Origin: Balaenoptera acutorostrata
Taxonomy: Eukaryota; Chordata; Mammalia; Artiodactyla; Balaenopteridae
Reading direction: 5' to 3'
Length of the DNA stretch: 64,000 bases
NCBI RefSeq assembly: GCF_949987535.1
Contig: NC_080067.1
Span: 78,455,985 to 78,519,984, forward strand
Part shown: in pieces, positions 1 through 64,000 of the stretch
Numbering within the stretch: the first letter of the stretch is position 1
How the letters are laid out: every line of letters begins with the position of its first letter
Made by a program: the position numbers and the translations under genes
Notes under the pieces: generated by a model
Told to the model about the DNA's origin: nothing
The model's input: the letters and a program-made list of their open reading frames with translations, nothing else
Databases searched by the model: none

Positions 1-524
1 TTCCTTGTGCACTTGAGAAGAATGTGTATTATGCTGCTTTCGGATGGAATGTTCTATAAATATCAATTAAGTCCATCATGTCTAAGATGTCATTTAAGTC
101 CTGTATTTCCTTATTGATTTTCTGTCTGGATAATCTGTCCATTGAAGTAAGTGGGGTGTTAAAGTCCCCCACTATTATTGTGTTACTGTCGATTTCTCCT
201 TTTATGACTGTTAGCATTTGCCTTATATATTGAGGCGCTCCTATGTTGGGTGCATATATATTTACAATTGTTATATCTTCTTCTTGGATTAATCCCTTGA
301 TCATTAGGTAGTGTCCTTCTTTGTCTCTTGTAACAGTCTTTATTTTAAAGTCTATTTTGTCTGATATGAGTATTGCTACTCCAGCTTTCTTTTGATTTCC
401 ATTTGCATGGAATAACTTTTTCTGTCCCCTCACTTTCAGTCTGTATGTGTCCCTAGATCTGAAGTGGGTCACCATATCTATGGGTCTTGTTTTTGTATCC
501 ATTCAACCAGTCTATGTCTTTCAG

Positions 525-616
525 TTAGAGCATTTAATTCATTTACATTTAAGGTAATTATTAATATGTATTAGAGCATTTAATTCATTTACATTTAAGG
601 TAATTATCAGTATGTT
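525..616. repeat. 46-bp tandem duplication inside L1
   Basis: Positions 525-570 and 571-616 are two near-identical 46-bp copies starting TTAGAGCATTTAATTCATTT, differing at only a few bases near the end. It lies just upstream of the L1 endonuclease relic and looks like a local replication-slippage duplication. Confidence 0.9.
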
Positions 617-734
617 TGTTCTTATTGCCATTTTGTTGTCTTGTATTTGTTTTTGTAGGTCTTTTTTCTTCCCTTCATCTTTTGGTCTCTTCTCTTGTGA
701 TTTGATGATTATCCTTTCGTTTTAAACATTTTTA

Positions 735-960
735 AAAATATTTATTTATTTATTTGGCCGTGTCAAGTCTCTGTTGCAGCACACGGGATCTTAGTTGTGG
801 CATGCAGGATCTTTATTTGCCTCACTTGGGATCTTTTAGTTGCGGCATGCAAACTCTTAGTTGCAGCATGTGGGATCTAGTTCCCTGACCAGGGATCAAA
901 CCTGGCCCCCCTGCGTTAGGAGCATGGAGTCTTAGCCACTGGACCACCAGGGAAGTCCCA
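735..960 (-). mobile_element. CHR-type tRNA-derived SINE (CHR-2-like)
   Basis: Read on the minus strand, it begins with the promoter-like head TGGGACTTCCCTGGTGGTCC near 960 and ends in an A-rich TAAATAAATA tail near 735. The body carries 'ccctggtcagggaac' and 'gcatgc' blocks of the shorter CHR-2 type. It is inserted in the L1. Confidence 0.85.
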
Positions 961-1435
961 ATTTGATGACTGTCTTTAGTGTTGTGTTCGGATTGCTTTT
1001 TCCTTTTTGTCTGTGTATTGCAGATTTTTGGTTTGCGGTTACCATGAGGTTTTGATATAGCAGTCTATATATGTACAAGGTTGTTTTAAGTTGCTGGTCT
1101 CTTAATTTCAAATGCATTTCCAATACCCTACATTTGTACTCTCCTCACAATTGCTGGTTTTGATATCATAATTTTCTGTGGATGATTTCCTATCTTTACT
1201 GTATTTTGCCTTTACCAGTGAGCTTTCCCATTTGTAGTTTTCTTGTTTCTAGTTGTGGGCTTTTCCATCTAGGGAAATTCCTTTAGCATTTGTTGTAAAG
1301 CTGGTTTAGTGGTGCTGAATTCTCTTAGCTTTTGCTTGCCTGTAAAGCTTTTGATTTCTCCATTGAATCTGAACAAGAGCCTTGCTGGGTAGAGTATTCT
1401 TGGTTGTAGGTTTTTTCCCAAAAGCACTTTTGAAG

Positions 1436-2534
1436 GCCGTCTCCTGGGTGGAGGCACTAACTGGCAACCATGACAGCCAAGTTCATCATCAGGCTGGTGG
1501 GAGTCAGTTCACGTATGCTCACCTCCATGGCAACAACCTGAGGGCCTCGTAAATAGGATCCCAACGCCAAGACTCTGGGACTCTCCTGTCCTCTCGCCCA
1601 CTCCCTTCTCACCCCCTTTTGAAGGCCCCCTCCAGACCCCAAGCCTAGCCCTTGATGGAATCATTGTACCCCAGTAAACCAGCCTGTGACTTTGGGACAC
1701 ACTGCAGGACCACAGAGGAAACCTTGCCTTTGAAAATGGTAAAAAGAGGTTCACCCCCTGGGCAAAAAGCGATGTGTGAGTGTTGGGGGAGTGAAATCAT
1801 AATGGTGAAAGTTACTCTCACTTTGGTTTTTTTAGAAATAGGTCTTGCCTGGCTGAGGTATAGCCTACAGTCTGGTAATGAAGTGACTACCCCAAAAACC
1901 CTCCAATCCCCCACCTTTCTCCCCCCAAATGCGTGAGGACTGTCAGTCACCCTACCTGTCTGTGGGCTCTCCCCTACCAACTGTGAGCCTTCCTTTCCTC
2001 AGTTCTGCGTAACCAGCCCTACCACAGACCTGCCTTGCTGGATAAAAGCACAGATCGATAAATGAATCAGTGGGTCACCAAGCCCAGGCTTCCATCTTGG
2101 CCCACTGGCAGCCTTTGGCCCAAGTTTCTTTAGGCCCCACCTGGCCCATTGGCCTCTTAGAGGGCAAAGCCAAGCACCTTGCTGAGTTGCAGGCCACCCT
2201 CAAGCCCCAGCAAACTTGACAGGACTGATTCATGTGGACTGGTTGTGTCTTTGGATCTGGACTTGGAAATTTCACAGGTTGGGGGCAAGGGCTCATCCCT
2301 GCCCTTCACTCACAGCTGCCCAAGGAAAAAGCTGTATTCCTAAGTGTGTCTCTGCTGAGCTGCCAGGAGAGCACCTGGAATGGAGGCCACTCTCCCCTCA
2401 GGGAGGAGCCTCTGGAAAGCAAGAATCTGTGACTGGAATGAGGCAGCCGAGTAACCACCGTTGCTGTGGGAATTTTTCTCTAAGATCAGAATGTGCCTGG
2501 AGACAGCAGGTGGACAAATGGCCAAGGTAGAGGT
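1436..2534. other. Intergenic sequence, no gene recognised
   Basis: No exon-like block, RNA gene or clear repeat family is recognisable here. Short open frames on both strands (none over 111 codons) have no family resemblance. The GC content is higher than in the flanking L1 sequence. Confidence 0.6.
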
Positions 2535-2992
2535 GTGATAATGTTCATCCAAGAGTCTCTGTGACAGCAAAATCCTGGAAACTACCTAAATGCCCAGCAT
2601 TTTAAGTTGGATAAATGAAAGATGATGCATATTTTCACTTGCAGTGGAATACAATGTATGGTCTGCAGCCAACAAATGAAGGACAGAGCTATATTTACCC
2701 ATGTGGAAAGATTTCCATGACATATTGTTGAGTAAAAAGAGTCGGTTATGAAACAGTATATGATCCCATTATCATAAAATATCACACACACACACGCACA
2801 CACACACGGAGCTGTCTGGAAATCTGTTCACCAAACTGTTAACAGTAAGTATCTCCAGTTGGTGGAATTTAAGGGCAATTTTTACTTTGTTCCTTAAATT
2901 CTAGATTTTGAATTTTAAAGCATTTTAAATAACTAATCATTTTCACTTGGGAATGAATAAATAAACAAGCAAACAAAAAATAAAACCTTCCA
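2535..2992 (+). mobile_element. Old L1 3' end (L1M type)
   Basis: Plus-strand text such as 'aaaatcctggaaactacctaaatgcc', 'gtggaatacaatg' and 'gatatgttgttgag'-like blocks matches the 3' end of old L1M elements. It ends in an A-rich tail near 2992. A (CA)n microsatellite lies within it at about 2783-2807. Confidence 0.7.
2783..2807. repeat. (CA)n microsatellite
   Basis: About a dozen CA units interrupted once by CG. It is the kind of locus likely to vary in length between individuals. Confidence 0.9.
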
Positions 2993-4479
2993 CTGTCCCA
3001 ATCACAGTCCTGATGTCTCACGTCCTCTCATCTCTTGCCAAGCAATTCTGAGTCGGCCCCAATGAGGAGCAGAGCTGTGGGAGGACCAGGCTTGGAGCTA
3101 CTCCAAGCTAGATGTGGATGTGGCTCTACCACGAGCTGTGGGACCTTCAAGAAGCCAGTGAACCCTTCAGAGCCTCCATTTCTTCCCTGAATGTCTGCCT
3201 CATGGGCTGGTGGGAGGCAATAAGATTGGGTCAAGTGCCCATGTGGTCTTCTGGAGGGGATGGGGTGAGGTCCTGCCTGCCCAGGCCAGTCCAGGAGCTC
3301 AAACTCAAGGCCTCATGGACCGGACACCCATGCCTGCAAGTCTGACCTCTCCCGCTTCTGCAACTATGTGATCCTGAGCCCACACCATCCACCAAACTGT
3401 GGGCAGACATGGGAGGAAGAAAGAGAAATCTATGAGGCCAGGCTCGTCCTGAGGGAAGCAGACAAAAATCCAAGCTCAGTGGGGTCAGCTTCAAGTGCCT
3501 CAGAATTAGAACCCACCAGCCTTGGGGAGGTCTGGGGGCCTGAGCCCAGGATCAGGCAGGCTACTTCAGGCAAGGTGGGGACAGAAAATCGCCTCCAGGC
3601 TCCTCCACCCATCACCCCCTAGCTCATTCACACTCTTGGCTCCAGGGCACTCCCATCCCAGCCCCCAACCCCCCAACCCCCCACCCCCTTCCATCACTAG
3701 TTCACAGCTTGTGGAGGATGCTAGAGATGGAAGCGCCCTCAGTAAATCAGCTTGTCCAATCAGTGTGACCCACGCCCTCATCTTTCAGGAAAACAAGGCC
3801 TACAAGGGCAGGACTTTCTACTAATGGGAACATAGCTCCAGGTTCAAACTCAGAGTCTAGTTCCCGGGTCTGGGGTAACAGAACACAATGCACAGTGACC
3901 AGCACACACCAGTGCATTCCCTTCCACCAGGACCCCAACCCAGTTCACCACCTGGGAAAGCTTTAACAGTCATGCCACAACTATGTGCCAGAGGTCCTCA
4001 TTGGCCAGTGGACCATAGGTGATCTGGCATCAAAATCCCATTTTGATGTCTATTCCTAGCAGCACTCCTGGCACCACTATTCACTGTCATAGGTTGGTTC
4101 CCCAGAAAACATGCTCTGAGACAGATGTGTGCAGGTTTACTGAGGAGAGCGTTTAGGAACAATACCTACGAGGGCGTAAGGATTCATGGAATGGGCAGAG
4201 AGGAGTTGAAATGCAATGCTGTAGTAAGGCAGAACCTGGTTGATCCTACAAGGAGCTCTGATGTCCCTCAGGTTATCCCGCCTTGCAGCAGGAGGGTCTG
4301 GCCTTCATACTCCTACCTCAACCCTCCAGCGATGCAGGGGGAGGGCACACATGACCTTAAGCAGGGTGGCTCTCTTCAGCTGAGGGCAAGTCCCAGAGGG
4401 AAACCCAGCAGCAGGGGAGTGAGAGCCTCAGTCCTGAAGGAGCTCTGGGCAGCAGACCACAGCCTCCACTACAGGGGGG
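2993..4479. other. Intergenic sequence, no gene recognised
   Basis: Moderately GC-rich unique sequence with a C-rich run at about 3660-3690. Open frames up to 123 codons show no recognisable family, splice context or codon bias. No RNA gene is seen. Confidence 0.55.
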
Positions 4480-4560
4480 GGAAGAAACTTGCCTGAGATC
4501 ACACAGCCAGTAAATGATGCAGCTGAATTCAAATCCAGATGGTGAAAGCCACATCTTTAT
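4480..4560 (-). mobile_element. MIR SINE fragment
   Basis: The block 'gagatcacacagccagtaaatg' and 'gaattcaaatccag' is the diagnostic MIR core in reverse orientation. The fragment is cut by the L1 that follows. Confidence 0.65.
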
Positions 4561-6285
4561 TTTTTTTTTTAATTTTGTTGAAGTGTAGTTGATTTACAAT
4601 GTTGCATTAGTTTCTGCTGTACAGCAAAGTGACAGTTTTATATATATATATATTCTTTTCCATTATGGTTTAATCACAGGCTATTGAATATAGTTCCCTG
4701 TGCTATAGAGTAGGACCTTGTTGTTTATCCGTCCTATACATACTAGTTTGCATCTGCTAATCCAAAGCTCCCAATCCTCCTCTCCCCCACACTCCTCCCC
4801 CTTGACAACCACAAATCTGTTCTCTATGTCTGTGAGTCTGTTTCTGTTTTGTAGATATGCTGATTTGTGTTGTACTTTAGATTCCACATATAAGTGATAG
4901 CCTATGGTATTTGTCTTTCTCTTTCTGACTTACTTCACTTAGTGTGATAATCTCTAGGTCCATCCATGTTGCTGCAAATGGCATTATTTCAGTCTTTTTG
5001 ATGGCTGAGTAATATTCCATTGTATTTATATACCACATCTTCTTTATCCATTCATCTGTTGGTGGACATTTAGGTTGTTTCCACGTCTTGGCTATTGTAA
5101 ATAGTGCTGCTATGAACATAGGGGTGCATGTATCTTTTCAAATTATAGTTTTGTCTGGGTATATGCCCAGGAGTGGGATTGCTGGATCACATGGAAACTC
5201 TACTTTTAGTTTTTTAAGGATCCTCCATACTGTTCTCCATAATGGCTGCACCAATTTACATTCCCACCAACAGTGTAGGAGTGTTCCCTTTTCTCCACAT
5301 TCTCTCCAGCATTTATTGTTTGTAGACTTTTTAATGATGGCCATTCTGACTGATGTGAGGTGGTACCGCACTGTAGTCTTGATTTGCATTTCTCTGATAA
5401 TCAGTGATTATGAGCATCTTTTCATGTGCCTATTTGCCATCTGTATGTTGTCTCTGGAGAAATGTCTGTCCATTTTTCTATTGGGTTGTTTGTTTTTTTT
5501 CTTGTTGAGTTGTATGAGCTGTTTGTATATTTTGGAGATTAATCCCTTGTTGGTTGCATCATTTGCAAATATTTTCTCCCAGTCCATAGGTTCTCTTTTC
5601 ATTTAGTTTATGGTTTCCTTTGCTGTACAGAAGCTTATAAGTTTGATTAGGTCCCATTTGTTTATTTTTGCTTTTATTTCTATTGCCTTGGGAGACTGAC
5701 CTAAGAAAACATTGGTATGACTTATGTCAGAGAATGTTTTGCCTACGTTCTCTTCTAAAAGTTTTATGGTGTCGTGCCTTATATTTAAGTCTTTAAACCA
5801 TTTTGAGTTTATTTTTGTGTGACATGAGGTGTGTGTTCTAACTTCATTGATTTATATGTGGCTGTCCAACTTTCCTAACACTACTTGTTGAAGAGACTGT
5901 CTTTTCCCCATTGTATATTCTTGCCTCCTTTGTTGAAGAGTAATTATCCATAGGTGTGTGGGTTTATTTCTGGGCTCTCTATTGTGTTCCATTGACCCAT
6001 ATGTCTGCTTTTGTGCCAGTACCAAGCTGTTTTGATTACTGTAGCTTTTTAGTATAATCTGAAGTCTGGGAGGGTTATGCCTCCCACTTTGTTCTTTTTC
6101 CTCAGGGTTGCTTTGGCAATTCTGGGTCTTTTATGATTCCTTATAAATTTTAGGATTAATTGTTCTAGTTCTGTGAAAATTGTCATGGGTGATTTGATAG
6201 GGATCGCATTACATTTGTAGATCGCTTTGGGTAATATGGCCATTTTTACAATATTAATTCTTCCAACCCAAGAGCACGCAAAGCG
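4561..6285 (-). mobile_element. LINE-1, 3' half of ORF2
   Basis: A 5'-truncated minus-strand L1. Conceptual pieces in order along the minus strand are [19 protein letters not shown] (6049-6288), [20 protein letters not shown] (5408-5602), [13 protein letters not shown] (5138-5389) and [19 protein letters not shown] (4877-5119). These are the end of the reverse transcriptase region and the C-terminal domain of L1 ORF2. Frameshifts separate them, so the element is dead. A short (TA)n lies at about 4638-4652. Confidence 0.92.
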
Positions 6286-6324
6286 CACATCTTAATCTCA
6301 ATACTCACATGAATGTCTGATGCT

Positions 6325-6545
6325 TAAAGGGTGTGCTTACTGTGCTGGGCATTGTGCCAGACACTATCTGTAAATTATATGGCTTACCTCTCAAAGCAAC
6401 CCTCAAAAGCAGGTATATAGTGTTACAGCCACATTTTACAATTGAAGAGCCTGAGGCTTGGTGATGGTAAGTAACTTCTCCAAGGTCACTCAATTAATAG
6501 CTAGGATTTGAGCCCAGAGCCACTACATAATAAGGCCATACTTTA
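6325..6545 (-). mobile_element. MIR SINE
   Basis: Contains 'gtgctgggcattgtgccagacact', 'attttacaattgaagagcctgagg' and 'gtaacttctccaaggtcac', the ordered blocks of a nearly full-length reverse-orientation MIR. Confidence 0.85.
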
Positions 6546-7387
6546 CTGACAAATTGGACCCTTGTTCAGTAGCTTGTGGATTACGTGCATTTTTTTAATG
6601 TTTTTTGGAGTAAGAGGAGAGCATGGTGAACTTGACCTCTCTGAGTTGCCCACTGGTCTGCAGACTGACAGCTGGCTGAGGAGGCTGAGCCCACCCGAGG
6701 TCTGCACTGCCCTGCAGGCTCCCTGCTCTAAGTCTGGCCGGAGGAGTCCACGCCTCCCCCCTGCTCACAGCTCAAGTCCGCACAGGGCCGCTGGTACCGG
6801 CACCAACCAGGTGACCCGAGGTTTGGCCCCACAACTGCTGCAGAGCCCTGGTCCTCAGACTCCAGGAAGCTCAGTTTACAGAGCTGTAAATGGGGGTCAT
6901 CCCCATTATCATCCTTGCCTTGCTCCAGCAGGTCCCTTTGAGAGGGCTGCTGGCGAGAAACAATTATAATACACGTTGCAAACCACGAGTGCTAGTTGTG
7001 TTCTGCAGCATCACCAGCCCCAATAGAAGTTGACCTTTGACAGCCAGCAACCCCACATTCCTTGGAAATAGTGTGTTTCCTCCTTGGGGGTGGGGTGGAG
7101 CCCTCTCTACCCATGATGGGCTGTCCTGGGAACCCAGGTCCGTGTGCCTTGAAGCCTGGCAGCTGTACAGGGAAGGCTGACAGGGAGGAACAGACCAGAG
7201 GTCCCCTTGCCATGCTCTCCCCAGGCTCTTCTCTCCCCTCCTCAATTAACAATTTGTGTTTGGGAAAGGTCTGCCTCCCCCCACCCCAGTTCTTCAAGGG
7301 CAGAGACTGAGCCTGCCCTCTGTCCACAGCATTCCCAGGGCCAAGCTCCATGTGGAACATAGCTAGTACCTAATAAGGTGTTTGCTG
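6546..7387. other. Intergenic sequence, no gene recognised
   Basis: Unique-looking, moderately GC-rich sequence. Open frames on both strands up to 135 codons lack any recognised family. Nothing else is seen. Confidence 0.55.
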
Positions 7388-7636
7388 AAAGAGAGAGAGA
7401 GAGAGACAAAAGGAAGGAAGGAAGGGAGGGAGGGAGGAAGGAAGGAAGGAAAGAGAAAGAAAGGAGGGAGGAAGGAAGAGAAAGGGAGAGAGAGAAAGAG
7501 ACAGAAAAAGGAAGAGAGAAAGGGAGAGAGAAAGAGAGAAGGAAGGAAGGGGGAAGAAAGAAAGAAAGAAAGGGAGAAAGGGAGAGAGAAAGAGAGAAGG
7601 GAGGAAGGAAAGAAAGGAAGGAAGGAAGGAAGGGGG

Positions 7637-7668
<32 letters not shown>

Positions 7669-7772
7669 AAAAGGGAGAAAGAAAGGGAGAGAGAGAGAAA
7701 GAAAGGAAGGAAGAGAGAGAATGGGAGAGAGAGAAAGAAAGAATGGGAGAGAGAGAGAAGATGGTAATTTCG
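7388..7772. repeat. Polypurine GA/GGAA/GAAA tract
   Basis: About 385 bases consist almost only of A and G on the plus strand, built from mixed GA, GGAA, GAAA and GGGA units (for example runs of GGAAG and GAAAGA), with only a few pyrimidines. Long open frames on both strands (K/R/E-rich one way, S/L/P/F-rich the other) are a composition effect, because stop codons are scarce in such a tract. They are not genes. Confidence 0.95.
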
Positions 7773-7949
7773 CATCCTGGAAGTGGACTGCTCCAGGGGG
7801 AGTTCTCAGAGCGCTGAGTGGCCTGGTCCTCCCCGGCAACTCCCGGACTATGGAGCTGCTAAGGAAAGGGTTACTGTTGACATCAGGGCTGGCCATTGTC
7901 TCTTCCTGGTCCTGAAGCTGTTCCCTTTCCCAGGATGTGTATATAGTTT

Positions 7950-8287
7950 GCTGGGTGGCTTAAACAACAGAAATGTATTGTCTCAGTTTTGGAGGCTAGC
8001 AGTCCAAGATCAAGATGTCAGTAGGTTGGTTCCTTGGCTTGTAGATCACCCCAATCTCTGCCTGTATCTTCACATGCCATTCTCCCTGTGTGCCTGTGTC
8101 TCTGTATCCAAATCTCCCCTTTTCATAAGGATATCAGTCATATTGGATTCAGGCCCATCTTAATGACCTCATCTTAACTAATTCCATCTACAGCAACCCT
8201 ATGTTCAAATAAGGTCACATTCTGAGGTACTAGGGGTTAGGACTTCAACATGGGAATTTGGGACGACACCGTTCAACCCATGACAGT
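7950..8287 (-). mobile_element. MaLR LTR (MLT1-like)
   Basis: Read on the plus strand it runs from 'ctgggtggcttaaacaacag' through 'ccttggcttgtag', 'taaggatatcagtcatattgg' and 'aaggtcacattctgaggtac' to 'gttcaacccatgacag'. This is the reverse complement of an MLT1-type LTR of the non-autonomous MaLR group. It is a solo, old and diverged copy with no internal coding region. Confidence 0.8.
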
Positions 8288-9774
8288 TCGCTCGTATTCT
8301 GTTGGTCAGGGTCGGGCAGAGAATGCCTCACAGTGTCTCTGTCCTACCCCTACCAATGCTGAGCTATCGAGATGGATGATGTCTGGGTGGGATCCCCCAG
8401 CTCCAAGATGTGCTCTGACCCTCCACTTTCCTTCCCTCAGCGAAGAGGCAAAGGAGCAGGCTCAGACAGGTCTGACCTGCAGATAGACGGAGACTGGCTC
8501 AGAGTTCTCTCCACAGCTTTGAAACATCTGGGAGAGAGAAGCAGCTGGCTCTCCCAGTGCCGTTGCCCTGAAGTGTGCTCATGCCCCAGCCCCAGTTCCC
8601 CCACCCCCCTTCCTTTCTCTCCTCCACTTTCTTTTTTCCCTCTCAGCTCCAGCTGCCCTAGGGTATCAAAACTGGCTTCACCCATCGTGGGCTGGAAAGG
8701 AAGCAAATGGGCAGTGTGGCATTTTCCAAGGATGTTGCATTTTGTACCATCAATTACCGACATTCGTCGTTACCTCACCTCTCCCTCCTGCCACTCCCAT
8801 TCTACAGGACAGGCAAGTGAGGCTATGAGAATCACGGGACTTCCTGGGATTTGAACCCAGGCACAGCCAGCAGAGCACGGTGGTGGCAAGTCGGCATCGG
8901 CGCACCTGCCACAGCGAGGGCAGGACTGCCTGCCTGCAGCCTCCAGGACACCCCAGCCAAAGTCCAGGTGCAATTGCCCTTATCTCCTGTGCTCAGATCC
9001 ACACGATCATCTCAGGGCCCTGATCAGGGGGGCCCCCGACCCAGGGCAGGAAACCTGGGTCAGCGTTTGTGGGAGTGTGGGCTCCTCACTGATAACAGAA
9101 GTGCTGGTCCTGCCCAGGTTAGAGATGGGTTGGGGACTGAGCTTATCTCTGAAAGGAGAGAATTTTGCAGCAAAGCTACTTAGCCGTTGGCTGCTCAGCT
9201 GAGCGTCAGGGCATAAAGTCCCTCCTTTTGAGGGGCTACCAAGAGCTGAGAGCAGTTTCTGCCTGCAGGTCTGTGCCATCAGCCCTCCTGGACCAGAGAC
9301 CTACAGCAAAGAATGGGTATGACTAGGGAGGAAGGACATGCAGGCTGACAAGGGCCACCTGCCCCAGCTACTAAGCTCGGGGGTGGTTTGATTAATTTAT
9401 TTATTTCAGTAAGAGACACCAACCTCCGTCAGTGCATGTGCATGTACCCACATGTACATGATGGATGTGTGTACACACGTGTAAGCATGTACACCCATTT
9501 CCAGACCTTTCCTCCTGCAAAAGGACAGGGTTGCTGGCTCCTGCTCAAGAGAGGATGACAGGAAATGTCCTCCCCCAGAGGTGTCTTAGGACTCCAAGCT
9601 TTTAAAGCCCTTAATCTTCTTCCCATTTCCATTTCCATCAGAGGCTAAAGAACTTTTTAAAAGTCAGGCCTCCTTCCTCTCCCAACCTTAGGTTTCCTCT
9701 GAGACCTACAAGTGGTGAGGTGGAGGTTGCTTTAATAGAAATGCATCTGCTTTGCAGGATCTTGTCTTAGGCAA
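8288..9774. other. Intergenic sequence, no gene recognised
   Basis: Open frames up to 160 codons are present but none looks like a known protein. A weak MIR-like stretch lies near 8800-8870. A short run of tgcatgtgcatgtaccc-type repeats lies near 9433-9490. Confidence 0.5.
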
Positions 9775-10630
9775 CTTTATATTTTTTTTATTGTGGTAAA
9801 ATATACATGACATAAAAACTTAGCATTTTAATAACTTTTAAGTGTACAGTTCTGTAGTGATAAGTACATGTACACTGTTCTGTAACCATCACCACCATCC
9901 ATCTCCAGAACTTTTTCCTCTTCCCCAGCTGAAACTCTGTATACATTAAACGCTAACCTCCCATTCGTCCCCAGCCCCTGGCAACAGCCATCCTACTTTC
10001 TGTCCCTAAGAGTTTGACTACTCTAGGGACCTCATACAAGAGGAATCATTTATCCTTTTGTGACTGGCTTATTTCATATTTCCCATAGCATGATATCTTC
10101 AAGGTTCATCCATGTCATGTGTGTCAGAACTTCATTCCTTCTTAAGGCTAAATAATATTCCACTGTATGTCTCTATCACATTTTGTTTATATATTCATCT
10201 GTCGATGGGCACTGTTGCTTCCCCCTTTTTAATGCCACTATGTACATGAGTGTACAAGTAACTTTTCGAGTTCCTGCTTTCGATTGTTTTGTGTATATAC
10301 CCAGAAATGGAATTGCTGGATCACATGGTAACTTCGTCTTTAATTTTTTAAGGAACTGCCATGCTGTTTTCCACAGAGGCTGCACCATTTTACATTCCCA
10401 CCAACAATGCACAAAGCTTCCAATTTCTCCATATCCTCTTCAGCACTTGTTATTTTATTTTTCTTTTTTGTACTATCCATCCTAACTGGGTGTGCAGAGG
10501 TTTCCCATTGTGGTTTTGGTTTGCATTTCCCTAATGATTAGTGATGTCGAGCATCTTTTCTGTGCTTATTGGCCATTAGTATATCTTCTTTGGAGATATG
10601 TCTATTCAAGTCCTTAGACAATGTAAGATT
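9775..10630 (-). mobile_element. LINE-1 3' end (L1M type)
   Basis: Positions 10176-10412 on the minus strand encode [20 protein letters not shown] and [13 protein letters not shown], the C-terminal domain of L1 ORF2. The segment down to about 9775 is the 3' UTR ending at a T-rich run (the A tail on the minus strand). It is frameshifted and old. Confidence 0.85.
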
Positions 10631-11690
10631 TTTTTAAAACTCCTATTCTTAATGCTCTGAAGGTTGTTATTGGGACCATTTCTCTCTGAGATTTCTTGCA
10701 GCCCATCCTGGGGCTAGATCTGCTGCCACCCAGACATTCCTGTGGGAACAGGAGGTGAGGGAGCCATGAAGAGAAGTCTTGGCCAGCTTGGAACCTGGCC
10801 TGGAGGACTTTGCTCTCAGGAGTTCAAACCTTGAGAAATCCAGAAGCTTGAGTTGAGCTGGAGCCAGTTTCTGGATGGCTCAGCTCAGAATGCATGCCTC
10901 CCCCAAGAGATGCCAGTTTTGAGGGGGTTTTGCCTGGGCTGGGAGGGCAGCTGACCTAGTGCCTGGTGCTGGGAATGGGCAGTGCCCACCCCCAAAGCTG
11001 CCTTTGGGCTCCCAGTCACTTGAGGTTTTCTGGGGAGAATTTGCTATCCACAGGCCCCATGACCACTAGGGTCACTTAGCACATGCTGAGACCTTTCTGC
11101 TGATAGGAAAGATTACAATCAGGTTTGTATCCAGAAGGTGGTGAGTTTATCATCTGTCTCAGTTCAGAGTTTATCATCATTACCAACCCACAAGGCCCAT
11201 CTCCTGTTTTATTTATTTATTATCTCCCTTTATCCCTGGGCCCAGCTCTTGCCCCCATTCCTCCTTGACCCTACCAGGGGTATCCATTCTACTGTGTTCG
11301 ATGTGCTTCCTTGCACTTGTGTAAAGGATGTGTGTTTTCATGGGTATGTGTCTTGAACTAATATATACATTGTCCTGTGCTAATAAATCTCATTCTCCTT
11401 CTCGCTTTATCTTTCACTTAATGCGATGTTTTACAAACCAGTCCAGATCCCATGATGTATTTCTAATTCACAGAGGATTTCATCCTGGCTGTCACCTTTG
11501 GGAGATGGTCCACCAGGTGCCGCCATCTCCTGATACACCTTCACTCTTAAGATTTTTAACTGAGTCAAACAAATCAAAGAAATCAAACAAATCATCTGTA
11601 TCTTTGCTTTTTTGTTTTTATCTTCATGAGAAGATATCAGACAAACCCAAATTGAGAGACATTCTATGAAATTACTGACCAGCATTCTTC
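10631..11690. other. Intergenic sequence, no gene recognised
   Basis: The part from 10,631 to 11,130 looks unique. From 11,140 to 11,470 it resembles old repeat sequence ('gtgtgttttcatgggtatgtg', 'tgcgatgttttacaaaccagtcc') that I could not assign to a family with confidence. Confidence 0.45.
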
Positions 11691-12785
11691 AAAAGTTAAG
11701 GTCATGAAAAACAAGGCAAGACAGATACAATTGTAGCTTACAGGAATCTAGGGAATAATGATGACTAAGTGCATCACAGTATCCTAATGGGATCCTGGAA
11801 CAGAAAAGGCATTAGTGGAATGTTAATTTCTTAGTTTTGGTGAATATGCCATGGTTATATAAAATGTTAACATGAAGGGAAGCCATGCTACGTGAACTAT
11901 CTTTACAATTCTTCTGCAATCTAAAATTATTCTTAAATAGAAGTTTAAAAAATACGGCTATATATGAAAAGCTTAAAGAAATAATAAAGCAATCACAGAG
12001 ATGAGAAATAATAAAGCAACAAGAGAATACCAGGAATGAACAGACAGATTAATATTTTTTGAAATGAAAAATATAATTCTTAAAATATCAGTTAGGCACA
12101 GATAAAGAGAAGTGGGAGTTAATAAACTCCAAAGGTGCAACACTGAGAGATAAGTAGAGAGAAAACATAAAGGAAGCACTAATTAAGAGATAGGAAGGTT
12201 AGACTAAAAAGCTCTATTATAAGCAAATGTATATAATCAGATCCTCAAAAATGGAGAATAGAGAGAATGACGGAAAGAAAATATTTAAAGGATAATGGCT
12301 GTGAAGTTTTTAGAACTAGTGAAAAACATGATATTAGAGGTTTAGGAACAGAAATGCATACTTAGCAGGATAAATAAAAATAAATCCATACCTAGACACA
12401 GCTCAGTAAAACTGAAGACACAAAAGACAAAGGTAAGATCTTAAAGACAGCCAGAGAGAAAGGAGAGGTGGTCCACGAAGAATCCACAATTAGAAAGACA
12501 GTGGACTCCTCAGCAGCAACACAGAAGTCAGAAGATAGTGAATATAATCTTGCAAATGTGGATAGAAAATAACTATCAACCTAGAGTTATGAACCCATAA
12601 AACTATCTTCCAAGATTGAGGGTGATAAAAATTGAGAGTTTACCATCAAGAAACCTGCACTATAGGGGAAAAAATGACTTCACAAGAGCAATCTAAGATT
12701 TAAGATGAAAGAGGGTGTGCTGAGTAAGTAAATGGAAATAACATTATATACACCAAACAACCATTGTCTTTAAAAATAATAATGG
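11691..12785 (+). mobile_element. Old L1M fragments including ORF1-like region
   Basis: A-rich plus-strand sequence. The block 12,425-12,660 ('aagatcttaaagacagccagagag', 'cctcagcagcaac', 'aactatcaacctagagttatg') matches the ORF1 part of old L1M elements. The block 11,830-11,950 resembles an L1M 3' end, so there may be two fragments. Neither has an intact frame. Confidence 0.6.
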
Positions 12786-12789
12786 TAAT

Positions 12790-14140
12790 TTTTATAGATT
12801 TTATCAACCTCAGAGGTTGTGCCAGTTTACATAGCCACCAGCAACATAAGAAAATACCCATTTCTCCAACTCTCTGATAACCTATTACCAGACTTTATGA
12901 TTTTTACTAAACAAATAGGTAAAAATGTTATCTCAGTGAGTTTTAATTTATATTTCTTTTAGCATGAATCTGTTGACATAGTTATTCTTTCCTAATTTTT
13001 TGCCTTTGCCTGTGATTATAGTGTCTTTTGCCCCAGAGAATTTGTTTAATTTTATGTAGTACCATTTTCTCCTTTTTTTTTTTTTTTTTTAAAGAATTAC
13101 TGTTTTTTTGGGGGGCTGCATTGGGTCTTCGTTGCTGTGTGCAGGCTTTCTCTAGTTGCAGCGAGCGGGGGCTACTGTTCATCGTGGTGCGTGGGCTTCT
13201 CATTGCGGTGGCTTCTCTTGTTGCGAAGCACGGGCTCTAGGTGCATGGGCTTCAGTAGTTGTGGCACGTGAGTTCAGTAGTTGTGGCACACGGGCTTAGT
13301 TGCTCCGCAGCACATGGGATCTTCCCGGACCAGGGCTCGAACCCGTGTTCCCTGCATTGGCAGGTGGATTCTTAACCACTTTGCCACCAGGGAAGCCCTC
13401 TCCTTTTCTTTTAAGGCTCCTGGGTATTGTGCCATACTTTGAAGTGCTTTCTCATCTGCAAAGTTATTTTTTAACTCTTCCATTGCTTCTTCATTATTTT
13501 GTGGTTTCAGTGTTTTAATATTTACATATTTGGTCCATCTCAGAATTATCTTGCTGTGAAGTATATGGTATTGATAAAACTCTTATTTTTTTTTTTTCAG
13601 ATGACTACCCTGTTTGCCTAGCAGTTTTATATTGAATAGTTTTCCTCCGCTGATTTGGAATTGTGACTTTATCATATCCTAAATTCCCTTGTATTTCAAT
13701 CTTTTCCTGTACTTTCTATTCTGTTCCATTGATCTGTCTCGCCCTGTGCCTGTACTACACTAGTTTAATTATAATAGGCATGATAAGATAAGACATTTTA
13801 ATCGCTGATAAGTCTGGTTCCCTCTCATTTGTCCTGGATATTCCTACTTGTTTGGTTAAAAAAAATATCCTGCTGGTATTTTTTTTTAATTGAGGTAACA
13901 TTGATTTATAATATTTAACCTGTTGGTATTTTTATTGGACTCTTGTTAAATTTATACAACCTAGAGTAATGGACTTTCTAAAAATGTGGAATTTTTTTCT
14001 GTTTGTTCAAATCATCTTTAGTATCCCTTAGTAGAATTTTAAAGTTTTATTAATAAATATATTGCATAAATCTCATTAAGTTTATTTCTAATTTTTCCAT
14101 TTTATGTTGTTTTGTAATTATAAATAGATTTTCTTTTATT
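12790..14140 (-). mobile_element. Old L1M ORF2 fragment split by a SINE
   Basis: On the plus strand the text 'catagccaccagcaacataag', 'cccatttctccaactctc' and, after the SINE, 'tattctgttccattgatctg' is reverse-strand L1 ORF2. The CHR SINE at 13,075-13,400 interrupts it. Confidence 0.65.
13075..13400 (-). mobile_element. CHR-1-type SINE
   Basis: Head 'gggcttccctggtggcaaag' is read on the minus strand near 13,400, with internal 'gcccgtgtgccacaactactg' blocks and a tail marked by the T run at 13,072-13,090. It is a nearly full-length tRNA-derived SINE. Confidence 0.9.
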
Positions 14141-17100
14141 AAATTTTTTAATTGAAGTATAGTTGATTTACAATGTTGTGTTAATTTCTGCTGTACAGCA
14201 AAGTGATTCAGTTATATATACATACACACACATATATATATTCTTTTTAATATTCTTTTCCATTATGGTTTATCACAGGATATTGAATATAGTTCCCTGT
14301 GCTATAAAGTAGGACCTTGCTGTTTATCCATTCTATATACAATAGTTTGCATTTGCTAACCCCAAACTCCCAATCCATCCCCTTCAACCCCTCCCCCTTG
14401 GCAACCACAAGTCTGTTCTTTTTTTTTAATTTTTATTTATTTTATTTATTTTTGGCTGCATTGGGTCTTCGTTGTTGCACACAGGCTTTCTCCAGTTGCA
14501 GCAAGCGGGGCTACTCTTTGTTGCGGTGTGCAGGCCTCTCATTGCAGTGGCTTCTCTTGTTGCAGAGCATGGGCTCTAGGTGCGCAGGCTTTAGTAGTTG
14601 TGGCTCGCGGGCTCTAGAGCACAGGCTCAGTAGCTGTGGTGCATGGGCTTAGTTGCTCTGCATCATGTGGGATCTTCCCGGACCAGGGATCGAACCCGTG
14701 TCCCCTGTATTGGCAGGCAGATTCTTAACCACTGTGCCACCAGGGAAGTCCCACAAGTCTCTTCTTTATGTCTGTAAGTCTAGATATGTTCATTTGTGTC
14801 ATGTTGTAGATTCCACATATAAGTAATAGCACATTGTATTCGTTTTTCTCTTTCTGACTTACTTCACTTAGTATAATTTCTAGGTTCATCCATGTTGCTG
14901 CAAATGGCGTTACTTCATTCCTTTTATGGCTGAGTATTATTCCATTGTATATATGTACCACATCTTCTTTATCCATTCATCTGTCGATGGACATTCAGGT
15001 TGCCTCCATGTCTTGGGTATTGTGAATAGTGCTGCTGTGAACACAGGGGTGCATGTGTCTTTTCAAATTATAGACTTGTCCAAATATTTTTCCAGGAGTG
15101 GGATTGCTTGATCATATGGCAACTCTATTTTTAGTTTTTTGAGGAACTTCCTTACTGTTCTCCATAGTGGCTGTATCAATTTACATTCTCACCAACAGTG
15201 TAGGAGGGTTCCCTTTTCTCCACAACCTCTCCAGCATTTATTATTTGTAGACCTTTTAATGATGGCCATTCTGACTGGTGTGAGGTGGTACCTTATTGTA
15301 GTTTTGATTCGCATTTCCCTAATAATTAGCAATGTTGAACATCTTTTCACGTGCCTGTTGGCCATCTGTATGTCTTCTTTGGAGAAATGTCTATTTAGGT
15401 CTTCTGCCCATTTTTCGATTGAGTTTTTTTTGTTGTTGTTTTTGAGTTGTATGAGCTATTTGTATATTTTGGAAATTAAGCCCTTGTCAGTCACATCATT
15501 TGCAAATATTTTCTCCCAGTGCATAGGTTGTCTTTTCGTTTTGTTTATGGTTTCCTTTGCTGTACAGAAGCCTGTAAGTTTGATTAGGTCCCATTTGTTT
15601 ATCTTTGTTTTATTTCTATTGCTTTGGGAGACTGACCTAAGAAAACATTGGTATGATTTATGCAGAGAATGTTTCACCTATATTCCCTTCTAGGAGTTTT
15701 ATGGTGTCAGGTCTTATGTTTAAGTCTTTAAGCCATTTTGAGTTTATTTTTGTGTCTGGTGTGAGGGAGTGTTCTAACTTCATTGATTTATATGTGGCTG
15801 TCCAACTTTGCCAACACCGCTCGCTGAAGAGATTGTCTTTTCCCCAGTGTGTGTTCTTGCCTCCTTTGTTGAAGAGTAATTATTCATAGGTGTGTGGGTT
15901 TATTTCTGGGCTCTCTATTCTGTTCCATTGATCCATATTTCTGGTTTTGTGCCAATACCATGCTGTTTTGATTACTGTAGGTTTGTAGTATTGTCTGAAG
16001 TCTGGGAGGGTTATGCCTCCTGCTTTGTTCTTTTTTCTTAGGATTGCTTTGGCAATTCTGGGTCTTTTTTGGTTCCATATAAATTTTAGGAGTATTTGTT
16101 TTAGTTCTATGAAAAATGCCATGAGTAATCTGATAGGGATCACATTAAATCTGTAGATTGCTTTGTGTAGTATGGCCATTTTAACAATACTGATTCCTCC
16201 AATCCAAGAGCATGGGTTATCTTTCTATTTCTTTGAATCACCTTCACTTTCCTTTATTAATGTTTTATAATTCTCAGTATATAAGTCTTCTCGTCCTTGG
16301 TGAGATTTATTCCTAAGTATTTTATTTTTTTGCTGCAATTTTAAAAGGGATTGTTTGTTTTCAGTTCTTTTCTGATATTTCATTGTTAGTGTAAAGAAAT
16401 GCAACCAACTTCTGTATGTTAATCTTGTATCCTGCTACTTTGCTGAATTTGTTTATCAGTTCTAGTAGTTTTTGAGTGCAGTGTTTACGGTTTTCTATAT
16501 ATAGTATCATGTCATCTGCATATAATGACAATTTTAACTCTTCCCTTCCAATTTGGATACATTTTATCTCTTTTTCATGTCTAATTGCTGTGGCTAGGAC
16601 TTCCAATACTATGTTGAATAGAAGTGGTGAGAATGGTCATCCTTGTCTTGTTCCAGATTTTAGTAGGAAGGCTTTCAACTTTTCACCATTGAGCATTATA
16701 TTGGCTGTGGGTTTGTCATAGATAGCTTTTATTATGTTGAGATATGTTCCTTCTATGCCCACTTTGGTAATAGTTTTTATCATAAATTGATGTTGAATTT
16801 TATCAAATGCTTTTTCTATATCTATTGAGATGATCATTTGATTTTTGTCCTGTCTTTTGTTGATGTGGTGTATCACATTGATTGATTTGCATATGTTGAA
16901 CCATCCTTGCAACCCTGGGCTGGATCCAACTTGGTCGTGGTGTATGATCTTTTTAAGTGTTGGTTTATGGTTTGCTAATGTTTTGTTGAGAATTTTTGCA
17001 TTTATATTCATCAAAGATATTGACTTGTAATTTTCTTTTTTGCTGTGTCTTTGTCTGGTTTTGGTATCAGGGTGATGGTGGCTTCATAGAATGTCTTTGG

Positions 17101-17290
17101 GAGTGTTCCCTCCTCTCCAATCTTTTGAAAGAGTTTGAGAAGGATCAGTTTAAGTTCTTCTTTTTATGTTTGGTAGAATTCGCCTGTGAAGCCATCTGGT
17201 CCTGGACTTTTGTTTGTAGGGAGTTTTTTAAATTACAGATTCTTAAATAGATTATTTTCTTCCATTAGTTTTTCTAACTAGCTGTTGTTT
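14141..17290 (-). mobile_element. LINE-1, reverse transcriptase to 3' UTR
   Basis: A 5'-truncated minus-strand L1 of about 3.1 kb. Translated pieces include [20 protein letters not shown] and [14 protein letters not shown] with TGTRQG-like SGTRQG (16,637-17,014), [12 protein letters not shown] carrying the polymerase YADD motif (16,361-16,606), [17 protein letters not shown] (15,880-16,179) and the C-terminal HSGC/CWW region in decayed form. Several frameshifts separate them. A CHR SINE at 14,417-14,752 is inserted in the 3' UTR, so the SINE is younger. Confidence 0.93.
14417..14752 (-). mobile_element. CHR-1-type SINE nested in L1
   Basis: On the minus strand it begins 'gggacttccctggtggcac' near 14,752 and ends with a TAAATAAAT-type tail near 14,420. 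The L1 sequence 'ccacaagtct' recurs on both sides (14,405-14,414 and 14,751-14,760), consistent with a target-site duplication. Confidence 0.92.
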
Positions 17291-17379
17291 GTAAATGTGA
17301 AATCTATAGTTTCTGAATATTAATTTTAAACCAGAAGTCTTACTGCATTATTTTGCTACTTGTAATATTTTCTTTTTAA

Positions 17380-18700
17380 TAAATTTTTTTTTAAAAAAAA
17401 AAAGCAGTTTTAGGTTCACAGAAAAGTTGAATGGAAAATATAAAGAGTCCTCATACACCCCCTGTCCCTGCCCTTCCCCTGCCACATACACAAGCTCCCT
17501 CACCATCAATATCCTATATCAGAGTGATACATTTATTACAAATGATGAACCAACATTGACATATTACCAACCAAAATCCATAGTTTACATTAGAGTTCAC
17601 TCTCTGTGTTGCACATTCTATGGATTTTAACAAGTGCGTAATGACATGTATCTATCATTATAGTATCATACAGAATAGTTGCCCTGGCCTAAAAATTCTG
17701 TACTCCATCTATTCAATCCTCCCCTGCCGTGAACCTCTGATAACCACTGATGTTTATACTACTTCTATAGTTTTGCCTTTTCCAGAATATTATACAGTTG
17801 AGATCAGTATACAGTTGGCTACAGTATGTAGCCTGTTTAGATTGGCTTCTTTCACTTAGCAATATGCACTTAAGCTTCCTCCATGTCTTTTCATGGTTTG
17901 ATGGCTCACTTCTTTTTAGCACTGAATAATATTCCATTGCCTGCCTCTACCACAGTTTATTCATCCATTCATCTACTGAAGGCCATCTTGGTTGCTACCG
18001 AGTTTTGGCAATCACGAATCAAGCTGCTATAAACATTTGTGTGCAGTTTTTCATGTGGACATACGTTTTCAACTCATTTATGTAAATACCAAGGAACACA
18101 ATGCTGGATTGTATGATAATAATATGTTTAGTTTTGTAAGGAACCACCAAACTGTCTTCCAGAGTAGCTGTACCCTTTTGCATTCCCATGAGCAACGAAT
18201 GAGAGTTCCTATTGTGCCACATCCTCACCAGCATTTGGTGTTTAATACATTTTGAGTCAAATCTTTTGGGTTTTCCAGGTATAAAATTATGCTATCTGGA
18301 AATAATAATTTTTCCTCCTGCTTTCTGAGTTCTATACTTCTATGTTCTACTCTTGTCAAATCACATTGGCTACTACATACAGAAAAATGGATGTAGCTGT
18401 AAAATAACAGCTGTAAAAGTGGACAAATCTCTCTTGTTCCTGACTTTGAGTTGGGAAAGCTTCTCTCTACTAAGCACAATGCTGCCTTTGATATTGAGAA
18501 AAATATATTTTATCATGTTAAGGAAGTATATACCTACTCCTATTTTATTGAGTGTTTACCAAGATTCAGTTGTTGAATTTTTCAGCCTTTATAGAGGTAA
18601 TCATATGATTCTCTTTTGCTCTATTAATATGGTAAATTATATTGATGGATTTCCTAATATTAAATGATTCTCATATTTCTGGAAGATAGCTATTTTTTTT
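17380..18700 (-). mobile_element. Old L1 (L1ME-like) 3' region
   Basis: Begins at an A/T-rich run near 17,380. Text such as 'ttaggttcacagaaaagttga', 'ttccattgcctgcctctaccacag', 'attcatctactgaaggcc' and 'ttgcattcccatgagcaacg' is the reverse strand of an old L1 3' end. It adjoins the younger L1 at 14,141-17,290 and is distinct from it. Confidence 0.75.
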
Positions 18701-20227
18701 TAATTACTTGAATTCTTCACACACAAAGAAACTTTCTGATTTGAACCCTTGTCTCTGAAAAAAAAGTTAAATGTGCAAATACAAAGAAGCTACTCATCAA
18801 GTGCTCCTGTTCCTTTAATAGATCCAAGTTGATTTATATATGAAAAACCTGGTTCCTTATGGCTGGAGAGGCACAGAAAATGGCCCAAAGGAAACCCCTC
18901 CCCGCCAATACAAATATGAAGCTTTGCTTAGCTTTAGGTCAGACAAGGGGGGCTCTTTGCCTGAGGACCATCCCTGGGCCCAGGGAGCTATGAGGCCTGG
19001 AGCCCCATCTAGCCTTCAGGTGAGTCACTCCCCTCTTAGGGTCACCAGTCAATTCTGTTAATGATTTGAGATCTGTTTCTCAACTTCTTTCACTATGCTG
19101 GGGGCCCAAGGCCAGCACTCCTCATGAGGGAATGAGGGAACGGGAAGCAAAGAACAAAGGTCAGCATCATCTGGGCATGGTATGTCATTTGAGTTTCTTG
19201 GGAAATGGCTTTCTGGGCTCAGCAAGGAAATTTGAACTCATGGAAAATGGGAGACCTTCACTTCTACAGAGCAAATCCCTGTGATCACCAGCCTACTGCT
19301 TCTCTGTGTCTCTGGCTCTGTCCTTAACTCTGATGCTGACCTTCTAGCTCTCTCTTCCCAGCTTGGATGGGCCCTTGTCCCTAAGTCTCTGGTGGCGAGT
19401 CCAGCAGCCTAGGCCATCCACGTCATAGATACAGCCCAGGCTTCCTGAAGGCTTCAACTGGTGAGTCCCTGCTTTGCTGAGACAGAGCCAAAAGGAAACA
19501 GCCCAAGGCAGGCAGCACCACAAAACTTAGGCGGAACCATATGAAACTGTCAACAATCAGCTAGTTTTGACCTTCAAAAAACAGCACTGTTACATGGTCC
19601 AAACACAAATGCTGCCTTTGAGATCGAAATAGTCACAGAACCAAATCTGTGGTGCCACCCAGTGGTCGGAGCAAGCAAATGGTGCTTGTTTCATTAATCA
19701 TGATGGTGATGATAACAGAATAACATTTCTGTTATCTGAAATAACAGGTGGGAGTTCCCACTATGCGCTGGGAGTTAGAGCTTTACACAAGTGATTATTT
19801 AATGCTATTGTGGTTTATGGTAATAATTACTTATTTTTATATACTACAAACAGCTCTTCTGAGGTAGGCAGTAGGTATTACTCTCCCCATTTTATAGGTG
19901 AGAAAAATGAGGCTCAGGGGATTTAAGCAAGTGATGCAGGATCACACAGCTGAGGGAGGCAGACCTAGGTCACACTCTTCACATTCTGTGGTTTCCCTTC
20001 CCGTTTTAGGGAGAAGATGAGGCTTCCACGCTGGAAATCGAAACTCGCAGAGGTCCCAGGCAAAGCTGATCCCGGTGCACACACCTGATGTCTGAGCACT
20101 TCGTGTCATACAGGAGCAGAAGATGTTAGTAGAACCATTAAGGTAGGCCATTAAATCAATCGTTTTAAAAAATGATATTAAAAGAAGTTTATTAAAAATT
20201 TAAAAACTGTATAATTTTTTTAAAATT
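18701..20227. other. Intergenic sequence with one MIR
   Basis: No gene recognised. A MIR lies at 19,745-19,985. The block at 19,640-19,690 ('gtgccacccagtggtc') is short and symmetrical but not a convincing binding site. The rest looks unique. Confidence 0.5.
19745..19985 (-). mobile_element. MIR SINE
   Basis: Ordered blocks 'gagctttacacaagtgattat', 'gaggtaggcagtaggtattac', 'cattttataggtgagaaaaatgaggctcag' and 'aggatcacacagctga' are those of a reverse-orientation MIR. Confidence 0.85.
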
Positions 20228-20575
20228 GGGACTTCCCTGGTGGCGCAGTGGTTAAGAATCTGCCTGCCAATGCAGGGGACATGGATTCAAGCCCTGGTCT
20301 GGGAAGATCCCACATGCCACGGAGCAACTAAGCCCGCGAGCCACAACAACTAAGCCCGCGAGCCACAACTACTGAGCCTGCATGCCACAACTACTGAAGC
20401 CCACGCACCTAGAGCCCGTGCTCCACAACAAGGGAAGCTACCACAATGAGAAGCCTGCACATGCAACGAAGAGTAGCCCCCGCTCACCACAACTAGAGAA
20501 GGCCTGCTCACAGCAACGAAGACCCAATGCAGCCAAAAATAATAAATAAATCAATAAAATTAATTTTTAAAAAAA
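20228..20575 (+). mobile_element. CHR-1-type SINE, full length
   Basis: Begins 'gggacttccctggtggcgcagtgg' and ends in an A-rich AATAAATAAAT tail near 20,570. It has an extra short internal repeat of 'aactaagcccgcgagccacaac' (about 20,327-20,368), a common length variation in this family. Confidence 0.95.
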
Positions 20576-22019
20576 AGAAAGAAAAATCACCACTAAAAAA
20601 AAATTGATGAAGTAATTGTCAGCTTAGTGAAGTTCACTCTGGAAAATTCTGTCCAAAAATTAATCAGGATTTGTGTAACTTGGATTAAGTGTTTTAATTC
20701 AAATCTTCCTTTGGGGTAAAAAGTGTCCTTTAAATCAAATGGCCAAATACTCCCTCCCATGATGCCATGGCTGCTTCCTCCCATCCTTTGCCTGGGGGCC
20801 AAGAGAAGAGGCTGTTTTGTTAGGCAGGCTGAGGAGATGGTAAAGCAGGCAGGATGCCCCACCACCACCACGGCTCCTGAGCTGGTTGGGCACAGCGAAT
20901 CGGGAGGGCATCACAATGGCCAAGCCATGGGATACTGGTCAGAGCCATCCTGGCCGGAGAAGGCCAGGACTATTTCAAGTGACTTACCTCCAAGACATTA
21001 GAGCTTTGCGGTTTTCTAGAGACGACAGTGTCATTTTACAGATGGAGAAGCTGGAGCACAGACAAAGGAATCAGCCTGCCCAGGGTCACACATCTGTCTA
21101 GTTGGTGGCAGAGCCAGGTCATTACCCAGGTGCTGACTCCCCATCCCGGCTCCTTGTAGCCCCCGGATGAGATGGGAAACACTGTTGCCACAACTGACCT
21201 GTGACTTGTGACCTAGGAAAACCACAGGAGGACCTGAGCCAGGACCTCAGCTGTTCTGGAGCCTGCACCACCTGAGAATTTTGTCCCGCTCCATGTGGGC
21301 CCAGGGCAGAGAGAGGAGGAACTGAAGACGGTTCCAGCACAGGCTCTGCACCTGTCTTTCAGTTTCCTAGAGTCTAGTCCTGATTTCAGATGGTGACAAG
21401 GAGGAGGAGGAAGATGAACGAGGAGGGGGGACAAAGGAAGAGCAGGGAGGACTGGAGGACTGGAAGAAGGGGGCCCTGACCAGAGAAGAGAAGGCCTCGG
21501 GGTTACCTGGTTACATCTTCAGGCTTAGGAAGGGCTCTCATACCAGGCTGCTGCTTGTCATGTAAGCTTTGTATATCCATCTGAACTTTTTTATCTGTGC
21601 CCATGTATTACTTTGATTAAAAATGTAGGCTAAAGCAGGAAAGACTTCAATTAGACACAAGGAAACTGAAGGGTGACAAAGCCCTGCCCTGGCAAGTAGA
21701 GAGATGAAGATCCCCAGGGGGCAGGGGTCCCAAGGGAGGGGCAGACAGCACCTTCCAGCTGGGCCAGAGTGGGGGAAATGAGCCCTTGTCTATACTGTAT
21801 TCAGTACTTAAAATATCTGGTATTTACTGTATGTACATAATATCTCAGTAAAGTAGGTAGGGGCTGTTTTGTTGTTTTTTAATGTGAGGGCTGCTGTGCA
21901 GCATGAAAGGGAATACAGGTGAAGGGACTCTGCTTAAGACCTTCCAAAAAACATTTGATTGGGCACAGAGGACAGGAGTCTCTCCTCTAGGCCAGGTCAG
22001 CCTCCCCCGGCAGGCTTAG
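20576..22019. other. Intergenic sequence upstream of the CpG island
   Basis: Apart from a MIR fragment at about 21,000-21,150 ('cattttacagatggagaagctggagcac', 'agggtcacacatctgtctag'), no repeat or gene is recognised. GC content rises towards 22,000. Confidence 0.55.
21000..21150 (-). mobile_element. MIR SINE fragment
   Basis: The blocks 'tcattttacagatggagaag', 'cccagggtcacacatctg' and 'ggcagagccagg' are the conserved reverse-orientation MIR core. Confidence 0.8.
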
Positions 22020-22028
22020 TGAAACACT

Positions 22029-22048
22029 CCCGCGCTAGAGGGCAGTAG
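22029..22048 (+). promoter_or_regulatory. Candidate CTCF-binding site
   Basis: The 20-mer centred on CGCTAGAGGGCAG closely resembles the CTCF core consensus, CC(A/G)C(C/T)AGAGGGCAG. It sits about 100 bp before the CpG island that should hold the PIGZ promoter. The match was judged by eye. Occupancy cannot be known from sequence. Confidence 0.45.
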
Positions 22049-22049
22049 T

Positions 22050-23010
22050 CGCCGGCCACCACAATCCGTCCACAGCCCCGGGGACCCAGAGGGACCCCAG
22101 AGGGACCCGGGAGGCTACGAGCCCCCCAGTGGCGCACCGAGCTCCGTCATGGAGCCCGCGAGTGGGGGGGGGGGGGGTCGGTCACCCCACGGAGGGACCA
22201 GGAGCGGCGGGCTCGGCGGGCCTGGCGCCGGAGAAGGGAGCCTGGGCTCCCGGGCACACAGTGACCTTCTCCGGCCCCGGCTGCCGGGCAACCCTGGGCT
22301 AGTGACCTGTCCCCCACTTGTGGAATGCAGAGGGGTGGGGGGGAAGCGGCGCCCGCCGCTGCAGAGAAGGAGCTGCGTCCGGGCGAAACCGACCCTGCGT
22401 CTTCGGCGCGGCTTCCCAAACCAGGCCCACAGAGCCTGTCCTCCCTGATCTGCTCCACCAACAGAGCAGGTCATCTTAGCCGTAGCAAGCCCCACCCACA
22501 GAGAACTCAGAAATTCTTCTTTTGAATGACAAAGAAGTATGGCCTAGAAATGTTCTGCTTAATTGCCCCGCGTGCTTAAAAGGCGGCTCACCAGGCGTGG
22601 CTCGCCAAGGAGGGGGCTGCTAGGGGGACGAGCTGGAAGGCGGGGAGGGGAGAGACCAGCCGCTGCCCGGCGTGCCACGGCCCAAGGGCCACCGGGGACC
22701 CTCCATCGTCCCCCCGACCTCGCTGGAACCGCGAGGGACGGCTTGGGCGGCCCCGCCCGCCGGTGCGCTGGTATCCAGCCCTCTCCTCCACACCTCCGCC
22801 GCGCCTGGCGCACTGCGTGGCTTGCCTAATTCCCTGGACCGGACGGAGAGGCGGCCGCGCTGAGGACACGCCTCCCGGCTCCAGCCCTTTGGTGCACCCA
22901 CCCCCTGTGCGGGCTCTCGCGGGGCCGCAAGCCGCCAGCGGGTCAGGTGCAGCTCGGAGCAGCGCTCGGTGAGTCGCCCAAGCAGCTCGGGAAGAGTTGA
23001 TGGGGGTCAA
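22050..23010 (+). promoter_or_regulatory. PIGZ: CpG island, probable PIGZ promoter
   Basis: About 1 kb is strongly GC-rich with frequent CpG (for example 'gccggccacc', 'ggcgcggcttcc', 'gcggccgcgctg'), unlike the flanks. It lies about 13 kb upstream of the first PIGZ coding exon and on the correct side. Human PIGZ also has a promoter far upstream with non-coding 5' exons, so this is the best promoter candidate. A 13-base G run lies at about 22,165-22,177, and a TATA-like 'cttaaaagg' lies near 22,575. The assignment to PIGZ is inference. Confidence 0.6.
22600..22968 (+). other. PIGZ: Candidate PIGZ non-coding exon 1
   Basis: A strong 5' splice site, CTCG|GTGAGT, occurs with the exon ending at 22,968 inside the CpG island. 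The start is set only roughly by the TATA-like element at about 22,575. If right, this exon splices over about 13.1 kb to the coding exon starting near 36,069. Start and use are unproven. Confidence 0.4.
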
Positions 23011-23269
23011 GGGGGAAGGAGGGAAGGTCAGGGAGGAAGGCGATTGTTTCCATTCTTACCTTTGCTAGCTGCCCAGAGACCAGCAGAAGCTAGACTCGGG
23101 AGGCAAGCAAGGGACCTTTGGCCTCTACATTTTCGGGGGCAACTTTCCTCAAACCGGGATCCACCGGCTCTGAACACTGACCGGCCCCAATCAAGGGGAG
23201 ACAGGAAGCTCGCAGTTTTCTTGGGAAGGGGAAGGGAGGCTGTGGGTATCCTCCACTTTCGAGCGCTAG

Positions 23270-23450
23270 CTTTGGACCCAGACAGAGACCTAGACTTGAA
23301 TCCTCTCCTACTACCGTGTTGTTGGGTGGTTCCGTAACTTTACTGAGCCTCACTTTCCCTGTCTATAAAATGGGAATATAAGGCTACCTCCCAGGGTCCC
23401 TGTGAAGATGAAGCCAAAAGACGCTGCAAAGTGCTGAGCCCGAAACCTGT
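23270..23450 (+). mobile_element. MIR SINE
   Basis: Forward MIR: 'acttgaatcctctcctac', 'ctttactgagcctcactttccctgtctataaaatgggaatat' and 'cctgtgaagatgaag' in the expected order. Confidence 0.82.
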
Positions 23451-25284
23451 GAGCACAGGTCCGCATGTACCGGAGAAGAATCGCCACTTCCGGTCTCATG
23501 GGATGCCCTTTGGGCCAGGCCTGTCCTCTCGAAGGGTGAGAGGATGGCCTCCCTGACCAGGAGTCACATGGGGGCACAGACAAGAGCCAAAGTCCTGTCA
23601 CCAAGGCTGCTCCAGGCGACCCTGTGGCGCTCTGGTTGGTGCTGTCCGGGCCTTTGCGTGGGATGCACGATATGACAAGGACAGTTTTCCTTAAGGAGGA
23701 CATCCCCCACCGTACCTTCTCCCCAGACGCCTTCACCTCAGGAAAGTGGGAACCACTGTCGAAATTATTAACACCTAGAAACTCCCTGCCAGAGAGCCGA
23801 GTTCCCATTTTCCAGGTGGGAACCGCGAGGTCACGGATGGTTAAATGATGTATGCTAGTTAATGGAGATACCTTACTCTCTTCCACTCTCCCTTATGTAT
23901 GTTTAATGCTGTGTGTTGCATTCTCTGTTAATCAAAGGATAAACATGGGCCCGTTTGGGCAGCCAGAGAAGGAGGCACCAGGGACAGACATTGCAATGCT
24001 TCCACGATGGGGCGCCCTGCAGGGTTTACTGCCGGGCTCTGGGTGGAGGTGAGGATGAAATGCAACACCAAACAAGAAAATGGACTCAGGAAAGCCACTC
24101 TCACTCCCTGCCCCTGGGATGGACCCCAGAGTTTGGAACAAGACCTTGCCCTTGAGGGACATGGTCCTGGCGCGTTTTGAGCCAGAGAAGACGCCTTTGG
24201 CTGCTGCGCAGGGGCCCCCTTCTCCAGCACTTCCTCCCATGCAGTCTTTAAAACCTGCTCCGAATACTGACTGGATCCAGAGAAGGGACTGAACCTTGGG
24301 CCCACCGCCCTTTCCCATAAAGCAACGACCCTGCAGTTTTGTCAGGAAGAAGTTTAAGTTTGAAGGTAAAGACGTTCCTTGGAATGAGCCACATGCTATG
24401 ACTGCCATTCTGGACCATGCTCATTCACAGTTGTGTCTCCAGGACACGATGCTACGCACACAGTGGGCGGCAGAGAAAGGTGGACCACCAAGAGCCAGCC
24501 CCGGCCCTCTGACTCAGCGAGAAAGACAAGTGTCTCTGTCCAACCTTCCGGTCCTCTCGCTCCACTGATGTGATCTCTTCCCCACCTTCCTTCCCACCCA
24601 CCCCAACCCGCGCCCGGCGTAGTGGTTTCTGCTTCTCTGTACCCCTGCCACTGAGATGGTCTCTCCCTGCTGCCTGAGCTCCGACATCCCCCGCACAGGC
24701 GCGCGCGCCGGATGCCCCTGTCTGTGGTTATCGGCAACCCCTCCCCTGCTCCACAGTCGAATCTCCACAGCCCTCGGCGCTATCCCTTTATGCAGACACC
24801 GGAGGATGTGGGATTTGCAGGATTTGGACCCCCGCTGGGCAGCTCAGTGAGCTTATAGGCATAAATGAGCAGGCTTGCATACTGATTGGGTTTAGGTGAG
24901 TAGTTGCCATGCCCCATGCTGTTGGCTCCACCCCCCTAGAATGCCCAGCGGGACCACTCCTCCAGCGTGGCCTCAGCCTGGGGAGCCAGACGCTGGATGA
25001 GCAGCGGGGGGTCTCCCTCTGAAGAACTCCCACACTTGTTAAGTTCAATGCCCTGCTATGTTGCCACCTCCTCCAGGGATCCCCGACTCTATCCTTGACC
25101 CTAGCCCCGCAGTGGTCCCATGCAGGTGGGCTCAAGGCGCTGAGATGGATACGAATGGCTCCCGGAACTGGGGGTCCTCAGACAGTACTGAGAAGCAATC
25201 AGATGGTACCCGCGGTCAGTGCACAGCGCAGTGCAAGGCCTGGCACAGGGTGCTGCCGAAATGGGGTCAGGGAGAGCTTCTTGG
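23451..25284. other. Probable PIGZ intron 1 sequence, no gene recognised
   Basis: GC-rich and repeat-poor compared with the surroundings, with a CpG/GCGCGC cluster near 24,698-24,710. Open frames up to 178 codons show no known family and no consistent splice structure. It could hold enhancers or a non-coding transcript, but nothing in the sequence proves it. Confidence 0.45.
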
Positions 25285-25440
25285 GGTTCCAGGCACTTTG
25301 TTTAATCCATGTTCACAACAGCCCTGAGGTAGGTTATACTCATTCTACAGATAAATTATACATTGGGGTTGAGAGATTAAGTGCTCTTTCACCATGACAG
25401 AGCAAGAATTTGAAACCCGGTCTACTCGATGCCAAAGCTT
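25285..25440 (-). mobile_element. MIR SINE
   Basis: Reverse MIR blocks: 'aatccatgttcacaacagccctgaggtagg', 'attctacagataaa' and 'caagaatttgaaacccgg'. Confidence 0.82.
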
Positions 25441-26050
25441 GTCTTAACCTCCATATTATAAACATATCCCAAAAGGAAGCAATGTGAGCAAAGAATAGAG
25501 GAGGAGACTACAGGAAAACGGAATGTTTCTGGAGCATCAAGCTCTGTACACAAAGGGGTGAGAGTGGAGGCTGGAGAGGATGCTGGGGGCCTTGGAGAGC
25601 CGTGGAAGTCACAGTCAGGAATGTGGACTTGGTCCTGAGGGTGGTGAGGGGCTGACCCCCCACCCCGAGGTTTTATACAGGAGAGAAATGCACTCTCTCT
25701 CTGGCTGCAGTTAGGAGGGTGGGTGCAGGTGGGGGAGGGAAAGCAGAAAGGTGAGTGCCATGTACTCTAGATCTTGCTTCTGGATATTCTTCTCATTATG
25801 CACACACAGAAAATGATTCCTTTTGTTTGACACACTGGGGTAATAAAGGAGGGGGCTGCTTGCAGCTAGAAGCAAACAACCCAGGGGCTCCAGCCATCTA
25901 AAGTCCCTGCACAGCCACCCCTAGGGCTGAGGAATCTCAGGCAACATGTACCCCAGTCACAGCGGACCTGGACTTAGGTAGTGACAGTGAAGGATGAAGA
26001 ACAAGTGCTGGACTCAAAGGATGATTAGCAAGCAAAGTTAGTGTCACACA
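25441..26050. other. Intronic sequence, nothing recognised
   Basis: No gene, RNA or repeat family is recognised between the MIR and the SINE. Confidence 0.5.
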
Positions 26051-26066
26051 AAAGGCATGAAGATGG

Positions 26067-26363
26067 GGCTTCCCTGGTGGCGCAGTGGTTAAGAATCCAC
26101 CTGCCAATTCAGGGGACACGGGTTGGAGCCCTGGTCCGGGAAGATCCCACATGCCGCGGAGCAACTAAGCCCGTGCACCACAACTACTGTAGCCCGCACG
26201 CCTAGAGCCTGTGCTCCGCAACAAGAGAAGCCACTGCAATGAGAAGCCCACACACCGCAATGAAGAGTAGCCCCCGCTCGCTGCAACTAGAGAAAGCCCG
26301 CGTGCAGCAATGAAGACCCAATGAAGGCAAAAAAAAATAAATTAATTAAATTAAAAAAAAAAA
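26067..26363 (+). mobile_element. CHR-1-type SINE with target-site duplication
   Basis: Starts 'ggcttccctggtggcgcag' and ends in an A-rich tail at about 26,363. A 16-bp target-site duplication, AAAGGC(A/G)TGAAGATGG, flanks it at 26,051-26,066 and 26,364-26,379 with one mismatch. Confidence 0.95.
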
Positions 26364-26534
26364 AAAGGCGTGAAGATGGCAGATGACCCCTGGGTCTCTG
26401 GACTGAATAACTGGATAAACTAGTTCCCTCACTGCTGCAGGGAACATGGGGGTAGGGCTGGGTCATGGGGAAACGATGCGTTCTTTTCAGCTGCCCCATG
26501 TTAGAGGGAGGTGCAGAAGCCCAACAGGAAGTAT

Positions 26535-26720
26535 ATCAGGGTTCTGGAGTCAAACAGACAGGGTCCAACTCCTACGTTCATTAGCCTACTCGTTCAGTTA
26601 CCTTGAGCAAAAAACTTGATCTCTCTAAACCTATTCTTTCATCTATAAGATAGGGATGAGAGTAAAATGAGATAATGTACTGTGCCTGGGATGCAATAGG
26701 TATCTAAAAATGGCAATTCT
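26535..26720 (+). mobile_element. MIR SINE
   Basis: Forward MIR blocks: 'ggttctggagtcaaacagac', 'gttaccttgagcaaaaaac', 'tcatctataagatagggatgag' and 'gcctgggatgcaatagg'. Confidence 0.8.
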
Positions 26721-27049
26721 ATTATTGTTTGTATTCATTATTATTATCAGTAAATCTGAAGCTCAGAAAAGAAACAATTTATGATGTCGTTAAAAAGAAA
26801 TTGAAACCATGAGAATAAATAAGATGACCCAAAGAGTGTGGATGATGAGAAGGGAGCACTGACATTTCAGGAGTGGACAGAGGAAGAGGCGCCTAAGAAG
26901 AAATGGTCAGAGAAGAAGGAGGAAAACCATCAATCAGAGCCTGGCGTCATGGCAGCCACACACATGACGCAGCTACACAGCTGATCCTCTGTCTCACTTC
27001 CTCCTTGCTAACAGAACCTGATGTTGTTAGGGTAAGCCCTCTCCTCTGG

Positions 27050-27142
27050 ATGTCTGTGTGCCTCAAAGGAGGCAGCCCACAGCCCCAACTCCCCTGCACT
27101 GGAAGGCAGATTCTTTACCACTGGACCACCAGGGAAGTCCCA
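27050..27142 (-). mobile_element. Truncated CHR SINE
   Basis: Only the head of the SINE remains: on the minus strand 'gggacttccctggtggtcca' from 27,142 and the following 'cagtggtaaagaatc'. The body is missing. It abuts an L1 fragment directly. Confidence 0.75.
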
Positions 27143-27610
27143 AGTCTTTAAGCCAGTTTGAGTTTATTTTTGTATATGGTGTGAGGGTTTGTTCTAACTT
27201 CATTGACTTACATCAGGCTGTCCCAACTTTCCCAACACCACTTGCTGAAGAGACTGTCTTTTCTCCATTGTATATTCTTGCCTCCTTTTTTGATGGTTAA
27301 TTGACCACAGGTGTTGGGTTTACTTCTGGGCTGTATTCTGTTCCATTGATCTATATGTCTGTTTTTGTGCCGATACCATGCTGTGTTCACTATTGCAGCT
27401 TTGTAGTATTGTCTGAAGTCTTGGAGGGTTATGCCTCCAGTTTTGTTCTTTCTCCTCAGGATTGGTGTGGCAATTCTGGGTCTTTTGTGCTTCCATATAA
27501 ATTTTGGGATTATTTGTTCTGGTTCTGTGAAAAATGTCATAGGTATTTTGATAGGGATCACATTAAATCTGTGGATTGTTTTGGGTAGTATAGAACATGG
27601 CTATTTCTTG
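27143..27610 (-). mobile_element. LINE-1 ORF2 fragment
   Basis: The minus strand encodes [22 protein letters not shown] and related text (27,208-27,561), the region after the reverse transcriptase in L1 ORF2. A (TA)n run follows at 27,620-27,643. Confidence 0.88.
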
Positions 27611-27619
27611 TGCCAACCT

Positions 27620-27643
27620 AATATATATATATATATATATATA
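27620..27643. repeat. (TA)n microsatellite
   Basis: About twelve TA units directly after the L1 fragment. Confidence 0.9.
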
Positions 27644-27950
27644 AATATAATTGTATGAGCATTATAAGTGTGGGATCATTTTTAATCACATTATTAGCTC
27701 CAGGGATTCTTTTCTTTTGGGGGAGGTAGTGCCTAATCATGTGAATTCAGGCTGAAAACCTATATGAGGGTAGGCTCATGGATACAGATTCTCAGGGGAG
27801 ATTGCCCTACCCCAATTCGATTAACATCAGGATCCAAGAAAGGCAGTTTCCCTGAGAATTTGGACCCCAGAAAAACTTTAGATGTTGGAATCATCAGATC
27901 TAGCATATCAAATAAGTACCCTTAACATAATATAGTAAATAAAAGAGAGC
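27644..27950. other. Intronic sequence, nothing recognised
   Basis: AT-rich sequence with no identifiable repeat family or gene. Confidence 0.4.
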
Positions 27951-29489
27951 CTTGAAAATATGACAAAAGAGGAAGCAGATGTAGAAAAAAATCAAACAAC
28001 TCCTAGAAATGAAAAATCGAAATTTAAAATTCAATAGATAGGTTTAACAGCTGATTAGATACAGCTGAAATGATGATTAGGGACATGGAAGATAGAACAG
28101 AGGAACTTACTTGAACTATAGCCCAGAGAGGCAGAGAGATGGAAAATATAAAATAGAAGTTTAAAAGACATGCAAGATAGACCAAGAAGATGTATCATAC
28201 ATTCCGTCATAATTCTAGAGAGAGAGTGGGAAGATGAGGGAAGAGGCAATATTTGAAAATATAATGGTGGATTGCTTTCTATAGATGACAAAGGACCCTA
28301 ATCCACAGAGTCAAGGAGCCAAAGAAATTCCAACTATGATTAAAGAAAAATGCACACTCAGAATCATCATAGTAAAACCATAGCACATACTATATTAAAT
28401 ATTAAAACATTAAATAATGTACTACATTTTATAACATAATAGAAATCGAGTATAACTTCCAAAGTGTTAGAGAAAAAGGAATGAAGAAAATAAAAACCAA
28501 TCCAAAAGAAGGCAAGAAAGGAGAGAGAAACAAAAGATAGAAAGGCATGAAAAAAGAAAACACAGTATAAGATGGAAGAAATAAATATATCAATAATTGC
28601 ACTAAATTTAAATATTTTGAAATAAAGCTGCATTTTAAAGACAAACATTGTCAGACTGGGCAAACAAAATCCAGCTATTTGTTCTTTACAAGAGACATAT
28701 GAAAGTATAAATGTACAGAAAGTTTGAAAGTAAAAGGGTGAAAAATGATGTACTAGGTAAATACTAAATAAAAGAAAGGTCATATAGCTATAGGAGACAA
28801 AATATTTTAAGGGAAAAAACTTATTAGAGATAAAAAGATAACTGTATAATGATAAAATGTTCAATTTTCCAATACGGTATAACAATTTAAAAAAATGATA
28901 TACCTTCAAAAATGAGCTGAAATGACAAAATTACATGGAAAATTAGTCAAGACCACTATCTCATGAGCTATTTCAACACACATTTCTGTGATTTTTTGTG
29001 AATAAGCAGTAGAAAAGCATAAAGGACATAAAAGATTTGAGGAACACAATTAACAAGCATGATCTAATGAACATATATAGAACTCTATGTCCAATAACTA
29101 TCCAACATATGGTATTTTCAAGCATCCGTGGAATATCTACAAAACTGGACCATTAAAAATTAAATGCTGGGGGTGAGGGCAGAGCACAGAAGTTTTTTAG
29201 GGCAGTGAAAATACTCTGTATAATACTATAATGGTGGATACATGTCATTAAAACATTTGTCCAAACCCGTAGAATGTACAACACCAAGAGTAAACAGTAA
29301 TGGAAATGGTAGACTTTGGGTGACAATGATGTGCAGATGTAGGTTCATCAGTTGTAACAACTGTACCACTCTGGTGGGGGATATTGATAATGGGAGAGGC
29401 TATGCATGTGTAGGGGTTGAGTGTATGTGGGAAACCTCTATACCTTCTTCTCAATTTTGCAGTGGACCTAAAACTGCTATTAAAAAAAA

Positions 29490-29789
29490 AAAGTCTTATT
29501 TATTTATTTATTTATTTATGACTGTGTTGAGTCTTCTTTGCTGTGCGCAGGCTTTCTCTAGTTGCGGCGAGCCAGGGCTACTCTTCATTGTGGTGCACGG
29601 GCTTCTCATTGCAATGGCTTCTCTTATTGTGGAGCACGGGCTCTAGTAGTCGCAGCACGCGGGCTCAGTAGTTGTGGAACACGGACTTAGTTGCTCTGCA
29701 GCATGTGGGATCTTCCCAGACCAGGGATCGAACCCATATCCCCTGCATTGGCAGGTGGATTCTTAACCACTGCACCACCAGGGAAGTCC
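29490..29789 (-). mobile_element. CHR-1-type SINE
   Basis: Head 'ggacttccctggtggtgcag' is read on the minus strand near 29,789. The tail is (TTTA)n on the plus strand at about 29,497-29,520. Confidence 0.93.
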
Positions 29790-30388
29790 AAAAAATAAAG
29801 TCTTAATCAAAAAATCAACCGCTTCAGCCATAAAGCATTAGTCAAGGAAGAAATTACAATGGAATTAGAAAATATTTAGAAACAAAAGCTGATGAAAATA
29901 TTACATAACAAAACCTGTGGGATGCAGTTAATATAGTATTTAGAGAAATATATAACCTTAAATATTTCTCATAGAAAAGCTCAAAAATTAATAAGCTCAA
30001 AAGTTAAAGTCTCAAAATTAATGAGCTAAGTGTCCATATCAAAATAACACCCAAAAAAGTAAAAGGAAGAAAAAAAACTATAGATAAGAAAAAATTTTAA
30101 AAAGAAGATGAACAAAGCCAGAAGTTGATTTTTGAAAAATATTCATAAAATTGACAAAATTCTGGCGACAATGATCAAGAAACAAAAAGAAGGCACAAGT
30201 AACCAATATTAGGAATAGAAATGAGTTAAGAATACAAGCCACAAACTAGAAAAGGATATTTGTCATGCAATAAATATAAAGGCTATATAAAGAATTCCTA
30301 TACGTAGTAAGAAAAAGATAGACAGCCAATGGTTCAAAAGGAATTCCACAGAAGAAACATTTCACAAATTTTTGAAAATGTGTTCGGG

Positions 30389-30512
30389 AATTCCCGGGCA
30401 GTCCAGTGGTTAGGACTCTGTGCTTCCACTGCAGGGGGCACAGGTTCGATCCCTGGTCAGGGAACTAAGATCCCGCATGCCTCGAGGCACAGCCAAAAAA
30501 GAAAAAGAAAAA
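30389..30512 (+). mobile_element. CHR-2-type SINE (short form)
   Basis: Starts 'gggaattcccgggcagtcc' and continues with 'ggttaggactctgtgcttcc', 'aggttcgatccctggtcagg' and 'aagatcccgcatgcc', ending in an A-rich tail. This is the short CHR type. Confidence 0.9.
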
Positions 30513-31381
30513 GTGTTTAACCATATTAGTAATCAAGGAAATGCATGTTAATACCTATGAGATTCACAAAATCAAAACGTCAGACAATACCAAGTATAAA
30601 TGAGCATATGAAACAGGGGCACTACACTATCTGCTAGTTGGTAGCAACCTTTGGAAAACAGTTGGCCTTATTTGAGGTTAAAAGTGTGCATACCCATATG
30701 GATCTTTTGCCTAAAACACCTTCTTTCTTAATCTTACTGAAAATATCTTTGTTTCTTTCTGAATTCTTTCTTCCTTTAACTACAACATTGATTTCTTCAT
30801 TTTAATTTTAAATACATCCTTCTTATTCTCTTGATAATGGGATTTGACTTTCTCTTTTTTAATGGGGATTTATTCCCTCACCCAGCTGATATTAAATATT
30901 TTAGTATCAAGATCCCATTAAAAATTTATTGAGGACCCCAAAGAGCTTTTGTTTATGTGAGCTGTAGCTATTGCTATTTACCATATTAGAAATTAAAACT
31001 GAGAAATTTTAAAAAAAATAAAATAAAAAACTATGCATACCCTATGACTCAGGAATTCCATTTCTAGGTATGTACTTCAGAGAACTCTTGAATATAAATG
31101 TTTATAGCAGCATTATTACGAATAAAAAAGAAAAATCTTGTAACCCCCTGGAGGTAACCTAGCTGATAAACAACAGTAGAAGGGTAAGTAAATAAGCTTC
31201 AGTATATTCACCCAAGGGAATACCATATAGCAATGAAAGGAATTGCAGCTACAGAGAACAATATATGGTGAATACCATTATCAGAACATTGGGGGGAAAA
31301 AGCAAATCATCAGTGAGTTACATAAAGAATTATCTCATTGAACTAAAATTCAGAAAGTTACAAACACTGAATTATTTAGGG

Positions 31382-31783
31382 TGTGATGGTCAGTTTTTTG
31401 TGTCAGTTTGTCTAGGCTAGAGTTCCCAGTTATTAAGTCAAACACTAATCTAAGTGTTGCTGTGAAGGTATTTTATAGATGCCTGAAAGTCCATAATCAG
31501 TTGATTTTAGGTAAGGGGGATTATTCTAATAATAATCTGTATGGACCTGTTGCAATCAGTTGAAAGGCCTTCAGAGCAGAGCCAAGGCTTTCCTGAATAA
31601 GAAGAAACTTCCACTGTGGACTGCAGCTTCATCTCCTGCCCCAAAATTGCAGCCTGCCCTTCCTAATGGCCTACCCTGCAGATTTCGGACTTACCTAGCC
31701 AGCCCCACAAATGCATAAGCCAATTCCTTGCAATAAATCTTCTTACTATAGGTCTCCTGCTGATTCTCTTTCTCTGACTGACA
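31382..31783 (+). mobile_element. ERVL-group LTR (MLT2-like)
   Basis: About 402 bp bounded by TG...CA (TGTGATGGTCAG at the start, CTGACTGACA at the end). Internal blocks 'gtcaaacactaatctaagtgttgctgtgaag' and 'caatcagttgaaaggcctt' are typical of MLT2 LTRs of the ERVL group of endogenous retroviruses. The base after the LTR leads into 'attttggtactggagg', which fits an ERVL-type primer-binding site. It is the 5' LTR of the relic that follows. Confidence 0.8.
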
Positions 31784-32895
31784 GATTTTGGTACTGGAGG
31801 TGGTTCTAGAGGAAGAGAATCTTAAGGATGTGTTTTCTGAATAGGTCCTGGATTTGCTGGAACTGTTTCTGTAGTCTGATTAGATTTAAAGGCACAAATG
31901 ACTCTATTTCAAGTGGTAAAGAGGGTACTGGTAGTCCATGGAGTGATGATATAAGAGATATGAAAAATATCACCATTGGATACTCCAGGCAAGGGTTTGG
32001 ATGACCTTTGAACTTTTTTTTTTTTTTTGACGATGCCACGAGATTTGTGGGATCTTAGTTCCCCGACCAGGGATTGAACCTAGGCCCTCAGCAGTGAATG
32101 CACCGAGTCCTAACCACTGGACCACCAGGGAAATTTCCTGGGTGACCTTCAGACATTTTAGTCAAACTAAATAGTATAATGAGATTGGCTGCTGGTTCCT
32201 AACTGGACAAAGTGGGAAAAGAGAAGGATAAGCTCAAGGCTTTAAATTCCCAGCTCAAGATCCTCATAAAATGACCCAAAAGCTGGCCGAAAAACAAACC
32301 CCATATCTCACTCTGTGAGTGGCTGAATTACAATGCAAATTGAATTCCCAGTCTCAGTGGTATCTACTGTTAAAGTGAGGGCACTGATTGTGAAGAGATG
32401 GGATGCTGAAAGTTGGAATGAGGACAAATGGGAAGACCCTGAGAGAGACGGGGACACTGAGTCCCTCAATTCTGGTGAGACTTTTCGAGCAGTAGAAGCA
32501 GACTTTCCACTGGCATCTGAGGGGATTAACCCTGCATTGGAAACTGTAATGGCCTCCCCAAAGCAGCTGCTTTGCAAGACAGTTTCTGTCTGCTGTTTCT
32601 CCTCAGGACCCACTCCCACCACTCCCTTTGCTTCTAGACCTACAATTAGACTCAAGTCCCAGCATGTCCCTAAAGGTGAAGCGTAAAGCAGGAGGAGGTG
32701 TGCTATTCACCAAAAGACTGCATGATTTTCCCAATTTATACAGACAAAGCCAGGGAATATGAGATTGGAATGTTAAGAGTGGAGTACTTCTGTAAGACCT
32801 GCTCGTCAGCCCCAGGAAGGTGCAGAGGACACATTTTTCACCACAACACAGAGGAATACTTACAAAGGTGGGAGAGACTATTAATACCAGCAAAG
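31784..32895 (+). pseudogene. Decayed ERVL gag region
   Basis: Sequence downstream of the LTR resembles the internal leader and gag region of ERVL. One frame stays open for 117 codons at 32,333-32,686 and has an ERVL-like segment, 'RWDAESWNEDKWEDP' followed by 'DTESLN'. The similarity continues in other frames to about 32,890 and then ends. No pol region, env region or 3' LTR is visible. A SINE at 32,014-32,138 interrupts it. It is a very old non-functional copy. Confidence 0.7.
32014..32138 (-). mobile_element. CHR-2-type SINE inside the ERVL relic
   Basis: On the minus strand it runs from 'ttccctggtggtccagtgg' near 32,138 to a T run (plus strand) at 32,014-32,028. Imperfect direct repeats GGATGACCTT and GGGTGACCTT flank it, consistent with a target-site duplication. 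Confidence 0.88.
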
Positions 32896-34069
32896 GAATG
32901 ATGTCCCTCTCACCCCTGCAGCCTCACCCCACCAAGCCTGGCAGAGAAGAGAAGGGCCAAGACTCACCTTTATCGGTACTTTTCTTAGTTCCTCTGATCA
33001 GACCAGCATGTCATGCACCCAACCCTGAACCAATTAGTGTGGCCAGTGGGATGGGAAATGTTATTTGGCTTAAACAATTCAGGGTCTATACCTGGGTTGG
33101 GGATGGGATCAAATCCCAAGCCACATAGCTGAAAATAGGTGATGGGGGTGAGGAGTACAGTTCTGAGTGGGAATTCTGACTACTATTAACTGGAAAGGGG
33201 GAATAGATGGTGGGCGCTAAACAGGATGAATTTCCTCTGTTGCTGCAGAAGGAAAACAGTACAGACTCAGGACCCAGGCTTGCTATGTAACTACGCACAC
33301 CAGGGCAGGGCAGGCTGGGTTTCTGTGTTCCCTATCAGTGTAATGGATTTGGTGTTTTAATCTAATCATGTAGTAAAAGTTCCATACTTGAAAAAAAAGT
33401 TCTATACTTGAGAAAAGCTTCAAACATATGCATAAACGTATCTTGACAATTGGATTATACCAAATCCTGTTTATTATTGTAGTCAGTAGAAGTGCTGGTT
33501 TTGAGGATCTTCTAGTGTTGGAGGAGGTCGTAGAGAGGATGTGACCCACGAGCTGGACCCCGGCAACTGGAGGCCCCTCACCCCCTCCCCATCCTTGGAA
33601 TGTGTGCTCTGCTTGTCTTCCTCACACTAGAAGCTGCCCAAGGACACAGCTTTGAGATAGTCATGTGGTGCTGAGACCATCTGGACGTTGTACATGATGG
33701 AGCCCAGTTCAGTCCTCTGTATAAACTTCAAGATTCTGGCAGGCGGGTGTGGAGATCTGTTCATCTTGCGGCCACCCAAGACAAGCTTGGTAAGTAGGTT
33801 CTCTTGCTTCTTAGACCTGCCACCTACCAATCTGCAGTGGTTTGCCTCTTTCTTCAGTCTCTCCCTGCCCTTCACCTATGGGGCCAGTTTCAGAAGCTCC
33901 CAAGGAGGTTGCAAGCTAACACCTAGGTGTCTGGAGCAGCATGGATTATTATTTGTGCCTCAACTAAAAGTAGTAATAGCTTTTAGCTTTGGTCACTTAT
34001 ACATGCAAACTCTGTATACTAAGTGCCCTCCACGCATCAGCTCTTAAATCTCCCTCAGCCCTGTGAGCT
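32896..34069. other. Probable PIGZ intron sequence, no gene recognised
   Basis: Unique-looking sequence with a purine-rich patch at 33,130-33,270. An open frame of 119 codons (33,688-34,047) has no recognised family. Nothing else is supported. Confidence 0.5.
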
Positions 34070-34185
34070 TGATATTATTATCTGACTTTCCTGATAAGGA
34101 ATCTGAGGTTTAGGGATATAGGCAGCTTGTCCAAGGTAACACAGCTACTAATGGCAGAGTTGGGATCTGAACCAGGCCTACAGGA
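34070..34185 (-). mobile_element. MIR SINE fragment
   Basis: Reverse MIR core: 'gatattattatctgactttcc', 'aggaatctgaggtttaggg' and 'ccaaggtaacacagctac'. Confidence 0.82.
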
Positions 34186-34784
34186 CCGCAAAGTTTGTCC
34201 TGTATGATGGGTATCGTGCTTTGCCCCTACCCCTATCTCCACCCCACACCCCTACCCTGTCCTGCAGTATCATATTGGCTATTAATGAAAAAAAAAATTC
34301 TGATTCAACCTTTGCTTCCCAGTGCTAAGTTTGGCCTCATCTTCTATCTGAAGACTCTAAAAGTCAGGATATTCACTGGCTCTGGAAAAATAGTCTGCAC
34401 AATTCAGTTGCAAAGTTTGAGCAGAGGCTGCAAAACTTATCTTTTAAGCTCTATGAGGTTTTAGTATCAGGAAGCTCCTTGTCAACATCTGCCAGATTCC
34501 TGTTCTGCTGCTTCACTTTGTCTTGTCTCCTCTGTTATGACTTGATGTCACACCTGAGAACAATAGCTGTTTATGGTCAAGCTTTAAAATACCAAAGTCA
34601 GGAAGTCAGGGAACCATATGTATTTCTGGAGGAGTAACAAACACGTTGTCAGACTTGTTTTTCTGTGCACCCGTGATAATAGACTGGTGTTGATGAAAAG
34701 GTCCATCATGCCGTGGACTCAGATTCCCATTGATCTTTGAGTCAAGGGAGTGAGAACCTCCATCAAAAGGAGACTGTTTGGGCT
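34186..34784. other. Intronic sequence, nothing recognised
   Basis: No gene, RNA gene or repeat family is recognised in this stretch. Confidence 0.45.
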
Positions 34785-35490
34785 GCTTTAACAAGATACC
34801 ACAGACTGGGTGGCTTTTTTTTTTTTTTTTTTAAACCCAACAACCTAATTATGACTTTTTTTTTTTTAATTTATTTATTTTTATTTTATTTTTATGGCTG
34901 TGTAGGGTCTTCGTTTCTGTGCGAGGGCTTTCTCTAGTTGCGGCAAGCGGGGACCACTCTTCATCGCGGTGTGCGGGCCTCTCGCTATTGCGGCCTCTCT
35001 TGTTGCGGAGCACAGGCTCCAGTCGCGCAGGCTCAGTAATTGTGGCTCACGGGCCCAGCCGCTCCGCGGCATGTGGGATCTTCCCAGACCAGGGCTCGAA
35101 CCCGTGTCCCCTGCATTAGCAGGCAGACTCTTAACCACTGCGCCACCAGGGACGCCCTGACTGGGTGGCTTTTAAACAACATAACTTTATTTCTCACAGT
35201 CCTGGAGGCCGGAAGTCTGAGATCAGGGTGCCAGCATGATGAAGGCCTTCTTCCTGGTTCACAGCCAGCGACTCGCTGTGTCCTCCCATGGTGGAAGAGG
35301 TGAGGGAGCTCTTTTATAAACGGGTGGTGTCTCTTTTATAAGAACACTAATCCCATTCATGAGGGCTCCACCCTCATGACCTAAGCAGCTCCCAAAGGCC
35401 CCACCTCCCGATACCATTAGAATTTCAGAATTAGAATTTCCACATATAAATTTGGGGAGGGGGTGGGCACTAACATTCAAACCACAGCAG
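34785..35490 (-). mobile_element. MaLR-type LTR split by a SINE
   Basis: Left part 34,785-34,818 ('aagataccacagactgggtgg') and right part 35,159-35,490 ('aacataactttatttctcacagtcctggagg', 'atgagggctccaccctcatgacc', 'aaaggccccacctcc') form one reverse-orientation MaLR LTR. The SINE at 34,819-35,158 sits between them. Confidence 0.75.
34819..35158 (-). mobile_element. CHR-1-type SINE nested in a MaLR LTR
   Basis: Perfect 15-bp target-site duplication GACTGGGTGGCTTTT at 34,804-34,818 and 35,159-35,173. Head 'gggcgtccctggtggcgcag' is read on the minus strand. It is a full-length, well-preserved copy and so relatively young. Confidence 0.96.
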
Positions 35491-35829
35491 TGTTTCTGTC
35501 ACCTTCCAAAAGGTAGGATCCAGGATGTGTGAAAGTTGGAGGGAGTGACTGAAGACCATGGGGTCGAATGTAGTTCGTTTTTGCAAAGAAATGGATGGAA
35601 TCCATTGAGGTTCCTAAGTTTTCAGACGTGTAAGAGCCAGGCTGCCATGTTTGCTTGTGAATAGGAGCTGGTGAATAGGATGGGGCTGTGAGGCCCAGAT
35701 TTGGAAGGTACCCTAATCCTACTTGCAAATGTCACATTTAGACACTTAGCAGAATGTCATATTAGGAAAAATATTTAGCAAATGCCATATATAGACACTT
35801 AGGAAATATGGTTAGCAAGTAACCAGGTT
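35491..35829. other. Intronic sequence, nothing recognised
   Basis: No gene or identifiable repeat. A short imperfect direct repeat of 'agacacttag' type occurs at about 35,740-35,805. Confidence 0.45.
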
Positions 35830-35985
35830 ACTCAACAGAGGCCTCAGTTTCCCCATCTGTAAAATGGAGATAATACGACCCACTGTCCCAGACTGTGGAA
35901 AGGATTAATTGAGATATGCATGTAAAGTTCCTGGCATTTAGCAGGTACTTAGTAAATAGCAGCTATTATTATTAACATTTTTATT
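35830..35985 (+). mobile_element. MIR SINE
   Basis: Forward MIR: 'gcctcagtttccccatctgtaaaatggagataat', 'ggattaattgagatatg' and 'cctggcatttagcaggtacttag'. Confidence 0.85.
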
Positions 35986-36068
35986 GTGTGTAGACCCATA
36001 TTGAGTTTGTTCAGACAATTGAACATATAATTTACATTATAATAACTAACAAATGTTATCCTCCTCAG

Positions 36069-36152
36069 ATGCAGGTCTGTGGAACCAGAATAGCATCTGT
36101 AGCAGCTGAAGTCATCCTAGGCTCTTGGCCCTGTGTCCTGGCAGCAATTTGA
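36069..36152 (+). promoter_or_regulatory. PIGZ: Candidate 27-codon upstream ORF in PIGZ 5' leader
   Basis: A pyrimidine-rich 3' splice site, TTATCCTCCTCAG, ends at 36,068. The next three bases are ATG. This frame runs 27 codons to TGA at 36,150-36,152, leaving one base before the PIGZ ATG at 36,154 (TGATATG). If the acceptor is used as inferred, ribosomes would end the short frame almost on the main start, an arrangement that can limit translation or allow reinitiation. Confidence 0.45.
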
Positions 36153-36153
36153 T

Positions 36154-39100
36154 ATGAAGATGGCAGCCAGGGTGCTGTGGGGCAGCCTCGGCCTGCTCCG
36201 CCTGGTGTGGTGTCTCCTTCCGCAGACAGGCTACGTGCACCCAGATGAGTTCTTCCAGTCTCCTGAGGTCATGGCAGGTAAAGCTCCGCATGTGTGGTTA
36301 CGATAAGCTGCAGCAGAGTCTGGTCAAGGAGCTGATTGGCTATTTAGTGCGGAGGGAGAAAAATGTCTGTGCAGATGAGCAGTAAATCCACAAGCCTCTC
36401 TGGCATAAGAATTTGGGAGTGGGGACTTCGCGTCTCCTTCCTCAGTGGTGACATTGACCTTCTAAATGATACCGATGAAATGCCAGCCTCTTTGACATCT
36501 TCCTGCTTATAACAACAGTACAGGTCATTCAGAACAAAAGCTATTTTGGGCTTCTCAGTGGAAGGATTTTAGAGTTGGGCTTCCCCAGTGATTGGGGAAA
36601 CTTACACAGGGCTGTGACATAAAATAATAATGAAACTTTTCTTCTGTAGGTTCATATGATGGCTGAGGGAACCCAGACCTAGAATGCTCACTTGTTAGAA
36701 CTTAACTTCTAGGTGGTATAGGACACATCATGAAGATGGTTGCTGGAAACCTTGAGGCCTTTCAGATGCTGTGGTCACAAGGCTTCCTCCTCATGGTTCA
36801 AGATGGCTGCTTGTGCTCCAGGCATCAGGTCTGACACCAAGAGAGGAAGCCAAGAGATAGGCCTACTTTCTTTAAGGGCATATTTTGAAAGTCACATACT
36901 TTTTGCCCATTCCATCGCATTGGTCAGAATGTATCACGTGACCACACGTACCTGCAAATGGAAGCTAAAAAATATAGTGTTTATATCTGACCAAATGCCC
37001 GGCTAAAGAGACTAAGGATGAAGGAAGGAATGGATATTGACTGGGGAGTTATCAGCTATCTCTGCCACAGGGCTCAACAGGTGCATTTGTTTTTAAAGTT
37101 GAAAGGTCCAGTTTTTTTTCCACCCCCCCCCCGTTTTTTTTTAACCTGAGCCAGTAAAAAGCAGCCAGATTGATCTGATCCGAGGTTTTCTGTTTCCCTT
37201 TCACCTTCTGACACAGAGAGAAAAAAACTGCCAAAAGGCCGGAAGAATAAGGAGGAGAAGCAAAGAGCCTTAGACAACCAGCAGTGTTATCAAGTGTTAG
37301 ATATTGTAGAGCTTGGAGCTAAGATGCAGAAATTAAGAGTTCATTTTCCTCACCCCCACCCCTCAGAGCTCTGGGACAGTGGGGCACACAGTCAAAGACT
37401 AGCCCCAGGCAGCAAGTAATTTTAATTACATGAGTATATTCTTAATTTTAAACATTAAGAATCATAGACAAAACCAGTCGCTTTTGACCATAACCACAGT
37501 TGTTCATTCCCTTCCCCCATTCTCACACTGGCTGTCCTGGGTAACAGTCATAATCACGGAGATGTGTTTTTGACTCTGACTTTGGAGACTTTAGAACTCA
37601 AGGAGAGGAATGGGGCCTCCCCCTGCCCCTCCTCATACATCCAGGACACACTGTTACCTCACTTCCCAGGTGTGGGCTGCGTAACAAACCATCACAGACC
37701 TAGCAGCTTAAAACTGGCAGCTCACAGTTCTGTAAATCAGAAGTCCAGCCTGGGCTCTCTGCTCAGGGTATCATAAGGTATGGGCTGGGCTGAGTTCTCG
37801 TCTGGAAGCTCTGGGAGAAAATCTGCTTCCAAGACGATTCTTGCTGTTGAACAAATTTAGTTCATTGAGGCTATGGAACTAAAGTCCCATTTCCTTGCTT
37901 GCTGTAAGCCAAGGGCTGCTCTCAGCTCCCAGAGGCCAGCCACATTCCTTGCCAACTGCCCCTTCCACCTTTAAGCCAGCAAATCCTTCTCACCTCTGAT
38001 GTCCTCTTCTGCCACCAGCTGGAGAAAACTCTCTGATTTAAAGGGCTCATGTGATTTTTGTCACATGCATCTGGGTGATCTCTGTATCTTAGGGTCAGCT
38101 GATCCCTGTGACGTAACCTAATCACAGGAGTGAACTCTGTCGTCTTCACAGTCCCAGGGGTTATGTCCGGCATGTACACCAGGGGGCTGGAAAATCTTGG
38201 GGGCCATCCTAGGATTTTGTCCGTCATATCCTCTGTGCTGGGACCTGGCTCACCTCTCCTTCTCTCTCTGCAGAGGACGTCCTGGGCATAAAGGCCGCGC
38301 GGCCCTGGGAGTTTCACCCCAGCAGCCCTTGCCGTACAGTGGTCTTCCCACTGCTGACCTCTGGCTCTGCCTTCTGGCTGCTCAGGCTCTGGGAAGAGTG
38401 GGGGCCGTGGCCCGGCCCGGTGAGTGGCTATGCGCTGCTGGTCGGGCCCCGCCTCCTCCTCACTTCCCTCTCCTTTGCCCTGGACTTGGCCGTGTACCAC
38501 GTAGCCCCACGCTGGGGGGCGGAGCGCTGGAATGCCCTGGTCCTGCTGTCTGGCTCCTACGTCACATTGGTCTTCTACACAAGGACCTTCTCCAATGCCA
38601 TTGAGGGGCTGCTCTTTGTGTGGCTGTTGGTACTGGTGTCCCCCCGTGTGACTGGGAGCTGCACGCCCAAGAAGCCTGCCCCAGGCCCGCTGTGGCACGG
38701 CTGGCTTCTCGGGGGTGTCATGGCTGCTGGCTTCTTCAACCGGCCCACCTTTCTGGCCTTTGCTCTGGTCCCCCTCTTCCTCTGGGGCACTTACGGAGCC
38801 ACAAACCCCAGCCTCAAGTCGCTGACCAAGGAAGCCCTGGTGCTGCTCCCGGGGGCGACCCTCACAGCAGTGGGGTTTGTGGCTGTGGACAGCTGCTACT
38901 TCTCCAGTCCATCTAGACCCAGTACCCTTGTCCTTACACCTGCCAACTTCTTGTACTACAACCTGGATCCCGTAAACCTGGCGAGGCACGGCACACACAT
39001 GCGGCTCACTCACCTGGCAGTCAATGGCTTCCTGCTCTTTGGGGTGCTGCATGCCCACGCCCTGCAGGCTGCGTGGCAACAGCTGCGAGCCTGCCTCCAG

Positions 39101-39841
39101 GCCTTCATACAGATGGGCTTCCCAAGGGCACTGGCTGCCCGGAGCCTGCAGTCCAGCCCCAGGTCTCACCTCCTGCTCCTCTACTTCATGCCCCTGGCCC
39201 TGCTGTCTGTCTTTAGCCACCAGGAGGCTCGGTTCCTAATCCCCCTCCTGGTCCCCCTCGTCCTGCTTTGTAGTCTACAGACCCAACTGGCACCCCGCAA
39301 GGGCACCCTGGTCCTTTGCAACGCCCTGGGTGCCCTCTTCTTCGGCTGCCTGCACCAGGGAGGCCTGGTGCCTGGCCTGGGGCACTTGGAGCGGGTGGTT
39401 CGCGCTCCTGCGCTCCCGCGTGTACCCACCCACTACACACTCCTCTTCACCCACACCTACATGCCCCCGCGGCACCTCCTGCACCTCCCGGGCCTGGGCT
39501 CGCCCGTGGAGGTGGTGGACATGGGCGGGGCTGAGGACCAGCTCCTGTGCCAAGCCCTCAGCAACCTCACCAGACAACCAGCCTGCCACGTGGCTGGTGG
39601 GCCGTGGCTCTGCCGCCTTTTTGTGGTGACCCCTGGCACCACCAGGTCTGCCATGAAGAAGTGCAGCTTCCCCCTCAAGAATGAGACACTCATCTTTCCC
39701 CACTTGACTCTGGAGGACCCACCGGCCCTGTCCTCCCTGCTGAGTGGGGCTTGGAGGTACCATCTCAGCCTTCACATCCTGGAGCTGGGGGAGAAGCCTG
39801 ACAATATGACAGAAAAGCCCCTGCCCAAGACTCAGCCATAG
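36154..39841 (+). CDS. PIGZ: GPI mannosyltransferase 4 (two coding exons)
   Basis: PIGZ (SMP3 family, GT22) works in the ER membrane and adds a fourth, side-chain mannose to GPI anchor precursors from dolichol-phosphate-mannose. Exons are 36,154-36,277 and 38,274-39,841, joined across GCAG|GTAAAG and CTCTGCAG|AGGACG, giving 563 codons with no stop; human PIGZ is about 579. The N-terminus has a hydrophobic signal-anchor, then HPDEFFQ at residues 29-35, the GT22 hallmark with the catalytic acidic residue. Later family stretches include [38 protein letters not shown] and [16 protein letters not shown]. Many hydrophobic membrane segments fill the middle, and NET near the end is a possible glycosylation site. 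A second ATG lies two codons after the first, in a stronger Kozak setting. The gene looks intact. Promoter and 5' leader exons are inferred. Confidence 0.96.
36278..38273 (+). other. PIGZ: PIGZ last intron
   Basis: U2-type GT-AG intron of 1,996 bp between the two coding exons (phase 1: G|AG for the Glu codon). Its last 550 bp hold an LTR-like repeat. Runs of C and T lie at 37,123-37,141. No exon-like sequence is visible within it. Confidence 0.9.
37665..38225. mobile_element. LTR-like interspersed repeat before PIGZ exon 2
   Basis: The block starting 'gggctgcgtaacaaaccatc' with 'tcacagttctgtaaatcag' and ending 'cttgggggccatcc' has the layout of a mammalian LTR-type repeat (probably MaLR group), but it is diverged and the family is not certain. 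It ends about 50 bp before the splice acceptor of PIGZ exon 2. Confidence 0.5.
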
Positions 39842-40254
39842 GTGAAGGCACTGCTCCACCTTCTAGGTAGAGAGCTGGGCTGGGACAGAGACCTGACTCT
39901 CTTCCTTCCCTTTCCCTTCCAGAATCCCCACCTCTCCTGTACACAGCCTTTGACTGCTCCACCTTCTGGGTAAACTGACACCCATCTTCCCTCAAAAACC
40001 AAAGATCTGACCAGTCGCAGTCCTGATGCCAAGGTCCCCAAAGAACCTGGTGTAATCAATGACGCAAAATGCCTGTTCCTGCCCTATTCCTTCCAGCCAC
40101 TGTGATGTTTTAAACATATAAATAGCACCTGACTGTGAAAGGAGACAACAATCTCCTAATGATGTTCCTGAATGACTCCCCCCAAACCTTCCAGGATGCC
40201 TTACCTTTTGCTGTCATGACAACCCTTTGGCTTCCTAGATACCTGGAAGGAGGC

Positions 40255-40420
40255 AGTGTAGTGATGTAGAAAGAGCAGGTAGCTCATATTCAAAGGAGTT
40301 AGTTCTCGTCCCTGGTCTGCTACACACTGGCTACGTAATCTTAAGAAAGCCCCTTCCCCTCACCCAGCCTCAGTTTTCCAATCTGTACAAGGGATCAGAA
40401 GGTCTCTGAGGTGTCTGCCA
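40255..40420 (+). mobile_element. MIR SINE
   Basis: Forward MIR: 'gtagtgatgtagaaagagcagg', 'ctacacactggctacgtaatc' and 'cagcctcagttttccaatctgtac'. Confidence 0.8.
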
Positions 40421-42954
40421 GCTAACACTGTGTCATTCCTGGGTCTGCAGCACATGTTCCCTGGCCAGACAGGCATGTCTCTCCCAAAGCTCTGTAAGCA
40501 TAGAAGTGGGTGTGCTGTATTTAACGGTACTTCAGGGCCTACCGTCTCAGCGCTTGGTTATTACCAAAAAAAGTAGTTCTGGAACTTTTCTCCCCACCCA
40601 CTCTCTTACTCCTGTCCCTGAGAGAGGTGATGGAACGCTTCTGCATCTCACCCTTGAGGGATCAAGGAGCCCAGATGTTCTCCCTTCTCAGTTGGCCCCA
40701 GTGGGAATGGAGATAGAAGGCTCAGTCAGTATTTGGTGGCACTTGAGCACAAAACCTTAAATGTGGTCTGGTCACTCTCCAAGCTCAAAGCTTCTGTCTG
40801 AAGCCCCTTCACAGGATCGAGAGCAGACCCCGGGCCAAACCCACACCCGCTGCCCTGGTGGAAGCCACCGCACCGGGGCGTGCTGCTCCTCACAGAACAG
40901 GGCACCCCCGCCCGGTCCGCTGGGAACACGAGGAGCTGTGGCACTAAGCTTGTCCTCGTTCTCCCTCCTCGCGGCCCTGCCATCTCATGAGAACAAGAGG
41001 CACCCAGGCCACTGAGAGCAGTATGCTGGAGGAGCACAGAGCAGGAGGCCAAACCTATACAACCGACCTAACCTGAGCGTTTTTCTAGTCCCGCCTTCTG
41101 CTGGCTAAAGCCTTGGGTCATCTTAAAGCTCCACTCACCACAGGCAAGCTGCTCTGCGGCGGTTGCTAGGGTCCTAGTGCCACACGTTCCTCAGGACTCC
41201 AACCCCGAGGGAGAGGAAAGTCAGTGCCATGCTAGTAAATGTTTAGCAACCCGTTCTCTAAGGGCAAACTAGCCCCCATTTGTAGTGTTTGCCGATTTGT
41301 GTGGTGTAAATACTCTCACCATGGCTGGTTTCAAACTACTAAAATGATGTTACTCAACTTGGGAGGAGATGCCAAGGATCTCTCTCCTGAGCTGGCTGTA
41401 GCACACTCCCGGATATTTCCCTGTTTAAAACTCTATAGTACCTGTTCATGATAGTTCATTGTTCTTTTGGTTGGTTTGTTACGAACTTCAGATTGGTCTT
41501 CCTACCTGTAGCGCTTAGCGTCGTCTCTGGCACCCGACAGCACTTATTTACTCTGCAGCCAAAGATGGCTTCTCTGCCCAACAGATAAAACCAAGTGCCA
41601 CCTTGAGACACCCCAGATTCGAAGGTCCCAAATTCCTCTGGGCTTCTTGGGACTTCTCTTTCCTTCTCCAGTTGGGTTCACACCCCCAGAATTCCCTGCA
41701 GGAGCTGTTGGTGTAGCGGTCTGTGTAGACCGTAGTGGTCTGAGCGCTAACAAATTTGTCTGTTGGTGTCTAGATTTGTGTGGCACCAAGGGGTGATTTG
41801 GAATTGTCCTGCAGGATAGTGGAGTGAGTTACTTCCCTGCTTCACTTTCTGACAAAGCTCACAAGAGCCTGAAAGGTATGTTGGGAGATTGTTGCCACTG
41901 GGGGTGGTGGGAAGAATTTGGTCTGTTTCTTTAGTAATAGGGTACCTGGTGGGCTGACAAGCCACTGACTACGAACACTGGAGGCTTCTCCAACGAAGCG
42001 GGGAGGCATCCAAATCTCCTCTAGCTGGAGCAGAAAGGACCCAGTTCTCTCTCTCTGCTCTCAGACTCCTTTTACAAAAACAGAGGGAACTTACTTAGTT
42101 CCTGCACACTTCTTCCACAAAAAATAAACTGCCTTCATTTCTTGCTTTCCTTCCTTTCTTACTAAATGGCCAGCTTGTCTAGAAGCTTCATTGCTTCCTG
42201 CACTGCTTCTTTCTGTCTCTGCTAGTCTAGAAAAAGACCCAACTGTGAGTGTGCTTGTTTATGTTGAGGGTAAGGGATTGGGCTGGGGACTACTAACATT
42301 CTGCTGCTCTGATGTTCAGATTCAGAGACCAAGGAGTGGGATTGAAACCAATGAGGCAAACAAGGCAGTAGAATGAACACGCTCCTCTGGCTCCTCACTG
42401 CCAAGGTCAAAGGAGAGTCCAGTGAGTTGCCTCTGGTCTGGGAGAGGGAGGACAGGAGGGTAGGATGCCAAATTAGAACTCTGTCATTAGGAGAGTGGGA
42501 CGCTGGCCTCAGAGAGGATTAAATAGAAGCCCCTCTGATGGGAAGACTGGAGGATGGAATGCCAAATCAGAACTATGACCATTAGGAAAGTGGAGGATAG
42601 GCTGCTTTTGCTTCTCCACCCTATCCAGCTCCCTCTGTGACTATCAGAATGCCAGAGTATAAACTGGTCACCAGCCTAAAAGCTTCTTGGGCTTCGAGCT
42701 TGCTAGATTGCATGATGAATTGTGTAGCCTGATTAGAGACAATCAATGCATACAATGGATTTCCGAATCATGGGTCTGTTAGCTGGAGCATAGTCTTTAG
42801 AGTGTATCCCAGGCCCTCTAAAATAGGAACAAGGAATCCAGGTAGCTTGTTCCATGGTAGGCAGTTGTCCTAACGCCCAGTGATGATGGTGGTTGGTGGC
42901 AGGGAAGGTAGGCATTGAAGGTCAGGGTAAATGCTGCAGGGGAAATGTGATTAG

Positions 42955-43130
42955 GGACTTGGGCCCTGGAGTCAAACACCTGTATTCACATTCCACTCTG
43001 TAAGGCCTTGGGCAACTTAAGAAGTAGCCTTACACTTCCTCATATGAAAGTTGTCGTAAGGAGTGAGATAACCCACACAGAGTGCAATTAGCAAGTGCCC
43101 AGTACAGAGTAAGTACTCAATATGTGCTAA
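42955..43130 (+). mobile_element. MIR SINE
   Basis: Forward MIR: 'ggccctggagtcaaacacctg', 'ccttgggcaacttaag' and 'cagtacagagtaagtactcaat'. Confidence 0.82.
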
Positions 43131-43553
43131 CTAGTATTACGATGGGCCTACAAGTCCCCAGGAATCCTAATCCACCTTGCCAGAGAAGTATGGCGCACAC
43201 ACTGAAACCATGGGTAATGAGTCAGTCCATTTCACCGGCCTTCGCTAATCAAGGTCATTTTAAAACTCACAAGGCCTCCAAGCAGCACACAGCCTAAACA
43301 ATAAGATGTCTGATGGAGTTGTTTTCCAGGAATTTGCAGTTGGCTGTGTCTAGTTCAAGCTCTGGGCATGCTCCTGACCTTTTGACATCACAGGGCCGAA
43401 AACTCCACCGGCAGAGGCAGATGGTGCTAAGAGCCTCCATTTTTCAAGCTGTAGATGCATGTGGCTTAGTTACACCTGTGCAGAACTACAATTACCACAC
43501 CTTTCTCCAATCACCTTTCCCCACGCTCCCCACGTCTCAGGCCGCCCTCCTTC

Positions 43554-43559
43554 TTTATT
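43554..43559 (-). terminator. NCBP2AS2: Candidate poly(A) signal of NCBP2AS2
   Basis: AATAAA on the minus strand (TTTATT on the plus strand), about 620 bp beyond the stop codon of NCBP2AS2. It is the first such hexamer I saw downstream of that gene. Use is inferred. Confidence 0.45.
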
Positions 43560-44179
43560 CTTTATCCCCAAAATACCCGAAGCCCCTTGCCTTGGGGAAG
43601 ACAGATCTGAGACTAGTTCTCCTCCTCCCTTGGCTGCCTTGAGAGTTAACCCTCTCTTTGCTGCAAACCTCTGCATCTCAGCGTTTGGCTTGCTACGCAT
43701 GGGGCAAAAGAACCTTGTCCGGTAACAATACCCATTACTCAGCTCACACATTTAATCAGAGGATTTTGGCAACTGCAGGATTGTCTTTTCATCCAGGATC
43801 TCCCCTGGAAGTAGTGTCCTGCTGTATCAGTGCAGCATCCATCACTAGTTTTAGTCCCATTTCAGAGGGCAGACCCTCTTTCCGGTTGTACTTTGGTCCA
43901 TGGCTCTCTGCCCGCGCGGTGTAGCAGGGCCCAGCCTATCTTTACTTCTGTCAGGCTTCCGGGGCTTTCCTCATACGCCGTGTCCCGTCCGATCACAGGT
44001 CTTCCTTCAGCAGGGGTGTCGGTTTGGCCTGGGCTCTCTGATGAGCGGGACCTCTGTAGGCGGACCATCTGAGTCAGGATTCCAAGCCGTGAGCAGTGTC
44101 CGGGATGACTTCTTAGCGCCGAGGCCGGTGTCGAGCCCAGAAGCGAAAGCAGGCGACCTCGACTCGGCCTGGCCTGGGT

Positions 44180-44709
<530 letters not shown>

Positions 44710-47700
44710 ATGTCGGGTGGCCTCCTGAAGGCGCTGCGCAGCGACTCCTACGTCGAGCTGAGCCAGTACCGGGACCAGCACTTCCGGGTGAGGCAAGCGG
44801 GGCAGCGAGAAGGGGAGGCCCCGGGCCAGAAGGCTGAGAATTGGTTTGCTCTTGTCTCATTGTGTCGTCTCCCATTCCCTGGTATCCCGAAACGCGAAGG
44901 GAAGCCTCGGTGCCTGCTGAGGAATGGATGCTGAAGGGGCGTTTGGATATCACTGAATCCTCTTCTCTCGTAGGCAGGGAATTTGAGGCTTGCTCTCACA
45001 TTCCCTAGCAGCCGCTCCCTGATCCCCGGGGCAGTGCAGACGGGCGGCAGTAGTAGTGGCGTCTCACGTTTTCCCGAACGGTGCCGCGGGAAGGTGACTT
45101 TGTGATGAGGGGAAGCGGTGTCTTTTTGACACGTGGAGCATGTGGAGGCGCCATCCTGACCCAGATACCGGGGCTTTTAATTATTTAAAAATTTTCAGTT
45201 ACATCAGCCAAACTGCGCTTTGGCGTTTCGCGTCCTTTCCTTGGGCTAGTTAAACGGCCCTCCACAAGTTGTACGTGGTGAGTGGCAGACACAGTTGAGC
45301 CCTGCCTCTACCTTTAGGGAGCCCTTGGAGTGTGGAGGGGGACCAGCATGTTAAGGGTCTGGATGTCAAGATCGGAGAACTGCTGGGTTTCAGAAGAGGG
45401 AAATTTTCGTTTGGCCTAAGTCATAGCAGATTCTGTGGAAAAGGGGGAGGCTGCATATATTAAAGGTGGGTTCTTCAGTATTAGCAAAGGCGGGGATGGG
45501 GTGAAGGTGACACTCATTAACTAGTGGTTGTTTAGTAAATTTGTATTGAGTGCTGTTGCTCAAGCCTTCTGCTAAACCTTAGAGAGGGAAGACAGTTTCC
45601 ACACCCTAAGACTTCATAATCCTCTAGGGATTATGGGATTGTAAATGGAAAGACTGTAAATGTACAGATTTACAATGGAGGTAAGTAATCATAATCTAGG
45701 CAGAAATGATGAGTGGAAAGGGAGGGGCTGTGAGGATTCAGAAAATTCCCTGTGACGGGGAAGGGAGGGGTCACATACAGAAGAAGGTAGGTGTGGAGAA
45801 TGTTTAAAATGCATTAGTAGGGTAGGGAAATGGAAATTTGAGGTCAAATTGAGAAAGATCTTAGATTTTCACTCAGTCTACTGTTTTTAAATGCTTACTG
45901 TATCCCAGGCATGATTTTTCATTCTATCACTTTTACAGGTCTCATTACTATAGAAAGTTCCACATCATAACCATCATGAATTTCAAGCATCCTGCAAGAT
46001 TAAAACAGTGAAAGGATTCAACTTTTGCTGTTGTTTATCTCTGCAGTCTAAAGCCTATAGCTTCATTTAGATAGTAGTAAGATACTGTCTTGTAGAATTT
46101 CTAGTGTTTCCTGAATGGGATCCACATTATCATCATACCTTAAATAAGTACTTATACCAGTTGTCCTAAACTGTAGGCTGTTTGGTGGGACATGACTTAC
46201 ATATGTGAGAAAAGAAGAAGGAAAAAGGAAAATGCTTCTTGACCATTATGTTAACAAATCAGTAACAGCAGTAATAAAGTGAATCTACTTTATTTAATGT
46301 CTCATTCCAGAGTCCTGAAAAACCTATTTTTTTTTAACAAATTTATTTATTTATTTATTTATTTATTTTTGGCTGTGTTGGGTCTTCGGTTCGTGCGAGG
46401 GCTTTCTCCAGTTGCGGCAAGCGGGGGCCACTCTTCATCGCGGTGCGGGGACCGCTCTTCATCGCGGTGCGCGGGCCTTTCTCTATCGCGGCCCCTCCCG
46501 TCGCGGGGCACAGGCTCCAGACGCGCAGGCTCAGCAATTGTGGCTCACGGGCCCAGCTGCTCCGTGGCATGTGGGATCCTCCCAGACCAGGGCTCGAACC
46601 CGTGTCCCCTGCATTAGCAGGCAGATTCTCAACCACTGCGCCACCAGGGAAGCCCTGAAAAACCTATTTTTAATGTATCGTTAAAATGACTCTTGTCCTG
46701 TGAACTTTTAAGGAAGTATGGGATTGGGGATAAGACTAGGTTTGGATTCCAGCTACAACTACTGATTAGATGTGTGACCCTGGACAAGCTACTTAACTGT
46801 CTTCCCTCAGGTAGAATGAGGATAATAAATTAGGACCTACTTCATTCAGCTCTGAGAATTAAATGAGACTTCCATACATGGAGATCTGACTTGCAGTCCC
46901 TTGATTCTCCCTAGAGGCAGACATATTACCCGTTTCTTGTGTGTGGTATCCATGTATATTCATACTTTTAAAAAATATAACTTGGAGCATACACTTCACA
47001 TTGTTTTATGCCTTTTTTCACTTTGCTCTTGGAAATTCTAGGGTGACAATGAAGAACAGGAAAAATTACTGAAGAAAAGCTGTACATTGTATGTTGGAAA
47101 TCTTTCCTTTTATACAACTGAAGAACAAATCTATGAACTCTTCAGCAAAAGTGGTGACATAAAGAAAATCATCATGGGCCTGGATAAAATGAAGAAAACA
47201 GCATGTGGGTTCTGCTTTGTGGAGTATCCTTCCTGTGTGTTTGATGTAGCTATTGGCCAGAGGTGGGGCCGAGAGTGGCTGGTACCCTGTTTTACAAGAT
47301 GAGTGAGGATATTCGTTGATTAGCATCCCTACACTTACCTCTGCCTCTCCTTCCTTCTGTCCAATGTGCCTGTACTCTTACACTGGGAAAGCTAGTAACA
47401 TTAACATTCTTTCTGAAATCCATTCTTTTTTCATAGTTAAGAAAAATAATATTTGAAAATGTATATGCTTATGGTGTTTCAAAAAGTCCAAAGAGCGTAG
47501 TGAAAATAAAAGCCCTATACCATTCTAAGTCCAGAGACAATCAGTTATGAATCTCGTGGGTCTTTCCAGAAGTAATCCTATGGATGTGTGGTAGCGTACT
47601 GCATGCACCCATTTTTTTTTTTCACCTATCTTAGAAATTGCTTCATGTTAGCATATGTAGGTCTACCTCTTTTTAAAACAACTATATAGTATTTCATTAC

Positions 47701-50398
47701 GTAGATGTATATAGCTTGATTTTATAGGTCAAAACCAAAGCTATATTTACTTGTGACCATTTATTCTCTCCCTGGAAACTCTCCAAATATTGGACCTTCT
47801 GGATTTATCCTTTGATGTTTTGTTTTTTAACTAATATTTTTTGGTCATTTTGTTTGAGAAATTTTCCAGACCTGATCTACCGTGTCTTTTGAATTTTCTT
47901 TTCTGTGCCCTGAATTGTTTCTTTTGGTTGCATTTATGCCGTAAAATTTCCTTCAGTTTCTGGTGATCCCTGGGTTTCTGATTATAATTAAGGGAAAAAA
48001 GACTGACAATGTGGATCTAGGCAGAACTACATTTTTTTAAAATTAATTAATTAATTAATTAATTTGGCTGCGCCAGGTCTTAGTTGCAGCACATGATCTT
48101 TGTTGCCGCTCTAGTTCCCTGACCAGGGATCTAACCCGGGCCCCCTGCGCTCGGAGTGCAGAGTCTTAAGCACTGGACCATCAGGGAAGTCCCCAGGCAG
48201 AAGTTCTTAAGTTGCTGCCTTGCCTTTGGGACATGTGGGTTTCTCAAATGCTAGAATGAAAAGGGATTTTATTTGGCTTGTTAATGTTAAAGACAATGCC
48301 CTAGTTCCTCCAGACAGTTCAGATCCCTATCATTTTATTTTTATTTGCCTGGGATTAAATGCCTTTCTATTAACAGGTCTTTTTCCCACATAGTGGCTTC
48401 TCTTGCTGTGGAGCACGGGCTCTTGGTGCATGGGATTCAGTAGTTGTGGCTCGCGGGCTCTAGGGTGCAGGCTCAGTAGTTGTGGCGCATGGGCTTAGTT
48501 GCTCTGCGGCATGTGGGATCTTCTTGGACTAGGGATTGAACCCGTGTCCCCTGCATTGGCAGGCGGATTCTTAACCAGTGCGCCACCAGGGAAGTCCCAG
48601 AAGCCCCACTTTTGAACCTATTCCCCACTTTTGATTTCGGTATCTGATTTCTGGATTCTGCAAGCTTCTTCCACTCTTCCTTCAGATACGAGGGACGAGT
48701 GCCCAGGTTTTACTTTTGCCTCTGGTGGCAATAGTGTAAAACAGTTCACAGGGGACAGAAAAGGCAAAGAAAATACTAGATAATAACCAGTCTCTAAGAA
48801 CTGGAGTGTTTTTGCATCTGCCTTGAAGGTCAGAGATCAGCAATCATGACGGCAAATACCTGAAAGAAAGGCTACCGTTCATTGTTAGTGTTTTCTTCCT
48901 CAGTTTGCCCTTTAGCATTCATTTCATTCAACAAAAAATTATTGAATGCCCACAGTGTGCTAGGCATTGTGTAGATGCTGACACTGGAATTTCAGTGTTT
49001 CCCTGTGTAATTAAAGACAAGGGGAAAAAGTCCAGATCAGTATTTCCTAAACCCAGCTAATAATCATAATTACTTACAGAGATTTTTTTTTTTTTTAATA
49101 GCACCCCAAAGATAGATTTAGTAGATCTGGTTTGAAACTACTAATGTGAGTGATATTTTGAGTGTTTCCTTATAATGAAATGCAATGGCAATTCATATGT
49201 ACCATGACCTCTTTTTAAGGTTCTTGAATATACAGCTTCATATTTCAGGGAACCCAAAGATGCTGTTGTTTTCTTGGATAACAGTTCGTGGTTAAAACCT
49301 GCACTGAACATATTTTATATTTTGCAAACCAAAATATGGAGACAGTGGAACCAGATACTTAACAGGATTATCCAAAAAATCATCGGTGTAGCCATGGATA
49401 AGTGTCATTTTTGACTGCTTCTGGACCAACCTCAAACAGGCCTGTGCAAGCCAAATGATTGTCTTTGAACTCCATCTGGTTGGATTAGTTTTTGTACTTT
49501 TTCTTAACTCAGCTTCATTTAGATGTTGCTTTCTCTGTTTACAAAAATATCTGGAGAAATGCTAATTCCTTAATAATTATAATTAAGATACTATTCAAGA
49601 GCGGATGCAGAAAATGCCATGCGGTACATAAACGGAACTCGTCTGGATGACCGGATCATTCGCACAGACTGGGACGCAGGCTTTAAGGAGGGCAGGCAGT
49701 ATGGCCGTGGGCGTTCTGGGGGCCAGGTATGCAGAAAGGTTCTCTGGGTTCAGCCTTTGTGTGGGATTCCAGTCCTAAATGACAAGTGTTTTGTCAATTT
49801 GTATTTGCTCTTTTGAAAATAACTTTGTGCCTATAACCTTGGCTTGAAGTGAATCTGAAAACCACCCATTGGGGTTGGTAAATTATTTTTACACTTGATC
49901 TTAGCCAAAAGGCCAAGAAGCGATGGTAAATTATTTTTAAAAACCATTAAATAGTATATTCTCTACATCACAAGCAACCATTATTGGACTTCTGCTAGGG
50001 GCTAAATGTTCTTCACCTGCCAAGAGTGTTGAACAAAAGCAAAACGCACTAAAATGACTTACATTTTTATTTTAAAATAGTTTATTCTTTGCAACGTGCT
50101 ATCGTTGAATGCTGAGTATGAACCTGGTGTTTGGTAAAACACCATTAGGTAGTCTTAATTTTGCAGGGCAGTTGAGCTATATTATCAGTTGCTTAAAATT
50201 ATGTTCTGTTCTGCTTGAAATGTTCACATCATGACATCTGAAAAGACTTAGTTATTTGACACATTTTAGGAAGCACATTTGTTACACTAATCTTCTCTAT
50301 ACTGTAACACGTTCTTTTCAATTAAGGTACGAGATGAGTATCGTCAGGACTACGATGCTGGGAGAGGAGGTTATGGAAAACTGGCCCAAAACCAGTGA
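44710..50398 (+). CDS. NCBP2: Nuclear cap-binding protein subunit 2 (CBP20), four coding exons
   Basis: NCBP2 binds the m7G cap of nascent RNA polymerase II transcripts together with NCBP1, and serves splicing, export and the first translation round. Coding exons are 44,710-44,787, 47,042-47,223, 49,588-49,726 and 50,327-50,398, giving 471 nt and 156 residues, the same length as human NCBP2. The RRM spans about residues 40-118, with RNP2 (LYVGNL, 42-47) and RNP1 (TACGFCFV, 79-86). The cap-contacting residues Tyr20, Tyr43, Phe83, Phe85 and Asp116 are all present. The C-terminal tail is rich in Gly, Arg and Tyr. Intron 2 is a U12-type intron; introns 1 and 3 are ordinary GT-AG. It is head to head with NCBP2AS2 and tail to tail with SENP5. 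All exon joins preserve frame, so the gene is judged intact. Confidence 0.98.
46332..46653 (-). mobile_element. CHR-1-type SINE in NCBP2 intron 1
   Basis: Perfect 18-bp target-site duplication CCTGAAAAACCTATTTTT at 46,314-46,331 and 46,654-46,671. The tail is (TTTA)n on the plus strand. A stretch around 46,430-46,475 ('ctcttcatcgcggtgcg') occurs twice in tandem, a small internal duplication. Confidence 0.97.
46715..46870 (+). mobile_element. MIR SINE in NCBP2 intron 1
   Basis: Forward MIR: 'ggtttggattccagctac', 'gatgtgtgaccctggacaagctacttaac' and 'gagaattaaatgag'. Confidence 0.85.
48030..48198 (-). mobile_element. CHR-2-type SINE in NCBP2 intron 2
   Basis: (TTAA)n tail on the plus strand at about 48,036-48,064, body 'gctgcgccaggtcttagttg' and 'ccctgaccagggatctaacc', and head ending 'gggaagtccc' near 48,194. 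Confidence 0.88.
48392..48598 (-). mobile_element. 5'-part CHR-1 SINE, tail missing
   Basis: Body and head of a CHR-1 SINE ('gtggcttctcttgctgtgg' to 'gggaagtccca'), read on the minus strand. The A-rich tail half is absent, so it is truncated. Confidence 0.85.
49890..49924 (-). pseudogene. U2 snRNA 5' fragment retropseudogene
   Basis: On the minus strand it reads as the first ~35 nt of U2 snRNA (ATCGCTTCTTGGCC...), with one difference from the normal CTCGG. A perfect 15-bp direct repeat GGTAAATTATTTTTA flanks it at 49,877-49,891 and 49,925-49,939. There is no poly(A) tail. This is the short 3'-truncated class of snRNA pseudogene made by L1 machinery. It lies in NCBP2 intron 3. Confidence 0.9.
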
Positions 50399-51960
50399 GT
50401 GGTGAGAGCCCCATCATGAAAAACTCACTCCTTTGGCCTGTTGAATTTGATGTGCGTTCCCAAGGTCTGCGAACCTGCCTATTTTTACCAAGCTTTATTT
50501 AATATGTCTCTACTGAGCTGGAAGGCTCTTCATGGTTTTCCACTTAAAAAATTATTAAAGGACAGAATCCAAAAGAATGCCTTTAATTCTATAGTCTTAG
50601 CATCTTGGTTGTGTGTCAGATTACCACAATGATTTCTGTTATTGGGTCAAAAATTGTGTTCCTTAGCAACAGACTTCATGTGTAATGTTGCTCTATCAGC
50701 CAAAACACACTTCTTTTAGGAAGATTAGAAAAAAAATTTTTAAGTGTTTACCATGTTTGCATCTAAGTAGGTTCATGGTCATCCCATGGGGCCTGGAATT
50801 ACTATTTTTTAAATTTTAAGTTTGCAAGAGATAAAGTTTAATAAGTGGAGTTTTGCTATGTAATGTAGCTTTACTCTAAATTAGGAATAGATTTTGATAA
50901 CTGAATTTTTTTCTATGTTGAATTTTAATCTCTGAAGGCAAACTTCTTAAGAGTCAAGGGAACTTCCTAAATAGTTGGTAAGCCTTAGACAGTCGCAGGG
51001 GACACCACTTCTTATGTGCTTTATATATCAGGAAATTAGGTCAGGACTTGAAGGGTATTTACTAAACACATTTTTCAAAATATGTGTTTTAGCTAACGCT
51101 AAAAAAACCAAGGGTCTGTATTACAGGGAACCTCAACTACTCTAAGGGCAAGGGGGGATGCTATCAGTAGGAAATGGGGAGGAAATATCAGGAGATGATG
51201 TGCGTTAAACCAGTGCCTTGACATGATGAAGGTTGCTGTGAGAGCCAGCAGATCTATTTTTTTCATTTTCAAACTGATCTTGGGAATTGAGTGGGGTTGT
51301 TTGTTTTTAAAAAAAGAGCTTTAAGATCAAGAGAGAATGCTTAACAAAAAAATCAGAAATACTTCCCTCGGGAAATGTTTTGGCTCCTTCTCATACTGAA
51401 GTCTGTCTTGTTTTTTCCCTAACTAACTGTGCTGAGTTTCAGCGCCTGGATAGTGAGCTGATGGTCTCTACAGAGAAGGGAGTCTGGAGGATTTATTTTG
51501 CATTTGTAAGGCAAGAGAGAATTTCTCTAATATCATCATGTGAACTATTGCTCATTTTAAACTGGTAGTCGTCTAATTTTCCCTGATGTAAGTGATATTT
51601 TTTCATCTAGCAACAAAGTATCTCCTAATTTCCAGTAGTTTGTGAAGTTGGGGCTGAAGTATCTCAATTGAACATCTTTCATGTTACAGTAAGTGTACGT
51701 TTTCTCAAATTCAAACCGGCTATTTGAACTTTAAAAGATCTCTCTAAATTAGTTGTATTTAGGAAGACATTTGCAAATATCTAATTTAATGAGGACATAC
51801 AATTCATTATTAAAGTCTTTTTACACTGTAGTTTGAATTAATGTATTTTATATTTTGCAGTAAAACGTAACTCAGATTTCTATAGGCGTTAAAACCACAG
51901 TGGTTCCTATTTGAATTGTCTTCTGTAACAGATTTCAATAAAATTGGACCAACTTAGTAT
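50399..51960 (+). other. NCBP2: NCBP2 3' UTR
   Basis: Starts right after TGA at 50,396-50,398. It contains no repeat insertion that I recognise and ends shortly after the AATAAA at 51,937. Confidence 0.65.
51937..51942 (+). terminator. NCBP2: NCBP2 poly(A) signal
   Basis: AATAAA at the end of a stretch of about 1.5 kb after the stop codon, followed by 'attggaccaacttagtattgtctgtgttt', which includes a GT-rich downstream element. Confidence 0.65.
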
Positions 51961-52069
51961 TGTCTGTGTTTCCTCGCCGATAATGACATTGAAGCGCTCT
52001 TTACTCTGGAATACATTCTGGGGGAATCTATGAATAGTATGCAGAATTTGCATGTCCATTTTAATTTGA

Positions 52070-52268
52070 CTTACTAATATGGTAGCCACTAGCCACATGT
52101 AGCTAATTAACTAAATTAAAACACTCATTTCCTCAGTCAGTCACATTAGCTACATTTCAGATGCTCAATAGCCACCCGTGGTTAATAGATAATGGAATTT
52201 GTAGGATGCAAATACAGAACATTTCCATCGTTGCAAAAAATGCTACTACTGGACAGGGTGGGCTGCTT
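52070..52268. mobile_element. MER5-type hAT-Charlie DNA transposon
   Basis: 'tagccactagccacatgtagctaattaac' and 'agatgctcaatagccacccgtggttaatag' are the MER5A-family blocks. It is an ancient non-autonomous DNA transposon, and it sits in the short gap between the NCBP2 and SENP5 3' ends. Confidence 0.82.
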
Positions 52269-52379
52269 AGAGCACACACTGGTCACTGTTAATAGATGAG
52301 CCTTGTCGTGACTGGTATGTCACTGGGAAAAATTACTCACCAAACAGTACATTTTATCCCACACAAGAGAACACACATT

Positions 52380-55300
52380 TATAAAGGCATTTAGTTTATT
52401 TTTCAAAAAAATATTTTTGCTAGAAGGTTTGAGTAATTTTTACATGATCACAATCTATCTTTCTTTAAATAATTTTTTTCTAACCAAAAGGTACCATTTA
52501 AGTGGACAGCTTGTCTAGATCTGCTTTTGTTAACACCCAAATAGAATTAGCACTTCGGATGGCATTCCCTAGGTCTTCTTAATTATCTACAGACCAGGAG
52601 GCAGACCCTAGCACATAACAAAGTATGTGCTTTACACCTGCTGATTAGTTCAGTTGCATAACAATTAAGCAGAGCAGGTAATCAGGCTATCTCATTCACA
52701 CTATTAACACACTGGTTCTCGCCTGAAGAGTCTGATTCACCCAGAGCTCCCAATTATTCCTTCTAACCCAGGGAAGTAGTATACCACAACTGCAGAGAAA
52801 AGGGGCAGCTCAACTTAGGCTAGTGCTGGCTGTGTCCCAGTTAGGTCTGTTATTTTGTTCCAACTATAATTCAAGGTGACCAATGTTAATCATATTCAAT
52901 GATAAGTAGAAAATAAAATGCAAAGCCAAAAAAAATGATTTGGGGATTACTGGCAGCAACTGCTGCTTCTCCCTTCCTTAAGTGCATCCCTTCCTTAAGA
53001 GAAGGTTGGTTCTCTATGATTCTTGAGAGAACTTAACTAAAAGCTGAACTAAATCTACATTCATTGCTAGAGATTTAACAAAAGGATAAAAGCAACTACA
53101 GACGGGTAAATTTGCTGATGGAGAGGACTGAGCAGCTTGTTGAAGGCACGTCATAAGCAGCTTTTAGTTTGTATAAGGCCTGCCCTCAACCCCAAAAGCA
53201 TAAGGTCTGCCCACCTTGAGGGCACCCAAACAACTCAGTGCCAAGCTAGTGAGAGTAAAACAATGCCTGTCTCTTCTACCAACAGCCCAGACTGTATTTC
53301 CAAAATTTCTGTTGCAAGGAAGCCATTATTGCAGACATCAGGATAAAGGCCATTCTAAACGTAGGGCTTGGGCTAAATAGAGGTTTGCACCTAATCACAA
53401 GATGGGGGAAAGTGACGATGTGTGCTGAAGCAAGTTTCGTGAACAACAGAGAAACATTTTAACCAGACTTAAAATATTTGACATTTAAGCTAAGGCATGC
53501 TGGACGATGTACCTCAAGGTGCCCTACTAAACTGGACATGAAAGGCACCCTGGACTTGGGACAGCTCACCTTAGGTTCTCTCTGCCTCCCTGTTAAGAGC
53601 ATGACCATTTCTCAGACTGGAAGAAATGGCATCTGAAACTTCGGGCATTAAGATTTTGGCCAGAACACAATTCTGTCTCTTCTGTATGCCTGGTTCTGTC
53701 AGAGAGTGAGATACGAGATACGGAGCTCTAAAGTATAAGACATTTTTAATCAATAGTTACCCATTACCAAAAAAAAAAACAAAAACAAAAAAACAGGCAA
53801 ATGTCTTACATACAGATTTGAAAAATCTCATGTTTGTATAATTATGCCTGAAAACCTCAAGAAGACACACAACCCATTTTGTCACCTTTCCTAATGCTGA
53901 TACAACCCTACCTGTAGCAGCACAAAGTGCCTCTAATATCAGTCTTTTTAATGACTTGAAGCACAATAAGAAATACTGACCTGGTTTTATACTAAGGAGT
54001 TTGAGTCTGAGGGACTAGGAAAGTGCTGGGGCTGTTTACAATGTAAACATTGGTGTTGGTGCTTGGAATGTCTGGGATGGGAACCCTGCATGTAAACATG
54101 TTCTGACTCCACCCTCAACTGCTGGCAGTCAGCCCTACCTTATGGCCAAGTTAAACTGCACATTTTAGCTTTTTATTTTCAACACCTCACACCTAACGAG
54201 GCATAAACCGAAGCATCTTCTGCCATTTACTTGGTATTTTTCTGTACACGCTTCTGAATTTCTTATATACACATTTGTTGTTTTTCCTCCCCCAGTTCAG
54301 AAAAGATGTAGTTTAACATGCATCTTTCCTTATTTCCTTTCCTTTCCAATATCACAAAACTTTGTTAGATTAAAGATGCAAGATCCATTACTTTAATCCT
54401 AATGCAGCCAAGGGTAATAATCAGGACAGGGCCACTTCTGCCTTCCCCCAGAAGATGAGGTTCATGGAAGCAAAAAAAAGGACTCCTGTGCTGGAGTCTC
54501 AGGGTTGGTCAAGCAGAGGCAGATGAGCCCTGCATGCTGCTGAGATCACTAGAGAAATAAGAGGGAAAAAACTCATAACATTTGCTGTACTCCCACAGTT
54601 TCAAGTCTCCCTTAATACCTTTCCTGTTCTCTCCTCCCCACCCACGTGCAAAATACCTGAAGTCAGTCTTCGGTTTTGAATGTTTATATTTTAAATACCC
54701 TTGAAATAGAAAGGTATTTGGCAAATCTTAATTTCTTCCATATGGGAAACAATTACTCTTAGAAAGGCTGAATTCTCATTTGTTTGACCACTAGTTTTGA
54801 CAGATACTAATTTTTTAATGGGTCAAAACCTGAAAAGTCCAGGGAATCAGTGTTCCAGTAAAAGCCTTTGTAAGATTAAAGCATTTATTATAAATGCTTC
54901 TTAAAACCAAGATTGAAATCTCTCGTGTGTGAAGATAAATGGACCCTCAAGGTCACTGTCTTTTTCTCATACCTTAATCAACTCTTCCAAAGCAGGCACC
55001 GTGCTTACAAGTGCCTCCATAAATAGAACATACCAGTCAGTTTATGGCCACTTCCTTTTCACCCTTCAAAAGGAATGTGACTCACCTGGAGAGGGAAGTC
55101 AGTGAAAGGTGCTGCTGGTAAAAATAAAACAGGACTGGCTTTGTCGGAAACCCCTTCTAGCTACCCTTTATGCCCCAGGGAACATCTACTATTCTCAGAG
55201 TTGCGTTGTATCAAAAACATCCTGCATTTTTAGGTTCTGGAATTAAAATTTAAACCTGTATTCAGTTCACATCTAACTAAGTTTCAAAAGCTGCACCAAA

Positions 55301-55621
55301 TCTACTAGGCTTTTTTTTTTTTTTTTAATACTCTGCACTGCATGCTCTGTCTATATGCATGCGTTTGGATAATAAATATTAAATATGGGGGGACACACAC
55401 ACACAGAACCCATAAAATTAAAAATGAAACCAAACTGAACATTAAAAAATAGTACATGGTAACTAGGGAAATGAGTAAGGGCAGAAAATAAATTTGAGGT
55501 AACAACAGTGGCCCAACACCACTGATCTGAAATATCTGTAAAAATTCAAATAAGTTTGGAGATTCAAGTAACAAACCATCTGCTCCAACTTGGTCAGACT
55601 TCCCAGAGTCCCTGCTGAGTT
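52380..55621 (-). other. SENP5: Probable SENP5 3' UTR
   Basis: About 3.2 kb between the SENP5 stop codon and the AATAAA at 52,395-52,400 (minus). It is repeat-poor. Other AATAAA hexamers on the minus strand near 54,893 and 54,172 may give shorter forms. No other gene is recognised here. Confidence 0.6.
52395..52400 (-). terminator. SENP5: SENP5 distal poly(A) signal candidate
   Basis: AATAAA on the minus strand (TTTATT on the plus). It is the last such signal before the MER5 element and leaves about 430 bp to the NCBP2 end. Use is inferred. Confidence 0.5.
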
Positions 55622-58600
55622 TCAGTCCATGAGCCGGCACTCACACAGCTCCTTGTAAATCCTCTTCCGCACTCGGGGCATGTCTTCTTGGGAAAACTGG
55701 AAAGGCTGCTCTAAGGCGAGGCACTTGCAGTACTGCAAAGGTCCCAGAAACACTTAAGTGGCACGTGGAGTTATGTACCAGCCTAATGTATTTTACTAGA
55801 TGCAGACCTAATAGAATAGGGTCTAAGGCAAATGTTAAAGTTTGTTTAAACTCGTAAAACTGTTTTAAAACATTTACCTCCAAATTATAGTCAATTTTCC
55901 AGGCAAGTATATGTCTTGGGATTCTCCCTCCCTCCCCACTCAATACTGTGAAAAGCAAAACCGATGAAGGGGCTTCCAATTCTTCTCAAGGTGAGACCTG
56001 CTGAGAATGCAGCCAGACCTAACATGGCCTTTAAGTGAGAACTTGAATTTGTTTACAAATGTTGAGTCATATGAGTGAGCCCATCTTCCAAGATCTTTGG
56101 AAATCTCTAAATTCATGGATTATATAATTTCCTTCATAAATGTAATGTATAACAACTTTTTCAATAGCCCTTTGAGACCTAAGATCTACAGCATGAGAAA
56201 GCACAGTGTTTAAATGTGGCCCTTATTTAAAATCTAATTAGTTTTTACTCTGTGGTTAAAGACCACCTGCCAACGGTTAGAAAAATATAGTTAATACCAC
56301 CAATGCCAAGGGTCTATGAAACAGACAAATTCACGTCAGTCTCCAATGTGGCTTACCAATAGCCTCTGATAAGACATGGATGATACTAATTATTCATCCT
56401 CAGCCTTAGAAGGTGGTTCTTCCTAATGATAATATATGAAAAATGCAGAAACTACTGCTTCCCAACAACAAAGGAGGGTTGGGAGGAAAAGTGTTCTGTT
56501 ATCTGTACCTAGTACCTGTATACATCAGAGGGATCCCACTTCTCCTTTCTAAACCCAATAAATTTATAAATTGTAAATACTGAAAAAACTTTCTTTACCT
56601 GGAGCACAAATACTCCACAGTCACTGTCATTTTTCTGTTGTGGAATACACTAAGGGGAAAAACAAAACGATCATTAAAATAAAACCAAGTATTCCTCTTC
56701 AGGTAAGAAAAGCTGTTTTTATGGAAAAATGAGCGAGACAGAAAACTTGTCTGTATCCAAGACAGCTGGTGTGTACCTCTCGTATTCAAAGTGTTTGAGT
56801 TTATGGAGGCATCTGGCCATGAAAAGAGCTATCAATCAACCACAACTTAGAACATTTTGCCTAAATATGAGAAGTGGGAAATCAAATAAAATCCTATTTT
56901 AAAACTTCCATTTGGATAATTAGTTTTGCTATCAATTCATTGACAATGGAATCAAAATGGAATTGTGGATCAGAGAACGCAGTGCCAGCGCGTGGCATGG
57001 ACTCTGAATACTTAGTAACAATGCTGCTTGGCAGTCTTCCCTTTTCATCTCGTATTTCACAACTCTGTCCTATTCTTTTAAAGACATGGTAAAGGTAAGC
57101 AGTATGTTTTCCAAAGAACTGGTTACTGTATTCTGCCTAAAGTGTTGGAATATGAAAGATCCTGATTAAATTTAGAATACCTGGATATACTACTGGGTAA
57201 ATTCAGAATATTCACAAGTTCAGTTCTGGTTTGAACTAATATACTAGGTTATTGAAAACACAAAACATAAGTTTAGAAGTTAGCATTTAGTACAGTTCAA
57301 GGATAAACAAATAAGCCTTGTCCCTTTGGGTTTGGGTTAAAGGTTTATTTCAAGACCCTGCCTTTTTAACAGTGTCTTTGATCCGGATAGACCTGAGATC
57401 AAAGACTTCACTCTGTCAATAGTTTTGATGGCCTTTGGGGAAGCTCACACCTAGGATTCAGTTTTCTCATCTATAATAAAGAGCTTCTTATCCCTAAATG
57501 ACCTGCCTACCTCACAGACTGTAAGGATCAAATAAGATCATACATACAAAAACACTATGAAAACAAAGCAGTGCCCATAAAACGGAAGACACTGATACTT
57601 GTGACAGGGTTAAGAGGCTACGCCTGCTCACTCTGCCCCTCACACAGCTTTTATGTCTATGGCCAAACATAGTGCTGCTTCTAGACTGTTCAGACTGAAG
57701 CACTCAGGCCACTTGTCTTCCCCAAATGCCTAGAAAGCAGCCCAGTGCACTTGCTCCCTTAGTGAATCCAAATAGTCATTTCAGTATTTCTCTGGGTCTA
57801 CATGAGTCATCTGGAAATAAGAGCCATGAGGCAAGAGGCAGGTGCCACCAAAAAAAATTTTTCCTTTTTTTCAACAGAGCAACTATATCATTAGCAGCTG
57901 CCCCCGGGATGAAATGACTGAATTTATTTGCCCCAGCAGGCAGTGGGAAATTGGGCAGCCAGGTGATGAATACTGAACTGAGGTTTACTCTGAGCTGCCT
58001 CCCTGCAGCCTCTAGGCTCTCTGTTGGTATCTTCATGATCAGTCTTCATGTGCTTTTAAAGACACCCACCCCCTTAGACAATTCCAGCCCCTTGACATGC
58101 CTGGGTTTTCATTTTTATCACTTACTTACCTTGGTAACAGCAGTCTGCCAACCCTGAAGAAATTCAGGTCTATTTTTTTCTCTGGCTTCAGTCAGCAAAT
58201 ACTTTCTTATATTCTGGTTAAAGAGAAACCACAACACAGATGCTGTGTTCCATCAGTTGGTGAAAAATGGAACCTGCCCGCAGCAGACAGAAGCAAAGGA
58301 GGAGGCTGTGGCCCCACCACTGGGCAGAGTGTGCATTAAAGAGTTTAAAGCTGGAACTTGATTTCAGACCTTTTTCACTTTATAGAGTGAAGGACTCAGA
58401 CCTTCTGTACTGTATGCACTTAGACTGTGGACACTGGTATATGCTTTAATTAGATCTTTTTATGAGATGGTCAGCCTTTTCCAGGAGTAAGTCAACTTGC
58501 TGAATTTGAAACTTAAATAAATACTGGCAAAACAAAAAGAAAGGCTTAATTACTGCCAATGCTCAACAAAGGGAAGGAACCCATGGCAGAAATCATTAAT

Positions 58601-61014
58601 AACTGAAATGAAATTTAAACATTCTAGCCTTAGATATACTCCATGTTTTTGAGGGCTGCAGGTAAAAGTATCATTCAGCTTCTAGAAAGTGATACTTAAA
58701 GCCCATCCTGGATACTAAATACAGTCAAGTCCACTGCTGAAATCTCTACCAAGATGAAGCCTACTGGAGTTCCTAATTTTCCCTTATGCCCTCCACCTCT
58801 TTGTGTATCTTTCTCTGCCTATCTTTTCTAAGGGTGAAGTCAGAGGTTACATGAATTAAATTAACCCCCTGAAGGTGGAGCAGAAGTATGTATGTACATG
58901 TAGAGATACAAGTATGTGTCTGTATATACATACATACATATACACATACACATATCTGCATATTCATATTTTCTTTCCATATATGGTATCATTCTGCAAC
59001 TTGCTTTTCCAAACTCAGTATGTCTTGGAGGTCTTTCCATGTTAGGACACAAAGATCTACTATATTCTTTTTAACTGCTATTGTCAGTTTAATATTGTGA
59101 ATATACTACAGTGTATGTATTTAGCTATTCTGTTAGTAGAGCTAAATTTAGGTTGTTTTGACTTTTCACTATTATCAGTAATGCTGCAATGAACATCCTG
59201 GTGTATGCCCCATTCTTGTGTGCATATACAAGTATTTTTATGTAGTATATACCAAGAAATAGAACTGGTATGTAATAGGATATGTGTCTTTTTAATGTAT
59301 AAGGCACTTAGAATTGCTTAGAATTGTAATTGTTCCCCAAATGGCTGTATCAATTTATACACTCCACCAGAAATTGAAAATGCCTGTTTCTTACACCCAC
59401 TTTAGTACCATCAAACTTTTCCTAACATAATAGGCAAAAAATGGAACCCTGAGGTGGTTTTAATTTGCATTTCCCATATTTCTGGTGAGGCTGAGCATCT
59501 CTCCATGTGTTTAATGGCTATTTGCATTTTTCCTAAAAATTACTTATTTTATCCTTTGTCCCTTTCTATTAGATACTTCTTTTTCTTATTCATTTGTAGT
59601 TCTTTTTATATTCTGGATAGTGACTATTATCTATGTCACAAACATTTTCTCCAAATCTATCCCTTTTAACTTTATGACAGACAGAAGTTTTAGATGATGA
59701 CATGGTCAAATTTATCAATCTGTTCCTTTATGTCTTTTGCTTTTTTTGGTTCTGCATAAGAAGACCTTCCATACTCTTTGTGTTTTATATTTAGGTCATT
59801 ATTCCATCTGGAATTTGTTCTTATAAATAGTATGAAATAGAATCTGTATTTTACTTTTCCAAATAGATAGCTAATTTTCCCAATGGCATATATTGAATAG
59901 CCTGTCCATCCCCAACTTTATTATATACTAAGTTCCCACATATACATGAGCTACTTCTAGATTCTCTATGCTGTTCCACCAATCCACTTGTCTATTCCTA
60001 AACCAATATAATTAAAATAGCTTTAATTTTTAAAACTTTGTGATATGGTTTGACATCTAGTAGACCAAATATTCCTTTCTTCAATTTTGATCTACTTCAA
60101 AACTATTTTAGCTGTTCATGCACATGAATTTTGCAATATGAATTCTAGGATGAGCTTATCAGGTTTCATTCAAAATCCTCCTGGGAAATTGATTAGGACA
60201 GAAATTAGTATATATTAGTTTAGGGAGAATTAATCTCCTTCCAATACTGAGTGTGCCTGTCTTCCCATCTATTCAGACTTCCTTTAAATACTTTAGAGTC
60301 TTCATCTCAAAGAATGTCCCCATTTTTTGTTAGGGTATATTCCTGGGTAATTCATGTCTTTGCTACTTTTGAAAATGGAATCTTTCTGTTTTCATTTACA
60401 TTTTCTAACTGTGCGGGAGAATCAGGAAACATACTGATTTTTCTTGCTTTGTATCCCACCATCTTATTGAACTCTTATTAACTGAACTCTAATATTTTGC
60501 CAGATGATTCTCTTGGCTATAATACATTCTACAGAAGTTACTTTGAAGATACAAGCCAATTTTAGCTCTAAGAGAAACCAAGGAAAATGATTTCTATCCA
60601 CATTCAAAATGTATTTTTAAGGGAAAGACAGAAAAAAATCTGATGAAATCCAAAACAGGGCATGTATCTCAGAGAGGGATCCAGATCGTGGACAGCTACC
60701 TCTTCCCACCTGGAGATTCCTCTTGTCCTTTTCTCTGCCAACATTTTTGACATGACATGACAGAAACTGATCATCTATGGTACTGACTTCTGTTGTTCTA
60801 TCCTAGAGCTGAGATACCATCTGGTCAATCACAAAATAAATGGGGAAAAAAAAGGGGGGGCAGTATATTAACTTACCTCTACACAAAACTTAAAATGAAT
60901 GCCTTGGGAATCATAAAATGAAATAATTCGATTAGAGAGTGTCACAGTAATGAGAGACCAGTGGACTTCCAGGTGAATAGGAATCAACAGAAGACTCTTT
61001 TTAAACAAATCCAC
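55622..61014 (-). CDS. SENP5: SUMO protease SENP5, last four coding exons (partial)
   Basis: SENP5 is a nucleolar cysteine protease (C48/Ulp) that matures SUMO and removes SUMO2/3 from targets. Four minus-strand exons are present: 60,877-61,014 (46 codons), 58,130-58,213 (28), 56,599-56,649 (17) and 55,622-55,732 (36 plus stop). All have GT-AG borders and are phase 0, giving 127 C-terminal residues. If the protein is 755 long as in human, the catalytic His646 (VHWSL), Asp663 (FYDSQG), Gln707 and Cys713 (DSDCGVF) all fall here and are conserved. The C-terminus is CECRLMD. The exon with the preceding WTKK sequence is not seen up to the right edge, so it must lie beyond the window. No disabling change is present. 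Confidence 0.96.
57400..57560 (+). mobile_element. MIR SINE in SENP5 intron
   Basis: Forward MIR: 'ggattcagttttctcatctataataaagag', 'cctgcctacctcacagactgtaaggatcaaat'. Its borders are uncertain. Confidence 0.7.
58885..58955. repeat. ATAC/GTAT-rich low-complexity tract
   Basis: Alternating 'gtatgtatgtacatg' and 'tacatacatacatatacacatac' units over about 70 bp, in a SENP5 intron. Confidence 0.85.
58956..60540 (-). mobile_element. Old L1 ORF2 fragment in SENP5 intron
   Basis: Reverse-strand L1 text: 'gtaatgctgcaatgaacatcctgg', 'gaggtggttttaatttgcatttcc', 'atttatcaatctgttcctttatg' and 'catcttattgaactcttatt'. It is heavily mutated, and no translation of useful length remains. Confidence 0.75.
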
Positions 61015-61084
61015 CTGATCAAGAAAAGAAAAAGAAATGTAGCCATCACCACAGGCTTTCCAAACCAACAACAAACAGCAGCTT

Positions 61085-61190
61085 CCATTTACTGACCTTT
61101 GACCTGTCCAAGGTCATAAAACTAGGAAGTGGTGAAGCCAGAATCTGAACCCAGATCTTAGTCTAAAGCCCATGTTTGTAACTAGTAAGC
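61085..61190 (-). mobile_element. MIR SINE fragment
   Basis: Reverse MIR core: 'gacctgtccaaggtcataaaactagg' and 'gaagccagaatctgaaccca'. It lies about 70 bp upstream of the SENP5 exon at 60,877-61,014 (in gene direction). Confidence 0.8.
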
Positions 61191-61404
61191 TAAAACACAC
61201 AAGAAAATTGAAGATACAGAAAGCACTGTTTTCCATTTAACCTGCTAAACCTGTGCTTATTAACTACCTAATATGACTTAGCCCCTTATTTTTAAGCTTA
61301 ACTTATTTTCTTATATACATATTTGACCTAGAATCAATTCTTATTTAGGAAGGAATTGTGGTATTAGAAAACAACATAGCCGCCTTTTAGCCTTCTATCT
61401 TTCT

Positions 61405-61660
61405 ACAGATTCAGTACAGTAGTTAAGATCACAGGCTCTGAAGTTAAGTCTGGTCAAGTTCAAATTGTAGCTCTGCCACTTATTGGCCAGATGACTTTGG
61501 CAATTTTCATAGCTTCTCTGTGCCTTGATTTCCTCAATTATAAAATACAGATAACAATAGTACCGAACTTATGAAGTTGCTGAGAGTGACAATAAATGTA
61601 AAATGCACACAAGTGTGCTTAGCAAATTATATGTAGCCAATAAATCTTAGCTGTTATCAT
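61405..61660 (+). mobile_element. MIR SINE, near full length
   Basis: Forward MIR with ordered blocks 'acagtagttaagatcacaggctctg', 'gctctgccacttattggccag', 'tttcctcaattataaaatacag' and 'gtagccaataaatcttagctg'. Confidence 0.9.
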
Positions 61661-61928
61661 TAACACTACCTCGAATCTCTCAGATGTCGAAATTGAGAAA
61701 AAGAGCCTTGATAATTCTTCATGTCCTTCACATCCTCACTCACCCTTCATATCGTAATACATATCGTTTAAAAATCTAGAAATATTCACCACTCAAAATC
61801 CCAGTTGTGGACTGGATGATAAAGTAGTAGGTACTCAATAAACATTTGTAAAAGAGTGAATGGATTTTTCTCAGGCGTTTCTTGTATTTTAGTGATTCCC
61901 TGGGTTAAAACAATTACAGGGCTATTTT

Positions 61929-62226
61929 CTTTTTTAATTATTTATTTTATTTTTGGCTGCGTTGGGTCTTCATTGCGGTGCACGTGCTTCTCATTGCCAT
62001 GGCTTTTCTTGTTGTGGAGCACAGGCTCTAGGCACAAGGGCTTCAGTAGTTGTAGCACAAAGGCTCAGTAGTTGTGGCTCACAGGCTCTAGAGCACAGGC
62101 TCAGGAGTTGTGGCGCATGGGCTTAGTTGCTCTGCAGCATGTGGGACCTTCCCGGATCACGGATCGAACCCGTGTCCCCTGCACTGGCAGGTGGATTCTC
62201 AACCACTGCGCCACCAGGGAAGTCCC
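61929..62226 (-). mobile_element. CHR-1-type SINE with target-site duplication
   Basis: Perfect 14-bp duplication TACAGGGCTATTTT at 61,915-61,928 and 62,227-62,240. On the minus strand the head is 'gggacttccctggtggcgcag' and the tail is TAAATAATT-like. Confidence 0.96.
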
Positions 62227-62645
62227 TACAGGGCTATTTTAAACTAGATTCTTAGAAACTATTTCTCAAGCGTTCTTTGCTTTCTGATATTCAGATAATG
62301 TCCTGTTCTAGAAGAATCTTCTACCAGTCTACATGACCTTGTAACAAACCACTTCTGCTTTTCAGTTTCTGTATCCATAAACCTGGGAGGTGAGGTGGAC
62401 AGGAAATACTAAATAGGACAGACAATTTGGTCCTTTCCAGCTCAAAAATTCTGAGTAACTAAAACAAGAAATCATATTTAAAATACAGCATTAAATGAGA
62501 CCAAATTTACACTTTTCTCAAAAAGAAACTTTTTTCTTAATTATAAATCAATTTTAAAATAAAAATTACAAAATACAGATAAAAGGATATACTTCAGTTT
62601 ATGTCTTTCCAGATCTTTGTCTTCTTTTTAATATATTAATTTTCA

Positions 62646-62661
62646 CACACACACACACACA
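62646..62661. repeat. (CA)n microsatellite
   Basis: Eight CA units in an AT-rich stretch, about 40 bp upstream of the retroinsertion at 62,701. Confidence 0.9.
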
Positions 62662-62700
62662 ACCTTATTACATATATGTAATTAAGAATGACGTGTGTGG

Positions 62701-63379
62701 AGTGACTAAGATAGAAAAATAGAGGATGTGATGATGAAGAGTCTGGTTGTTAACAGGCTTTCTTAGATTGAGAGATAATGTCTAAACAAGACTGAGTTTA
62801 GAGCACATTTCTTCAACATGTGTAGGTTAAAGGTTTCACTTGTCAGGTGGAGTGTGTATTGAGACTGTGTATTGAGACTTGTGTATAAACAAGAAGGTAG
62901 GCACAAAGCCCTCTGGTTATCAGAGGATTTAGCTTCAGGAGAAATGGGGGGTTATCTACTCTAGATGGCAAAGAGTTGGGAGAGGCTCATGGACTTGGCA
63001 TGCTAATAAGGTAGAATTAGAAGATGAACTTTCAAAACGCATTGTTTACAAAAATCTTTCTCAATGAACTATGCCCTCTCTGTATGTATTAAAAAAGTTG
63101 GTTTCTCATTTGGATAATAAAGTGGAGAGCTAGTAGTGGGAACTTATCTAATTCAAAGTTAGTACTTAAATTTCTAAGAAAAATATATCTGAAACAGTAA
63201 CAAGTTGTATATTGCCAAAAACTACAGGAAAAAATGAAATATAATGCCTTGATTTGGAGATGAAAAGAGCTTGAAATACATAAAGTACTTTAAAATTGTA
63301 GAAAATATAGTTCAAAATGATGAAATAAGAATGATGAAATAAGAATATGCTACAGCAGGAGGGACAAAAAAAAAAAAAA
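62701..63379 (+). mobile_element. Poly(A)-tailed retroinsertion of unknown source RNA
   Basis: A 679-bp block ends in a run of 16 A (63,366-63,381) and is flanked by a perfect 17-bp direct repeat, AAGAATGACGTGTGTGG, at 62,684-62,700 and 63,380-63,396. The cut point ATT|AAGA resembles the L1 endonuclease target (TT|AAAA). These are the marks of L1-driven insertion of a polyadenylated RNA. The body is AT-rich, has no coding frame over 60 codons and matches no repeat or gene that I recognise. It contains small tandem duplications at about 62,853-62,880 and 63,317-63,347. No canonical AATAAA precedes the tail. Confidence 0.88.
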
Positions 63380-63639
63380 AAGAATGACGTGTGTGGTCAA
63401 TTGTATTACTGATCTCAATTATTTGGTGTCCTCCCTGTAAGAGGATTATACAGAACTACCTATTACCATGTGGCTTCACTGCCCCTTCCAGGGGGAAAAA
63501 TGTAGTCATATGATTTGCTGTAAAGAGAAATGAACTTATGTCATGACCAAGCTGAAACTTCAAGAGCCATCATGTGGCCCTGAGACTGACATGTCTGAAG
63601 ATTAGGTGCTGCTCCTTCAGTTTGGGTCCCATTAAAGGA

Positions 63640-63895
63640 ATAAAGATGAGAAAACACAGGATCATCTCCTTAGATATAGGGAAAAGCATTTGATAAAGTT
63701 CAACATCCATCTATGATTAAAAGCTCTCAGCAAACTAAGAATAGGAGGGAACTTCCTTAACCTGATAAAGAGCATCTACAAAAAAACCTACAACTGACAT
63801 CATAAACAGCAGTGAAAAACTGAATGCTTTCCTCCTAAGATTAGGAACAAGGCAAAGGTGTCCTCTCTCATTACTTTTATTCAACAATGTACTAG
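63640..63895 (+). mobile_element. LINE-1 ORF2 fragment
   Basis: Plus-strand L1 reverse-transcriptase region: 'gaaaagcatttgataaagttcaaca' (the AFDKVQ block) and 'ctaagattaggaacaaggcaaaggtgtcc' (the RLGTRQ block). The frame is broken in places. Confidence 0.88.
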
Positions 63896-64000
63896 GGGCT
63901 TCCCTGGTGGTGCAGTGGTTGAGAGTCTGCCTGCCAATGCAGGGGACACGGGTTCGAGCCCTGGTCTGGGAAGATCCCACATGCCGCGGAGCAACTAGGC
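63896..64000 (+). mobile_element. CHR-1-type SINE, cut by window edge
   Basis: Starts 'ggggcttccctggtggtgcag' and continues through 'gggaagatcccacatgccgcgg' to the last base of the window. It is inserted directly after the L1 fragment. Confidence 0.95.

Follow-up and report, generated by a model that had tools for sequence, protein, structure and literature searches.

A 665-nt insert in an intron of SENP5 with the junctions of L1-mediated retroposition, probably copied from a cellular transcript

Junctions and age of the insert

The block at positions 62701-63365 (plus strand) of the window, i.e., of the whole 64-kb stretch of DNA that was analyzed, is almost certainly a genuine and ordinary L1-mediated insertion. 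With a probability of roughly 60%, we consider it to be a copy, made in trans by L1 and most likely non-functional, of approximately 665 nt from the 3′ portion of a cellular transcript made by Pol II, either a 3′ UTR or a lncRNA. According to this model, an L1-encoded protein would have nicked the SENP5 intron at TT/AAGA, and reverse transcription would have been primed in trans on the poly(A) tail of the cellular Pol II transcript. Copying of this 3′ portion would then have left a tail of 16 A and a target-site duplication of 17 bp. We infer that the template was mRNA-like and that the copy is 5′-truncated or intronless.

The insert is flanked by the 17-bp direct repeat AAGAATGACGTGTGTGG, the two plus-strand copies of which (62684-62700 and 63380-63396) are identical at 17 of 17 positions. 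The elements at 62684-63396 follow the order TT, AAGAATGACGTGTGTGG, a body of 665 nt, 16 A, and the second copy of AAGAATGACGTGTGTGG. The A run on the plus strand (63366-63381) is uninterrupted and abuts the downstream duplication, which begins with the final two As of the run. Because these two As belong to the repeat as well as to the tail, the body of 679 bp given in the preliminary description is composed of 665 nt and 14 A. Directly 5′ of the upstream copy stands GTAATT, which places the cut site TT/AAGA at the start of this copy. The perfect 17-bp repeat, the 16-A tail, and the L1-like cut site were thus present as described before, and jointly they support retroposition by L1-type machinery. 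Since repeat, tail, and cut site together form the signature of target-primed reverse transcription, retroposition is close to certain. The length of the duplication lies within the range of approximately 7-20 bp that serves as a criterion for L1-mediated (TPRT) insertion. PMC6478352 lists seven motifs for the L1 endonuclease, among them TTAAGA, and a peak at 14-16 bp, to which the 17-bp duplication of the insert is close, is given for the duplications of full-length L1 elements (PMC2912911).

That unique ancestral sequence contains a repeat next to an A tract by chance, with no insertion at all, is extremely improbable, and nothing beyond its formal possibility speaks for it. AAGAATGACGTGTGTGG occurs exactly twice in the 64-kb window, and no third match was present there when up to three mismatches were allowed. 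The expected number of matches was 0.17, and none of 100 shuffles contained two. In a scan of both strands for runs of at least 10 A (n = 15), we searched for an exact repeat of at least 11 bp starting at the end of the tail. An upstream copy was found for two of the 15 runs, which belong to the insert at 62701-63365 (17 bp) and to a SINE at 34804-35173 (15 bp). The mirrored control, in which the second copy was sought downstream of the A run, gave 0/15. Among 3000 random 17-mers starting with AA, an exact copy in the 8 kb upstream was present for only two; the copy at 26263 is located 41 bp beyond the blastn-mapped SINE copy 26065-26222 and that at 48539 inside the blastn-mapped SINE copy 48437-48598. 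The shuffles, the mirrored control, and the random 17-mers all argue against a chance repeat. The joined flanks of the insert matched three places in the window, none of which spans the junction, so that an older repeat copy with the empty site is not seen in the window.

The perfect duplication had been taken to mean that the insert is young, which over-reads this evidence. We calculated the age bound with substitution rates that were assumed rather than measured, each copy of the 17-mer containing one CpG. The 95% upper age was 40 My at 2.2e-9 per site per year, 88 My at 1e-9, and 176 My at 0.5e-9; with a tenfold CpG rate these values decreased to 19, 43, and 86 My, respectively. Across the assumed rates the 95% upper ages therefore extend from 19 to 176 My, and the perfect pair is a loose bound that permits an age of tens of millions of years. 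The uninterrupted 16-A tail would favor the younger end of this range, but it is insufficient to call the insert recent.

Properties of the body and its 3′ end

The body lacks the signals of a structured RNA and of a recent coding sequence, which argues against such parents and favors no particular parent. Comparison of its six frames (stops as X) with Pfam at E values up to 1 gave no family, in a scan in which the HMMER filters discard most matches above approximately 0.1. The longest open frames comprise 44 codons on the plus strand and 66 codons on the minus strand, compared with means of 48.8 and 71.3 codons in 300 shuffles. As no Pfam family was found and the open frames were no longer than in the shuffles, a coding origin, cellular or viral, was rejected. 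A recent coding copy should have retained an open frame; given the loose age bound, the rejection is less firm for a coding copy that is old and broken.

A search of positions 62000-64000 with Rfam yielded three sub-threshold matches (MIR390, mir-3149, and t44), which scored 20.9-21.2 bits compared to gathering scores of 44-100, and no match at gathering level within the body. The fold energy of the body was the same as that of shuffles (z-score 0.09; an equal or better fold was obtained for 6 of 20 shuffles), and together with the Rfam result this led us to reject a retrocopy of a structured ncRNA. A paralogue within the window was rejected as well: the best similarity of the body elsewhere in the window (29.7 bits) was reached by 31 of 60 shuffles. 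Two matches of 36.8 bits, obtained when the query included flanks and tail, involved the A tail and a CA repeat and were set aside because of their low complexity. When the body was compared by blastn with phage and plasmid collections, 14 of 50,697 and 8 of 72,556 records matched, with short pieces only and E values of 0.02 or worse, and exact-pattern scans of viral and prokaryotic contig collections gave 0 matches. These negative results carry little weight because the collections are not expected to contain mammalian DNA. The designation of the source as an unrecognised RNA in the preliminary description thus holds with regard to Rfam, Pfam, and the repeats of the window, although unrecognised does not equal unknown. 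The retrocopy is non-coding and most likely without function, and the tests made gave no sign of one.

The observed/expected ratio of CpG in the body is 0.058, compared to a median of 0.20, and 7% of 614 overlapping window segments are as low. This depletion fits a long-methylated, AT-rich genomic template rather than a repeat that is young and carries CpG. The body furthermore shows a GC skew of 0.33 (G over C), the absolute value of which is matched by approximately 1% of the 614 overlapping segments, a C content of 11%, again matched by approximately 1% of the overlapping window segments, and a purine excess of 59.5%, which is matched by 13% of window segments. As a clue for identification the composition was dropped, since the G-over-C skew led to no identity. 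An imperfect tandem repeat of 13 bp with 2.5 copies is located within the body at 62853-62886 on the plus strand.

With respect to the 3′ end of the template, the last 60 nt before the tail contain neither AATAAA nor ATTAAA; the AATAAA closest to the tail, at 63116, starts 250 nt upstream of it. In the interval 10-35 nt before the tail, where the criterion for processed retrocopies places AATAAA or ATTAAA, AATAAG alone is present; it is located at 63338, and its start is 28 nt away from the tail, which is the usual distance. The poly(A) signal is missing from a minority of real mRNAs, and its absence is therefore not disqualifying. A 14-bp tandem duplication on the plus strand (AATGATGAAATAAG, 2.2 copies; 63316-63346) contains AATAAG at 63324 and at 63338. 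Since both 14-bp units carry this hexamer, its origin from AATAAA later than the duplication is improbable, and in the simplest history AATAAG predates the tandem duplication. Lacking a canonical signal, the RNA may have been polyadenylated at a weak site or primed on a templated A tract. The 3′ end thus argues mildly against a textbook mRNA end, which keeps an orphan L1 3′ transduction among the alternatives weighed below.

Genomic setting and SINEs of the window

The insert is located 1.67 kb from an exon of SENP5 on the minus strand (60877-61014), which comprises 138 nt or 46 codons of the Ulp1/C48 peptidase domain and has a visible acceptor and donor. This exon matched Pfam PF02902 (Peptidase_C48) with an E value of 3.4e-11 and chain residues 81-126 of PDB 9gnn, Sentrin-specific protease 5, with an E value of 6.4e-26, compared to 1.2e-10 for the SENP3 entry. 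The minus-strand frames from the exon to base 64000 contained no other C48 match in a scan that a very short exon could escape, and the preceding SENP5 exon is therefore presumed to lie outside the window. From the verified exon and the preceding one presumed beyond the window it follows that the insert is intronic and antisense to SENP5. The SENP5 intron named in the preliminary description is accordingly supported as far as the window reaches.

Elsewhere in the window, the plus strand contains an RRM match, which we take to belong to the neighboring gene NCBP2, and an open frame of 542 aa (38213-39841), which is presumably the large exon of PIGZ. An open frame of 175 aa on the minus strand (44180-44707) presumably represents NCBP2AS2, beside the first exon of NCBP2, and we assume that the gene order fits NCBP2 and PIGZ as neighbors. 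A purine-rich low-complexity tract of the GAAA/GGAA type at 7363-7805 is free of stop codons in several frames, on both strands.

By blastn, another SINE was detected at 14 places in the window, and we assume that these SINEs belong to a CHR-type family. The copy at 34804-35173 on the minus strand has a perfect 15-bp duplication, AAAAGCCACCCAGTC, which begins with AAAAG, and an 18-A run; besides that at 62701-63365, it represents a second clean insertion of this type. In the body of the insert at 62701-63365, no match to a tRNA, 7SL, or 5S head was found, but this is a weak test, as the two SINE copies in 62000-64000 (62011-62228 and 63893-64000) also had no tRNA match. The tRNA model was reached by only two of the 14 SINE places, and ARAGORN calls overlap four of these places. 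What speaks against a SINE is therefore the single-copy status of the body in the window and not the absence of such a head. ARAGORN made five tRNA calls (880-953, 30391-30465, 32058-32131, 35081-35152, and 48114-48187). Four of them overlap blastn-mapped SINE copies and are hence probably tRNA-derived SINE heads rather than tRNA genes; the call at 32058-32131 has no SINE overlap. SINEs are co-mobilised via active LINE1, CHR SINEs have been inserted in whales throughout the history of this group, and for whales the site preference of LINE1 is described as not explicitly investigated before (PMC10531181).

Origin of the insert and comparison with known systems

The identification of the template as a cellular transcript is derived from the base rates of insertion classes. 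Table 1 of PMC2912911 covers human- and chimpanzee-specific insertions with duplications of at least 5 bp. For human and chimpanzee, respectively, it counts mRNA retrocopies at 48 and 95, ncRNA retrocopies at 14 and 13, and L1 insertions, all structural types taken together, at 1120 and 948, while 387 of 6197 and 347 of 2910 insertions are uncharacterised. Poly(A) tails were present on only 3 of 25 ncRNA retrocopies according to the text of that study, the table of which sums to 27 (PMC2912911). Since the ncRNAs counted there are rRNA, snRNA, snoRNA, tRNA, 7SK, and 7SL, the counts favor an mRNA-like template and cannot separate mRNA from lncRNA. For an insert that has a tail but no L1 or SINE sequence, an mRNA-like transcript is the most likely template, and the open frames of 44 and 66 codons as well as the fold z-score of 0.09 fit a UTR or a lncRNA. 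Against this preferred reading stand the much higher frequency of L1 insertions than of mRNA retrocopies (PMC2912911) and, mildly, the absence of AATAAA and ATTAAA near the tail. It is quite improbable that the body represents an undescribed, lineage-specific polyadenylated germ-line ncRNA of which the insert is the only genomic trace or one of few. Searches of the literature with phrases on lncRNA retrocopies returned no papers, a result that applies to those phrases and the library searched only.

Orphan L1 3′ transductions are a minority of events, and we regard such an origin as possible but unlikely. It would require read-through of an L1 into unique DNA up to a weak poly(A) site and a 5′ truncation that removed all L1 sequence. 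The junction signature would be identical to that of a retrocopy, and the body resembles intergenic or intronic DNA in that it is non-coding, AT-rich, and poor in CpG and has no good poly(A) signal. In human colorectal cancer, sequence transduced from downstream accompanies approximately 25% of L1 insertions (PMC13009371). The 5′ edge of the insert shows no sign of L1, although none is expected if the transduction is an orphan, and without the parent locus a retrocopy and an orphan transduction are not separable.

It is likewise unlikely that an L1, known or lineage-specific, or another non-LTR element gave rise to the body as its 5′-truncated 3′ end, e.g., its 3′ UTR. Such an origin would agree with the A-richness of the body, with the excess of G over C, and with the counts of L1 insertions compared to mRNA retrocopies (1120 and 948 versus 48 and 95; PMC2912911). 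However, the body has no above-shuffle similarity to the rest of the window, which contains open frames that we take to be L1-like (31 of 60 shuffles reach its best match), and its CpG depletion is stronger than expected of a recently active element. A new repeat family, SINE-like or otherwise lineage-specific, would explain a complete insertion signature around a body without identification, and Rfam was a weak test of a tRNA head, as the two nearby SINE copies without a tRNA match demonstrate. We nevertheless consider it very unlikely, because the body is present once in 64 kb compared to 14 places of another SINE, has no similarity to that SINE, and with 665 nt is long for a SINE. The earlier proposal of a new SINE-like element found no support, as the body stands alone in the window and has no paralogue above shuffles.

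The insert is probably of mundane parentage, and as a single locus it is of little weight, since retrocopies made by L1 are well documented in mammals. Owing to its perfect duplication and clear cut site, the insert could be used as a clean presence/absence marker for relationships within its group, and it could point to the parent transcript once a genome is searched. With the L1-made mRNA retrocopies described in PMC2912911 it shares the tail, a duplication of typical length, and an L1 endonuclease site, but it differs from them in having no canonical poly(A) signal before the tail and no detected coding part. Like the retrocopies of non-coding host genes of the MIR302CHG type in placental mammals (PMC7692494), it shows L1 hallmarks on a non-coding body, whereas no Rfam family, miRNA precursors included, was matched by this body at gathering level. 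The orphan L1 3′ transductions reported in PMC13009371 also have a tail and a duplication around unique sequence without L1. The unclassified insertions collected by RetroSeeker, for which hundreds of thousands of cases are claimed in humans, mice, and flies, are similarly recognised by duplication, tail, and a TTAAAA-type site and not by family; the evidence there includes the empty site in another genome (PMC11727581). Within the window, the SINE at 34804-35173 has junctions of the same kind but belongs to a sequence found at 14 places, whereas the body of the insert is single.
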